A stretch of 64,000 nt of DNA from Halichondria panicea (Eukaryota; Porifera; Demospongiae; Suberitida; Halichondriidae), in NCBI RefSeq assembly GCF_963675165.1, contig NC_087393.1, positions 4,921,702-4,985,701 on the forward strand, given 5' to 3'. The notes beneath the pieces were generated by a model. That model was not told the DNA's origin and searched no databases. It saw only the letters and a list, made by a program, of their open reading frames with translations. Positions 1 through 64,000 of this stretch are shown here, one piece after another. Every line of letters begins with the position of its first letter. Position 1 is the first letter of the stretch. The position numbers were made by a program, and so were the translations under genes.

Positions 1-735
1 ATCTTGGCAAGTTAGTTGTACTATATTCAAACAGTGATCAAATGTGGGCAGGTTGTTGCAAACACACTGGCTTTAATGAGTGAACCAGACAGGCACTGGG
101 TAACAGAACGACAGCTGTTCTTACTCTCATACATTCGACCAAATACAGTGTTGTTTCATTTAGGCTGTTAATCTGTAAACAATGCAGAGTGATTTTAGTA
201 AGATCCAAAGCTGTGCAAACAGGTCTCAATTATCATAGAGAATGGAGGTTTCCTTTCCGTGCATACCAGACCTTGTTTAGCAGACATGCAGTGTTATTTC
301 AGGAGAGGGGGGGTGGTGCATACCACTCACTGGGCCATGGCTCAACTGCAATATATAGCTACAAAACAGAATGCAGAGGGGGGAACTGTTATATCAACTA
401 CTATTTAAGGAAGCAAATTTGATATCGGGTACTTATGTGTTTACAGAAATTGAATACTTATGTGCTTTTCGTATAATGTGCTGTATTTCCATCTACAGTA
501 ATTGAGAATCTGATACCTCATTACTGAAGCTATCACATATATAGAGTATCACATTATGTGGTGTATAATATTTATCCGGACCCTATAGTGTGGTTTACAT
601 TGCCCATGCAGTATTTGTGTGGGAGTGAACAACCATTCATGCACATAATTATTATCTTGGATTCTACTGAAGTGCACTACTCTCGGCACTAACATATTAC
701 CCCCTCCCCTCCCCTCCCCCACACACACACTACAG
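1..735. other. Myosin intron or upstream sequence, no exon seen
   Basis: No reading frame here resembles a myosin N-terminus. The sequence ends in a C-rich and CA-rich tract leading into the acceptor AG at 734-735. It is best read as the intron preceding the first visible myosin exon. Confidence 0.6.
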
Positions 736-1260
736 ACCTACTCGGGATTGTTCTGTGTGGCCATCAACCCCTACCGCATGCTCCCCATCTACTCCAACAA
801 AGTGGTAGAAATGTTCAAGGGAAAGAGACGAACGGAAATGCCTCCTCACATCTTCTCCATCTCTGACAATGCCTACAGGGACATGTTGCAAGGTAAGCTA
901 GTCTGTTTGTGATGCTTTCGTGTTTTGTTAAGCTATAATAGTGTGTGGGCGATTATAGGTACACAATGCTGTAAGACAAATAAGCAGAGGTGGTTGTGAG
1001 AACTACAATGAAATACGTGCATTGAAACTTCTTGTTATGGAAATGTTACAGTAGGGACTACTATGTTTGTCACATTTTTTGCCCTGCAATTGGCAAATAA
1101 ATATGATATCAGGTTCACTAGCTAGTATAGCTTTGCCATCCATCAATTACTCTGTAAGCCAATACCAGTCTATTGCAGTATTCCACTAATTAATATCCCA
1201 CGGACCTTAGTCGGTATCTTAGTTGTGATAACATGGTTCTCTTAGCAACACATTAGCTTG

Positions 1261-1297
<37 letters not shown>

Positions 1298-4200
1298 ACC
1301 CCCCCCACACACACACACTTCCCTGCAGACCGTGAGAACCAGTCCATCCTTATCACGTAAGTTATTAAATTGTGCATATTAAATTGTGCATTATTATTGT
1401 GATGCTTGCAATAATTGTATTTTGCTCTAATACAGTATAGCCATGCAGTGCATTCTCGTCTCACGCTATAACTTTACAGGGGAGAATCTGGTGCAGGAAA
1501 GACTGAGAACACAAAGAAGGTCATCCAGTACTTGGCTCTGATTGCACCCGCCCCCGGTCAACAGTCAACTAAATCAGTGAGTGTATGACCACATTAATTT
1601 GAACCCTTTCACCACCTTTACTTTAAGATGGTATATAGCCTGAGTACATTACATGTCTCTCTTATAATTATTATATGGGGGAGAAAATTTAAACATTTCA
1701 AGGAATTTTGTTTGTCAAGAAACGGTTGTATGAACAGAATAGTGTATGTGTAACATACCGTGTATGTGTGGGTGTGTGTGAAACTGGAGGAGGATGGTCT
1801 GTGTTACTGTGTAACATACCGTGCATGTGTGGGTGTGTGTGAAACTGGAGGAGGATGGTCTGTGTTACTGTACAATCATTAATTAATATCAACAAGATAT
1901 CCGCAACATTGTCATTACATTGCCGTTAATTTCACAAGCATTATGCAAAAATATCACAGTCAATGGTCTTTTGTGGTAACTTGAGTACGCCAATAGGCAG
2001 ACCTCGCAACCACAAGTTGACCAAACTACAAATGATCTATTACGGCTCAATTAAGCTGGAATGTCATCCCCCACTTTCTGTGACAACTGAGAGCAGCTCA
2101 TGTTAATGTTGACGGTCTAAACCACATGAATATCCAGCTCACTTACAAAGAATTTGTAGTTCTAGAACTTATAGAGATTTTGTGTGGTTTGAAATACTAG
2201 TACATGTAACACCCAAACTAGGAAATATAGTACTCTTCATTGTGTGCTGGATTAGATCAAATACGGCTCTCTACAAGTGTATATTGTTTTGTTACTATGT
2301 AAACCATATGTCATGTCATGCACAGGCGCGTGGTAACCTCGAGGAGCAGGTGATCCAGGCCAACCCCGTTCTGGAGGCATTCGGAAATGCAAAGACAATC
2401 AGAAACGACAACTCATCTCGTTTTGTGAGTCATTCTGTAAAAAATTAATTTAGTTTAAACTTATTTGTATCTATCTCTTTAGGGCAAGTTCATTCGGATT
2501 CATTTTGGGAATCAGGGCAAGATTGCTGGAGCAGACATTGAGTACTGTGAGTATGACTTAAATGTACATGCTACAGCTATAGCTGGATACGTTGAGCATG
2601 TAATGAAATGTTTATAGCTTGTATGTATAATTATTTCATATGGATTAGTTACATGTATGTAAACTTTGTCTAGACAGAATTAACTAGCTACTTGTGTACA
2701 TGACCTTGCTCGCCTCCCCCCACACACACACCCACACACAGACCTTCTTGAGAAGTCTCGAGTCATTCAGCAACAACCTGGAGAAAGGTGCTACCACATC
2801 TTCTACCAGCTGCTGGCTGGGGCTGACAACGAACTTCTCGGTAAACTACTCCTCAATCGTCAGGTGAAGACCTTCCATTTCCTTGAGAACAGTGAGGTCT
2901 CCGTGGACAACGTCGACGATGCACAAGAGTTCAAGAATACACAGGTAAGCTATTGAATAATTACATTTGCTATGTTTTCACCTGTTATTGCATCTACGTA
3001 GGATGCCATGGCAACGCTTGGTTTTGACGAGGACGAGCGTATATGTGTGATGAGGACAGTGGCAGGTATCCTACATTTCGGGAACATCGAGGTGAAGCAA
3101 CGACCGAGGGAAGAGTGGGCAGCCATTCCCAACACAACTGGTATGTTGGGTTACTCACTATTGGCCTCTGTTGGGTATTGAATTGCATTTGTTGTTGTAC
3201 TTTTCTCAGATGGTGTTTCACAATTAACTTTTATAACTAATTATGCTGACTTTGATCAATCATCTCTATACTGTGACATGTAATTGATACCAGCATTGAC
3301 ACACAGCAAGTGCCTATAACTTTTTAGGGACAAACTAAGGGAGAAAATTATCTGTATTAAATGCATCTTTAATCCTGAGGGTAGCTATTATAAGTTGTTC
3401 TCTGAGGAGCAATGGTGTTAAGTGAGATTGCTTGCTTTGTACAGAGGCTGAGAAGGTTGCTCATTTGCTCGGTATCAACTCTGTCGACTTGGTCAAAGCG
3501 CTCATCAAACCTCGCATCCGTGTTGGGAATGAGTACGTACAGCAGGGCAGGAATCTGGAGCAAGTCCAGTACTCCATCGGGGCTCTCTCCAAAAGCCTTT
3601 ACGAGAGAATGTTCACCTGGCTTGTGAAGAAGGTCAACAAGACACTCGACACTAAGGCTCGCAAAAACTGCTTCATTGGAGTGCTCGATATTGCCGGTTT
3701 TGAGATCTTCACTGTAAGTTCTGGTGCCAGAATTTGAGATTGGAACAATTAATTTAAAGTTCTCCAACATACATACAGGGTTGCTTTACTATGCCTGAGG
3801 TGTACCTCGAAGCCTATACTGTGTGTACACATACATACCACTAACGAGTGTATTGTTTCTGTTAACAACAGGTGAACTCGTTTGAGCAGCTGTGCATCAA
3901 CTTCACCAACGAGAAGCTGCAGCAATTCTTCAACCATCACATGTTTGTGCTGGAGCAGGAAGAGTACAAGAAGGAGGGAATCAAGTGGGAGTTCATTGAC
4001 TTTGGTCTTGACCTCCAGGGGTGCATCGACCTCATCGAAAAGGTGACTAAAAAACCATTACTGTATTTTAATGTGCTGCGGATCAAGGTCTTAATTGTCA
4101 AGCAGAATATTATTGCAAAACAAAATGTTACAATCATCCTAGTAACATTGCATGCAAATTAATGTTTTTGTGGTCTCAACAGCGTTAATCACCTTTAAAT

Positions 4201-7200
4201 TTGTGCATATAATTATCACTGCTTACAGTATGCCTTAATTATTATGCCTTAGTTGTTATTACCACTTCTTATTTGACTGGCCACACACACACACACACAT
4301 CTAAGCATAGTACCACCCACACACACTATATACCTATATTTGCTGCAGCCCCTGGGAATCTTGGCCATTCTCGATGAGGAGTGCCTCTTCCCCAAAGCCA
4401 GTGACAAGTCGTATGTGGAGAAGCTTCACAAGAACCACGATGGCAAGTCATCCAACTACATCAAGCCCAGCTTCAAGTCCAAGGGAACCATTGTCCACTT
4501 TGAATTGGCCCACTATGCAGGAACAGTGAGTTGCACGGACAATACTCAATTTAATGGTTAGGAAGATGTTTTGACAAAGGAGGACTCTTACTTAGAGGGG
4601 GAGCTGAGACACACGTGAAATGATCTATTTAATGCAAGCATTGCAAACCAAAAATAAACTGGGGCTCCAGCTCCTGGAGCCCCCCTGCTTCCTATGCCAC
4701 TGCTCATAATTATAGTCATGTATATAATGTTAATTGTTATAAGCATACAGCATCACTGTGACTCATACTGCACGTATCTAGACTGTATATAAATGTGCTT
4801 GTTGCTTGTTGTGTTGTATTTAATGCACTGATTTGCTCTGATGGGATAGCTAGACAATGTTTCCCCTGTCTCCAGGTGGGGTACACAGTTGTGGGCTGGT
4901 TGAACAAGAACAAGGATCCCCTCAACGACTCTGTGGTAGAGCTGCTCAAGAAGTCCACAGATCCCTTTGTTGTGGGACTCTGGGACGACTATCTTCAGGA
5001 GGGAGAGCGGCCACGAGGGAAGAAGGGAGCCTCCTTCATCACCATGGGACAGGTAATGGGGGCAGGGTTAAATCAATGGACTGTATAATTATATACATTA
5101 TAGCTTTTTCATGCATGTGGTGTTGTCCAATGATGTACAGCATATTTATAGTATACTTATTGATTAACACAGAAGTTGTGGTTCATTTTATTGAGATATG
5201 ATAGTCTAATCTCCACACATACACACACCTCACACCCTCACAGCTCCACAAGCAGTCCCTGAACAACCTCATGACCACCCTCCGGAACACCATACCCCAT
5301 TTTGTCCGCTGCATCATTCCCAACGAGCTGAAACGCCCTGGAGTCATCGATGCTAACCTTGTCATGCATCAGCTGAGGTGCAACGGAGTGCTGGAGGGCA
5401 TCAGAATCTGTCGCAAAGGGTTCCCCAACCGTCTCGTCTATCAAGAATTCAGACAGAGGTATATATAATCATGACTTCTTCGATCGTACATATATAGGTT
5501 GCCCTATAAACCGTACATGTATATCTACATGATTGTTACAATGAATAATTAGTTTTGACTGTAGCAGTCATATATAGTTCAATGTACCGTATACTACGGT
5601 CTGTAGAATCAAAACTAAGTTCTATCGTTATCTCTTTCCACTAGATATGCCATCCTTGCCCCCAAGGCCATTCCAGCTGGCTTCATGGATGGTCGCAAAG
5701 CGTGTGAATCTCTCATTGATGCTCTACAACTGGAGAACAGTGAGTACCGAATGGGTAACAGCAAGGTCTTCTTCAAGGCCGGTGTGCTGGGTCGCCTCGA
5801 GGATATGAGGGACATTCGACTTGGAGAGGTGCTCACTCAGTTTCAGTCTTATTGCCGTGGCTACCTCATGAGAAAGATGCACAAGAAACTGATCGATCAG
5901 AGGTACGCAAGAGTTAATTTTATGAACCAAAAAAATCATGCTAATTGGTAAAAAACAGTGCCATTATATTTTGCTAAGCTATACAAAATAGCCATGTCAT
6001 CATATCATCAGGATTTATGCAATTCAAAAATGTTTGAGCTCATAATTTTTTATGTAACACTATTAATTTTTGCTGTACATGTAGGCTTGCCATTGCCGTG
6101 CTCCAGCGAAACATTCGCAAGTACCTGTTCCTTCGTGATTGGAAGTGGTGGAAACTGTACACCAAGGTGAAGCCGCTGCTCAACGTTGCTCGCACAGAGG
6201 ATGAGCTTCGCCAGAAAGAAGACGAACTGAACAAACTGAGGGAGAAATTTCAGAAGGATGATGCGATGAGAAAAGAGTTGGAAGAGAGTCAGACGCAACT
6301 GATGGAGGAAAAGAATGATCTGTTTGTCCAACTACAGAGGGTGAGGGATTAAATGTATATATATATAGCTATAGGCTGTACCGGTACATGTATATATAGC
6401 TGTTATAATTATAATTATAATTATTATTAATTATTATAATTATAATTATTATTAATTATTATAATTATAATTATTATGTTATAATTATAGTGTTTGTCAA
6501 GCCTTTTTTACTGTGTATGCATGTTAGCTCTTGTAACCCGTACATACAATTTCAGGCTTTTTTATTCAACTATACAGCTATAATTATTGTGATTACAGTT
6601 CATATAGGTGTGAATGTACTGCATGTGAGCCTGTTAACAATGTGTCCTCACTTTATTTTTCAGGAGCAAGAGTTGTGTGCAGAAGCTGAGGAGAAAGTCG
6701 AACGTCTTGTTACAAAGAAGGCTGACCTTGAGACCCATATTCAAGAAATGGTTGAACGTCTCGACGATGAAGTTGAAAACAATGCCAACATCTCAGCAGC
6801 ACGTCGCAAGCTAGAGGCAGAGGTAGACAATCTCAAAGAAGAGCAGGAGGATATGGCAGCACAGCTGGACAATATGGAGCTGGAGAAAGCCCAGAAAGAG
6901 AAAGATTGCCAAAGTCTTGAGGCTGAACTAGACAAAGTCACAGAGACACTTGCCAGGACTCACAAAGAGAATAAAACTCTGGAAGAACGACTTACTGTGA
7001 GTACCCGAATCCTAACTCTTCCCTCCCTCTATGAACTTGTCTTCCATCAAAGTTTGAATCGTACTAATCTGTCCATTTTTGATTTTGTAGGAAGTCACTG
7101 CCAGTCTGCAAGGTGAAGAAGACAAGTCCAACCGACTGTCCAAGTTGAAGATCAAACTAGAGAGCTCTTTAGCCGAGACCCAGGATGAACTAGGGAGAGA

Positions 7201-10200
7201 GAAGAAAGTTAAGGCTGATGTAGAGAAGGCAAAGAGGAAGCTCGAAGGAGATCTGAAGGTACATAAGAGAAAATTATAACACCTTATATCCCGTTGCTAT
7301 AGTTCATAATTATAATTATTAACAGTACCTCAAATAGTTAATAGTTAGCTTAGCCAACTAGAGTATAGTGTTACTACTGCAATGTATATGTTTAATCGAT
7401 ATGTTTAATGCTTAGTCTGCAACTTACACAAGCTTAAATATAATTACTGCAGGCATCTCAGGAAAGTGTGGACAACTTGAATCATGCTAAGGCAGAGAGT
7501 GAAAAGATGCTATCCAGGTACAATACTAGAAAAAGAAACATCATTAGCTTACAATGCTTTGTGTAATTTGTCTGAAACTGAATGATGTTGATCGTATTAT
7601 TTTTGCCTCCATGTAGCAAAGAGAAGGATATAGCAGCCATGGTGTTGAAAGGAGATGAAGACTCTGCTGTCATAACCTCTCTTCAGAAGAAGATCAAGGA
7701 GTTAGAAGCGAAGGTTGAGGAGCTAGAGGAAGACTTGGAGAGTGAGAGGGCCATCAGGAAGAGAGTGAGTGCATGGCTTGAGATGTGCTATAGACAACAT
7801 GCATGGTGTATATATATAATTATTGTGTTTGTGTGTGCATGTTTACTTGCTTATCGTTTTCTCTGCAGGTTGAGAAGCAGAAGAACGATCTCTCCAGGGA
7901 GCTAGAAGATCTTAACGATCGACTGGAGGAGCAGGGCGGAGTCACAGCTGTACAGACGGACCTCAATCGCAAGCGTGAGGCCGAGCTAACTCAAGTACGT
8001 GTGGACATGGAGAAGCAAGCTGAAGAACACGAGCTAGCCATGTCTGATGTTCGTAAGAAGCACACAAAAGCTGCAGGTGAATTGGAGGAGCAGTTGGAGA
8101 CTTTGAAGAAGGGCAAGAGCAAAGTGGACAAGGACTTACAGCGCTTGACAGCTGAGCATGGTGACACCACATCTCAGTTTGATGCCCTCACGAAGGCCAA
8201 GGTGAACAAATGAAGTTAATGATTGATTGTGCAATAACTTTTTATAAGCACGTACTTGTAGAAAATATAAGACTTCTACATTAATAATGGCAGCTAAACT
8301 TAACCTTCTCAGCTATAGCAAGTTTGGGTGACACAATTTGAGTTATATAGTATTCAATTCAAGAGAGCTCTATCAAAGGGCATGTGCTGAGACCCTTGAG
8401 CTAACATGTATAGTGTACTAAATTATATCTCTCATTTCCAGACCAACATTGACCGTAAAATGCATCAAGTTGAGGAGCAACTCAGTGAGTCCACAGCTAA
8501 AGTGTCAGAGTACGAGGCAATTATCAACACACTCAAGTCATCCCAGAGCAAGCTCCAGACTGAAAACAACGAACTCTCCACACAACTGGGAGAAGCCGAA
8601 AGCAAAGTTGGCACCCTCTCCAAGAATAAGAACTCATTGTCTGCACACGTGGAAGAGCTGAAGAGTGATCTGGAAGCTGAGACCAGTGTAAGTATAATAT
8701 AGTTACATAGTGTGAATGGTGGTGGCCGTGGATACAAAAATGTGTATATAGATTGTGTGCCTTGATACTGTCTCATCCTAATGCCCCAGGGCCTAGCTAC
8801 GTAAGAGATTGTGCAGTATAGGTTACGTACATCCAGCTTACTGCATAGATATCATGGTGAAGCTAACTTCGATAACCCCCCCTGTTCATAATTTCCACGG
8901 CTACCACTTTTTTCTATCCATCCAACAGGCAAAGTTTGACATACAGTCCAAGTACAAGGCTCTTCAGTCGGAGCACGAGCAGCTGCAGGAAACCCACGAT
9001 GAGGAGATGGACAGTAAGAGCTCCCTCCAGAGCCAGATGACCAGCGCTAAGTCCGAGGTGGCCACCTGGAAGAACAAGTTTGAGACTGAAGCAACGCCAA
9101 GAATCGAGGAGCTGGAGGAGGCTAAGTGAGTGCATGATATTCATAGTGGGAATGTTCTCAGCGTGACGTCGATTATTATTGTATCTTAGTTTCTGTAGAC
9201 ATTTGTAGAGGTCAGAACTGTGCTGATATCTAAGCTAATGTGTGTGTGTGTATAAATGAGGTGCATGCATGTGGTGTTAGGAGACCTAATGTGTGTTTCT
9301 ATGCATGGCTAGTTATTAATTAACTGTATGTTTATGGTAGCCACGATGTACAGTAGTATGACCTGTTTGCCTTCCATAGACGCAAGCTCCAGGCCAAATT
9401 GAAGGAGGCTGAAGAGTCACTAAGCACCACAGAGACCAAGTTCTCCAGTCTGGATAAGACAAGGCAACGTCTCTCTAACGAGGTGGAGGACCTGAACCAC
9501 ACCTTGGAGAATGTGAGCACACTACAGTCTATAGTAACTCTCTAGTGTGCATTGTGCAGGTTTAACACTCGGTAGGTGATGGAGCATATCCCATTGTTTG
9601 TAAATTAAGGCAATACTGGTTGTACTTATAACTATAGCTTGTAATATCCCTCATTTGAGTATCGTAACTTAATTGAACTGTTACATATTGTTCAGTGTAT
9701 TGAGCATTCCTACAAAATGCTTACACTCATAATTAGTGTGTTACTTAGACATACTATACATATGTAATCTGTACGCTGGTGGTCATTTCATTTTGCTCAC
9801 TCACACATAAACACACAGGAGCGAAACCGAGCAGCAAGTTTGGACAAGAAACAGAAGCAGATTGACAAGCAGATCACAGAATGGAAGAGCAAGTACGAGG
9901 AGAAAGAGAAGGAGCTCGAGAATGCCCAGAGGGAGTCGCACTCTTACAACACTGAGGTACGACGTCGTATTTATTGTTATAGCAGTCTAGTTTACTTACT
10001 ACATAGGTACACATGATTTTGTATTATGCGCTCTGCCACTGACTGTTCTTGCGGTTATTTTACAGCTGCTCAAATTGAAGACACAGTTCGGGGAACTTGA
10101 GGATCAGCTGGAGACACAGCAGAAAGAATCCAAGCGTCTCCAAGGTGACTAGAGTATAGCCTGTCAATATGGCATGTGATAATACTATTACCTTCATAGT

Positions 10201-13154
10201 TTGCTCGTAGCATAGAGGTCTTGTACTGTTTTCTATCGGTGAGGTTGAAGCTCCAATTTGAATCTTCAGTTAGTACTGTAGCAAAAATGCAAAGCTGTGT
10301 CTGAGATACATACCAATGAGTGCATGTGATGTATTGTGCTGTTGCCTAGGTGAGCTGCGAGATGTTGAGGCACAGCTGTCAGAGGGAGGATCGTCTGTGG
10401 TGGAACTGGAGAAAGCCAAGAAGAAGCTACACCTGGAAATGGAGGAAATGGCACAGTCCCTTGAGGTTAGCAGCTCTCCAGTGAACTATCTCTACTGATA
10501 AGAAAATTCCTCAATCAATATTTTGTGTACATGTGCCCCAAGTATTGTTAGTCTGTGTTAGGCATAGTAGCCTCTGAAATGTTCCGGCGGATTTGTGGCT
10601 TTTAAGGCTGTCAATCGTTAGAGTTTGCCTTGGTTGATTACTAGCTTAGCCCCTGTGTTGGTTATAATGATCACTTCCATCTCAGGATGCAGAGGCCCAA
10701 CTGGAGAGTGAGGAAGCTCGTGTCCTCCGCATACAGCTTGAGCTGAGTCAGCTGAAACAAGAGAGTGAACGTAAACTCAACGAGAAAGACGATGAAATCG
10801 ATTCACTGAGAAAGAATCACCAGCGACAGTTGGAGGCTGTGCAGCAGACACTGGATGGTGAGGTCAAAGCAAAGAACGAACAAGCCAGACAGAAGAAACT
10901 CAAGGACGATGAAAATGCTGAGCTGCAGAGTGCCATTGATTCCAATGAAAAGGTATGCCTTTGTCTTTTACGTATTAGTCTAACCAGTGCTGAAAATGTA
11001 TGTCTACTTTTCTGTGGAGGGTTCCCGAATTCTAATAGACATCAGCAAATTTTGCTCCCATTTTTTGTGTGCACGAAATTTTGTTTGTTAATAGTGACCG
11101 AGTGCACACTAGTTGAGCTCTATTTCTGCTCTCTCCCCGCAGGCTCTGTCAGACTTGGCCAAGAAGGTGAAGTCGTTGTCTGCTCAGCTGAAGGAGATAA
11201 GCGGGTTGTATGAGGAAGAGCAGCGACAGCGGGACCAACAGCACACACTCGTTACTAAGGCTGAGAAGAGGGGCAATGAGTTGGCCATTGAGCTGGAGGA
11301 TATCAAGACACAACTTGAACAGGTACAGTTGCTTTGAAAAGTTGATGAGATCTAATACTCTGTTGAGCACATAATTATCTGTATTTTGGATTGACCATTA
11401 TACTACATTGGTGGCCTTCCTTCCTTTTCCACCAATGTCCATAATACAAGTATGACAGTATCATTGTCATTATTAGTGGTACATTGTTAGTTTCCTAATA
11501 GTGTTGACAATAACTACGCATATAGAATTTCTTTGAGCAGTTTCTAGTCAATATTCTTTTTCTTAACAGACTCTCCGTGCTCTCAAGACTTCTGATGCTG
11601 AGAAAACAGATGCTCAGGACCGGATGAGCGAACTCTCCTCCTCAACCACCTCCCTCCAGTCGGCCAAGCGTAAAGCCGAGCAGCAGCTGACAACACTACA
11701 AGAGGAATACGAAGACATGGAAACAGAGGCGCGTGAGAATGGAGAGAAACTTCGCAAGGCAATGGAGCAGAACGCTCGATTCCAGTCCGAGCAAATGACC
11801 ACCAGGGAACAGCTGTCGTCTGTGGAGAAATCAAAGGTACCATTAACAATTATTACGAGTACATAATTATGAACATTAACTCATGACCCACAAACGTAAT
11901 TTTTATCACCTATTTCCAGAGACTGTATGAATTATTATTGCTACAAATGTACACATGGACTGTTTATTTTATATATGAAAATGTACTTGCAAAAAACATG
12001 TAAATGCTATTACCCACCTCCTCCCCCATGTGCAGTCAAGCTTGGAGCAGCAGGTGAAGGATTTGTCTGGCCGTCTGGAGGAGGAGGTCACTAACGCTAC
12101 CAAGGCCGCGAAGAGGGAGGCGGCCAAGCTACAAGCCAGGGTATACAGTTAGTGTAGCTGCTGGTTAAGTGTACGTAGCTCTTAGACTACTTGCTGTACA
12201 CCATGCAAGTCAAGTTGTTATATTTGGTTGTTATAAGGGTTTGATTAATTACGCTGTTTGTAGATTAACGACCTTGAGTCTGAGATGGAGGTGGAGACCA
12301 AAGGAAGGAGTGATGCCCAGAGGGCAGGCAAGAAGTGAGTTTTCTTTATCAGTTGTTTTTGTTGATTTTATCGTACATATGTATGTAGGAGCCATTAACC
12401 CACCTTTATGTATGTAACTGAAGTCTTTGTATATAAATCAAGTGGCACTTTTGTCCCTGTTTTGTAGGAGTGATCGCAAAGTGAAGGAGATCACAATGCA
12501 GCTGGAGGAAGAGAAGAGCACTAGTCAGCGACTCCAAGACAGCGTAAACCAGCTCAACAACAAAATCCGTGCACTCCGTCGTGAGAAGGACGATGCGGAG
12601 GGTGAGACGGAGGGAGTCACAAAGAAACTTAAGGCTGCACGTGCCCAGATCGAGGAACTGGAGGAGGGCAATTCGGACCTGCAGACTCAGATCAACCGTC
12701 TCAAGGCCTCGGCCAGGAAAGCCAGGGTGAGGAGGGTAACTGTGTTCAGTGGCCAGCCATGTGGATAGATTGTTCTTTACTTTCGAAATCTGCTCTATTA
12801 GAGGCTCTTTGATGAGGTTACCCATGTGTGTAGTTTTAGCTGATAGATTGTAATTGTGGTCTTCGATTAAATGCCTGTTGAATTTGTGCATGTACATAAC
12901 GACATTGCACAGTCATACTGTAATGTAGGCTGCTATGCAACACACACATACAGCTATCATGTGACAAGTATTTGTTACACACACACACATACAGCTATCA
13001 TGTGACAAGTATTTGTTACACACACACACATACAGCTATCATGTGACAAGTGTTTGTTACACACACACACATACAGCTATCATGTGACTAGTATTTGTTA
13101 CACACACACACTTTACAGACCGTGGTGGCAGCTGATTCAGACGATGAGAAATGA
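736..13154 (+). CDS. Class II myosin heavy chain (5' end outside window)
   Basis: Actin-based motor ATPase whose tail dimerises into filaments. Exons: 736-892, 1329-1356, 1480-1576, 2326-2424, 2483-2546, 2742-2944, 3002-3140, 3445-3713, 3872-4042, 4349-4525, 4876-5052, 5244-5458, 5645-5902, 6085-6340, 6664-6996, 7091-7258, 7453-7517, 7617-7764, 7869-8201, 8442-8687, 8929-9125, 9380-9512, 9819-9956, 10066-10144, 10350-10465, 10686-10952, 11143-11322, 11570-11836, 12036-12140, 12264-12334, 12468-12726, 13119-13154. They sum to 1817 codons with stop. The first exon opens at [14 protein letters not shown], so about 110 N-terminal residues lie upstream. Visible: P-loop [13 protein letters not shown], switch I NDNSSRFGKF, switch [10 protein letters not shown], two IQ-like segments after the converter, then a long heptad coiled coil ending in VAADSDDEK. 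The head mixes features: [33 protein letters not shown] and VMHQLRCNG resemble striated-type myosin II, while [12 protein letters not shown] and YQEFRQRY resemble non-muscle type. I lean to the sponge striated-type lineage; class II is certain. Confidence 0.93.
1262..1316. repeat. (CA)n microsatellite with C-run near a myosin acceptor
   Basis: About 18 CA dinucleotides, then a C-run and further CA units, just upstream of the acceptor at 1327-1328. The following exon is a 28-nt microexon. Confidence 0.9.
1750..1871. repeat. Tandem duplication, two 61-bp copies
   Basis: Two near-identical 61-bp copies, each starting GTAACATACCGTG and ending TGTGTTACTGT, inside a myosin intron. Short antisense reading frames over them are by-products of the repeat. 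Confidence 0.9.
6402..6490. repeat. AT-only tandem repeat
   Basis: About three copies of a roughly 30-bp unit made only of A and T (TAATTATTATTAATTATTA and variants) in the intron between the IQ/neck exon and the first rod exon of the myosin. Confidence 0.85.
12942..13112. repeat. 41-bp minisatellite, four copies, abutting the last myosin acceptor
   Basis: The word CATACAGCTATCATGTGACA recurs at 12947, 12988, 13029 and 13070, an exact 41-bp period, with CA tracts between copies. The last CA tract runs into CTTTACAG, the acceptor of the terminal 36-nt exon. Confidence 0.92.
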
Positions 13155-14775
13155 ACTTTTTATCAAACTTTTTAGCTCTATAGATGAGTAGGAGAACTAG
13201 TCTAGTCCTCTAGTTAATTAATTATTTTTGAACCTTTTAGTACAATTATTATTAATTTTTTGAATTAGTAGACTACATTATTTTGATGAATAATCAATTC
13301 CCTTAAATTCAGTGTATTCAATTTTAATTTCTGAAAGCTTAGGAAGAGACCTATCAAAATTAATGGTACCGTCAAAGCTCATATTTGGGAGATGAGAAAT
13401 AATTTATCAACTTCAGCGCAATACCATGCATGCATGGATACAAGGCTGAAAAATGACAAATTTAGGCAAATTTTTAATTTCAAGAAAATCTCTGCAGTAT
13501 TAGGGCGTGTGACAATTTTTACTACATAATTCGTAAAATACCACAATAGGGTGAGTACGTAGTTGTACTTAAATGTATCAAACATTCTAAGAAATTGTAC
13601 AATTGCATAGGTGAATGAATAAGCTACAACATTAATTATTCAAAAATGTTTCCCCAAAGTTATTGTAGTGGGAAATCATTTTAGGTGAAAATGGGGGTGA
13701 TCGTAAAAAAATGTGTGTAACATCAAATATCTCCGGAACTAAAGTATTTCTGTTTTGTATCAAAAGTTAGACAATTTATTTAACAATTCATCTATGATCT
13801 TACCTGACAAATTTGCCTGAGTTCCATCGCTAAGCAAAAAGGTACCCAAAAAACCTGATAATTGAGTTTGTGTTCTTATGTAAACTTTACGAAATCATGC
13901 ATATGTTAGCTAAACTATTCAGGAATGTTGTGCCGATTGGTCTTTTCTATCGCTAAGCGATTTTGTCCACTATTGAAAAATCTTATTGTTTTATAAGCCA
14001 CCAACATACCCACCACCTTGGTTGCCATGGATATATTTTTGGATGTGTTTTAGATAATTCTTTTACTTACACAATCGTATCAGCAGAATTTCTTAGAAAT
14101 GTTACAATCACAAAATATTCACATTAGTTTATATACCAGTAGATTCAAATTTACCTTTTTTTACTCTCGACTAAAGGCACTGATCATTATGTTCATAATT
14201 GGATCAATGATACTAAAGTTACGGCTGTTGAAAGATATTCAACTTCAACCCCCCTCCATTTAATCAATTTTTCGGACTCTTTCAGTGCCATAATTTGAAT
14301 TCCCGTTTATTAACGATTTCTGATTTCTTTCAAAATTAGTGGTAAAATATTATATTTGAGAGTATTTGCCAATTTCGACCCATGGCCCAAGGCCGAAAAA
14401 TGACAAATTAAGGTTGAAATTTTGGATTTAAAATAAGGTATCTCTCTAAGCGTTCAGTTGACGTTGGCTGATGTTTAGACCTATACTAAAGTTATGGTTG
14501 ACTTGTTGAATTTCAAAGAACTGGTTTCAAATTTCTTGCATGTACAAGAGAATGTACTCCCCCTTGTCATAAGTCAGTGGTGTGAAACCCATAATTGTCT
14601 TGTTTACTAGTGTTTCATTGCAATAAGCCATAACAGTACTAGTAGGCATGAACAGATCATGTGCATGGTTGAATTTCCATACTTCAATTCCATGTAATAT
14701 ATCAAGTTGTGTAATATGAAGATGATCGGTTAGAAATATGATATGTCTATGCCTTGATCAATGAAAATGTGATTA
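13155..14775. other. Intergenic spacer with two members of a dispersed AT-rich repeat
   Basis: No gene is seen. Segments around 13320-13400 and 14250-14400 share wording (TCTGAAAGCTTAG, CCATAATTTGAATTC, GGACTCTTTCAG) with copies near 43780-43950, so part of this spacer is dispersed repeat. It separates the convergent 3' ends of the myosin gene and receptor A1. Confidence 0.6.
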
Positions 14776-17157
14776 TTACATGATACTAATGATTGATGTG
14801 CTTGACTGTAATACAGATCTGGTGGTTGGTGTTGTTGTCGAATAAAACTTAGAGTTGTTGATTTTTTGGCTGAATATTGGCCAGATAGGAGGTAAAAACA
14901 ACACTAGACAACACATGACAATAGTGGCCAGCAGAAAAGTGCTAAAGATGAAAAATGAAACATAAATTGTAACGCCCCTTAGAAGAAAGTAGAGTGGAAA
15001 TCCAATCCCTCCTAGAACTGTCAGACTGTACACAAGTATGTTGACTTTCTTGGTATGGCTGAAATGTTTGCGATGAATTTTTCGATTAAGTACAGAAAAT
15101 ACAACCAGTAGGAGGGCAATAACTCCTTTGTACGCTGCTATCACCGATATCCAGTAGACATCATAGTCACAGCTGCAAGTTAAATGAGTGATAACAATTT
15201 GTTCACCATCGATATCGTGAATTTCACCAAGAGTTTTTGACAGCATCCACGGATCGTACACGCTCCAGAAGATGCAAATGACACAGTCAATAAGCACCAA
15301 AACAGTTACAGCAGCGACTAGACTTTGATCTGATAAAAGTAGTCCTGGACGTTCGTTTCGAAAATGCCTAAACAATTTAAAGACTCTCCACACCTTTGCA
15401 AATACGGTGCCAAAAATGAGCGAGAATCCCATGAGTAAACACCATGTTATCAGATTGCAAATGATGGAGTATTGCTGTCTTAGATTTGCAGAGTCAAAAC
15501 TCAACGTCTGTTGAAACGTGAATAAGATTGTAGCTATGGAAAAAAGATAGCAGCCGGAGAAGATAAGATGGCTAATTTCGGGACTTGTAGCTCGGACACT
15601 TTTCCTTTTAAACCAGTGAATAAAAGCGGTTTGTGATAATGCTGCAACAAGAGTAATAGTGAGGGTGACCAAGTTGAGGATAATTCCAACACTATAATGC
15701 ACTCGCTCTTCCATTTCACCAAATGTGTCACTGATGTAACTGAAATTTGTCTCATTGTTAATATAGTATAGTCGATTTCTCACAAACAAAGCAACAACTG
15801 TTTCACGAAGTACTTTAGAATAATTATTCCATAGTTGAGACACTACAATAGGTGACCTGATGGTTCGATCTTCACTGAATTTTACCGGCCCTACTGACCC
15901 CTCAAAATCAACATTTAAAAGCTCTTCGATCAAGATCTGTGTGGTGTTAGGTTGGCCATACTTGTATTCGGAAAGATTAACTCCTCTCTTGGCTGTAGCA
16001 TCTAATGCAAGACCCATGGCCCAAGCTGCGTCATAGTACAAATTCTCCCAATTGTTTTGGGGTGTAAGCTGAGATAACGTATAAATACTCTCTGTTGAAT
16101 GTACAGCTTTTTGGACTCTTTCTTCATTGAAATGTTCATTAAATTCCACTTTAAGCTGTTTGCGATAATCAAGAAACGCTATGTTATTCGGAGTTATTAT
16201 CGTGTCGTTGGCTTGTTTAAGCTGAAATTGAGATATAATTGCTCCGTTGGCAGCCACAGCTAGCTCCTCAGCTGTGCAATTATATTGACGACCATTATAT
16301 GCAAATGGTTTCAACGATACCACAAACTCCCCATAGTTTTTCTCCAGTAATACCCACTGGTATCTTGGATAGTAGAGTCCCTCGGTATAAGCAACGCAGA
16401 GAAATCGCAGTGCAGGATTTGGTTCCATGAGTAGCAGAACAATTCTGGAGCGGCCTTGCCTCACGTCATCCACACGGTACAGACGCTCTGCTTCAGTGTC
16501 ACCATCTAAGAAAATTAGAGAATTTGCAATTTTTATGTCCTCTTCCAAAAGAATCTGCTTTGAAACTTCGGCTTGAAATTCCGTGAAAAGAAGTCTGTTT
16601 GCATCGTAAACAATTGTCAATAACTTCCAGTTGTTGTTCTTCATAGTAGCTACAAAAGCACCCACCATACTGAGTGGAGTTATCATTGTGAAGGTGGTGC
16701 TCTCATTCAGAGCCTGAATAGCAGGGGATGAAGCTGAAGGTGCTATTTGGATAATGCTTACACCAGAACGGGACAGAAGAGGAGCAACAAGCAGTGTGGA
16801 GCCAGAACAACCTGGACCTACAATTCCAACAACGTTCTTTTCGCTATAAAAAGTCTTGCGATGAAAGGATAACAAAGCCTTGGAGGGTAATCTACATCCA
16901 GAGTCATCTTCGAGAGCTTCCAACCGATAATCTTGTAGTATTGCACTGTTACTGTTGATGTGTTTCAATGCTAGTCGAACTGCTGACACCAGAGGAATGC
17001 CGCCCGGCCATGCACTGTCACCTTCCAGCAAATCGGGGTACGGACCAGATGCAATTATGTAGAGTGGCTGCCTTGTATCGCTGCTTTCTGTAGCTTGTAT
17101 GGGCTTCACTACAGTGATGAGCAGTGCTGCTGCAACCAGAAAATGAAACTTGGTCAT
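14776..17157 (-). CDS. GABA-B-like class C GPCR, receptor A1 (intronless)
   Basis: A complete 793-residue, single-exon receptor. The N-terminus is a signal peptide (hydrophobic to about residue 22). Residues about 30-470 form a bilobed Venus-flytrap domain with the GABA-B-family motifs GPGCSGST and APSASSPAI, which occupy the place of the agonist-contacting serine region of GABBR1. Seven membrane segments begin near residue 484 and include FSLIFGTVFAKVWRVFKLF, the GABA-B-type TM3/loop-2 motif. Paired cysteines fit the TM3-loop disulfide (SIICNL and LTCSCDYD). The short Ser/Thr-rich tail shows no coiled coil, unlike GABBR1/2. It probably couples to G proteins at the plasma membrane. Its ligand cannot be read from sequence. 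Closest in the window to A2. Confidence 0.93.
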   Translation of the reverse strand: MTKFHFLVAAALLITVVKPIQATESSDTRQPLYIIASGPYPDLLEGDSAWPGGIPLVSAVRLALKHINSNSAILQDYRLEALEDDSGCRLPSKALLSFHRKTFYSEKNVVGIVGPGCSGSTLLVAPLLSRSGVSIIQIAPSASSPAIQALNESTTFTMITPLSMVGAFVATMKNNNWKLLTIVYDANRLLFTEFQAEVSKQILLEEDIKIANSLIFLDGDTEAERLYRVDDVRQGRSRIVLLLMEPNPALRFLCVAYTEGLYYPRYQWVLLEKNYGEFVVSLKPFAYNGRQYNCTAEELAVAANGAIISQFQLKQANDTIITPNNIAFLDYRKQLKVEFNEHFNEERVQKAVHSTESIYTLSQLTPQNNWENLYYDAAWAMGLALDATAKRGVNLSEYKYGQPNTTQILIEELLNVDFEGSVGPVKFSEDRTIRSPIVVSQLWNNYSKVLRETVVALFVRNRLYYINNETNFSYISDTFGEMEERVHYSVGIILNLVTLTITLVAALSQTAFIHWFKRKSVRATSPEISHLIFSGCYLFSIATILFTFQQTLSFDSANLRQQYSIICNLITWCLLMGFSLIFGTVFAKVWRVFKLFRHFRNERPGLLLSDQSLVAAVTVLVLIDCVICIFWSVYDPWMLSKTLGEIHDIDGEQIVITHLTCSCDYDVYWISVIAAYKGVIALLLVVFSVLNRKIHRKHFSHTKKVNILVYSLTVLGGIGFPLYFLLRGVTIYVSFFIFSTFLLATIVMCCLVLFLPPIWPIFSQKINNSKFYSTTTPTTRSVLQSSTSIISIM

Positions 17158-17430
17158 TTCTTAGGACGTTTTTAGCTAGCTTACTATAGCACTAGTATAA
17201 CGTACGGTACTGTCAACTGAACACTGCGCGCACGCATTAACATTTTACTTGGCGGAAGTTTTATGTTCGTTAACAAAATGTCTGTGGTTACCGGGTTTCA
17301 GTGCAAAGCATAATTACAAAAATTCCAAGCAACTTCGACCAACATTTCACGCTTTTATTTGCGCATGCGCAGGCATACCCCCAGAGAAAGGGGTGGAGCT
17401 CGTACCTACATGACCTTCAAGAAAGACACA
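17158..17430. promoter_or_regulatory. Head-to-head promoter region, receptor A1 / NAT9
   Basis: A 273-bp gap separates divergent starts. It contains a perfect NRF1-type palindrome (see 17361-17370). No TATA box is obvious on the NAT9 side. Confidence 0.6.
17361..17370. promoter_or_regulatory. NRF1-type palindrome GCGCATGCGC
   Basis: GCGCATGCGC, flanked T and A, matches the NRF1 consensus. It lies 60 bp upstream of the preferred NAT9 start codon. The same 10-mer also occurs in nearby intronic repeats (18480-18489 and 18860-18869), so function at this copy is inferred from position only. Confidence 0.5.
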
Positions 17431-18283
17431 ATGTACAGGAAGAGAGACTACATGTTGACTGGAGAAAAAGTTCTTCTTGTTCCTTATTCAGCTCACCATG
17501 TGGACAAGTATGTATTTGATAATGTTTTTTTGGCTGTAGCATCGCACGGTGTTCTTTTAATTTATGTGTGCTGAGTTAAAATCCATCCAATGCCATAATT
17601 TTGTTAATCGTATGATGTGCTATTAGTGACTGGAGAGTGTACAGTAATTAATCCTGTATCACATCCGGTCCAGTAATTGCACGTTGTCAATGACAACGTA
17701 TTATTTTCGAATAACGGCCACGGCCGAAAATGTTAATAAAACTGCAGAAACTTCATAATACGATTAGAAATCAATAGTGTGGTTACTCGTGCAATAAGGG
17801 ATTAATAGCACGAGTAATAATGGCAAGGCTACTAATTGTACTCTTAGCCGTACTATTACACTAATCGTATGATATGCTATTAGTGACAGGAGAGTATACA
17901 GCAGTTAATCCCATATTGCACTCTTAACCATAGTATTGATTGCAGGTATCACAGTTGGATGCAAGATCCAGTGCTGAGGGAGTTGACTGCGTCTGAGCCT
18001 CTCACACTCGAGCAAGAACACCAAATGCAACAGTCCTGGATGAAAGATGAGAACAGTAGGCAATCTACCTACCTTATAGTTCTACAGTGGAACCCATATA
18101 TATAACACAGAAGTGGGCTTTGCTGAACATTTGTTTTGTGCACCAACTGTTCATTTGGGACCTGGTGCCTGGCTTTTACATTGCAGTTGGGGTTCTTTAG
18201 AGATGGCCGTTTTAGGAGTGGTTCCACTGTATTATAATTATTATGCCTCGAGGCGTAGCCGCACGAGGGATACGGTAAAGCTG

Positions 18284-18332
<49 letters not shown>

Positions 18333-18885
18333 CTGTGAGTTAGCCTTGTACTAAAGCGCTAGCTTTTGTTAGCTACAAAGAGTCAGAAAATATATGTTAA
18401 AACAGCTAGCTAGCTAAAGTAGCCATTTGTGAAATTGATCTCTTTGGACACACCCTTTAATTATTCCTGTGGATGTAATGCGCATGCGCGCTCGTTCCCT
18501 ACGTGTCAGAAAATAATATTCAAGATCTAGATCCTCCTGGCAGAATCATCTTTTTCTTGAGGGCCTGGTAAGCCATATGCATGCATGTACACAAGTCTTT
18601 TCTTCTCAGATATTATATACACTGAACTCCAGATCCTGGAATAATCAATTTTCCTCTTTCTTGAGGTCCTGGTAAGCCACATAATACAATAGATAACAAC
18701 AATAGATGCATGTAAATAAGTTTTTTCTTCTCAGTGAGTTTATATAGATAATGTAAAATTCATTATAGAAACTACTATAACACTAGAGCGAAAGCATAAC
18801 ATGGCGAGAGGCATTAGCAAGCGCACGTTTGCAACACTCGTTGATTTTTATGCCTCGGTGCGCATGCGCAAGCGAGGTATACGGT

Positions 18886-18920
<35 letters not shown>

Positions 18921-21900
18921 CTGTGCGGTGTCTGTGTGTGTGTCTGTGTGTCTGTGTGTGTAGACGGCTACAGCTGCTCAAGGATGAATCAAGTGCAAGT
19001 AAGACTTTCTATAGGCTTCTAGTCATGTTTACTTGGATTTTAATTCGTGGATTTGCAAAATAATGCTTTGTTCTCGAGTTATGCCTAGTTTTGCTTACTT
19101 GGAATGCTATTGCAGCCTTTTCAGAAGAATCCGTAGCAAAACTTGTTCACTGAGTGTTACTACTCTACTTAGTAGTTAGCTCTGCACTAGAACGCTAACT
19201 ATTGGTAGCTGCAAGAGTGAGCAGAGAGCTGCAAGGCTCTGCTGACTTGCAGCCATCAATTTTAGACTTGAAGTTTTGGCATCGATCATTTTTAACAACA
19301 ATCATGGTTGATCATTACCCACTATTCGGTTGATTGCATGTAGCAAAATTCATCATGATAATTATAATCAATGTGTGTATAAAAGCTAGCTATTAGTAGT
19401 TTTATGTTATGTAGCTTTGGCACCTCCACCGAGGCATCAGCACCCGCGGTGCTTTCATTATACTATGTTTACGCACATGTACACGCATGAGCAGCCTCAC
19501 GCAGAGTTGTAGTTAGTACAATTTTAGGAGAAAGAAAGAGAGTAGACTTGCTAGAGAGTATAGATTTGTATGGATTCGTATGGATTCGTGTGTATAGATC
19601 TAGCAATTACGTTATTGGTTAGAATCAGTCTCTGCTTTCTCTTTCTAAGAGTAGTAGTGTCATTGTTGGCTTTATTCATAGAGACTCTTATAGCTACAGC
19701 ATAGATATAGGATCTATGGCTACAGCCGGCCTATAGAGATAGTGCAACCGACGTAAATATTGGCTCCGCCCACATCAATCGCTTCCGGTTATGAAGGAAA
19801 CCGCCACCTTGGAGGGCAGAGAATGGGAATTTGCAGCAAATTAATGTGTTTTGTACTTTTACTATTCTTATAACTTGTTCATACATGTTCAATTCATTTC
19901 ACACAAATGTCACAAATAATAATTATGGCCAACAGATATATGAACTCAAAATAGCTCTAGTGTCTTGGGTGAGATCCAGAGGAGGCTTTCTGCCACATCC
20001 GGCCAAGCCTTACAGGAGGGTTCATTCTTCTCACTAATAATGTATGGTAACAAATGATGAGCAGACACGTTTGTAACGGTTTGACCTACATCATACACAT
20101 CATTATATTTCATAGTATTACTTACCTTTTCCATGGCTGCAAGTCTATTCTCGATTTTATGGATCAATCCCCATCAGCATGCCTTTCCAAGCCTGCACAA
20201 CAGACAAACAGTACCTGCACACTCAAACAGACCACACTTATAGACTAATACCTAGACTTCTTCCAAAGTCTGAGTGCTAGAACTTGCCTTCATATCTATA
20301 TACTTAGCATCATATCATCAGGTAGAGGACATCAGGAAAGTTAGTCCAGTTATTTATGACACAAGGATCACGGATCTATGCTTGTGCCAATCACTTACCC
20401 TTCATATCTAGCCCTAAATTCCCTAGAAAGGCCCCAAAAGTACTCTGACTTGCCTTCCATGCATGCAGCATTTCAACGTGTACTTGCCCTCCAACGTGGC
20501 GGATAGCAACAATTGTCATGGGCGTGCGTCATCATGCATGTAGACTACATCTACTTCCGCTGCACTATCTCTATAGCTTGCTTTTCCAGCTAGTATGTAG
20601 CCGTGTATTTAATGCATAATTATGCCAATAGTAGATCAGTTTGGAGGCAATAAAGATTAACCTAATGTAGCCACACCCACTTTTGCATTCCTGAAGCGTG
20701 ACATACATACATACATACATACCATACATACATACCATACATACATACACACATACATACACACATACACACACACATACATACATACACACATACATAC
20801 ATACATACAAAGGTTGTCTGAGACACGATGCAGTATTAGTTGCCTCGCGCCACAGAAGTAGGGTTTGCTGAAAGGTTGTACCAACTTGTTCATTTTGTGC
20901 CTGGGTTTTATTGCAGTTAGAGATGGCCTCGAGAAGTTGCAATAACCTAATAAGAAAACCCACAATTTTGTTCTAGGATGCAAAGTTTCACTAGCTATGT
21001 GACCGGAATCTAAGCTCTGTACCACAACTGTCCCTAATTGTACCACTAACTGTCCTAGGAAAATCAGTGGTTGTAAAAGTAATATTATGAAACCTTAAAA
21101 GGAAGCTAGAAACTTGGTTTATTATTCCCTTACAGAATGCACGTTCATCGTACTATCTAAAGAGATCTACATCGACCCCTCAAGGACTGAAATTGGTAGG
21201 AAGCAATAAGTTGAAAATTGACTCTTTTATGTTGCTTTCTACTCAGATGCAATGGTTGGAGATGTGAATCTATTCTTCTCGGAAAGTCAAGAAGGTGGAC
21301 CAAACTACACCTGTGCAGAAATTGATATCATGATTGCTGGTTAGTGTAGACTCTAAGGAGGTGTGGGATTAGTCTCGCGAGCAGACGTTGGGGGGAGGAA
21401 TGTCTGATCACTATTGCAGCAATTCCGTGGCACTGAGGAATGTAGTCAATTTTGTTAATTAATCACAGTCTCGTTCAATGTCACTCTACGACCCAGACCA
21501 TATGTTGCTCCTAGATCCTCTAGACACAGAATTGAACTAGAAAGCTCTGAGAAAGACCATCGAAATAACAGCTTGCTTGCTAGCTAGCTAGCTCATCGTA
21601 CACTCTTGGAAGCAAACAGTAGCAGAGGGATTTCGTAGGAAGACTCACAAACATACCTCCCAGTAATAGCTGCCTCTTGATTTGGTCTGAGCTCTTTGTA
21701 ACCTAGCTCCTTGGTGGTTACTTCTAGCACAACGCTATTAAACTTGCTTTCTATTCTTAAACCCATTTAATAATAATTGTAATTGGCAAATTACGTGGTG
21801 TTATCGCACACTAAACACGTAGTCAAATCTGATTGTCACTGCCAACACTCTGGCAGGGGCCACGGAATCAGTGCTAGTGACCAGACGTTCCCTCTAGGAC

Positions 21901-23831
21901 AAGTCTGCTCGCGAGACTAATGTGGGATATCAAATTATTGTTGCTTACATAGTTTGAGGTGACCAATGTGTTGTTAAAACATGGCATCTTTTTAATAGCC
22001 TCGAGACCAGGTCGTTCGTTGTCTGAAGAACACCTGGTCAAGTTCCAATGTAGATAATTGGTCCAGGAATTTCTTGGACCGATAATTGCCCGCAATAACC
22101 ATATGCTTGCCCGTGAATATCATTATGATGCTCAGCTAGCTATAGTATTGTTGTGTTTGTACGGTTACCCAAATCATGTTCACAACTACTCAAGCCTAAC
22201 CATTTGCTGACTCAGCTAGACGAGTTCTACATTGGAACTTGACCACAGGCGTTCTTTCAGACAACAAACGGCCTGGTCTCAAGGCTACCTTTTAATGGGA
22301 TATCAAAAGTTAGGCAGCTCAGGTATTTGTGGTTGCATGGATAAAGGAATTTTTTGGAACAACATTCTGTTTGTTAGTTTGCCTCAAATTCTTCATTATG
22401 TGTCATCAATTGTCTCTAATTAGCCGTGACTGCGTGGCTGGACCAGTGTTGATAGTGCTGGTCAATTTGTGTGAGAGCACTGTCTTAGAATGTTCATTCA
22501 TTTGTCTAGAGACAGGTAATCGATTACTGGCTTGTTATTCCGATTGACTAGTTTATACAGTAACAAGGGGGGGGGGTATCAGTTTATATAGTAACGAATC
22601 CAGGTTTGGTATGTTCGTACCTTTATGCAGTCATGCATAGTGTGTACTAGCTCCCTACGAGGTAGGAGTGTGTGTATTGTGTGTATAGAACCTTATATTA
22701 ATTGCCTGTAAAATTGTCAACAAGGTTCATGCTGCGTTGTTCTCAACAAGATTCATGCGTTGTTCTCTTGCGGTTATAGTATCAGGAATACACGTCTGCA
22801 TGAAGCACTTACACTTTCGCTATAATTATGTGTGTTATCACAGGTTGAAGCATACGTATGAATGCGCCAATTTATCAGGAATCTTACATACGTATATATA
22901 TAGGGTGATCACCATAGCTATAATTGGTAACTTGTACTTGTACCTACGTAGCTGTTGGGTATAATTTTACAGGTTTCCTGGCTATTCTAGTAAGCCCATG
23001 CACAAAGCAGTTTATTGGCCCAGACTACTATCTACTACAAGGCCCAATAAGTTTTTGTGACTTAAACAATAATATTGTTATTGCCATGACCATTAGCAGC
23101 ATAGAAACCATACCACATGAATTCTTCAGGCACCACAAATAGTTACGTACTGTTGTCCCTGTAGAGATATAAGTTTTGGGTGGAGGGTGGCATACGCTCA
23201 GGTTTCCAACCGTCACGTACATGTACGTCCTTGACAATACTAATAATCGTTTACCCTACAATTTGTTACAGAGCAATCATGCCGAGGGAACGGATTAGGA
23301 TCAGAGGCAGCAAGGCTAATGATGGCATTTAGTGAGCGGCTTCTATTGTGATTGTGTGCATGTACTTTCATGTGTATTAGGTATTATTGAACTTGGAGTA
23401 AATAAATTCCAAGCCAAGATTGGAAGGACTAATAAACCCAGTCAAAATCTGTTCAAATCGCGGCTTGGATTTAGTGAGGTATGCATGTTAGTAGCTAGAC
23501 TTTATGCATTGCTAATTTATTGCTTCACTAAAAGTCATTGTATTGTGCTTAATATGATCACGGTGTTAGTACCTCACAGCCACATGCACTGGCTCAGTAC
23601 AAGATGGACACTTTATCCTATATAGGTGTCCAAATGCAACAACCACTGCTATTGCCTTAGAACACTATCATATGTTGTATATAAATTATTAAATATCTTC
23701 TTTCTATATTATAATTATAGGTATCCTTCAGTGAAATTTTTGACGAAATCACTCTGGAAATTGCCATTAAGAATGAACAGTTACCGCAATTCAAGCCTTT
23801 GTGTAATTGGACTAAGTATGAACAAATGTAG
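17431..23831 (+). CDS. NAT9: N-acetyltransferase 9-like protein (GNAT family)
   Basis: Exons 17431-17507, 17946-18055, 21136-21195, 21247-21339, 23272-23331, 23381-23478, 23721-23831 give 202 residues in frame. Family landmarks: EKVLLVPYSAHHV near the start, YHSWMQDPVLRELTASEPLT, KCTFIVL, MVGDVNLFF, the acetyl-CoA motif SCRGNGLGSEA, and FQAKIGRTNKPSQNLFKSRL. Human NAT9 is about 207 residues and shows the same blocks in order. NAT9 is an acetyltransferase linked to microtubule stability in animals; that role is family knowledge. The start at 17431 aligns the N-terminus with other NAT9 proteins; in-frame ATGs at 17359 and 17410 would add up to 24 residues. Two introns (3.1 and 1.9 kb) are inflated by repeats and MITE-like elements. 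Confidence 0.9.
18242..18470 (+). repeat. Shorter copy of the TGCCTCG-headed dispersed element
   Basis: It starts TTATGCCTCGAGGCG, passes ATACGG into a GT microsatellite, then GTTAGCC...TAGCTACAAAGAGT. The same order of words occurs in the longer element at 18850, with about 200 bp missing between the GT tract and the GTTAGC segment. It is probably an internally deleted relative. Confidence 0.6.
18521..18735 (+). repeat. Imperfect tandem duplication, about 100-bp unit
   Basis: Two diverged copies share AGATCCT, TTTCTTGAGG and CCTGGTAAGCCA, then ATGCATGTA and TTTTCTTCTCAG. They lie in the large NAT9 intron. Confidence 0.6.
18850..19437 (+). mobile_element. MITE-like element with 12-bp terminal inverted repeats
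   Basis: The left end ATGCCTCGGTGC (18850-18861) mirrors CCACCGAGGCAT (19426-19437). The head contains GCGCATGCGC and ATACGG followed by a GT microsatellite. There is no coding capacity. A shorter relative in the same orientation lies at 18242-18470, so this is a family. Superfamily not identified. Confidence 0.6.
19731..20575. mobile_element. About 845-bp non-autonomous element with long imperfect inverted ends
   Basis: Left end CTATAGAGATAGTGCA mirrors the right end TGCACTATCTCTATAG; pairing continues inward in patches to ACCTTGGAGGGCA on the left and TGCCCTCCAACGT on the right (about 90 bp each). Both ends sit at CTATAG, so a TA target duplication is possible. No transposase-like frame. 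Confidence 0.65.
20700..20812. repeat. (TACA)n microsatellite
   Basis: A run of ACATACAT words interrupted by CACA units, in the large NAT9 intron. The antisense tyrosine/valine/cysteine-rich reading frames over it are artefacts. Confidence 0.95.
21370..21920. mobile_element. hAT-like MITE with 8-bp target-site duplication
   Basis: Terminal inverted repeats TAGTCTCGCGAGCAGAC (from 21370) and GTCTGCTCGCGAGACTA (ending 21919) are perfect mirrors. The element is flanked by direct TGTGGGAT copies at 21362-21369 and 21921-21928. An 8-bp duplication with TA-starting termini fits the hAT superfamily. At 551 bp with no long frame it must be mobilised in trans, if at all. Confidence 0.75.
21991..22295. 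mobile_element. Foldback element with about 65-70-bp arms
   Basis: The left arm 21991-22054 (TAGCCTCGAGACCAGG...CAAGTTCCAATGTAGA) is mirrored by the right arm 22226-22295 with few mismatches; the loop is about 170 bp. An 11-bp direct repeat GGGATATCAAA brackets the region at 21924 and 22297. Confidence 0.7.
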
Positions 23832-24196
23832 TGTATAATGTCATGTGTTCGTATACGATTGTTTATGTCTAGTCTTGCGGCATTCTTGATAATCAACCAA
23901 ACAATGAGTCGTCGTCTCCCATATAATTATTAATTCCACTCCTTTTCTCACAAATCTGCATGCCTCATTTAGCTAATACCCACTTGTCATAATGAGATTG
24001 TGATGAGATAACACGATTAGTGTACCAGGAGCAGATTATAGTCACACACACACACACACACACTAATTTATAAATCTTACAGAGTATATACAATTCAGTT
24101 TTGGCCAGTTGTTATACAGAATGATAGATGTAGTTGTAGTTGCACCAGGAGCACACACACGTGAATGAATGAGAAAAATGAATGTAATAATTATAG
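23832..24196. other. Convergent intergenic spacer with (CA)n
   Basis: It holds the 3' flanks of NAT9 (+) and receptor A2 (-) and a CA microsatellite at about 24041-24063. Nothing else recognised. Confidence 0.7.
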
Positions 24197-26602
24197 TTAG
24201 TCTGATATGTCATCAGTGTCGAAGTCTTTCCAAGTAACTATTCTTTTCAAATGTTGTGAAATCGATTCTTCCTCGCTCAGTCCGAGCTTGAGTTTAAGGA
24301 TTGGGACTATTGGAGGCATGAACATTAGAACACAGCACAGTGTTACGGTGATTAAGAAGAAAGCACAAATGTTCAGATATGCTACGTGAATGTTAATATC
24401 TCTCAACAGAAAGTAGAGTGGAAATCCAATCCCTCCTAGAACTGTCAGACTGTACACAAGTATGTTGACTTTTTTGGTATGGCTGAAATGTTTTCGTTGA
24501 ATCTTTCGATTTAGTACCGAAAAAATAACAAGTAAAATAGCAATTCCTCCCTTGTAAATTGAAACTCCTGTTATCCAATATTCTATATTTTGACACGTAC
24601 AACTTGAGTGAATATATAATGATTGACTGTGCAAAATAATTTCTGTGGTCTGCACAAGTGTCCATGGGCTGTACACGATCCACAGTATACACACAACCAC
24701 ATCAACCGCTACAAAGGCAATAACACCACAGATTAGCGCCTTGTCGTTCAGTAGTACTCCCGGGCTTTTATTTCTGAAATGCTTGAACAATCGGAAAACT
24801 CTCCATATTCTCACAAAGATAGTTCCAAAAATCAGAGAAGAGCCGATCATTAAACACCACATTACTGCACTGCATAGCACCGGGTATATCACTTCATATT
24901 TTGTTAAGAAAGCTTCTTGAACTGTGTGTATAATAGTTGCTAGTGAAAAGAGATAGCAGCCTGAGAAAATCAGGTGACTAAGGTTAGGGCTTACAGCTTT
25001 GATGCTGCGATGTCTACTCCACAGCATGAAGGCAGTCTGTAGCAGAACCAGTAATATTACAAATATGATTGCAGTGAAGAGTATGATTAACCCAACACTA
25101 AGGTGAATATGGATCGGTACTTCTTCAAATCGGTCGCTAATGAATCCAAATCCTGTGCATTGTAGACTTTGTTCAGCAGCGTATTTTGTTAAAGGTACTT
25201 CGATTAGACCGCTTGTGTTGGTTCGATATAATTGTGTTACAAAAATTGTCGTTTGCACACTTTTTGTGAGAGTGTTAAACTTCACACGCCCTGTGGCTCC
25301 AGTGAAGGAGACGTTTAATAACTTGCTTGATAGCAGTTGTGTAAAGTTAGACATCATCCCAGTCTTGTACGAACTAAGATTGTATCCATCCATTGAAAGT
25401 TGGTCTAACGCAAGACCAAGAGCCAATCCTGCATCATAGTATGTGTTCTCCCAGAAGCTAGACGGCATGTACATTTCAATAGTTTTTCTGGTAGCGTTCA
25501 ATATTCTCTGTACTTTGGGCTCATTGCTGTGTACTGTGAAGAAATCTTCATACTGCTTTCTGTAAGTTGAATAGTTTTGAGAAGTCACTGAAATGTTACC
25601 TTCGTCTAATATTAGACTGTATTTGTTTAGAATTGAACCATTGGCAGCTTTTTCTATTTCATTTGCAGAACATTGGTAAACGTTTCCATTGAATTCAAAG
25701 TTTTCCACTTCTTTCTTGAAATCTCTTATAGATCTCTCGCTGAATATCCATTGGTACTGAGGGTAGATCATGTCAAACTTGTATGCCAAACACATCAACT
25801 TTTGAGCTATTTTGTCACCGGCAAAAACTACAATTATTCTGACTCTTTTCTCTTTCAGTTCATTTAAATTGAATGACAGTACATTCACATCTCTGTCATT
25901 GATATCATACACTGGTGAGTTAAATTTAATTATAGGTCTCAGTCGCTCTTCAAATCTCTGATTTGTAGTTTGGAAATTTCCAGCAAGTCCGTCAAAAATA
26001 ACTCCTATGCTTGACCAACCAACGCACTCTATCAGTTTTGCAATACTCTCAATGTAGGCCAAAGAGGAGGATAACATAGTAAAGGTGGTGCTGAAGTTGG
26101 ATGTCTCAATTTGCGGAGAGTTTGCAGTTGGAGCAATTTGGAGCATGTTTATATCTGGTCTTGCGATAAGTGGAGCGAGTGCAATAGCAACATCCGAGCA
26201 TGCTGATCCGATAATACCAACAACATTTTTAGGTTCGTCTGCAGTTCGTGAGAATTGTCTATCTGCATCTTCTTCCAGTTGGTTGTAGTAGGTGCCGGAT
26301 AGTAATGAAGAGAATACGTTTACCGGAATAGAATTTCCTGATCTGCAACCACAATCTCGTTCAATTAATATCAGTTTGTAGTTTCTCAAGATGTCGAAAT
26401 TGTTGTTTATGTGCTCAAATGCCAGTCTCACAGCAGGTGTCAGAGAGATTCCTGCGTCCCATCCAGTGTTTGTGATCGGATGAGGGTACGGTGCCGTAAC
26501 TAACACATACAGTGGATGCTTCTCTTCCACCAGAGCTAATGATAAACTAGTGAGTAGCACTACTGTCAAAAAGAAGCAATGTTCTAGCTTGTGTTTAGAC
26601 AT
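24197..26602 (-). CDS. GABA-B-like class C GPCR, receptor A2 (intronless)
   Basis: Single exon, 801 residues from the preferred ATG at 26602. An in-frame ATG at 26662 would add 20 polar residues and bury the signal peptide, so the downstream start is chosen. After the signal peptide (HCFFLTVVLLTSLSLALV) comes a Venus-flytrap domain with SACSDVAIALAPL and IAPTANSP, then seven membrane segments with SLIFGTIFVRIWRVFRLF, where VRIW replaces the usual K-[TV]-W. ECL2 has SSCTCQN. The tail is short and acidic, without a coiled coil. The TM5-TM6 junction (KHFSHTKKVNILVYS...) is identical in protein to A1 and almost identical in DNA, although the ligand domains have diverged strongly. The ligand is unknown. 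Confidence 0.92.
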   Translation of the reverse strand: MSKHKLEHCFFLTVVLLTSLSLALVEEKHPLYVLVTAPYPHPITNTGWDAGISLTPAVRLAFEHINNNFDILRNYKLILIERDCGCRSGNSIPVNVFSSLLSGTYYNQLEEDADRQFSRTADEPKNVVGIIGSACSDVAIALAPLIARPDINMLQIAPTANSPQIETSNFSTTFTMLSSSLAYIESIAKLIECVGWSSIGVIFDGLAGNFQTTNQRFEERLRPIIKFNSPVYDINDRDVNVLSFNLNELKEKRVRIIVVFAGDKIAQKLMCLAYKFDMIYPQYQWIFSERSIRDFKKEVENFEFNGNVYQCSANEIEKAANGSILNKYSLILDEGNISVTSQNYSTYRKQYEDFFTVHSNEPKVQRILNATRKTIEMYMPSSFWENTYYDAGLALGLALDQLSMDGYNLSSYKTGMMSNFTQLLSSKLLNVSFTGATGRVKFNTLTKSVQTTIFVTQLYRTNTSGLIEVPLTKYAAEQSLQCTGFGFISDRFEEVPIHIHLSVGLIILFTAIIFVILLVLLQTAFMLWSRHRSIKAVSPNLSHLIFSGCYLFSLATIIHTVQEAFLTKYEVIYPVLCSAVMWCLMIGSSLIFGTIFVRIWRVFRLFKHFRNKSPGVLLNDKALICGVIAFVAVDVVVCILWIVYSPWTLVQTTEIILHSQSLYIHSSCTCQNIEYWITGVSIYKGGIAILLVIFSVLNRKIQRKHFSHTKKVNILVYSLTVLGGIGFPLYFLLRDINIHVAYLNICAFFLITVTLCCVLMFMPPIVPILKLKLGLSEEESISQHLKRIVTWKDFDTDDISD

Positions 26603-27066
26603 AGTGTCACTGTTCTTGCATGCACTTTCAAAATTGGTTGTCTGCAGGGATTGCACTTTCAATTGATTGAGCAGGATCTAGATCTCACCTTTTATGCTAT
26701 AATAGCAGGAAATGAGATTCCACAGTGCATAAAGGAATCAACACCCTCAGTTTCTGGCAATTAGACTGGCAATTTTAGAATAATGTGCATGCGTGATGTA
26801 GATCATTGCCTTTCCTGTGAGCATCTGCATGGACGATGCCAAAAACAGTCTAACCACAACATGAACAAAGGGCATAATTATATATCTACATGTGACTCAT
26901 TGTGTGAAGTGGGGTGTTATCACTGATACAGATCTAGACTCTGCACCTAAACAATTGTATCGTAGCTACCGTGTACCGGGAATTAATTAGCTAGCTAGCT
27001 AGCTGTGGCAATCATCTGTCACTATAAACACTCTAGTCGAGTGAAGTGTTCTAGGACGAAGTAAAA
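26603..27066. promoter_or_regulatory. Divergent promoter region, receptors A2 / B1
   Basis: 464 bp between opposed start codons. It holds the 5' flanks of both receptors and a GCTAGC tandem near 26990. No specific factor site is convincing. Confidence 0.5.
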
Positions 27067-29439
27067 ATGAAAGAATTCAAGGGTTTGTGCATTGTTGTTT
27101 TGATAATAGATCTAGTTATTCTGAGATGTGGATGCTCTGTGTCAACAACCTCAAGTGCTTCTACAAGCATCTGTCAACCTACACACTCTTGTAATAACAC
27201 TACACTAATCTGCAGAACTGATGGGAAAAAAGATAAGCAAGTACTATATATTCTGGCCATGGGTCCTTATCCAAAAGATAATCCTTCTAATAACCCCAGC
27301 TGGTCAGGGGGTCCTCAGGTAGTCTCCGGAGTGCTGCTCGCTGCAGAGCACATCAACTGTGATCCAGATATCCTTCCTGATTACCGGATCAAGGTCATCG
27401 TTTCTGATGGTGGCTGCGAACATACATCAAGAGCTTTTGCCAATTTGACATCCAGTGTTTACCTACATCGTAGACCAGCTGTTGAGAATGTGGTTGGTGT
27501 TGTTGGTGGGGCGTGTTCCGAATCGGCCTTGGTTGTAGCGAAGCATGTTAATCGTGATAATCTCAGCTTAGTGCAAATTGCTCCAAGTGCTACCTCTCCT
27601 CTCTTTGTCAGAAATCTGACCAAATATAGTAGCACTATGCGACTCACTGTCAATGCTCTGTTGTTTGTCAAAGCTTTTACCCATATTATTGTCGAACAGA
27701 AATACGAAGAAGTAGCACTGCTTTACGATTTCCAACGTAGTTACATGCTTGAAGTTTCTGATGCTTTTGAGAAAGCTTTGAAAAAGGTGAATGTCAATGT
27801 TTCGATGAACCTGCCTATTTTTGATTTCCTGGTTGATAAAGCATTGGAAGATCTGAGAGATACTCATAGACTCATCTTCGTCTTTGCTGGAAGGAAGTTA
27901 TCCAAACTGGTTCTTTGTATGGCATACAATAAAGGGATGCTATGGCCAAGCTACCAATTCATTTTTATCAATCGGCGACTGAGTAATTTTGTGACAGCTG
28001 TTAATATAACAGACCGTGTCACAAAAGAAATACTTGCTTACTGCTCTGAAGAACAAATGTTTGAGGCTGTTCAAACTGCTACCATTTTTGAGCCCCAATT
28101 AACAAGACCTGATAGAAATACGAAGACAGTGAGTGGTTACACATACAATGAAATTGAATGTCAGTATAACCGGACTCTTCAGAACCATATACAGTCCCTC
28201 GACATAAAAGCAGATGATGTAATTGACACAGAGTATCAGAATGCCTACTACGATTCTACTTGGGCCTTAGCAATGAGTTTGCATAATGCTCAACCCAAGG
28301 TCAACTTGAGCACTTATCATTACGGTCAACCAAATAACACAAAATTCATTTTTGAACAATTCTTCAATCTTTCGTTCGAGGGAGCTTTTGGGAGAGTAGA
28401 ATTCAGTAGAGACACGTACGATACAAAAGACGTTGCTATAGTGAACATATACAAACAAAACATTAGCAATTTAAACTGCACTGAGTCAAAAATCGTGGCA
28501 TTTTACAGTTCAAAAACCAGTCTTGTCAATCTTTTTAATTCCACATTTGTCGATTCGTCTGTGTTCGTCAAAAAGATGGTTTACCCTCCACTGGTGTTGG
28601 GTTTGACTATTATGGCCGTGACAATTGTCGTCTTACTCGTGATCGGAGTATTACAATGTATAAATTGGAATCTGGGTGACGTTAAGAACCTCAAGGCTAC
28701 TAGCCCTCAATTGAATAATCTAATTTTCTCAGGTTGCTACCTCCTGTTGTTGGCAGTTGTGGTTTACTCGTTCATTTCAGTGTTTCTCATAGAGCTTAGA
28801 GACCACATCACACATTTTCCAGTTGTGTTTAGTGTTTTTTGTAACGTTCAAGCTTGGGTGACAACTTATGCTTTTTCTCTCATATTTGGAACAATTTGTA
28901 TGAAAACTTGGAGGATCTGGCGAATATTCACTCACTTCAGCTCCAGTCCATTGAAGTTTGCTGGTGATGGAGTTCTTGTTGGATTTGTTGTGATTCTAAT
29001 AACAATTGATACAGTCTATCTCATAGTGTGGATTTCCACAAACCCTTTGTATATGATTTTAATCGGTGATAACAGCCGTCAAATTGCTATATGCAGCTCC
29101 GATGGATTCACTGTGGCTTGGGTGTTAGTTCTGGTGTGTTACAAGCTGTTGGTGATATTCTTCGTCTTCTATCTCTCCATCAAGACTCGAAAGATCAGTA
29201 GGAAGGAGTTCAAGCAGACTAAGAGCATTAATATGCTCATCTATATTCAGCTTTTCAATTTCACTTTAGGAATTGCACCATATGCAATTGTCACTGCTAG
29301 TAGATCTTTTGATGAAGGGCCCATTATCGCAGCGTATGTGTTTTACTGCATGACTTATATTATTGCAGTTGTTTTTTGTATTATTCTTGTCTTTCTACCT
29401 CCTATTTACCTTGTTCTACGAAAGAGGTTGTTACAATAG
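27067..29439 (+). CDS. GABA-B-like class C GPCR, receptor B1 (intronless)
   Basis: Complete single exon, 790 residues. N-terminal hydrophobic signal (CIVVLIIDLVILRCG), then a cysteine-containing stretch, then a Venus-flytrap domain: VLYILAMGPYP, VVGVVGGACSESALVVA and LVQIAPSATSPLF. Seven membrane segments begin near residue 515 and include FSLIFGTICMKTWRIWRIF, the canonical GABA-B K-T-W-R. It ends four residues after VLRKR, with essentially no cytoplasmic tail, so neither coiled-coil pairing nor an ER-retention signal is present. It belongs with B2 in a subgroup distinct from A1/A2. Many N-x-S/T sites lie in the ectodomain, as expected for a secreted domain. Confidence 0.93.
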   Translation: MKEFKGLCIVVLIIDLVILRCGCSVSTTSSASTSICQPTHSCNNTTLICRTDGKKDKQVLYILAMGPYPKDNPSNNPSWSGGPQVVSGVLLAAEHINCDPDILPDYRIKVIVSDGGCEHTSRAFANLTSSVYLHRRPAVENVVGVVGGACSESALVVAKHVNRDNLSLVQIAPSATSPLFVRNLTKYSSTMRLTVNALLFVKAFTHIIVEQKYEEVALLYDFQRSYMLEVSDAFEKALKKVNVNVSMNLPIFDFLVDKALEDLRDTHRLIFVFAGRKLSKLVLCMAYNKGMLWPSYQFIFINRRLSNFVTAVNITDRVTKEILAYCSEEQMFEAVQTATIFEPQLTRPDRNTKTVSGYTYNEIECQYNRTLQNHIQSLDIKADDVIDTEYQNAYYDSTWALAMSLHNAQPKVNLSTYHYGQPNNTKFIFEQFFNLSFEGAFGRVEFSRDTYDTKDVAIVNIYKQNISNLNCTESKIVAFYSSKTSLVNLFNSTFVDSSVFVKKMVYPPLVLGLTIMAVTIVVLLVIGVLQCINWNLGDVKNLKATSPQLNNLIFSGCYLLLLAVVVYSFISVFLIELRDHITHFPVVFSVFCNVQAWVTTYAFSLIFGTICMKTWRIWRIFTHFSSSPLKFAGDGVLVGFVVILITIDTVYLIVWISTNPLYMILIGDNSRQIAICSSDGFTVAWVLVLVCYKLLVIFFVFYLSIKTRKISRKEFKQTKSINMLIYIQLFNFTLGIAPYAIVTASRSFDEGPIIAAYVFYCMTYIIAVVFCIILVFLPPIYLVLRKRLLQ

Positions 29440-29765
29440 CTATTTATATATCTTTGTATTTAATTTATATAATTGCGTTTTAAAACTGGTAATGAACATT
29501 ACTATAATATGGATATGGAAGTTGCTCTGGATGTTGTTTGACACCTCACTAGCCTTGATTCGAGGCTAGTGTTTGACACTTGTAATAATGGTTGAATATC
29601 TGGTAATGGGCATTACTTTAATAGTTGTATAATAATGATTAGATAAATAAATGCACCCACATACGTACGTACGCAATTATAAAGTTCTCCGCCATTAGCG
29701 CTATAGCAGCAGTATAATAGCTAGTCTAGTATAGTAGTAGCTAGCTAAGATAAACAGTGCCAAAA
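29440..29765 (+). other. Spacer between tandem receptors B1 and B2
   Basis: 326 bp holding the B1 3' end and the B2 promoter. A short palindrome (ACTAGCCTTGATTCGAGGCTAGT) near 29548-29570 could form a hairpin. No other signal. Confidence 0.5.
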
Positions 29766-32162
29766 ATGAGCAAGCTAGACAAGTGTGTGAACTCTGCTGC
29801 TGTGCAAACGTTGCTTCTTGTGCTGCTATCAGTGTCAGTTCGTTCAGAAGTAGATCCACAAGTGTGCAACTACACTACACCAAGCTCAGTAAAAGTATGT
29901 GAGGTCCCAATCTGTGATAATTCGGAACAAAAACCAATACTCTATTTTCTGGTCATGGGCCCTTATCCTAGAACCCCTGAGGATCCTGGGAATCAACCCA
30001 GCTGGCGTGGAGGCCCTGCAGTCATCCCAGGAGCCTTGCTAGCTGCTGAGCACATAAACTGTGATTCCAGGATTCTACCCGACTATCATATCAAGGTGAT
30101 AATCTCCGATGGTGGTTGTAACCTAACAAACATAAGAGCTTTGGTGAATATCACAACAAATATTTTCCTAAACCAGAGCAATGTATCAGATGGGAATGTA
30201 GTCGGGATTATTGGTGGAGCATGTTCTGAGTCAACGATTCTTGTGGCTGAGCTAGTTGCGCGTGATTCTCTCAGCTTAGTGCAAATTGCTCCTAGTGCTA
30301 CCTCTCCTATATTTGTCCAAAATCAGAGAGACTATAGCAATACCATACGACTAACTGTGAATGCTTTACTGTTTGTGAATGTGTTCAAGGAAATCATCGT
30401 GAAAAACGGTTACTCTGATGTGGCAATTCTTTATGATTCTGACCGAAGTTACCATATATCAGTTGCCAATGACTTCCAAACGGCTTTGGGAGATGTTGGT
30501 ATTAAAGCTAAAAGCGAGGCTGTTTCTACAACTCGTTTAATGGAGCCACTAAAAGAACTGAGAAATGAGAATAGACTGATATTTGTTTTTGCTGGAAGAG
30601 GAATCTCTCTTAAGATTTTATGCTTGGCTTATAATTTGGATATGGTATTTCCAAACTATCAGATTATATTCATTAACCGAAGAATGAACAATTTCATACA
30701 TAACTATACTCTTATCAATGACCCTGACACTGGAAAAAATATATACAATTGTTCTATAGATGATATGAAAGCTGCACTGCCAACAGCCACTCTCTTCGAG
30801 CCACGAGTGACTAGAGCAGACCAAGACACTAAGACTTTCAGTAATTACACCTATAATGAAATTGAGTGTCAGTACAATAAAACTCTTGAAGACCACAAGC
30901 ACTTTCTCTGTCTACCAAAAGTAACAGACACGGAGTATCAAAATGCATACTATGATTCTACTTGGGCCTTAGCAATGAGTTTGCATAATGCTCAACCTGA
31001 AGTAAATTTGACTGGCTATAAATATGGTCAGCCAAGCAATACTAAAGTAATCTTAAGCAAGTTCTTCGATCTTTCGTTTGAGGGAGCATTTGGAAAAGTG
31101 CAGTTCAATAACAGAACTTACGATACTGAAGACGTCGCCATTGTGAATATATTCCAGCAGAGGAACTTTACAGGTGATTCTGATAACATTACTTCACAAG
31201 TTGTTGCATTTTACAACTCTGAAACAAAAATCACCACTACCGAGGATACAGCTATCTTTATCAACTCATCTGTGTTTGAAAAAGAAGAGCCAAAATTAAT
31301 GCTTCCTCCCAAGGAATTAGGCTGGACTGTAATAGCCTTTGTTATAGTAATTGTGATTGTGATAGTGGTACTGCATTGCTTGAATGGAACTGTTTCAGAC
31401 CTTAAACATGTCAAAGCTACTAGCCCACAATTGAATCATCTCATTTTTTCTGGCTGTTACCTCATGCTGATCGGTGTTCTGGCCTACACTTACGTGTCTG
31501 TATTTTTTGATGATGGTGATGAACTCAATCGACTTTGGTTTAGTGTAGCATGCAATATTCAAGCTTGGGTATCAAATCTTGCGTTTTCTCTAATCTTTGG
31601 AACGATCTGCATGAAAACTTTGAGAATTTATCGAATTTTTAATCACTTTAGTTCCAGTCCAATAAAAGGTGCTGGTGATTCGGCTCTGATTGGTTTTGTT
31701 GTATTCTTAGTGTTGTTAGATGCTGCTTTTCTTTTAACCTGGGCTGCAATTGACCCTTTGCATCTTTTCGTACAAGGAACAAGCTCCAAAGTCGTCATGT
31801 GTAACTCCACAGATATTCGTCCTTGGATCATCACACTATTGCTAATTAAAGGAATTTTAATGATATGTGTATTATTTCTTTCCATAAAAACTCGGAAGAT
31901 TAACAAAAGGGAGTTCAAGCAAACGAAAGCTATTAACACTTTTTTGTACATTCAAATCTTCACTCTCGCATTAGGGATCACGCCATATGCAATCATTAAT
32001 GCCAGTCAAACTGTTGATCTCAACTCTATCATTGCAGCGTATGTACTGTATTGTGGAGCATACATATTAGCGACTATTTTTTGTGTAATTTTCATCTTTA
32101 TACCTCCGATCTATCCACATGTTAGACGAAAGTGGGCGGCTTGGACCAGTTACGTTGAATAG
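29766..32162 (+). CDS. GABA-B-like class C GPCR, receptor B2 (intronless)
   Basis: 798 residues from the ATG at 29766; a frame extended to 29757 begins with GTG and is not credible. Signal peptide (QTLLLVLLSVSVRS), a Venus-flytrap domain with VVGIIGGACSESTILVA and LVQIAPSATSPIF, then seven membrane segments with FSLIFGTICMKTLRIYRIF. Leucine replaces the usual tryptophan of the K-T-W-R motif. The cytoplasmic tail is about 15 residues. It is the tandem duplicate of B1, about 330 bp downstream on the same strand, with stretches of nearly identical DNA (for example 44 identical bases at 30954-30997 and 28252-28295). Ligand and partner are unknown. Confidence 0.93.
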   Translation: MSKLDKCVNSAAVQTLLLVLLSVSVRSEVDPQVCNYTTPSSVKVCEVPICDNSEQKPILYFLVMGPYPRTPEDPGNQPSWRGGPAVIPGALLAAEHINCDSRILPDYHIKVIISDGGCNLTNIRALVNITTNIFLNQSNVSDGNVVGIIGGACSESTILVAELVARDSLSLVQIAPSATSPIFVQNQRDYSNTIRLTVNALLFVNVFKEIIVKNGYSDVAILYDSDRSYHISVANDFQTALGDVGIKAKSEAVSTTRLMEPLKELRNENRLIFVFAGRGISLKILCLAYNLDMVFPNYQIIFINRRMNNFIHNYTLINDPDTGKNIYNCSIDDMKAALPTATLFEPRVTRADQDTKTFSNYTYNEIECQYNKTLEDHKHFLCLPKVTDTEYQNAYYDSTWALAMSLHNAQPEVNLTGYKYGQPSNTKVILSKFFDLSFEGAFGKVQFNNRTYDTEDVAIVNIFQQRNFTGDSDNITSQVVAFYNSETKITTTEDTAIFINSSVFEKEEPKLMLPPKELGWTVIAFVIVIVIVIVVLHCLNGTVSDLKHVKATSPQLNHLIFSGCYLMLIGVLAYTYVSVFFDDGDELNRLWFSVACNIQAWVSNLAFSLIFGTICMKTLRIYRIFNHFSSSPIKGAGDSALIGFVVFLVLLDAAFLLTWAAIDPLHLFVQGTSSKVVMCNSTDIRPWIITLLLIKGILMICVLFLSIKTRKINKREFKQTKAINTFLYIQIFTLALGITPYAIINASQTVDLNSIIAAYVLYCGAYILATIFCVIFIFIPPIYPHVRRKWAAWTSYVE

Positions 32163-32514
32163 TTTTCTTTTTGTATGACCACCTGTATATGATCTTTCAG
32201 TTGCTATGATCTTTGTTTGTTTTACATGAAGCAACTGCCAAAAATTATGGGTGCTGCATTAAAAATTAATCAGGCTGGAATGGATGGTTTCTTGGAATAT
32301 GTGCTCAGATTCTTAGTAAAGTGACCGCAAACATGTGCACAGATGTTACCGGAAATCGCAGCTAGTAATGTGTTGCACAGGAAGTGTACCGGAAGTACTG
32401 AGCTGGCATTAATTCCCTATGGGGGTGGGGCAGGGCTGGGTTAGCAGCAGCAAATCACTGCATTGCAAGTAGCTTTAGGAATCTCTCTCGTACTATTATA
32501 TTATAGTGAGAAAC
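32163..32514 (+). other. Spacer between receptor B2 and the first ADAP gene
   Basis: 352 bp with the 3' flank of B2 and the 5' flank of ADAP copy 1. No repeat or specific motif stands out. Confidence 0.5.
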
Positions 32515-33477
32515 ATGTCGGGCTCGGAGTCTCCTACGAGGAGGGAGGTGATAGCACTCAAGAAAGAAGAAGGGAATGATATGTGTGCTGACTGTGGGCA
32601 GAAAGGTAGCTTCCATACCTCAACCCATTCACACACTTCCATTTTATTTGCACTGTCTGGGCTGGGTTGAGGTATTGTAAACAAAATGTTGACTCAAGCA
32701 TTTGTATCATGTCCCATAATATGATAGTCGTTATAAAAACGCTCCTCGTAGAGTAACTAGAAGTCACTGCGAGCGTGTCTTAGATGGACATTTCTAATGT
32801 GTCACATTCCGAGAAAAAATTCTTGAGTGTATGCCTCTCATGCAAGCAATGTGTTTGGATATGGGGGTGTTGTTAGTAGGTGACTGAGGTCTTATGATCT
32901 GATGAACTTTGTATTATTATTATTGGAATCATGAATTTTTGCCAGTTAAGTTATAAATAGCCTAATGAAGTGATAAGTGTACCAATAGTAGACCCTTACA
33001 TGTGTGTTTCCCATTGTTTCATTGGTCCTTTATAGTATGCAATTGTGGGCCAGACATCAGCTGTATAGTATTTTATGTCGAATATTTCAATAAGATATTT
33101 TACAGTGTACAAGCTAGTTGTAGTCGTCTGATTACTCTTCTGATATGACAAGCTCAAAACAAAACAATTTAGAACAGATGGTCTCGTTTGTTTGTATGCA
33201 ATTTACTGATGAGCAGTAGAAGATTTCACAATAGTTGTGATGCATTATTGTTAACTACGTGTATGTTCTAATCTCTGTGTAGAATTTAGAATTTGGTTTC
33301 AGTTACAAATCTGACGTTTTGATACGAACATTTTTGCATTGTGAGGCTTAATTATATGGGTAGAGCCAGTGATTGGAGCACTGGGCTTCACTGAGCTTCA
33401 CTGTAGCTCTAGGTATGCTTCCCTTTCCCCAGAAAATGTTGTATGTGAGAAGCCACTGAATATACTGCTAGGAACTG

Positions 33478-33510
<33 letters not shown>

Positions 33511-36164
33511 TGTCTCCATGGTAATTATTTAGGACCCATAGTTAATCTTAAGGTATTCGCACTAGGGAACCATTGTGGTTATGTAACATTCTGGGTTGTA
33601 CCTTTATGCCTTTATGCCTTTATGCCTTTATGTGTCAAGGTGTTGTAACATGTGCTGTAGGTTTCCATGGATATGAGTTGGCAACACATGTGCTGTAGAT
33701 TTCTATGGTAGTAGTGAGGTCATTTGTAAACTGACCTTTGGTAGGCTGCAATGACTGTGAGACTTTTTTTTATGGGTTTCACCACATTGCTTTCCCAGCT
33801 TCCTTGTTTATTTTAGACCTTCATAGATTATTAACTACTGTTGACGACTGCTGGTGTTAGTGAAGTGAGCACGTATCTCGGATAGGGTAGCCGATGGATA
33901 ACAGTAAGGATTGTTTTCTGTGGGGGGGGTGTGACCACTGTTTCCAAATACTTTGTGTCATAGATATGTTTGTCACGCTTTTATTAACAATAATAAGTTA
34001 TATAATTATAGTCTGACAGTGTAACTATAACACTCCACTAGTTGTGGGGCTCCAATTTCATTGGGTTTTCGAAACTTAAGAATGTCCAATTTCAAAACAG
34101 CATCTTTTAGTAGTAGTGCTACAATATGGTGTGGTGCTTAGATCAGTGATTAATTTCGGGCCCAAATTTCCCAAAAAGCGTAGGCTATATATAATTATAT
34201 AAGTAGGGCCTGTTTTTCAGAGCTTAGAAGGAGCTCTTTCAAATCAATTTTTGATCCAATGTCAGCAACCATGGGCTATATAATTATTACACATTGTCTT
34301 TTGCCGAAAATGAGAATTTTGGATGTGTTGTAAGGTTAAGGACACCGTTTGAAAGAGCTCCTTCTAAGTGTTTAGAAAAAAATCAAAAAATCAGAAAATT
34401 GAATCGTTGTAATTAACACAAGTAATGGCTGCTGTATTAATTATGTATACGTACACTGTTCACGTAAATTTGTAGTCGTCTAGGCACTGGCAATATTCAT
34501 ATTAATATCTGTTTCCCATATTTCTTTTCAATATCTATTTCCAACACATATCTTTCTCATGAGGGAGTTCAGAGCAAAAAATAACATGAGACGCGCAAGC
34601 CGTCACTGTTGCATGGCCAACGGTAGACTGGTCACACTCTGTGTAGAGACTCGTGTTGCACAGTCAGCATATCAGATAAGATTCTAAGTGGCTGCGGTTT
34701 TTTTGACGTCAGTATACTGCACGTGATACCTAGTGCTATGTCACTATCAATGATCTTGTGGTCACCACATGGCGTCTAGCCACTTGAGTTGCCACAAATT
34801 ATCGTGACAAACGTTGCAGGAGTCTCTACACGGAGTGTGACCAGTCTACTGTTTGCCGTGCAACAGTGATGGCTTGCGAGTCTATGAATTCCATATCATT
34901 GCAATCAATTAATTAATTGGTTCTTCTATTCATTACTGTCTCTGATATTGGTATTATTAGTCACATGATCTGTTGTTGTGGGAAAACGTGTGCACCCACT
35001 AGGTCATTAATTACTGACAAACTACCTTTAGCCTAACAAGGTAGATCACACAGTGTCTTGTCAGTCACTGTGCTCTGGTAGTCACCCCAGTGTCTCTAGT
35101 TAATTACTACCTATTATGCACTATACATTGCTAACCTTCCTGAGGCCATACCTTTGATTCATTAGGGACCTAAAAAATCGATTGAGCCAGTTAGCACAAA
35201 TGTTGATTCTCAGAAACATTAGCCTTAGAAACATCAGGCAGCTTGAAGAGTGAGCTTGCTAGCAGGACAGAGCCTTATAGCCAGAACACTGTCTGTTAGA
35301 ATGATATATAACTGTTCATGGTATACAGCGGGTGTATTTCGAGGGTATAAATGTTCGTGGTTTTCGCTGATCAAGCATCTACCGCGAACATTTATTCCCA
35401 TTAATTTATATCGCATATGCATGCTGTAAAAAGGCTGCTATTCCACGAAAATTAAATCCGCGAAAACCTTTCTAATGGTCGTTCCGCGAAAGTTGATACC
35501 CACGAATATACCCGTGGTTGGTTGTGCAACAAGAACTGGAACTCCTTCTGTGAACGCAGTATCTGCACATGAGCATAAATATACACACGATATTAATACA
35601 GGCCAATAGCAAATGCTCACATTAGACAGCTTTCTTTGTAGCCTCTGATTTTCCAGTTTCAGAGAACTCCTATAGGCTGTATGGTAATTAGTCCATCTTA
35701 ACCTGCCTGCATATTCTACATGTAATTTGCGGCGTTTGTTTTTACCAGGCCACAAGAATGGAGGAGCTCATGCTTGTACTCTTCTATGATTATAACTGGA
35801 GCACTAAAGTTCAAACCCTCGGCTGGAAGCTTTAACATCAAAATCTGCCACTATTTTAAAACTGATAACTTGTTGTGTGGAGGCTATCCATGCACTGTAA
35901 ACGCAGCTCTATGGTATCTAGGTGAGCAGGCTCAGAAATTACAAACAAACAAACCAGCCAAATACTATACCCGGCTGGCCTCGGCCTCGGGTTAGTAATT
36001 GTCCACTGAGAAACAGATATTGGATATAATTATTGGCACAACAGAACCCCTAGAGGTGCACACCATGTTAGTCTTGGGAGCTTTATAATCTTATAAATAT
36101 TTACTAAAAGGAAGATCAAAGCCTAACTAATTTGACTGTATGCATATGTCGTGTCTGTATACCG

Positions 36165-36210
<46 letters not shown>

Positions 36211-39200
36211 TCCTGATTGGGCGGACGTAAGCTTTGGTGTGTTCATCTGTATTGGGTGCAGTGGTATTCATCGTAGCCTGGGTGCCCATCTGTGCAAGGT
36301 CAAGTCCTGCAATCTGGATGAGTGGAGTGATGATCTTGTGAAGGTGTGTGGTGTGTGTGTGTAAGATGTGAGGGTGAGGGGATGGTGTGTGTGTGAGATG
36401 TGAGGGGATGGTGTGCGTGTGTGTGAGATGTGGGGGTGGGGGTATGTGTGGTGTGTGAGGGTGAAGGAACGAGGATTATATATGTACATGAGACAGCTAG
36501 ACCACTGCTTGGGTTTACATTACATGTGCATACGTTGCATTTGTGTACTCCATTGGCTTCCTTTAGAACCTTTTCTTAAGGTTGGAGGATGTGGATAGGT
36601 ACGGCTGGGCACCTCCTACATTATTCAGGATAATGATTTCATGCGGTATAAATGTATTTATAACAATTTAGAATTTCCTCCTCTAAAATCATACCCTCAT
36701 GAGTCAATACTCTCATTGCCAAAGCTTCCTACTATTGGTAATTAGCGTAAACAGTATAACAGTTCTATCTGAGGTAACAACCACTTCCCTGTGTTGTATT
36801 CTCTGAATACTATTCTTGTAAGCATTCTGATTACCATGATATTGTGTGTACTATACAGGCAATGACGGGGAATAAACACGCTAGCAGTATATGGGAAGCC
36901 AACGTGCCTCCTTGCTGCAAGCCTCCCAAACCTGACGACGCTCTGTGAGTTTAGTTCTAGCTTCTTAAATAACATATTTTGACGCTCGGTTAATTATTCT
37001 ACTATAATAATTAACATGATTGTAGGCAAAATTATTTTAAAATGTGGAGGCCTATTCAATGTCAAGGCTTATTGATTAATTGAAGTATTAGCAAATTCCT
37101 AGACACGGTTCTGCTCAGTCATGCGAGTCTATTGTGTCTCGCACCTGTTGTTACCTGGTATTACAGAGGCGACAAAAATGTACCAAATGTTACATATAGT
37201 GGTGTATGTCATCCATTAGTGGATTATGTTCCATGTGTGTCATTAGTGAACTTGTTTGAAGGCGGCCATTTTTTGCAGGGTTTGCCGTGAGCAGTGGATA
37301 AGAGGCAAGTACGAGAGAAAGGAGTTCATATTGGAGGCAACAGACGACGAAAGGCCGTACACAATAGGTGGGTGTATTACCTACAGTATATCCGGTTTTG
37401 AATGCAACGTTCTTTCAATTGCAAATTGCGAAGTTTCGCATAATTCACAATCGAAAAAAATCGCAAAGAGTGAGCATGTGCATGCAATTCGCAATCAATG
37501 CGTGTACAGTGTCATTTACAATTGATTGATCTGAAACCTGATATACAGTAGCAGGTGTTAAGATAACTGCCTAAGATAACTGCCTAAGATAACTGCCAAA
37601 GGGACTTACCTGTGTGCATGTGATACAGTTGCTTGTACTTAATACTACGTACGACCTTAATAATATTATTTCATTTGCTAAACTTAGGAAGTTTATTTTG
37701 TAAACATCATTGAATCATTGAGTGGGTCTAGATTCCATCCTCAACTGTAGTCATAGTTTATGTAAATTGAGATGCATTTACAGTGCTGCCACTCCAGTAG
37801 CTACCATTTTGAATAAGGAGTAAAATGGGCGATAAGTTCAGGTTTATATCCCATAGATGCTGGTAGTTCCCCTCTCCCACCTCATCCCATTGTCTCATCT
37901 ATCTTATGCATTGTGTATGGCTTACATAAGAAGCCCATGTTTTCCATTATAACCGTGATATCATGTGCAGTAGGAATGTGCCATGAATATCGTTTGGTAA
38001 GTTAAGCTCAATTGTTTGTTGTTTTTTACTTTGATGACCCTTTAACATATGTACAACAGCGTAGTCGCTTATAAGTGTGACGATCTTTACCAAATCAACT
38101 TTTTTCGTGTAGGAATGAAAAAAGGATTTCTGTTTAAGAAGAAGAAAGTGGATAATGTCTACAACAGCCGATTCTTTGTTTTGGATACTAGAAACATTAG
38201 CTACTTCAAAAAAATCACAGTAAGCTCTGCAGTGCAATGTTACACTGTATAAGTGCTCAGACCTATGCCACGTATTCAGTTAATAGAATTAAGTGGGTGT
38301 GTCATAATTATTCCATTAGTATAATTATGTTCGTTGTCCATTGCATTCCAATTAATATTAATTGATGGCGTACCAACGCAGCAAGGACCTGATTACGATT
38401 GGATAGTCTAATCAGATAGGAAGTGAGAGAGTTTATAAATTGTACCACGTACATCCTGACTTTTGAGAGGTTGTCCCCAATTTGTATATTTGAAAATGCT
38501 ACGATGTATAATAATTATAGTGGTAGTACTTATTAGTATCAATTTTTTCTTTCTCACTATCCCCTACACTTTAAGGACAAATGTGGGAGAGAGTAAGGGA
38601 TAGTGGGATTGATACTAACAAGTTCTGTATTATAATATCCACATCTCCACCCACTCCTTCACTCCTCCACCCCACACACCCACCCACTCCTTCACTCCTC
38701 CACCCCACACACCCACCCACTCCTCCACATCTCTACCCCGACCCACTCCTCCACCCCCACCACAGGACGCCAACCCTACGGAGACCATTCCACTGAATGA
38801 CCTCAACGTGACCATGAACGGACAGACTGGCCACCCTAATGGCATGCAGTTGACTGCCGTCATACGAGGGAAGAGCAGAAACTACTTCATCTATGCCGAC
38901 TCTGGACTAGTAAGTAATCCTGTTCAGTATAGCTAAGTTAATTAGAAGCCTAGGAAGTGCACTGCCTTGTGTATAACGAAGTGGCTGAAGACGTACAATC
39001 GTGTCTCAGCTGTCTTAAACCAATTTGTTACATCTGTATAGAGTTCTTCGTTATTATATATGGCTGTATCTGTTTGATATACGTAGTCATGGCGAGAGGG
39101 AATTGTTTTTATAAACAGTTGGCCTTTCTGTCTCCACTCTAAGCAAACGTCATTAGTTTAGTATTTCCCCTATGTAAGGTGTATGGCGTGCTTTCTGATT

Positions 39201-40524
39201 AGAGAAATGGGTATACCTTTGACTTGACATTCTTTTGTTACTAAGCTGCTCTTGATAATGAAAATACGATCTGATTGAGTCTGATTTTTTCTGCACATAC
39301 TGGCACTTGTATGTACTCGTTATTGACGTAGGTATGTGTGTACCGTTTATTGTGTTAGTGTGTACGGATTCAGCTGAGCTTTCAAATGATGTAATCCCAG
39401 TTGACGTTATTTTTGTTACTGTGAAGATTTGTTAACTAGCAATTTTCCATTTGGGGAAATTTTTTGAATGTTTTGTGTACACACAGCTTAGCCGTCACTT
39501 ACATAAATTAACAGTGCAGAATGTTGTTCCCTCCTAAACTTGTAGCAAGAATTCATGTTGCTGTTAATAGCGGCTTGTTTGTTATTGTTTCCACACGCAG
39601 GAGATCATCAGCTGGTACTACGCGATACGGGCAGCCAGACTCAGACTGTTGCAAACCCAGCATCCAGAGAAACCCGTCGAAGAAGTGAGTACACTTTTAA
39701 TAAAATGATTAGTTGCATTTTAAAAGTCCAATTTTAGTGCCCTTGCTGTAGCAGCTACATGTGCTCACAAAATAGTTGGCATGGGGACCGTGCTAGATTC
39801 ATACGTATATCGTATCAGAAATAATTTGCTGGTGAAAAACCTTTGCGAATGAGCCAAATCAGCAGAATTGTTGACCGTTTGCGATCAACTATTGCGTCCG
39901 TAATACGGTCTACATGTAGTTATAGTAACACCATTATTCTATGTACATTGTCTTGTCTTGTTCCTTGCTGTTATACTGTTTGTTGATTTAGTTGAGATTT
40001 GTTTTCTACAGCTCTATGGTTCCCTATCGAGAGATTTTGTGAAAGTTGGTTTCTTACACAAAACACCTGCAAACAAGCTGGTAAGTTTTAGTACTTCTTT
40101 GTAACAGCTTCTTTGTGTGTTACCATTATCCTTATCCCACGCAGCAAAAGTTTCAGAAAAGATATTTTGTTTTGGATGAAACCAGACTTTCCTATTTTGA
40201 GAAACCAGTTGTAAGCTCAAGACAATTATATCTGCTTTTTTGTAGTACTGACGTGTGTGTTTTGCTATACAGGATGCATTCCCGCTGGGTGAGATTGTTA
40301 TTGGCACGTCAGCTGATGGTTTTTCTGTCGATGAAAATGCTCCCGATGAGTTGGGAGGTGGTGAAAACGCATTTGTCCTGAATACGCCAACACGGACATT
40401 TCCACTGCTTGCAGACACATCTGATGAGAAGCATATGTGGATAACAGCCATTAGAGACGCCATTGAACATTTGAGAACAAGCACTAGCTCGAATGGTGCT
40501 GTAGGCACCAGTTATGGCGAATAG
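32515..40524 (+). CDS. ArfGAP with dual PH domains, ADAP/centaurin-alpha copy 1
   Basis: Exons 32515-32605, 36210-36343, 36859-36944, 37279-37367, 38113-38219, 38766-38909, 39601-39684, 40012-40080, 40145-40210, 40273-40524 give 373 residues. The ArfGAP zinc finger has C-x2-C-x16-C-x2-C spacing (MCADC...CIGCSGIHR) with the arginine finger in GIHRSLG. Two PH domains follow: GFLFKKKKVDNVYNSRFFVL onward, then GFLHKTPANKL...KRYFVLDETRLSYFEKP ending in the helix EKHMWITAIRDAIEHL. This order is that of ADAP1/2, PI(3,4,5)P3-binding proteins that switch off Arf6 at the plasma membrane (family knowledge). The length matches human ADAP1/2. Intron 1 is 3.6 kb and full of repeats. It is followed at 263 bp by a tandem paralogue. 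Confidence 0.92.
33479..33509. repeat. (GT)n microsatellite
   Basis: About 15 GT units in ADAP copy 1 intron 1. Confidence 0.95.
33602..33633. repeat. 8-bp tandem repeat (CTTTATGC)4
   Basis: Four consecutive CTTTATGC units in ADAP copy 1 intron 1, the last one incomplete. Confidence 0.95.
34223..34368. repeat. Perfect 21-bp inverted repeat within the dispersed AT-rich family
   Basis: Arms 34223-34243 (CTTAGAAGGAGCTCTTTCAAA) and 34348-34368 are exact mirrors around a 104-bp loop. The arm wording links it to copies at 43859-43951 and 52850-53110. Confidence 0.8.
34594..34878. mobile_element. Foldback MITE with 59-bp inverted ends
   Basis: Arms 34594-34652 and 34820-34878 mirror each other with about six mismatches (CGCAAGCC-TCACTGTTGCA, then TAGACTGGTCACACTC). 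The 167-bp centre has no frame. Located in ADAP copy 1 intron 1. Confidence 0.75.
35329..35516. mobile_element. Small inverted-repeat element
   Basis: The left end CGGGTGTATTTCGAGGGTAT and the mirror of the right end (CACGGGTATATTCGTGGGTA) match over about 32 bp with several mismatches. The interior contains CGCGAAA-type words in both orientations. No coding capacity. Confidence 0.55.
36170..36209 (+). repeat. (CA)n tract that ends in the exon-2 acceptor AG
   Basis: About 19 CA units run directly into AG at 36208-36209, the acceptor of the ArfGAP zinc-finger exon. There is no separate polypyrimidine tract. Confidence 0.9.
36344..36465. repeat. GT/GATG-rich minisatellite after ADAP exon 2
   Basis: Repeats of GTGTGTGTGAGATGTGAGGG and variants begin right at the donor GTGTGT of exon 2. 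Confidence 0.8.
37559..37597. repeat. 13-bp tandem repeat, three copies
   Basis: CTAAGATAACTGC repeats with phases at 37561, 37574 and 37587. Confidence 0.9.
38648..38746 (+). repeat. 33-bp C-rich minisatellite before ADAP exon 6
   Basis: The CACCCACTCC units start at 38648, 38681 and 38714, a 33-bp period. This C/T/A-rich tract serves as the region in front of the acceptor at 38764-38765. Confidence 0.9.
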
Positions 40525-40786
40525 TTTATGAGACATGTGTCTTAAAAACCGAGTGTTTTCGTTTATTATTTCTAGAGCATAATATTATTAGATCCTCTAA
40601 AATTTTTATATCCACCATGCACATTTGAGTGATTCCAGGTGATTGTATAATTATAATGTCACTGCTGAAACACTGAACAAAGTAAAATTGTAATGCACAT
40701 GCGCACAATCAAGGGACTTTACCTAGTGGGAGTCCAGTGATGATAAAATGCAACTTGCATGAGCATCCATCCATTCTTCTGCTAAG

Positions 40787-43074
40787 ATGGAAAAGATGGA
40801 AGGTACTATTCTAGACGACCCAGTAGTAGCCGGCTTCTTGAATGGCCGTGAGAGTGTCAGTAGCGACAGTGCATTTGGAGATGATGAAGAAGACAGTACA
40901 AGAAAACTTATGACTGAGTTGACACAGAAAGATGGCAACGACATCTGTGCAGACTGTGGGGAGAAACGTGAGCTCAGAGCAGCATTAATTATTCTCCTGC
41001 TGTGCTTATTTCAGTACAAATGTGCATGTGTTTAAGTCTCATATTCCCCTGACATGCAGGACCTGAGTGGGCCTCCATTAATCTCGGAGTGTTCTTGTGC
41101 ATCAAGTGTGCAGGTATTCATCGTCGACTCAGTGTGAGCGTCTCCAAAGTGAGGTCCATTCGACTCGATTCATGGACCAAAGAAATGGTGCAGGTATAAA
41201 CATCGATCAATTGCATCTCCATTAAATGAGTATTCAAACTACCAGATAAGTATTACTCGGTTCATTTTGGATTTTGTTTGCAGAACATGGCCAAAGTTGG
41301 TAATACCAAGGCCAAGGAGGTGTATGAAGCTAGTGTGCCACCATGTTGGGCACCTCCCAACCCTGATAGCAGGCAGTGAGTTCATTGTACTATAGCGTAT
41401 ATACAGCTAGCTATAGCAATAATTTGTTTTTGAGAGATTCTTAGTAATATGATATGTAAACAATACTTGCATGCATGTGCAGTACGTACTGAATTGTCGT
41501 GATTCACTCGTACACTTTTTAGTGTTCGTTTGGAGCAGTGGATTAGAGCAAAATACGAGAGGAAGGAATTTTCTACTCCAGAGACTATTCACGAAGGTTT
41601 GGTCGGTAAGCTCATCACTGAAATTTTAGAGTTCATTGTTTAGGGATATATATATATATATATATATACTATTATTGTATAGGTACAAAACATGGGTATC
41701 TGTACAAAAAAATGAAGAAGACAGATGAGTGGAATCGCCGATGGTTTGTTCTGTCCAGAGACTATCTTTGCTACTACAAAAATTACACGGTAAAAAAACT
41801 GATAGCACTATATAAATTGAGCTGAGAATGCATGACTGCTGCATGTATACAGTTAATTTCTTTGTCAATAAAAATTAATGTATGTGTACGTGCTTTAGGA
41901 TCGTGCCCCCAAAGGCAGCATCCCTCTCTCCCATCTCAACATCACCCTGGATGGTCCTGGTCTGGAGGCACACACCAACTCAATGCTTATTGCCTATCAT
42001 GATGTCAAGCTTAGGAAAACAAGAAACATTTTTGTGTATGCTGAAAATGGGAAGGTGTGTTAGTATACACACGCACACTAACAGCCTGTGTTTAAATGTG
42101 TTTTCTACACGAATTGTTACATGCATTGCAATCATGTACAGTCTATATACACTGTACCTATCTATATTGACAATGTCTACATGCTGTTGCAGGAAATCAT
42201 GGATTGGTATCTGGCCATTCGAACTGCTAAGATCCAGTTATTGCAAGAGATGTTTCCAAGTCGGCCAGTTGAATTGGTACTATTTGAAGTATAGCCGCTC
42301 AGTAGTAGCCTCCCTCATGTACCAAACCTTATAGGCAACCCTTACAGTATTTCACTTCAGCCCCACTACAATGTAAAGCTACCCTGTATTACGTTATACA
42401 GCCTGCTAAAGTAATTATTTGTCGTTTGATGTAGATAAGGGAATCAGTGACTCGAGATTTCACATACACTGGCTACCTGTGCAAGATGCCCCCAGATCAT
42501 TCAGTGAGCAACTACATCAATCAGCACTTTTGGTACTCTTATTGTTATGTCTCCTTTTTCAGAGGTGGCAGAAGAGATTCTTTGTGTTGGATCAGTGCAC
42601 TCTTAGATACTACCAGAAGCCAACAGTACGTTTGTTTTCCCTAAAATTACAAGAAGCCTTGAGATGGCCTTTCAGCTCAACTACTTAAACATTCCTGATC
42701 TGACATGCTTTCTGTTTGTTTATTGTGATAATATTGTAAATATATGCACCATGCAGGATGCTATTGCACTAGGAGAGATCTTACTAAGCTCCTCCAGTCA
42801 GAAACCTGTGTATGTGGATACTAACCTCCCGGATAAACTTCAGGACACTCTGTTCTCGTTCATGCTTCACAAGCCCGGTCGCTCCAGAGGGGGCTTTCCT
42901 CTAATGGCCGAGTCAGCAGACTTGATGAAAAAGTGGGTGGGAGTGCTTCAAGAAGCAATCAATTCAGCAGTGGAGATATGCGACCCCTCTGTAATTTCTT
43001 CTGAATACGAAGAGGATGATTTGTATGCATCCATTGACACTGTGATTCCACCCAGTCCAACCAGTCCAAAGTGA
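40787..43074 (+). CDS. ArfGAP with dual PH domains, ADAP/centaurin-alpha copy 2
   Basis: Exons 40787-40967, 41060-41193, 41284-41375, 41523-41605, 41683-41789, 41899-42054, 42193-42276, 42435-42503, 42563-42625, 42757-43074 give 428 residues. The zinc finger keeps C-x2-C-x16-C-x2-C (ICADC...CIKCAGIHR). The first PH domain runs from [21 protein letters not shown] and the second from [11 protein letters not shown]...[11 protein letters not shown]. Intron positions and phases match copy 1 exon for exon, so this is a tandem duplicate. Differences: an acidic N-terminal extension of about 33 residues ([12 protein letters not shown]) before the ArfGAP domain, and an acidic then proline-rich tail (EYEEDD, PPSPTSP). 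Introns are much shorter than in copy 1. Expected role: phosphoinositide-regulated Arf GTPase activation at membranes. Confidence 0.92.
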
Positions 43075-43544
43075 TCCACCATTACATGTTGCAACTCAGA
43101 GACTATGTATTAAATTAATTAAAGAACTTACGTATACTGCTTCATGTTTGTTACATGCAGGCGCATGTACAGTCATAGCTGTTTCATATTATCATCATAA
43201 ATGTTCGTTGAAATAATTATAATTATTATTGAATGTTTCATTGTACAACAAACGTACGTTATGTAAATATTTTTATATATTTAATTGAAATGTGCAGTGT
43301 TCAATGTTTTGTGCTTCACTAGAATGTCTCTTCAGTTTTGAATGTGTTGTCAACAGCCTGCAGGAGGTGTAACATTGATGGTTAACTTTGAGCCACATGC
43401 ATGTACATAATAATTACATATTATGTAAGCTACGTATATATATGCAATTAATAGAACTAGAGACAGTGGCTTTAAATAGTACACTAAGTTAAACATGGGA
43501 TCGAGTTTATAATTATGTTAGTAAAATGATTGATTTATAGTTAA
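43075..43544. other. Convergent spacer, ADAP copy 2 / TVP23
   Basis: AT-rich 3' flanks of both genes. I see no RNA gene or repeat with clear ends here. Confidence 0.6.
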
Positions 43545-45067
<1,523 letters not shown>

Positions 45068-45171
45068 AGTGACTTTAGTACGAAAGCACAGGCCACGCCC
45101 ACTTATCTTTAGTGTTTAATGCTGATTCAGCATTTTAAGTCTCAAAATGACCTTTGTCCAGGTCATTAATT

Positions 45172-45179
45172 TGACGTCA
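45172..45179. promoter_or_regulatory. cAMP response element TGACGTCA (distal)
   Basis: Perfect CREB/ATF palindrome, 65 bp upstream of the PKA RI start codon. Confidence 0.7.
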
Positions 45180-45200
45180 TTTTAGACATAGCTCTTCAAC

Positions 45201-45208
45201 TGACGTCA
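45201..45208. promoter_or_regulatory. cAMP response element TGACGTCA (proximal)
   Basis: Second perfect copy, 29 bp (just under three helical turns) from the first and 36 bp before the PKA RI start codon. It may fall in the 5' UTR if transcription starts upstream of it. Confidence 0.7.
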
Positions 45209-45243
45209 CACGTATACACACACCCAAGAGAAAACGTTGGAAG

Positions 45244-48200
45244 ATGGCGAGTCGTACACAAGTGAGTGTTCAAGACTGCGAGGATTACATCGAGCAGCAT
45301 GGCGTCCAGGCCATTCTCAAGGAGTGTATAGCCAAGATATGCCAGACCCGACCAGAGAGACCCTACAGATGGCTCAGGGAGTACTTCGAGAAGCTCGAAA
45401 AAGTGGGTAGCTACTGTACTAGTAGCTAGCTAGCTGTGTATATCTGACCACCATACATCCACTGGAGAAGCATATTTAGTAGCAATACACTTATTTGCAG
45501 ATAACTATGTATACCTACACGTATAGGAGATACATGTACAATAGTACGAGACAGTTTCTATAAATTGGTCATTCTGTGTTTCCTTGCTGTGCATATTCAG
45601 TGTAAGTTGTTGACGTGTGTATTACTGCATTAAGTATGCTCCTATGAGACCACACCCCCTTCTTCAGGAGCATCCCGAGGTGTCCACACCTGACGTGGAT
45701 GTAGCCACTCCGTTGCAGAAACCTCGTAGCAGGAGGGGGGCTGTGAGTGCCAGCGTGATGACGGAGGAGCAGGCAACCAGCTATGTCAAGAAAGTGAGTT
45801 TGTCTCTAACCCTGCACCTGCCACTATAAATAGAGTATTATTATAATGTCTGCAAAGGAGTCAACTACACACCGTGTGTCTGTCCGCCCAGTTGTGTAGC
45901 ACAGTAATAATAATAATTACGTTTGTGGCTGATTTGAGTAGCTATTCTTCCTAGGTCATTCAGAAATAAGATCATTATATAATTATATCATTGGAATACT
46001 GTTTTTGGTCCACTTTGTGGTACATGTATAATTATACTTATGTCATGGCTAATAACCTTTTGTAGGAAAGCACATTCCGTTCAAATTGTTAACTTTGGCA
46101 CTAGAGTCACTAGTGATAGCTGTAGTGTACTGTAGCGTGAAGTGTCTACTTGATTGTGCAGAACCCTGAAAGTAAACTGACCCTTGTGTAGATTATGTAC
46201 ACATGTAAGTATGACACTCTATGACTCAGATGACTCAGTTGCCCACATTGGTGACCTATCAATTCCTGTGGTTTGCACTTTTACAAACCATATCAAGTTA
46301 GCACACCATAACTTGACCTTGTGCTCTTTGATAGCCCAATTATTTGTCATATCTGTAGTAACGTTCACTGGAAAATTATCCTTAAAACTGTTGCACTAAT
46401 TGGTCCCCTGAAATAGTCATAGGAGATACAGAAGTTCCAATGGCTCAAGGAAAATTGTTATGTAAATGTTTGCTCTCTGTAGGTTATGCCCAAGGACTAC
46501 AAAACAATGGCCGCCCTCGAGAAGGCTATTGAGAAAAACATTCTGTTCTCACATCTGGACGAGGATGAGAGGAGGTGGGTGGGTGTGTCTGTAGTGGGCG
46601 TGGTGAACTTGTTACTGCTAGTCTACAATGTATGTATACAATTCTACTGGAGCTAAGTATAGTGATCAGGGAAGCAGAAGTTATGTACACGCATGTCCAC
46701 CTGTGTTAACATGTGAACAAACTCTTTATTTCACTGTCACTTGTTTCTTTAAAATGTGTGCCATGTTTTATGAGTGTCGACTTCATTTTTGCAGTGATAT
46801 TTTTGATGCCATGTTCTTAGTCAGAGAAGTGGCTGGAAAAACCATCATTCAGCAAGGTGGGGCTCATCTCCATGGAGATACCAGCAGCTATATATCCATT
46901 TGTATAATTAGGAAAGCTCTGAGCAAAGCCAGAGATGTTAATTTGACTCGTGACCTTGTAAAAGTTGTTTGGGTGCTTAGTTACGATATGTGTGTATCAT
47001 TAAAAGTACAGAAACTTAATACATTATAAATATTGTGAACTTTGCTCTTTGATTGACTGCATGTCATTTCTGCAGGTGATGAGGGAGACAATTTCTATGT
47101 CATTGACTCGGGAGAGGTGGATGTAAGTATGTGTTATTGTAGCCCTCTAATCTTGTAATCGCTCTACCACTTGTGATCGCTCGAGTGTGTTTATATGAAC
47201 TATAAGTGTTTATTTGACCTTCCAAAGACTGTTTGAACTTGAAGCCATAATCCCTAACTAAATAATTATGATAATCATTGTATTTCAGAGTATTCTGTTT
47301 GTGAGCACTTGTTAGTTGTATACCTCCTATGATGCTGTAAACATTACTTCCTTCTAGATCATCGTGAACAAGGATTATTTTGGCTCCATTGGAGAGACGG
47401 GAAGTTTCGGTGAGCTTGCCCTGATCTACGGTACTCCCAGGGCAGCGACCATCAGAGCCAAGACCGATGTCAAGCTATGGGCAATTGACCGCGACTCATA
47501 TCGTCGCATTCTCATGGGGAGCACCATCAGAAAAAGGAAACTGTACGAAACTTTCCTCGAGAAGGTCTCCATCTTAGGTCAGTGGTATTATTTTGTCTTG
47601 TTGCTTTAAAATGTGAAGAGTGTAATACAAAATTGATATTCTCCATGAGACTGAAACTATGGAGGTACAGGTAATTAGCAACAAAGTTCATTCAGTGCAA
47701 AACCGTAGAATTACACAAGTGTACATGTACATACATAGCTGTAGGCAGTCTGTTAGATATAACTGACACTTAATTCTCTGTGTAAGTCTGTTGAGATTGA
47801 TTGCTCACTGTATATATATATTGTAGAGTCTTTGGACAAATGGGAGCGGTTGACGGTGGCCGACGCCCTCGAGCCGTGTACCTTCCATGACGGGTCATTC
47901 GTGGTCACTCAGGGAGAGTCTGGGGAGGAGTTCTTCATCATCGTGGAGGTGAAGGGTCAGCTAGCTACTTAATTACCAGTGGTCCCTCCTCCTTTCTTCC
48001 TCACCATCTCCACTGTCTCTTCCTTTCTTTCCATACTTTAGCCTACCATCAGCACATTCTGTGATATAGTGTACAGTAACATGTATGAATTATAGCAAAC
48101 ACTAAACCCTGCCCCCCTCCCCACATACACACACACACACACACACCCTCAGGGCAGTGCCATTGTGCTCCAGAGGAAGACAGAGGATGGAGAGTACGTG

Positions 48201-49116
48201 GAGGTCGGTCAGCTGGGACCATCCGACTATTTTGGTGAGCTAACTAGACTGGCACTTCAATTATGATTAAATCAGCAATTTTTTCGAGTCCAAATAGACA
48301 AATAAGTGAGTAAATGGACCTATTTTCGGAGCTAACTTTTAGAGGCCATAACTTGAGTTAGGAACGTCAACGTAGCTGCTTGATGTGTGGGTGTGGGTGT
48401 GGGGGTATTGTAATTGCATTCTCTATAGTTACCAATAATAGCAGCCTTTTGTAATTGAAGTACGTGTAGTATTAGACTTCACGTTGCAGATACACGTCTC
48501 TGTATGTAGTTCATGTCTACAGCTTTGAATGACTCCTAAGACTTCACGTTGCAGATACACGTCTCTGTATGTAGTTCATGTCTACAGCTTTGAATGACTC
48601 CTAAGTATGTGCCTTTAGACCTGTCTCTGTATGTAGTTCATGTCCACAGCTCTGAATGACTCCTAAGTATGTGCCTTTAGACCTTTTACTTGTGCACTTG
48701 TTAATAATTAAACGCACAAAATTATTTAGTATTACAATTAATGCATGTCTACGTATATGCAGTCTTTAGTGATTCCTTCCATACAATGTATGTGCAATTT
48801 ACCCGGCCTCTATTGAACTTGTGACCTTTGTTCACAATACCCCCTAATGTACGATATAGCCTTAAAACCTCCATTCACAATACCCCCTCCCTACATGTAC
48901 GATGTGTACGTCTATTCACAATACCCCCCCCCCCTGTATCCAGGTGAGATTGCCCTGCTGTTGAAGCGACCCAGAGCCGCCACAGTTACAGCCAAGGGCA
49001 CTCTCAAATGCGTCAAATTGGACCGCTCCCGTTTTGAGCGTGTTTTGGGTCCCTGTCAGGACATCTTGAAGCGCAATATCAGTCAGTACAACAGTTTTGT
49101 GCAGCTGGTTGTGTGA
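45244..49116 (+). CDS. PRKAR1A: cAMP-dependent protein kinase type I regulatory subunit
   Basis: Exons 45244-45402, 45668-45793, 46483-46574, 46795-46856, 47076-47122, 47358-47577, 47827-47948, 48153-48234, 48944-49116 give 360 residues. The N-terminal dimerisation/docking helix bundle keeps two cysteines 21 residues apart (12 and 33), matching the RI-type interchain disulfides. The inhibitor site RRGAV at 75-79 is a pseudosubstrate, Ala at the phospho-acceptor position marking type I. Cyclic-nucleotide domain A has [14 protein letters not shown] (Glu181, Arg190); domain B has [14 protein letters not shown] (Glu305, Arg314); both phosphate-binding cassettes are intact. It holds PKA catalytic subunits inactive until cAMP binds. 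About 20 residues shorter than human RI-alpha in the linkers; vertebrate alpha/beta orthology cannot be assigned. A poly(A) signal AATAAA sits at 49316. Confidence 0.95.
48475..48690. repeat. 65-bp tandem repeat, two full copies and a partial third
   Basis: GACTTCACGTTGCAGATACA starts at 48475 and 48540; the CTGTATGTAGTTCATGT segment recurs a third time near 48625, followed by a repeated CTCCTAAGTATGTGCCTTTA. Located in intron 8 of the PKA RI gene. Confidence 0.9.
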
Positions 49117-49628
49117 AGAGGAGGGGACAATACACGGACTCTATAATCTGCCGTTTAAAAGTACAAACTGACATTTATATAATTTAATTTGTAACCTGTA
49201 CTTGTCTTGTGATGCATCGATCATTATTAGTGATTATATCAATAATTAATTAATGTTTTGTTATCTTTATAATTATTCTTCGGCCTTTAATTAGTAGAAT
49301 TTGTTTAATTTGCCAAATAAACTTACACATTGTATGATATGCGTATGCAATTTGTGCAATTAATGACATGTCTTCATAATTACTATGACCACAGCTATTT
49401 ACAGTGTGAATTGATTGGGCTTTTCATAAAAAGTGCATGCATGCATATTAATACAGATGTGACCACCACAATATATATAATTATAGGTACAAGCAGTGTG
49501 CACACACAATCCCCATGCACATGCATGCACAGTCATGCAGCCATAAATTATAAATTAAACATGCACTGTTCCATACATACACACACGTCATAAAGTTCCA
49601 CACACAGTACATGTATACTAAACCAGTT
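49117..49628. other. Convergent spacer, PKA RI / HTRA2
   Basis: AT-rich 3' flanks, the AATAAA at 49316 for PKA RI, and CA/GCATGC-rich stretches near 49430-49530. No gene recognised. Confidence 0.7.
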
Positions 49629-50978
49629 CTAGTGGTCAGTGTACAGAGGTTCCGGGATGACAGACACAGTCACCCACTTGCCCTTCCTCACCACCGCCAT
49701 CTCTAGTCTCTCTCCTCTCTGCACCAGCTCGTTCACATCTCGACTCGAATGCACATTCTTACCGTTTATTCTCACAATGATGTCTCCAGTGCGTAGACCT
49801 GCTTGAGCGGCAGCACTGTTGGCCCAGACATTAGCCAGGAACACACCATGAGTGAGATCACGAGGTAGAGATATTTTCTGGAGAAGGACTCGTAAAATTC
49901 GGGGATTTATCGACAGCATTGAAACACCGAGAGCATATTTGGTGGCTTTCGCTTGTTTTTTCACAGTTTTTACGGCCTTTTCAACAAAATTCTGAGCAAA
50001 ATCACTTGGAATAGCGAATGAGATTCCAGGTCCAGCTGTCATAGTGTTTACACCGATGACCTCTCCGTCTAGATTGACAAGTGGCCCACCAGAGTTGCCG
50101 TGGGTGATGGGAGCGTCCGTCTGTACATACTCCATATCGGGCTTGTGTTGTTCCAGACCCAACTCTCTGCTCGGGCGAAGGACACTGCTAACAATGCCGG
50201 CTGTAATCGTATTGGTCAGATTTAGAGGGCTGCCCAAGGCCACCACCCATTCCCCGGGTCTTAGCAACGACGAATTTCCGAATTTCACAGCTGTAAGTTT
50301 CTCGTTTCCAGAGAGTTCTAGTTTGATTAAAGCCAGATCAGAGATTTGATCGATATCAGTCACTTCTCCTTTCACGACACGTCCGGTTGATAGCTTGACT
50401 TGAACTGAGCGGGAGTTAGCGACAACATGAGCATTTGTGAGAACGTATCCACCATTGTGAACGATAAAGCCGGAGCCAGAGGACACACCCACCATCTCTC
50501 CGAATATAGTCGTGACCCGCTGAGATTTCTCAATGTAGACAACACTAGGAGATGCAATTTCAACAGCTTCGGCTAGAAAATTGAAACGCTGTGATCGACC
50601 GTCGGAGCAGTGTGCTATAGAGAATGGAAATGTTTCGTTCTTGTTTATCTTAAATATTGCAAATATCGACAGTGAGAGTCCGAATAAACCAAAGCCAACC
50701 AATCGAAATAAAGGATTGTTTTTCCCTCTATGATCTTGATCGTATGTATCCGCTGTAGAACGATAGACACCATTATTTAACCTACCCAATCGATCAGTCA
50801 CTAGACGACTATTCTGAGTGTCGTATTGCCAGTGCAGAAAGGAACTTGACGCTGCAGAGAATTGAAGATATGGAATAAACATCGCTCTGTTGGTAATTGT
50901 AAGTACCCTCACACATGTCAAGGGCCTCAGCATATTGCTGCAATTGAGAGCTGCATTGATTCTTAGTAGAGACAACAT
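49629..50978 (-). CDS. HTRA2: HtrA-family mitochondrial serine protease, HTRA2-like
   Basis: Single exon, 449 residues. The basic, hydroxyl-rich N-terminus looks like a mitochondrial presequence, and residues about 92-108 form a membrane anchor, as in HTRA2. The trypsin-like domain follows (SSGSGFIVHNGGYVLTNAHV) with catalytic His184, Asp214 and Ser296 (GNSGGPLVNLDGEVIGVNT). A C-terminal PDZ domain runs from about 360 to 445 (AGLRTGDIIVRINGK). HTRA2 acts in intermembrane-space protein quality control (family knowledge). No AVPS-like IAP-binding tetrapeptide is visible after the anchor (FSIAHCSDG), so a Reaper-type pro-apoptotic role is not supported. Intronless, unlike neighbouring SUZ12, with which it shares a 170-bp divergent promoter. 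Confidence 0.92.
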   Translation of the reverse strand: MLSLLRINAALNCSNMLRPLTCVRVLTITNRAMFIPYLQFSAASSSFLHWQYDTQNSRLVTDRLGRLNNGVYRSTADTYDQDHRGKNNPLFRLVGFGLFGLSLSIFAIFKINKNETFPFSIAHCSDGRSQRFNFLAEAVEIASPSVVYIEKSQRVTTIFGEMVGVSSGSGFIVHNGGYVLTNAHVVANSRSVQVKLSTGRVVKGEVTDIDQISDLALIKLELSGNEKLTAVKFGNSSLLRPGEWVVALGSPLNLTNTITAGIVSSVLRPSRELGLEQHKPDMEYVQTDAPITHGNSGGPLVNLDGEVIGVNTMTAGPGISFAIPSDFAQNFVEKAVKTVKKQAKATKYALGVSMLSINPRILRVLLQKISLPRDLTHGVFLANVWANSAAAQAGLRTGDIIVRINGKNVHSSRDVNELVQRGERLEMAVVRKGKWVTVSVIPEPLYTDH

Positions 50979-51148
50979 TTGGAGCAGCTAGCTATAGATC
51001 TATAACAGAGGGATCTAGGCTGAAGCTGCATAAGTTGCATAAGTGACAATTACGTCAAGGTGGTTTATTTATCACATTAGCTGCAAGCCTAGCCCACCCC
51101 AAACGCTGATATAGCATGCATTCTGCCTTTTGGGCCCACAATAGAAGA
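50979..51148. promoter_or_regulatory. 170-bp bidirectional promoter, HTRA2 / SUZ12
   Basis: The only sequence between divergent start codons. It contains a half CRE (TTACGTCA) near 51050 and an AGATCT-centred palindrome near 50997. No TATA box is placed convincingly. Confidence 0.6.
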
Positions 51149-53892
51149 ATGGCGACTGGGGATAAAGTGCTGAAGCTGTCTGCAGAAGCTTTGCATAAGC
51201 TCCGAAGCGATCATGAGCAGTTCCTGGAGGCTTATGAAAGTGAGTAATGTCATGACAAGGTTGTAAGTGATGGTCATTGTGTCTGTGTCTCTGTGTGAGT
51301 TGCACAAGCTCTGAGATTGTCTTGTTCTTATCAAAGAAAATGTGATTGTGTGCATTTCTCAATGGATCTGAAATGTTCTGATTCATTTAGACGAAGAGAG
51401 CCGATACCACTGACTCACTTTTTTAGCCGGCCGTACTAAACTAGACATCTATACCGTGGAGATGTCAAAGTTTTAATTAATAGCAGTGGGAGGGTCCACG
51501 TAGGATTATTGTCGGCTAAGGCCTGAACACACTTAGTGTTGTTGTTGATCTAGTCTAACAGTTCCTTTGGAGACTGTTAATAGGTTGTAAAAATGCCCGT
51601 AGCATAATTATGCAAATGGAAATGCAGTCTCTACAATCTCTAATTAATGTACCCATGTGCTACTCTCATACAAGGCATGGGATAGAGTGTCCAATCTCTG
51701 TGCTACTCTCATACAAGGCATGGGACAGAGTGCCCAATCTCCCGTTAGAAGTCTATAATTTTTATGTCTCTCTTCTGCAGAGCCAACCCAAATTTATCGG
51801 TTCTTGAGGGCAAGACATTCCCTGAAAGTAAGAGATAGTTTGAACACCTATATATAATATATATATATATGTACATGTATACAGCACTAGAATTACTGTT
51901 TTTTTGTTGACTGTTCACTATCTGTCATCTCTTTTCTTGTAGCCTCTCTTTCTGCAACGGAATCTCTCTTACATGCGAATGCATCGCAATGCCAGTCGAC
52001 TCAAGCATAAACGGTGCAGGCTAGTTTTATCTTCCCACTTCCAATATGACCAGTACAAGTCATGTGATCCGCTACCGTCAGCAGTTACGAATTATCCCCT
52101 AGAGCTTTTTTCCATCGACAATTAAGTTACTGTACTTTTGTAAATGGTAAATCACTTTCTGTGAGAAGGCAATAACTTTGTTTATCTGGCGAGGAAATTC
52201 AGTATCACAATCAAAGTTAACAATCAAAGTTAACAAACACTTGATTCAATTGATAATTCGATCTCGACCAATTGATTATCGTCATCATCATCATCAGTGT
52301 GTGTGTTTGTGTGTGTGTGTGTGTGTGTTGACTGCAGGAGGAGAAAGCTGAGGGTCAACGACCTCTTCGAGCACACTACTGAGAGCAAGCCTGACTTGTC
52401 CACTGATATCAAAAGGTGGTTGTAGTTCCTCACTTTTGTGCAACCAGTGACAGATAGACGTGCCTAAGTCAATCAACTCACGATCACAAGTGATTCACTT
52501 CCACTGAATCTCCCGTTTGTAGTGACTGATTGTGCTTGCGTTTTATGTTTGGCACAGCTCGATAGATCTGTCAGTGTAATACGTTTGAGTTATTTAGTGT
52601 GTATAACTGGCAAAAGTATCGGCACTGCCGCGGGTGATTGTCTGAAAGTGTGACAAGTAAAATGTTGGTGCTTTAATAGTCACAGTTAGTTATTATCTTA
52701 TCTATCTGCTTCCTGTGCAGTGATAACCGGCTGGAAATATCTATCTCTGGCTTGGAGAGTGGGATAGACTTCAGTGACATGTTAGGTAGGTCCTATAGTA
52801 TCACATGACATTATCGTACATTGGATTGCATTATTATAAAGTCTGGACCCTCTGGTTTTCGAGTGGCCATAACTTTTGATTGGTTGGATAATCTTATAAT
52901 ATTCTGAAAGCTCTCAGTGAGCTCTTTCAGAAGGTAAAAGTTTTTAGTGGGACCAACATTTTGAACTTTTTCCCCACCTATAGCCTACGGGGTTTTTTCA
53001 AATCAGCCCCAAAAATGAACTTTGATTTTAACCCACGATTTTAAAGATCTCACTTCAGGCTTTCAGAAAATTATTGATATATTGGACCACCATCAAAACT
53101 TTAGTTGTGGTTGCCCAAAAATTCTGCCCTTGTACCCTCTTTGAGAGCAGGAGCTTCAAGGATCATTTTTACATGAGTTTGGTGTATGAGGGTAGTGCCT
53201 GCATGCATGACCAGAGATCAGCTACATGTAACGAGATACTTATCACTGAGATTTACGTACATACATGTAAGATATTTTTTTGTTCTGCTTACAGCTGCAG
53301 CTAGTGGATCATGCTCGACAACCAATCAGAGTAGCGTGTCAAAGTCACATGAGCGCCAGTTGATAGAGATCGAGATACTACTCTACAGTTTCAGCCAACC
53401 TTCTGCTGAGGTATGCAATGTTATGTTGTCTGGTGTCATAGCTGGTATTTGGGGTCAGGGGTCATAGTTGCTGTTAGGGAGTTTTAGTGTAAGTCCAGAG
53501 GAGGTCTGACATGCGTGCATGAGTCACTACAAGTGCTAGTGTGTTTAGCCTGGCCGTTATCACGTGACATCAATGCACTGAACTTGTAGTGATTCATGCA
53601 CGCATGTCGGATCTCCTCTAAGTGTCAGGCTATATACTACAAAAAGAATATATTAGATCCTACTTGGGTGTGTTTAGCAGGGAATATGGACTAAAATTCC
53701 TGTAACTATATATTGCTACATGTACAGTAGTGTTGCCAGCTCTAGTTAGCCAGTAAAAGTGGAATCTAAATCAGTGGTGTGAGGTACATGTATCGTGTCC
53801 CAGAGCCTGAGGGCGTAGAACTATTACAGTGCATAGTGTGACTTCTCCTTTGGATTGCCTTTATTCACGATATGGTACACACACCTACACGC

Positions 53893-53932
<40 letters not shown>

Positions 53933-56900
53933 CCACACACACACACACACACACACAGGCTTTGTTGAGTGGGAACAAGAAAGCGTTCCACTGCAGCTGC
54001 TTGAGTCTCGGCAAACGAGTGATTGGATTTGATGAGACTAGCGACGACGACAATCGAAGCAAGAAAACAAACTTGTATCTCCCACTTTCGATCCCGGAGA
54101 GTTCGTTGACATGGAAACACCGACTGAACCCCGGTGGCACTCAAATGATTGTATTTAGAGCTAGTCAGTACGTCCCTAAAGCCGCCTCTTCTACGAGAAA
54201 ATGTACGCGGTGGAGAAATCGTCGGAAAAACTCTGCTCAAAACAAAAAAAGGACCAGTGCTAATAAGGACGATACGACAGCTTCTACAAAAGCTACAAAT
54301 GCCTCTTCTTTAACCGATGCTGCTACTTTGTTGAGAAATGGCACTTCTCTCGTGTCTAGTAATGCCAGGTCAGCAAGAGGAGAACTGCAAGCTCAGCAAA
54401 CAGATGTAACTATGTGTGAATCTGTAGTACGCTCAGTAAAATCAAACAGGGCAAAAAGGAAGCCAGAGACTCGAGATGCTTGTGTAATGACAGACTTACA
54501 GTTTGGGATTGAGTGCATTAATGAACTTACCCCCCTTTACCAATCTAGCATGCAAACCAAATCTCCAAACGACCCAATCAAAGAATCTTCTTCCTCGCAT
54601 TTACAAAATGGCAATTCTTGTCACTCTAAACCCTCCTCTCCCCCTCCCAACAGAAGTAGATCAACCTCCCCACACCTCTCAAGACATGATAAGTGTACCT
54701 CCCCTCTCGTGTCAAAGCTGGCTCTACAAAATGGCGTCGTCAACGGCTTGTCAATGAAAGGCTATGCCTCTCCAACCGTAGCTGCAATTAGGAAAAACGT
54801 GAGACAACGAAAGAGAACGAAACGAAAACCTTATACGAGAACTAAGACAACAAATTCTAAAATCACCGCGCACAAAATTCAATCTACCCCTCCCACTGCA
54901 CACCCGCCCACACAAGACGACCTCACCCGCAAAAAACTGTCTCGTAAAATTCCCAACAAACTTGGATCGGGAAAACATGGAATTCGTTCCTTTCTCATCT
55001 CTATCCCTCGCACACACTATATCGAGAAACCCACGACCACCAGCCCTCAGGGCTTTCTTCCGAAAAGCAACGATGAAGGATACAAAAATGTCGTCCGCAG
55101 TCCCGGCTATAGAAGACGAACAGAGATCCAGCTGCTCCTAGACGGAGACAAGCCTAGAGGTCAAAGAGTCCGAGCCGATCAGGTGCCCAAGTTCGTGGCA
55201 GAAGACGTTACAAGTTGGTCGACAAAGTCGTCATGCATGGGCAGTAGCACGCGCAAGATCACACCGGTGGATCATTATTCGTGTCCAATCCTTTCTCCGA
55301 AAAGTAACGCTAGTAGCACATCGCCCAATCACAGGAAGAGATCTCATAGCGAAGACTATTTCAATATTACTTCTCCAAATCAAGATCAACAACCGCCACA
55401 GAAATTCTCTCGTCTTACGAGTCCGTCGGATTCTGTTGCTACTACGTCGAGCACAGCTATAGATAAGCAAGCCAATCTTTTAGCTCCGACTGATCGAGAT
55501 TCAACAGCTGATGAAGATTGTTGTACTGATAATGAATGTACTGCTGATGTTGATGTGTGTATTCAGCCCAATGACGTGTTTTGTGCCGAGCTGGTTTTAT
55601 TTGATTCCCGTGGTGACTGTCTCCTTGGCGATGGTGAGTATGCTGTGATGATGCAGAAGTGCCTGGAGAGTGGAGAGAAGGAAGCGGCAGAGCTCCTGAC
55701 CTTTGAACCTCTCACCTGGAGCTCCGTGTTTAGTGGCAAAGCTCATGTGAGTGTACATTGTATTATCATTGCTTGCACCTTTCGTTAAAATATTGTCATT
55801 TTTTCATTCTCATACTTTTAGGAACAGTTTTTTGCTGTGTCTGAAAGTGTATTACATTGCTAAAAAATTTAGCAATGTCCCAATTTTCTTCAGCGTGATT
55901 CTGCGTCCAACAAGAACAAGAACCTGTTACTCAAGTTCTCTCTGAACTGGACAGACGGTCCCCCACAGCACCTCCTCTGTAGTAACCTGGATACTGCGCT
56001 CGACCTCAAGAAAATCAGGGAATGTAAGACTTCAATGCTGTTGAAACATTTTGGGATGTGTGTGTGTGTGATTCCGTGGTGTAGTTGGTTATCACGTGAG
56101 TCTAACACACTCAAGGTCCCCGGTTCAATCCCGGGTGGAATCACTTTTTAGTCTACCCAAATGCGAGCCATTGCACTTTTCTAGCTGTTTTATTTTAATT
56201 ATGGATCGGTCGTACGTCCCTTATAATGTGATAGCAGTTGATTTCGTGGTGTAGTTGGTTATCACGTGAGTCTAACACACTCAAGGTCCCCGGTTCAATC
56301 CCGGGTGGAATCACCTTTTAGTCTACCCAAATATGAATTGATGTTGCATTTTTCTAGCTGTTTAATATTAATTATGGATCGGTCGACGTCACTTATAACA
56401 TGATAGCAGTTGATTCCGTGGTGTAGTTGGTTATCACATGAGTCTAACACACTCAAGGTCCCCGGTTCAATCCCGGGTGGAATCACATTTTAGTCTACCC
56501 AAATATGAATGGCCGTTGCATTTTTCTAGCTGTTTAATATTAATTATGGATTGGTCGACGTCCCTTATAACATGATAGCAGTTGATTCCGTGGTGTACAT
56601 GTAGTTGGTTATCACGTGAGTCTAACACACTCAAGGTCTCCGGTTCAATCCCTGGTGGAAGCACCTTTTAGTCTACCCAAATGCCATTGGCTGTTATTAT
56701 GGATCGGTCGTACGTCACTTATAACATGATAGCAGTTGATTCTGTGGTGTAGTTGGTTATCACATGAGTCTAACACACTCAAGGTCCCCGGTTCAATCCC
56801 GGGTGGAATCACCTTTTAGTCTACCCAAATATGAATTGATGTTGCATTTTTCTAGCTGTTTAATATTAATTATGGATCGGTCGACGTCACTTATAACATG

Positions 56901-59900
56901 ATAGCAGTTGATTCCGTGGTGTAGTTGGTTATCACATGAGTCTAACACACTCAAGGTCCCCGGTTCAATCCCGGGTGGAATCACCTTTTAGTCTACCCCA
57001 AATATGAATGGCCGTTGCATTTTTCTAGCTGTTTAATATTAATTATGGATTGGTCGACGTCCCTTATAACATGATAGCAGTTGATTCCGTGGTGTAGTTG
57101 GTTATCACGTGAGTCTAACACACTCAAGGTCTCCGGTTCAATCCCTGGTGGAAGCACCTTTTAGTCTACCCAAATGCCATTGGCTGTTATTATGGATCGG
57201 TCGTACGTCACTTATAACATGATAGCAGTTGATTCTGTGGTGTAGTTGGTTATCACATGAGTCTAACACACTCAAGGTTCCCAGTTCAATCCCGGGTGGA
57301 ATCACTTTTTAGTCTACCCAAATGCCATTGGCTGTTATTATGGATCGGTCGTACGTCACTTATAACATGATAGCAGTTGATTCTGTGGTGTGGTGTAGTT
57401 GGTTATCACATGAGTCTAACACACTCAAGGTCCCCGGTTCAATCCCTGGTGGAACCACTTTTTGGAGAACCTAATTAACTATATAATACCTTTTTACCTC
57501 TAGCGTACTACTTATCACTATCTCCATCTCCGAGACCACTCTCCCCCGTCCCTCCCATAATCGAGCACCTAAACTCGGACTCACAAGATTCGAGCATGCT
57601 CACTGCAACAGAAAATGGCGTCCCAGTGACTGCTCTCTTCCCGGCTGAGACCACAGACTCGCAAACTCTCATGGAGGTGGACACACTCTCGTCTCTAAGC
57701 CAGCCCCCCTCACTGGAGAAAGAGAAGATACTGTTCAACTTTCTCTATGGCAGCAACAGCTTACAGCAGACTGAGTGCAAAGAAGACCTGCATTGTCCGT
57801 GGTGCTTCATTCCCTGTGTCAAGTTCTACACTTTGCTCAAGCATATGTCACTGTGTCATCCCCGCTTCCAGTTTACCTACTCTGTGAGTGTTTGTGTGTC
57901 TGCGTATGTGTAGTGTGTGTGTGTGTGTAGTGTGTGTGTGTGTAGTGTGTGTTTTTGTGTCTGTCCGTACGTATGTGTGCTGTGTGCATGTGTATGTGTT
58001 GCCATGGTGTTTGTCTATGTGTATGTGTTGCCATGGTGTTTGTCTATGTGTATGTGTCCCTACATTGAGCATGTGGGTGTAGTCGTGACTGGTTCTGCTC
58101 TGTCATTCAACAATGCTACATGTATGATGACATGCACTGTGTTACAGCATATCAATCCTCTGCATTTTTAAAGTACTAGAGTCGGCTGTTTAAATATAAC
58201 TTTTCCCCCACCTATAGCCCACGGTATTTTCTCAATAGGCCTCAACAAGTTTTATCCTACCATTTAAAAGAGTTCACATCAAGTTTTCAGAATAATTATC
58301 ATAATAAAAGTGTTGACATTGGAACATCAGAACTCCCGTTATGGTTGCTCAAAGGTTCCCTTGTAGCAAGACACTCAGCGCACACTCCTAATGACCTAGC
58401 TTTGTATCTCCCATACACAGCTGAGTCAACAGAAGGCCAAGGTGATTGATGTCCATGTGAATAAACTGTACGACACGAGTAGCTCAATAGAGCGTGACCC
58501 GGGTGAAAAGGACAATCTGAGTCTTGTGAAGATGAAACAGCGGCCAGCCAAGAGCTTCTCTTGCACCTGCGTCCTTGTTGACAGGTGTGTTAGTACTCAG
58601 TGGTCTGTTTGTCGGTAAATAATCATTACATATCGTTGTCATGGTTTCTGTGTCCCTCCTTTTATCCTATATAGTCTGCCAGAGCCAGTAATTATACTGA
58701 ACCTTTAAGCTTTGTAAGAATCTCATCTAGTACGTACTGTACGCTGCAGTGCAGTAGATGCGTTTTTGCAGTAGATGTACTCTTGCTATTGAAAAGCCAC
58801 ATGCTAATAATTATAATTATGCTTCTTTACAGTATGCTAGAATAATTATTAGCAGCTGCTATTACATAATCACCCTCTCTTGTACGCTCACAGAGGAGTG
58901 GATATTGAAGAGGACGTGTCAGAGTTTATGAATGATGGCTCCTGGAGAAGAGGCTACAACACGAACAGGTGAGAAACGCTCTACTGTGTGTGTGATTGTG
59001 CAGCCTCTGTAGCTCAGCGGTTAGAGCACTGGTCTTGTAAACCAGGGGTCGAGAGTTCAAATCTCTCCGGAGGCTTTCTTTTTGCTTAGTACGCTGGTCT
59101 GTTTGTCCATAGATAGAGTAGAGAGGGATTGGAAATGGAAGTGATTCACGTGATGTTTTACAATGAAGTCTATGTAGTGGCTCTGGGACCATCCGTGTAT
59201 CTCCTCATAACTCCCGCAAAAGCTCGGGAAACTTATTGTGTCCAAAGCATACATCTCAGAGCTACCCCCATTACTGAATCACATGCCCCCTGATAGTAGG
59301 TATCAATTGGAAACGAAGAAAATATAATCTCGATTGTTGTGAAGTAGCTAGAAGCACTGAGCGCTTTTCATGCTTGTGTTCCTATAGAACCTATGATATA
59401 ACTAAGGCTGTGTAACTAAATAGTGTCCTGTGTCCCAAATGACCTCGAGTATGAGATGAAAGTTGATGTTTAGCAGCAGAACTGCTTGTGGACTTCTTAC
59501 AGAGAGCAAAACAATTCTCATGAATTTAGCCCTCGTGTTAAAAAGTAAGCCTCGATTAAACCGCGGAGATACACGGATGGTACTTCGAGGGTACTTCCGT
59601 TTCTAATCCCTCTCTACTCTATCTATGGTTTGTCTAAGTCAGCTTACAATAATTCTCATTTTGGTTGTGTATAAAGCCTCTGTAGCTCAGGGGTTAGAGC
59701 ACTGGTCTTGTAAACCAGGGGTCGGGAGTTCAAATCTTTCTAGAGGCTTTCTTTTTGCTATAGTACGCTGGTCTGTTTGTCTAAGTTAATATTCCCAGCT
59801 TACAATAATTCTCATTTTGGTTGTGTGTGTAGCCTCTGTAGCTCAGGGGTTAGAGCACTGGTCTTGTAAACCAGGGGTCGGGAGTTCAAATCTCTCCGGA

Positions 59901-61296
59901 GGCTTTCTTTTTGCTATAGTACGCTGGTCTGTTTGTCTAAGTTAATATTCCCAGCTTACAATAATTCTCATTTTGGTTGTGTGTGTAGCCTCTGTAGCTC
60001 AGGGGTTAGAGCACTGGTCTTGTAAACCAGGGGTCGGGAGTTCAAATCTCTCCGGAGGCTTTCTTTTTGCTATAGTACGCTGGTCTGTTTGTCTAAGTTA
60101 ATATTCCCAGCTTACAATAATTCTCATTTTGGTTGTGTGTGTAGCCTCTGTAGCTCAGCGGTTAGAGCACTGGTCTCGTAAACCAGGGGTCGAGAGTTCA
60201 AATCTTTCTAGAGGCTTTCTTTTTGCCACTGACACCAACTTTTGAAGTTTCTTTTTACATGTGCATGTATGTCAGGACCATTTTGAACCAAAGCCTTACT
60301 CGTTGCCTTCCATGTGAAGCCTCTGTAGCTCAGTGGTTAGAGCACTGGTCTTGTAAACCAGGGGCCGAGAGTTCAAATCTCTCCAGGGGCTTATTTTTTT
60401 AACACGTACCTTATTTATACTAATGACGTAATTACCTCCCTTGATCCTTGATTCCCTCTTCCACAGGATGTACTACCATTTAAACTCAAGCCTGCCCATG
60501 CTTGAGGAAGAGATAAAAGTGGACAGCGAGGGGGAAGAGAGCAATCTTGAGTGGCAGAAGATCTGCTGTCAGAAGGTGAGGGATTCAACACTTCATTTTA
60601 GCCTCGATCCATCTCTATGATGATCTGAGTTATTTTTGAGACTTCTGCTAGCTGTTATTATAATTATTTCCCGTGCAGATGCTCGATGACTTCACTGACG
60701 TGAACAAAGGAGAGAAGAGGCTCATGAAGCTGTGGAACCTCTTCGTCATGGAGAACAAGTGAGTGCATGCCAGCTGTGTTTGTATGTGTAGCTATTGTCA
60801 AAAGCTTGAAGGCTAATTATGCTTAGTCGTTGAATTAACAGGTTAGAAAGTAGCTATTAGTATTGTTGAAGGCCGTGTATGTGCTCCTGAAGATGTACTA
60901 TATCTCAGTCACTAAGTCAGTATTAAAATGTATTGCAAGATTACCTATACTTGCAAGACTAATACTCTTGATTCTAAAAAAAGTCTCTTTGATACATTTT
61001 TACTCTTGTGCCAACTGAATATACAGAAGCTTTTCAAATTTACCCACTGACTTTTTAGTGCAGCATTGCTATGGTAATACACTGTCACCCATTTCCTTGT
61101 GTTCCTATACAGGCTCATTGCAGAGAAGCAGATACCTGCAGCATGTCTACTGTTTGTCAGCAAGTACAAAGAGAACCTTTTGGAGGAGAAAATCGACAGG
61201 AACTTTCTCTCACACCTCATCAGTCAGTACGATTTTGGTTTGATACCATCCTCGACTATTGAACAGTGCATGTCAGCTCTATATGAAAACTCTTAG
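51149..61296 (+). CDS. SUZ12: Polycomb repressive complex 2 subunit SUZ12
   Basis: Exons 51149-51239, 51781-51827, 51943-52013, 52338-52415, 52721-52785, 53295-53410, 53959-55746, 55894-56023, 57504-57883, 58421-58584, 58894-58968, 60467-60575, 60679-60758, 61113-61296 give 1125 residues, frame exact. The N-terminus has AYEKPTQIYRFLRARHSLK, as in animal SUZ12. The C2H2 zinc finger is LHCPWCFIPCVKFYTLLKHM. The VEFS box fills the last four exons (EFMNDGSWRRGYNTNRMYYH, DFTDVNKGEKRLMKLWNLFV, ACLLFVSKYK). SUZ12 scaffolds EZH2, EED and RBBP4 for H3K27 methylation in the nucleus. It is about 390 residues longer than human SUZ12 owing to a Ser/Thr/Pro/Lys-rich insert in the 1.8-kb exon 7, between a SUZ12-like segment (FHCSCLSLGKRV) and FCAELVLFDSRGDCLLGDGE. 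Introns 8 and 11 host tRNA arrays. Confidence 0.94.
51658..51743. repeat. 43-bp tandem duplication in SUZ12 intron 1
   Basis: Two copies of TGCTACTCTCATACAAGGCA... at 51658 and 51701 with a few differences, shortly upstream of the exon-2 acceptor. Confidence 0.9.
52850..53110 (+). repeat. Dispersed AT-rich repeat in SUZ12 intron 5
   Basis: It contains GAGTGGCCATAACTTTTGAT, CTGAAAGCTCTCAGTGAGCT, TTCCCCACCTATAGCC and a later GAACTTTGATTTTAACCCAC. The same words in the same order occur at 58180-58370 and, reversed, at 44395-44555. Confidence 0.7.
53497..53619. mobile_element. 123-bp foldback element in SUZ12 intron 6
   Basis: Arms 53497-53533 and 53583-53619 (AGAGGAGGTCTGACATGCGT...) are mirror images over 37 bp with three mismatches around a 49-bp loop. 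Confidence 0.75.
53879..53957 (+). repeat. (CA)n tract forming the acceptor of SUZ12 exon 7
   Basis: CACACA units with minor breaks run straight into AG at 53957-53958. Translating through it in frame gives a His-Thr run joined to the exon, which is not protein. Confidence 0.92.
56070..56143 (+). tRNA. tRNA-Val(AAC), unit 1
   Basis: Full cloverleaf: acceptor GATTCCG pairs with TGGAATC, anticodon stem TGAGT/ACTCA with loop CTAACAC (anticodon AAC), intact T-arm CCCGGTTCAATCCCGGG. A T-run follows at 56145. Located in SUZ12 intron 8, sense orientation. Confidence 0.92.
56240..56313 (+). tRNA. tRNA-Val(AAC), unit 2
   Basis: As unit 1 with one acceptor change (GATTTCG, giving a T-G pair). The TTATAA upstream element and T-run downstream are present. 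Confidence 0.88.
56412..56485 (+). tRNA. tRNA-Val(AAC), unit 3
   Basis: Intact cloverleaf; one change near the D-arm/anticodon junction (CACATGAG for CACGTGAG). Upstream CTTATAACATGATAGCAG. Confidence 0.9.
56584..56663 (+). pseudogene. Degenerate tRNA-Val unit 4
   Basis: It has a 6-bp insertion in the D region (GTACATGTAG), a damaged T-arm (CTCCGG...CCTGG) and an acceptor 3' strand GGAAGC that no longer pairs fully. The anticodon stem-loop is intact. Probably non-functional. Confidence 0.8.
56738..56811 (+). tRNA. tRNA-Val(AAC), unit 5
   Basis: Intact fold with acceptor GATTCTG (T-G wobble). Its spacers match those of units 2 and 8, marking a three-unit duplication. Confidence 0.88.
56910..56983 (+). 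tRNA. tRNA-Val(AAC), unit 6
   Basis: Intact; same sequence type as unit 3, 498 bp downstream of it. Confidence 0.9.
57083..57156 (+). pseudogene. Degenerate tRNA-Val unit 7
   Basis: It shares the T-arm and acceptor damage of unit 4 (CTCCGG...CCTGGTGGAAGCA) but lacks the D-region insertion, so the damage predates the block duplication. Confidence 0.78.
57231..57304 (+). tRNA. tRNA-Val(AAC), unit 8, weakened T-arm
   Basis: The acceptor pairs with wobble. The T-arm reads CCCAGTTCAATCCCGGG, creating an A-C mismatch next to the loop. May be marginal. Confidence 0.7.
57379..57457 (+). pseudogene. Degenerate tRNA-Val unit 9
   Basis: It has a 5-bp duplication in the 5' part (GTGGTGTGGTGTAG) and a mismatched acceptor 3' strand (GGAACC). 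The last unit before SUZ12 exon 9. Confidence 0.75.
58180..58370 (+). repeat. Dispersed AT-rich repeat in SUZ12 intron 9
   Basis: TTCCCCCACCTATAGCCCAC, AGAGTTCACATCAAG, TTTTCAGAAT and TATGGTTGCTCAAAG follow the order seen at 52970-53120 in intron 5 of the same gene. Confidence 0.65.
59003..59075 (+). tRNA. tRNA-Thr(TGT), unit 1
   Basis: Acceptor GCCTCTG/CGGAGGC, D-arm TAGCTCAGCGGTTAGAGCA, anticodon loop CTTGTAA (TGT), T-arm GAGAGTTCAAATCTCTC. Located in SUZ12 intron 11, sense orientation. Confidence 0.93.
59108..59627. mobile_element. 520-bp inverted-repeat element inserted in a tRNA-Thr spacer
   Basis: Ends CATAGATAGAGTAGAGAGGG and its mirror are perfect over 20 bp; homology continues inward (CCATCCGTGTATCTCC). 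Flanking GTTTGTC is duplicated (59101-59107 and 59628-59634). Sister spacers at 59749-59831 and 59905-59987 show the uninterrupted site, which proves the boundaries. No transposase-like frame. Confidence 0.85.
59676..59748 (+). tRNA. tRNA-Thr(TGT), unit 2
   Basis: Anticodon loop CTTGTAA. The T-arm contains G-T pairs (GGGAG/CTTTC); acceptor GCCTCTG/TAGAGGC. A plausible fold, weaker than unit 1. Confidence 0.85.
59832..59904 (+). tRNA. tRNA-Thr(TGT), unit 3
   Basis: Intact cloverleaf; identical to unit 4 including the GTGTGTA leader and CTTTCTTTTTGC trailer. Confidence 0.93.
59988..60060 (+). tRNA. tRNA-Thr(TGT), unit 4
   Basis: Identical to unit 3, 156 bp downstream. The shared spacer shows a recent tandem duplication. 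Confidence 0.93.
60144..60216 (+). tRNA. tRNA-Thr(CGT), unit 5, anticodon-switched
   Basis: Same backbone as its neighbours, but the loop is CTCGTAA, giving anticodon CGT (reads ACG). The T-arm CTTTC and acceptor TAGAGGC match unit 2. The amino-acid identity stays threonine. Confidence 0.87.
60319..60391 (+). tRNA. tRNA-Thr(TGT), unit 6
   Basis: Intact fold with acceptor GCCTCTG/CAGGGGC. The flanks differ from units 2-5, so it is the most diverged or oldest member. Confidence 0.92.
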
Positions 61297-61482
61297 CATT
61301 GATATCAGAGTCACTTTGCAAAGTAATTAATTATAATTATTATACACTTCTGTTTATGTCAGGTATTATGTCAGCTTGTACGTCAATGTATTAGCTGTGA
61401 TCTTAAGAAATCTCTCTGTTACCACCACTCTCCAATATATATCACAAATAACTTATTTCTGTTAATTAATAGAATGTTGTAT

Positions 61483-61827
61483 TTAATTATTATTATTGTA
61501 TAATCTGCAACTGAAACCTTTCATGCATCTTTGGTGCAACCAGTCGGAAATGACCGGATGTAAATTGTTACGTCGATTAACAGTGTGAGAATCATTCCAT
61601 TGGCCAGCCTCCAGTAAGTACCACGCCTCCAACTCATAGTTATTGTCGTAGTGTGCCCTGAGGGCCTTAACAGCGAGCACCCACTCTCGGGCCACACGTA
61701 ACTGCTCAATCACAAACACCTCTTGTTTAGAAAGCTCTTCAATTGACATGGAATGGAACATACATACAGTATGAAGGAATGCCCACTGATTAATTGTGCA
61801 TACTTCGTAATAATATGTGAATTGCAT
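61483..61827 (-). pseudogene. NUP98/NUP96 C-terminal-like fragment
   Basis: A 114-codon frame whose middle part (KQEVFVIEQLRVAREWVLAV, then LRAHYDNNYELEAWYLLEAG and QWNDSH) follows the alpha-helical pattern of the NUP96 part of nuclear-pore NUP98-96 precursors. The frame after QWNDSH no longer fits well, the upstream QWAFLH segment looks shortened, and no flanking exons continue the protein. I judge it a partial gene copy or pseudogene between the convergent SUZ12 and JmjC genes. The family assignment is from remembered pattern only. Confidence 0.5.
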
Positions 61828-61891
61828 GTTCTTCAGATGTGAATAAACAGGTTAACACATTAAGAAAACACGGACATGGAGAATTGATGAT

Positions 61892-62061
61892 TTATACGGA
61901 GTCAAAGTTATGAAGAAAGTTTTTATAGAACATGTTGTAGTTGAGTCTGCAGGTTTGACACGGGAACTCTTTAGTTAGCAGAGGCTCATACCTGTGTGTG
62001 TGAGTGTGTGTGTGAGTGTGGGTGTGAGTGTGGGTGTGTGTGTGAGTGTGTGTGTGTGCAT

Positions 62062-62099
<38 letters not shown>

Positions 62100-62101
62100 A
62101 T

Positions 62102-62152
<51 letters not shown>

Positions 62153-63884
62153 CAGGTGGAACAATAATAGTGTAACTGTACGTGTGTACTGAGAGAGAGA
62201 GACTGCAATAGCAGATATATGTATGTATGCACACAAGACTCTAGTCTGACATTATGGGCATTTAATATCAACAATAGCAGCTCTATATGTGTACCTACGA
62301 TCATCTTACACACTATCGTATATACCAGAAATTAATGGCCAGGTTTCTTCTCTCCACTGGGTCGGGATGGGACTGAACTTCGTGCCACCAGAAGGCAGGC
62401 ATGAACAGTACATCTCCAGGCTTGAGCACGCAGTGAACACGACGTGCTGTGGCAAAGTTTGGAAATATCTCAAAGTCAGGCCGCAGAATGTCAACAGGGG
62501 ACATGACCATTGACGTGCTTTCCAGTAGGGAGTTGCGGGAGAAGGTGCTCCTCGAGGGGTCAAAGGTTAAGATGGCTTCAGGGATGTGAGCTTCGTAGAG
62601 ATTCTCGTTGTGATGGGGATCAAATAGTGTAAGATGCTTCTCCCCTGACAACTGTAATGGAGGGGGTAAATTGTAACAGTTAACGAGAGTGCTAGATTTT
62701 GGGTAGAACAATCACATACAATTTATAACAGTATAATTACATGTATATAGTAGACATACCATACAGAGAAAGTTGTCGTAGGGGTCAAAGTGCAGCTTCC
62801 CCAGTGTGTTCCCATCGCTCAGCCACATGTTTAAATGTCGTCTCTCCAACTCTCCCTCGAGAAATGGCAGCTCGTGAACATCTTCTTCCAACTCTTGCAT
62901 GTGGTACGGAATAGAAGAATACTCTAAATACGCCGAATATGAGACATTTCCGGACGATATTAAGTCTAAGAAATCAGAAAAGAGCATTTCGCTAGTAGCC
63001 GGTCGAACAACTACAAGATCAGGGAACTTTAACTGCGACTTCACATTAGGTGGGATGTGCTGCTCGTGATGATCTCGCCAAAGATAAGCACTCTCAACTC
63101 CCTCAAAAACACCGTCATCCGTTAGTTTTATGTGGATATGTTTTGGGCCAAACGTTTGTCGAAGATACTCTCGAGTCCATTTTCTAATTGGAATCGAATC
63201 TTTATATGCATTCTTGATTACGACTGGTCTTGAACGAAATAAATACTCAGTGAAAAACTCCATTTTCGAGGGCATTCTGTTCAGCTCCACACAGTTTTCA
63301 ATAGGTTGGTCAGGGGTGTATAAATTCTCCATAATGTGTCTGTGAAACAGGCCTCCATGGGTTAAATGTCCGTGTGGTGTTCGAAAAGTGTGACATTTCT
63401 CGTTTACATACTGTACTAGTACCTCAACATTTAATTGGCCTGCGTATGAGTGGGCGTAAAATTTTGTCTTCGGTGGAGACAATAAACATGTTCTGTCTTT
63501 AAGTTCCCTCTCATAAAAAGCAATATAAACTTCGTCATCTTTTAACGAACTCCTCCATATAATTTGATCGGTAAGACTAGATCTACTGCGATTTGCTTCC
63601 TCGGAAAATTGTCCAATGAAAATAGTTTGTTCGTCTTGAAAAACATGACTCAGTTCGAGCAACAGGGACTCCAGATCGACATACGTGGGATATGGTGGAA
63701 CTCCCAATAGTGCACACTTCTGTGTTAGTAGCTCAGGGAGGTCGGACAGGCGAATGGTTTGTAATAGTGCGGCTTGTGCTGCATTGGACTCATGATGGTT
63801 CTTGCTCACATTTCCAGAATGGCTTGCACTTCCAGTATATGCAGCTAGCAGACTAATACAGAGCAATGTAATTCTACTTTGCAT
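61892..63884 (-). CDS. JmjC-domain (cupin) oxygenase-like protein with signal peptide
   Basis: Three minus-strand exons, 62760-63884, 62326-62651 and 61892-61991, give 516 residues. The start begins with a hydrophobic signal peptide (ITLLCISLLAAYTGSAS). Residues about 50-190 end in HSYAGQLNVEVLVQYVNEK, which resembles the last part of a thioredoxin-like fold (tentative). The JmjC/cupin-8 domain covers about 215-490: SRPVVIKNA, Fe(II) ligands His365 and Asp367 (KLHFDPYDN) and His465 (FMPAFWWHEV). The triad is complete, so 2-oxoglutarate dioxygenase activity is expected. A signal peptide implies the ER or secretory route rather than chromatin. The last exon encodes a cysteine-containing tail (YEPLLTKEFPCQTCRLNYN). 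The intron-2 acceptor lies at the end of a long CA/GT repeat. Substrate unknown. Confidence 0.85.
61992..62153. repeat. (GT)n microsatellite in the last intron of the JmjC gene
   Basis: About 160 bp of GT units with GAGTG interruptions. On the coding strand it is a (CA)n tract whose end forms the acceptor AG of the last exon. Confidence 0.95.
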
Positions 63885-64000
63885 GGCTGAAAATAGAGGT
63901 AGAGTTAGCTACTGACATGTACTGAGCATGAGCTAGCTAGCTAGCTCTATACTATTAAAAGCAGAGATACTATACTAAAGACTGGGTATACTTGGTAAAG
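63885..64000 (-). promoter_or_regulatory. 5' flank of the JmjC gene
   Basis: 116 bp upstream of the start codon to the window edge, with a GCTAGC run (63932-63945). Nothing else identifiable. Confidence 0.4.

What the first reader, a model, noticed from the sequence alone, without database searches (positions are those of the whole stretch)
45172..45208. Two perfect CREs in the 176-bp promoter of a PKA regulatory subunit
TGACGTCA occurs twice (45172-45179 and 45201-45208), 29 bp apart, between TVP23 and the PKA RI gene. A perfect 8-mer twice in 176 bp is very unlikely by chance. If CREB binds here, PKA would induce its own inhibitor, a negative feedback loop, and the Golgi gene TVP23 would be co-regulated from the same element. 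The basis is a sequence observation plus the known CRE consensus; binding is inference.
Basis: partly seen in the sequence, partly recalled or inferred. Interest (0 to 1): 0.75.

Follow-up and report, generated by a model that had tools for sequence, protein, structure and literature searches.

The report
Paired cAMP-response elements before PKA-RI
An animal genome carries two perfect CREB-type binding sites in the short stretch shared by a protein kinase A inhibitor gene and a Golgi gene, and the same genome encodes a CREB that PKA could switch on, so a PKA self-braking loop with precedent in human cells is plausible here but unproven.

Summary
Observation confirmed: TGACGTCA at 45172-45179 and 45201-45208, in the 176 bp between the start codons of TVP23 (minus strand) and a genuine PKA type I regulatory subunit. 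Two in 176 bp has P of 3e-6 to 1e-5 locally, but 0.07-0.24 over an assumed 25,000 promoters. The genome (131 Mb) has 3,426 copies; 19 of 20 sampled on one contig were repeat-borne. Close pairs (gap 15-87) number 25, against 28 for the reversed control; 4 of the 25 are not obvious repeats, and of these two (this one included) lie clearly upstream of a start codon, a third doubtfully. New here: the genome encodes a CREB orthologue with a CREB1-like DNA-reading stretch and a kinase-inducible domain with the PKA-type site (ARRPSFKKILDDLSS), so both protein ends of the proposed loop exist. Against: a type II-like docking-exon gene has no such site in its 3.1-kb locus, conservation could not be tested, and there are no transcription, binding or cAMP data. 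A CRE in PRKAR1A, its forskolin induction and CREB's preference for bidirectional promoters are published for human cells. New member of a known kind: probably real CREB/ATF sites, feedback plausible but unshown.

The parts
45172..45179 (.). CRE 1, TGACGTCA (palindrome); 64 bp before the RI start codon, 104 bp before the TVP23 start codon
45201..45208 (.). CRE 2, TGACGTCA; 35 bp before the RI start codon, 133 bp before the TVP23 start codon
45068..45243 (.). 176-bp stretch between two head-to-head start codons (putative bidirectional promoter); one match, itself, in the genome; CpG observed/expected 0.85 (6 CpGs, 2 of them in the CREs) against 0.54 for the window; no TATA[AT]A, CCAAT or GGGCGG on either strand
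45244..49116 (+). PKA type I regulatory subunit, 9 exons, 360 aa, pseudosubstrate RRGAVSAS; last three bases are the stop codon
43551..45067 (-). TVP23 (Pfam DUF846), coding exons joined partly by eye; the 3' limit is approximate
45120..45132 (.). TGCTGATTCAGCA, resembles a Maf recognition element (recalled motif); the same 13-mer occurs 421 times in the genome, in most of the examples fetched with flanks shared between copies
45148..45165 (.). TGACCTTTGTCCAGGTCA, resembles a nuclear-receptor element (recalled motif); its first 13 bases are not enriched in the genome

Best explanation
The two sites are probably real binding sites for a CREB/ATF-type bZIP dimer in a compact bidirectional promoter. 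Placed 35 and 64 bp before the RI start codon, they most likely act mainly on the PKA RI gene. Inferred chain: cAMP frees PKA catalytic subunit; it phosphorylates the serine in ARRPSF of CREB; CREB on the two CREs recruits its coactivator and raises RI; RI re-captures catalytic subunit and damps the signal. Shown: the DNA sites, both genes, a CREB gene with a PKA-type site in its KID and a CREB DNA-binding region. Inferred: occupancy, phosphorylation, induction, damping, any effect on TVP23.
For: Sites exact and in a stretch with a single match in the genome. Of 25 close pairs with gap 15-87 (2, 17, 6), 21 are tandem or inverted repeats by reading; of the other 4, two lie upstream of a start codon that I read (RI; a tetraspanin-like gene, L030) and a third doubtfully so (L056). 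CREB orthologue: bZIP aligned to human CREB1 in PDB 5zko at 1.7e-24, with identical KNREAARECRRKKKEYV; pKID Pfam match 33.6 bits against a cut-off of 25. Human precedent: a CRE in PRKAR1A proved by ChIP, as reported second-hand in PMC2762058 (passages); PRKAR1A transcript raised to 188% by 10 uM forskolin (PMC3154895, passages); CREB strongly prefers bidirectional promoters (PMC2774331, passages); sponge CREBs have a KID (PMC4736632, passages).
Against: Pair numbers are not above chance: 25 raw pairs against 28 for the reversed pattern (2, 17, 6 against 5, 12, 11; the control pairs were not inspected for repeats); 4 non-repeat pairs against 6.5 expected if all 3,426 sites are placed at random, 1.8 at the dinucleotide rate. 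One of the 4 lies inside a coding frame (L055). The pair was picked after reading 64 kb. No TGACGTCA in the 3,108-bp locus of the type II-like docking exon and none in 13.1 kb around CREB (its first exon not located). 1 uM forskolin did not induce human PRKAR1A. Conservation not testable here (searches found no relative).
Confidence: 0.47

Rival explanations
1. The sites are real but constitutive: CREB/ATF-family dimers support a housekeeping bidirectional promoter, with little or no cAMP induction and so no meaningful feedback.
For: RI and TVP23 are broadly needed genes (established knowledge). In a human reporter study of 7 CREB-bound bidirectional pairs, two (histone genes) were constitutively high in both directions and two showed no induction by forskolin (PMC2774331, passages). 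The type II-like gene is not CRE-marked.
Against: In the same study the majority of the pairs had very low activity in untreated cells, which speaks against a constitutive role. Human PRKAR1A is inducible by 10 uM forskolin (PMC3154895). No expression data for this genome.
Confidence: 0.33
2. Chance: two 8-mers that look like CREs and do nothing.
For: Genome-wide, 0.07-0.24 double-site promoters expected for an assumed 25,000 promoters; pairs are no more numerous than the reversed control (25 against 28) or, without repeats, than random placement; 19 of 20 sampled TGACGTCA on C1 are repeat-borne.
Against: Both lie in a stretch that matches nothing else in the genome, within 72 bp of the start codon of a gene type that is a reported CREB target in human.
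Confidence: 0.23
3. The sites serve TVP23: a CREB3/CrebA-type membrane-bound bZIP factor or another secretory-stress factor uses them to raise Golgi capacity, and RI is a bystander.
For: Two bZIP loci on C7 (L026, L027) read as CREB3-like, with a hydrophobic segment after the zipper (the CREB3 label is recalled, Pfam says only bZIP_1). CrebA/CREB3 control secretory genes (recalled).
Against: The sites are nearer RI (35 and 64 bp) than TVP23 (104 and 133 bp), and the full palindrome is the CREB/ATF1 optimum while CREB3/ATF6 sites typically read TGACGTGG (recalled).
Confidence: 0.1

Closest known systems
Human PRKAR1A promoter as a CREB target
   Same: A CRE in the promoter of the same gene type (PKA RI); said to be ChIP-proved in the literature comparison of PMC2762058 (passages) and forskolin-induced in KRJ-I cells (PMC3154895, passages).
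   Different: Here there are two perfect palindromes in 176 bp and a head-to-head Golgi neighbour; nothing has been measured. I had no human sequence to compare.
CREB-bound bidirectional promoters (HaloCHIP-chip study, PMC2774331, passages)
   Same: CREs at promoters between two divergent genes; 60.7% of the top 1% CREB-bound human promoters were bidirectional.
   Different: [quoted passage not shown] occupancy here is unknown.
Negative feedback loops of cAMP signalling through CREB (PDE4, CREM)
   Same: CREB-driven expression of a damper of the pathway (CREB listed for PDE4B, PDE4C, PDE4D and CREM promoters in PMC2762058; the feedback role is recalled).
   Different: The damper is the PKA regulatory subunit, which re-inhibits the kinase rather than removing cAMP or blocking CREB.

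Membership tests
CREB-responsive (CRE) promoter | Full palindromic CRE TGACGTCA | tested here: met
   two exact copies
CREB-responsive (CRE) promoter | Location within about 250 bp of a transcription start (recalled rule) | tested here: inconclusive
   within 72 bp of the RI start codon; transcription starts not mapped
CREB-responsive (CRE) promoter | A CREB whose DNA-contacting region is conserved | tested here: met
   C14 locus, 1.7e-24 to human CREB1 in 5zko, KNREAARECRRKKKEYV identical
CREB-responsive (CRE) promoter | PKA-phosphorylatable KID in that CREB | tested here: met
   ARRPSFKKILDDLSS across two exons, pKID 33.6 bits, cut-off 25; phosphorylation itself not testable. The genome-wide pKID search found nothing, probably because an intron splits the domain
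CREB-responsive (CRE) promoter | CREB occupancy in vivo | not testable with these tools
   no chromatin data
CREB-responsive (CRE) promoter | cAMP-induced transcription that needs the CREs | not testable with these tools
   no expression data
CREB-responsive (CRE) promoter | Conservation of the sites in relatives | not testable with these tools
   no relative of the gene found in two collections, one of viral and one of prokaryote contigs; one search states that this genome has no relatives held
Bidirectional promoter | Two divergent genes with starts under 1,000 bp apart | tested here: met
   start codons 176 bp apart; transcription starts not mapped
Bidirectional promoter | Both genes transcribed from the shared stretch | not testable with these tools
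   no RNA data
PKA type I regulatory subunit | N-terminal docking domain, RRG-type pseudosubstrate, two cNMP domains | tested here: met
TVP23 family | DUF846/TVP23 domain over most of the protein | tested here: met
   PF05832, 1.5e-44, profile positions 1-139 of 139 (exon joins partly by eye)

The most novel reading that the evidence does not exclude
PKA inducing its own RI inhibitor through promoter CREs is ancestral to animals, kept from early-branching lineages to human PRKAR1A, with a Golgi trafficking gene here tied to the same element.
Probability: 0.1. Interest if true: 0.6.

Novelty: new member of a known kind. Interest (0 to 1): 0.28.

Why it matters
If CREB really drives RI here, a negative feedback suggested by human-cell data would extend to an early-branching animal (if the sponge attribution holds), making the age of cAMP-pathway self-control testable by comparing RI promoters across phyla. 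As it stands it is a good reporter-assay candidate, not a discovery.

Tried and rejected
Nuclear-receptor reading of TGACCTTTGTCCAGGTCA: the 13-mer TGACCTTTGTCCA occurs 4 times in the genome (4 + 0) against 6 (1 + 5) for the reversed control: no enrichment. Composite AGGTCA plus CRE, suggested by a similar arrangement in L056: AGGTCA-N0-12-TGACGTCA 20 (12 + 8) against 36 (19 + 17) for the control: rejected. MARE-like TGCTGATTCAGCA: 421 copies (218 + 203) against 0 for the reversed control, which holds CpGs and is a poor control; of 20 loci fetched, by eye 18 share flanks with another copy or hold an inverted pair, L039 and L040 do not, so repeats explain much of it. Promoter enrichment of single CREs: 20 CRE-centred and 20 offset stretches on C1; 19 of 20 CRE stretches and 13 of 20 offset stretches matched other loci fetched. 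My start-codon score could not separate real starts (RI scored 7.2, reached by 23% of 1,000 random window positions; medians 3.7 for CRE and 2.5 for offset stretches, none at 10 or more), so the test has no power and I draw nothing from it beyond the repeat count. Phylogenetic footprint: no relatives found. pKID genome search gave 0, which would have argued against CREB; reading the exons found the domain split by an intron. Passages of PMC7160059 on human RII-beta were seen and not used.

For these I lowered the main confidence from 0.50 to 0.47, raised chance from 0.20 to 0.23 and lowered the constitutive rival from 0.35 to 0.33 (a passage cited for it partly speaks against it).

Full report
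Observation. They lie in 176 bp between the TVP23 start codon (45067, minus) and the PKA RI start codon (45244, plus). I rebuilt RI as nine exons, all eight introns with GT and AG ends, giving 360 residues with the RRGAVSAS pseudosubstrate; it matches human RI-alpha chains at 1.5e-166 and carries the docking domain and two cNMP-binding stretches. The neighbour matches DUF846/TVP23 over the whole profile (exon joins partly by eye). CRE1 ends 64 bp and CRE2 35 bp before the RI start codon; the centres are 29 bp apart, about 2.8 helical turns, so two dimers would not sit on the same face of the DNA (10.5 bp per turn, recalled).

Chance. The genome has 3,426 TGACGTCA in 131.46 Mb; the reversed control ACTGCAGT, which lacks a CpG, has 3,571. 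Two in 176 bp has P = 9.7e-6 at that rate, 2.6e-6 at the dinucleotide rate; times an assumed 25,000 promoters, 0.24 or 0.07. Many sites are repeat-borne: 19 of 20 CRE-centred stretches sampled on contig C1 matched other loci fetched, against 13 of 20 offset stretches (this end of C1 may be repeat-rich and unrepresentative), and the third site of the window sits between 67-nt inverted arms. In 83,747 bases of loci not chosen for a CRE there is 1.

Pairs. I searched the whole genome for pairs with gap 15-25 (2 found, control 5), 26-56 (17, control 12) and 57-87 (6, control 11): 25 in all against 28 for the reversed pattern, whose pairs I did not inspect. By reading the sequences, 21 of the 25 are in tandem or inverted repeats, some of them overlapping entries of one array. 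The other 4 are: this pair; one 130-181 bp before a tetraspanin-like start codon (L030); one inside a vitellogenin-like coding frame (L055); and one in L056, where three CREs with similar close flanks lie 102-305 bp before a start codon whose fibrinogen-like frame has an in-frame stop after 41 residues, so it may be a broken gene or a wrong reading. Those gene labels and starts are my own reading, not annotation. Four is not more than random placement gives (6.5 for all sites, 1.8 at the dinucleotide rate). That two clearly, and perhaps three, of the four sit upstream of genes is suggestive, no more. Gaps 0-14 were not searched and 88-118 did not complete.

The trans side. With a human CREB1 bZIP query, 3 loci matched. 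The best, on C14, aligns with human CREB1 in PDB 5zko at 1.7e-24 with an identical KNREAARECRRKKKEYV stretch, and also matches 1dh3, a CREB entry. Upstream exons give ARRPSF and KKILDDLSS, which join across an intron to a KID (pKID 33.6 bits, cut-off 25) that aligns with the CREB KID chains 2lxt and 1kdx at weak E-values of 0.021 and 0.025. The intron probably explains why the pKID family search over the genome found nothing. That sponge and ctenophore CREBs carry a KID is already in print (PMC4736632, passages). The other two matches, on C7, read as CREB3-like with a hydrophobic stretch after the zipper (label recalled) and supply a rival factor.

Paralogue check. A type II-like docking exon was found on C13; I did not trace the rest of that gene, so 'RII' rests on this exon alone. 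Its 3,108-bp locus has no TGACGTCA and two half sites (CGTCA at 538 and 2842). So the CRE pair is not a general mark of docking-domain PKA genes here. No TGACGTCA lies in 13,127 bp of the CREB locus (L028 with L025), but its first exon was not located.

What is known. A literature comparison of PKA-pathway promoters states that a CRE in PRKAR1A was identified and proved by ChIP in genome-wide CREB studies (PMC2762058, passages). Forskolin at 10 uM raised PRKAR1A transcript to 188% in a human neuroendocrine line, 1 uM did not (PMC3154895, passages). In human cells CREB strongly prefers bidirectional promoters, and the coactivator TORC1 favoured one direction in 2 of 7 pairs tested (PMC2774331, passages). 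My nine paper searches listed, in capped lists, no paper whose title or abstract start treats CREs in a sponge PKA gene; I opened passages of six or fewer papers per topic and the library lacks most subscription papers, so this is weak evidence of absence.

Verdict. The DNA sites, the two genes and the CREB gene are shown. Occupancy, induction, feedback and TVP23 co-regulation are inferred. I give 0.47 to the pair being functional CREB/ATF sites acting mainly on RI through cAMP as described, of which real feedback strength is the least certain step. The kind is known; the member is new.

Noticed in passing
56738-60392, + strand: Cluster of ten tRNA genes by ARAGORN: four tRNA-Val (AAC), then six tRNA-Thr (five TGT, one CGT); four of the Thr genes start exactly 156 bp apart (Rfam reports 8 tRNAs in the window).
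   Followed up: no
34589-34883: Inverted repeat with 67-nt arms, 90% complementary, 161 nt between; MITE-like; it carries the window's third TGACGTCA.
   Followed up: partly
45120-45132 and 421 places in the genome: TGCTGATTCAGCA recurs far above simple expectation, in several different repeat contexts, often within an extended palindrome or as an inverted pair about 80-140 bp apart. Why one 13-mer is shared by different repeats is unexplained.
   Followed up: partly
L028 with L025 (C14:4144702-4145190 region): An intron splits the CREB KID right after ARRPSF; exon-by-exon family searches over genomes can miss such KIDs.
   Followed up: yes
L026 and L027 (C7:148622 and C7:332380): Two CREB3-like bZIP loci 184 kb apart on one contig, nearly identical by eye over the zipper and the hydrophobic segment: a recent duplication. 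L027 also holds a TGACGTCA at 306.
   Followed up: no
49632-50987, - strand: Long open frame that reads like an HtrA/HTRA2-type serine protease with a PDZ end, tail to tail with RI; named by eye only.
   Followed up: no
L056 (C16:3907999-3911495): Three TGACGTCA at 1701, 1790 and 1896 before a fibrinogen-like frame with an in-frame stop after 41 residues; a similar frame lies just upstream, so the gene seems tandemly duplicated.
   Followed up: partly
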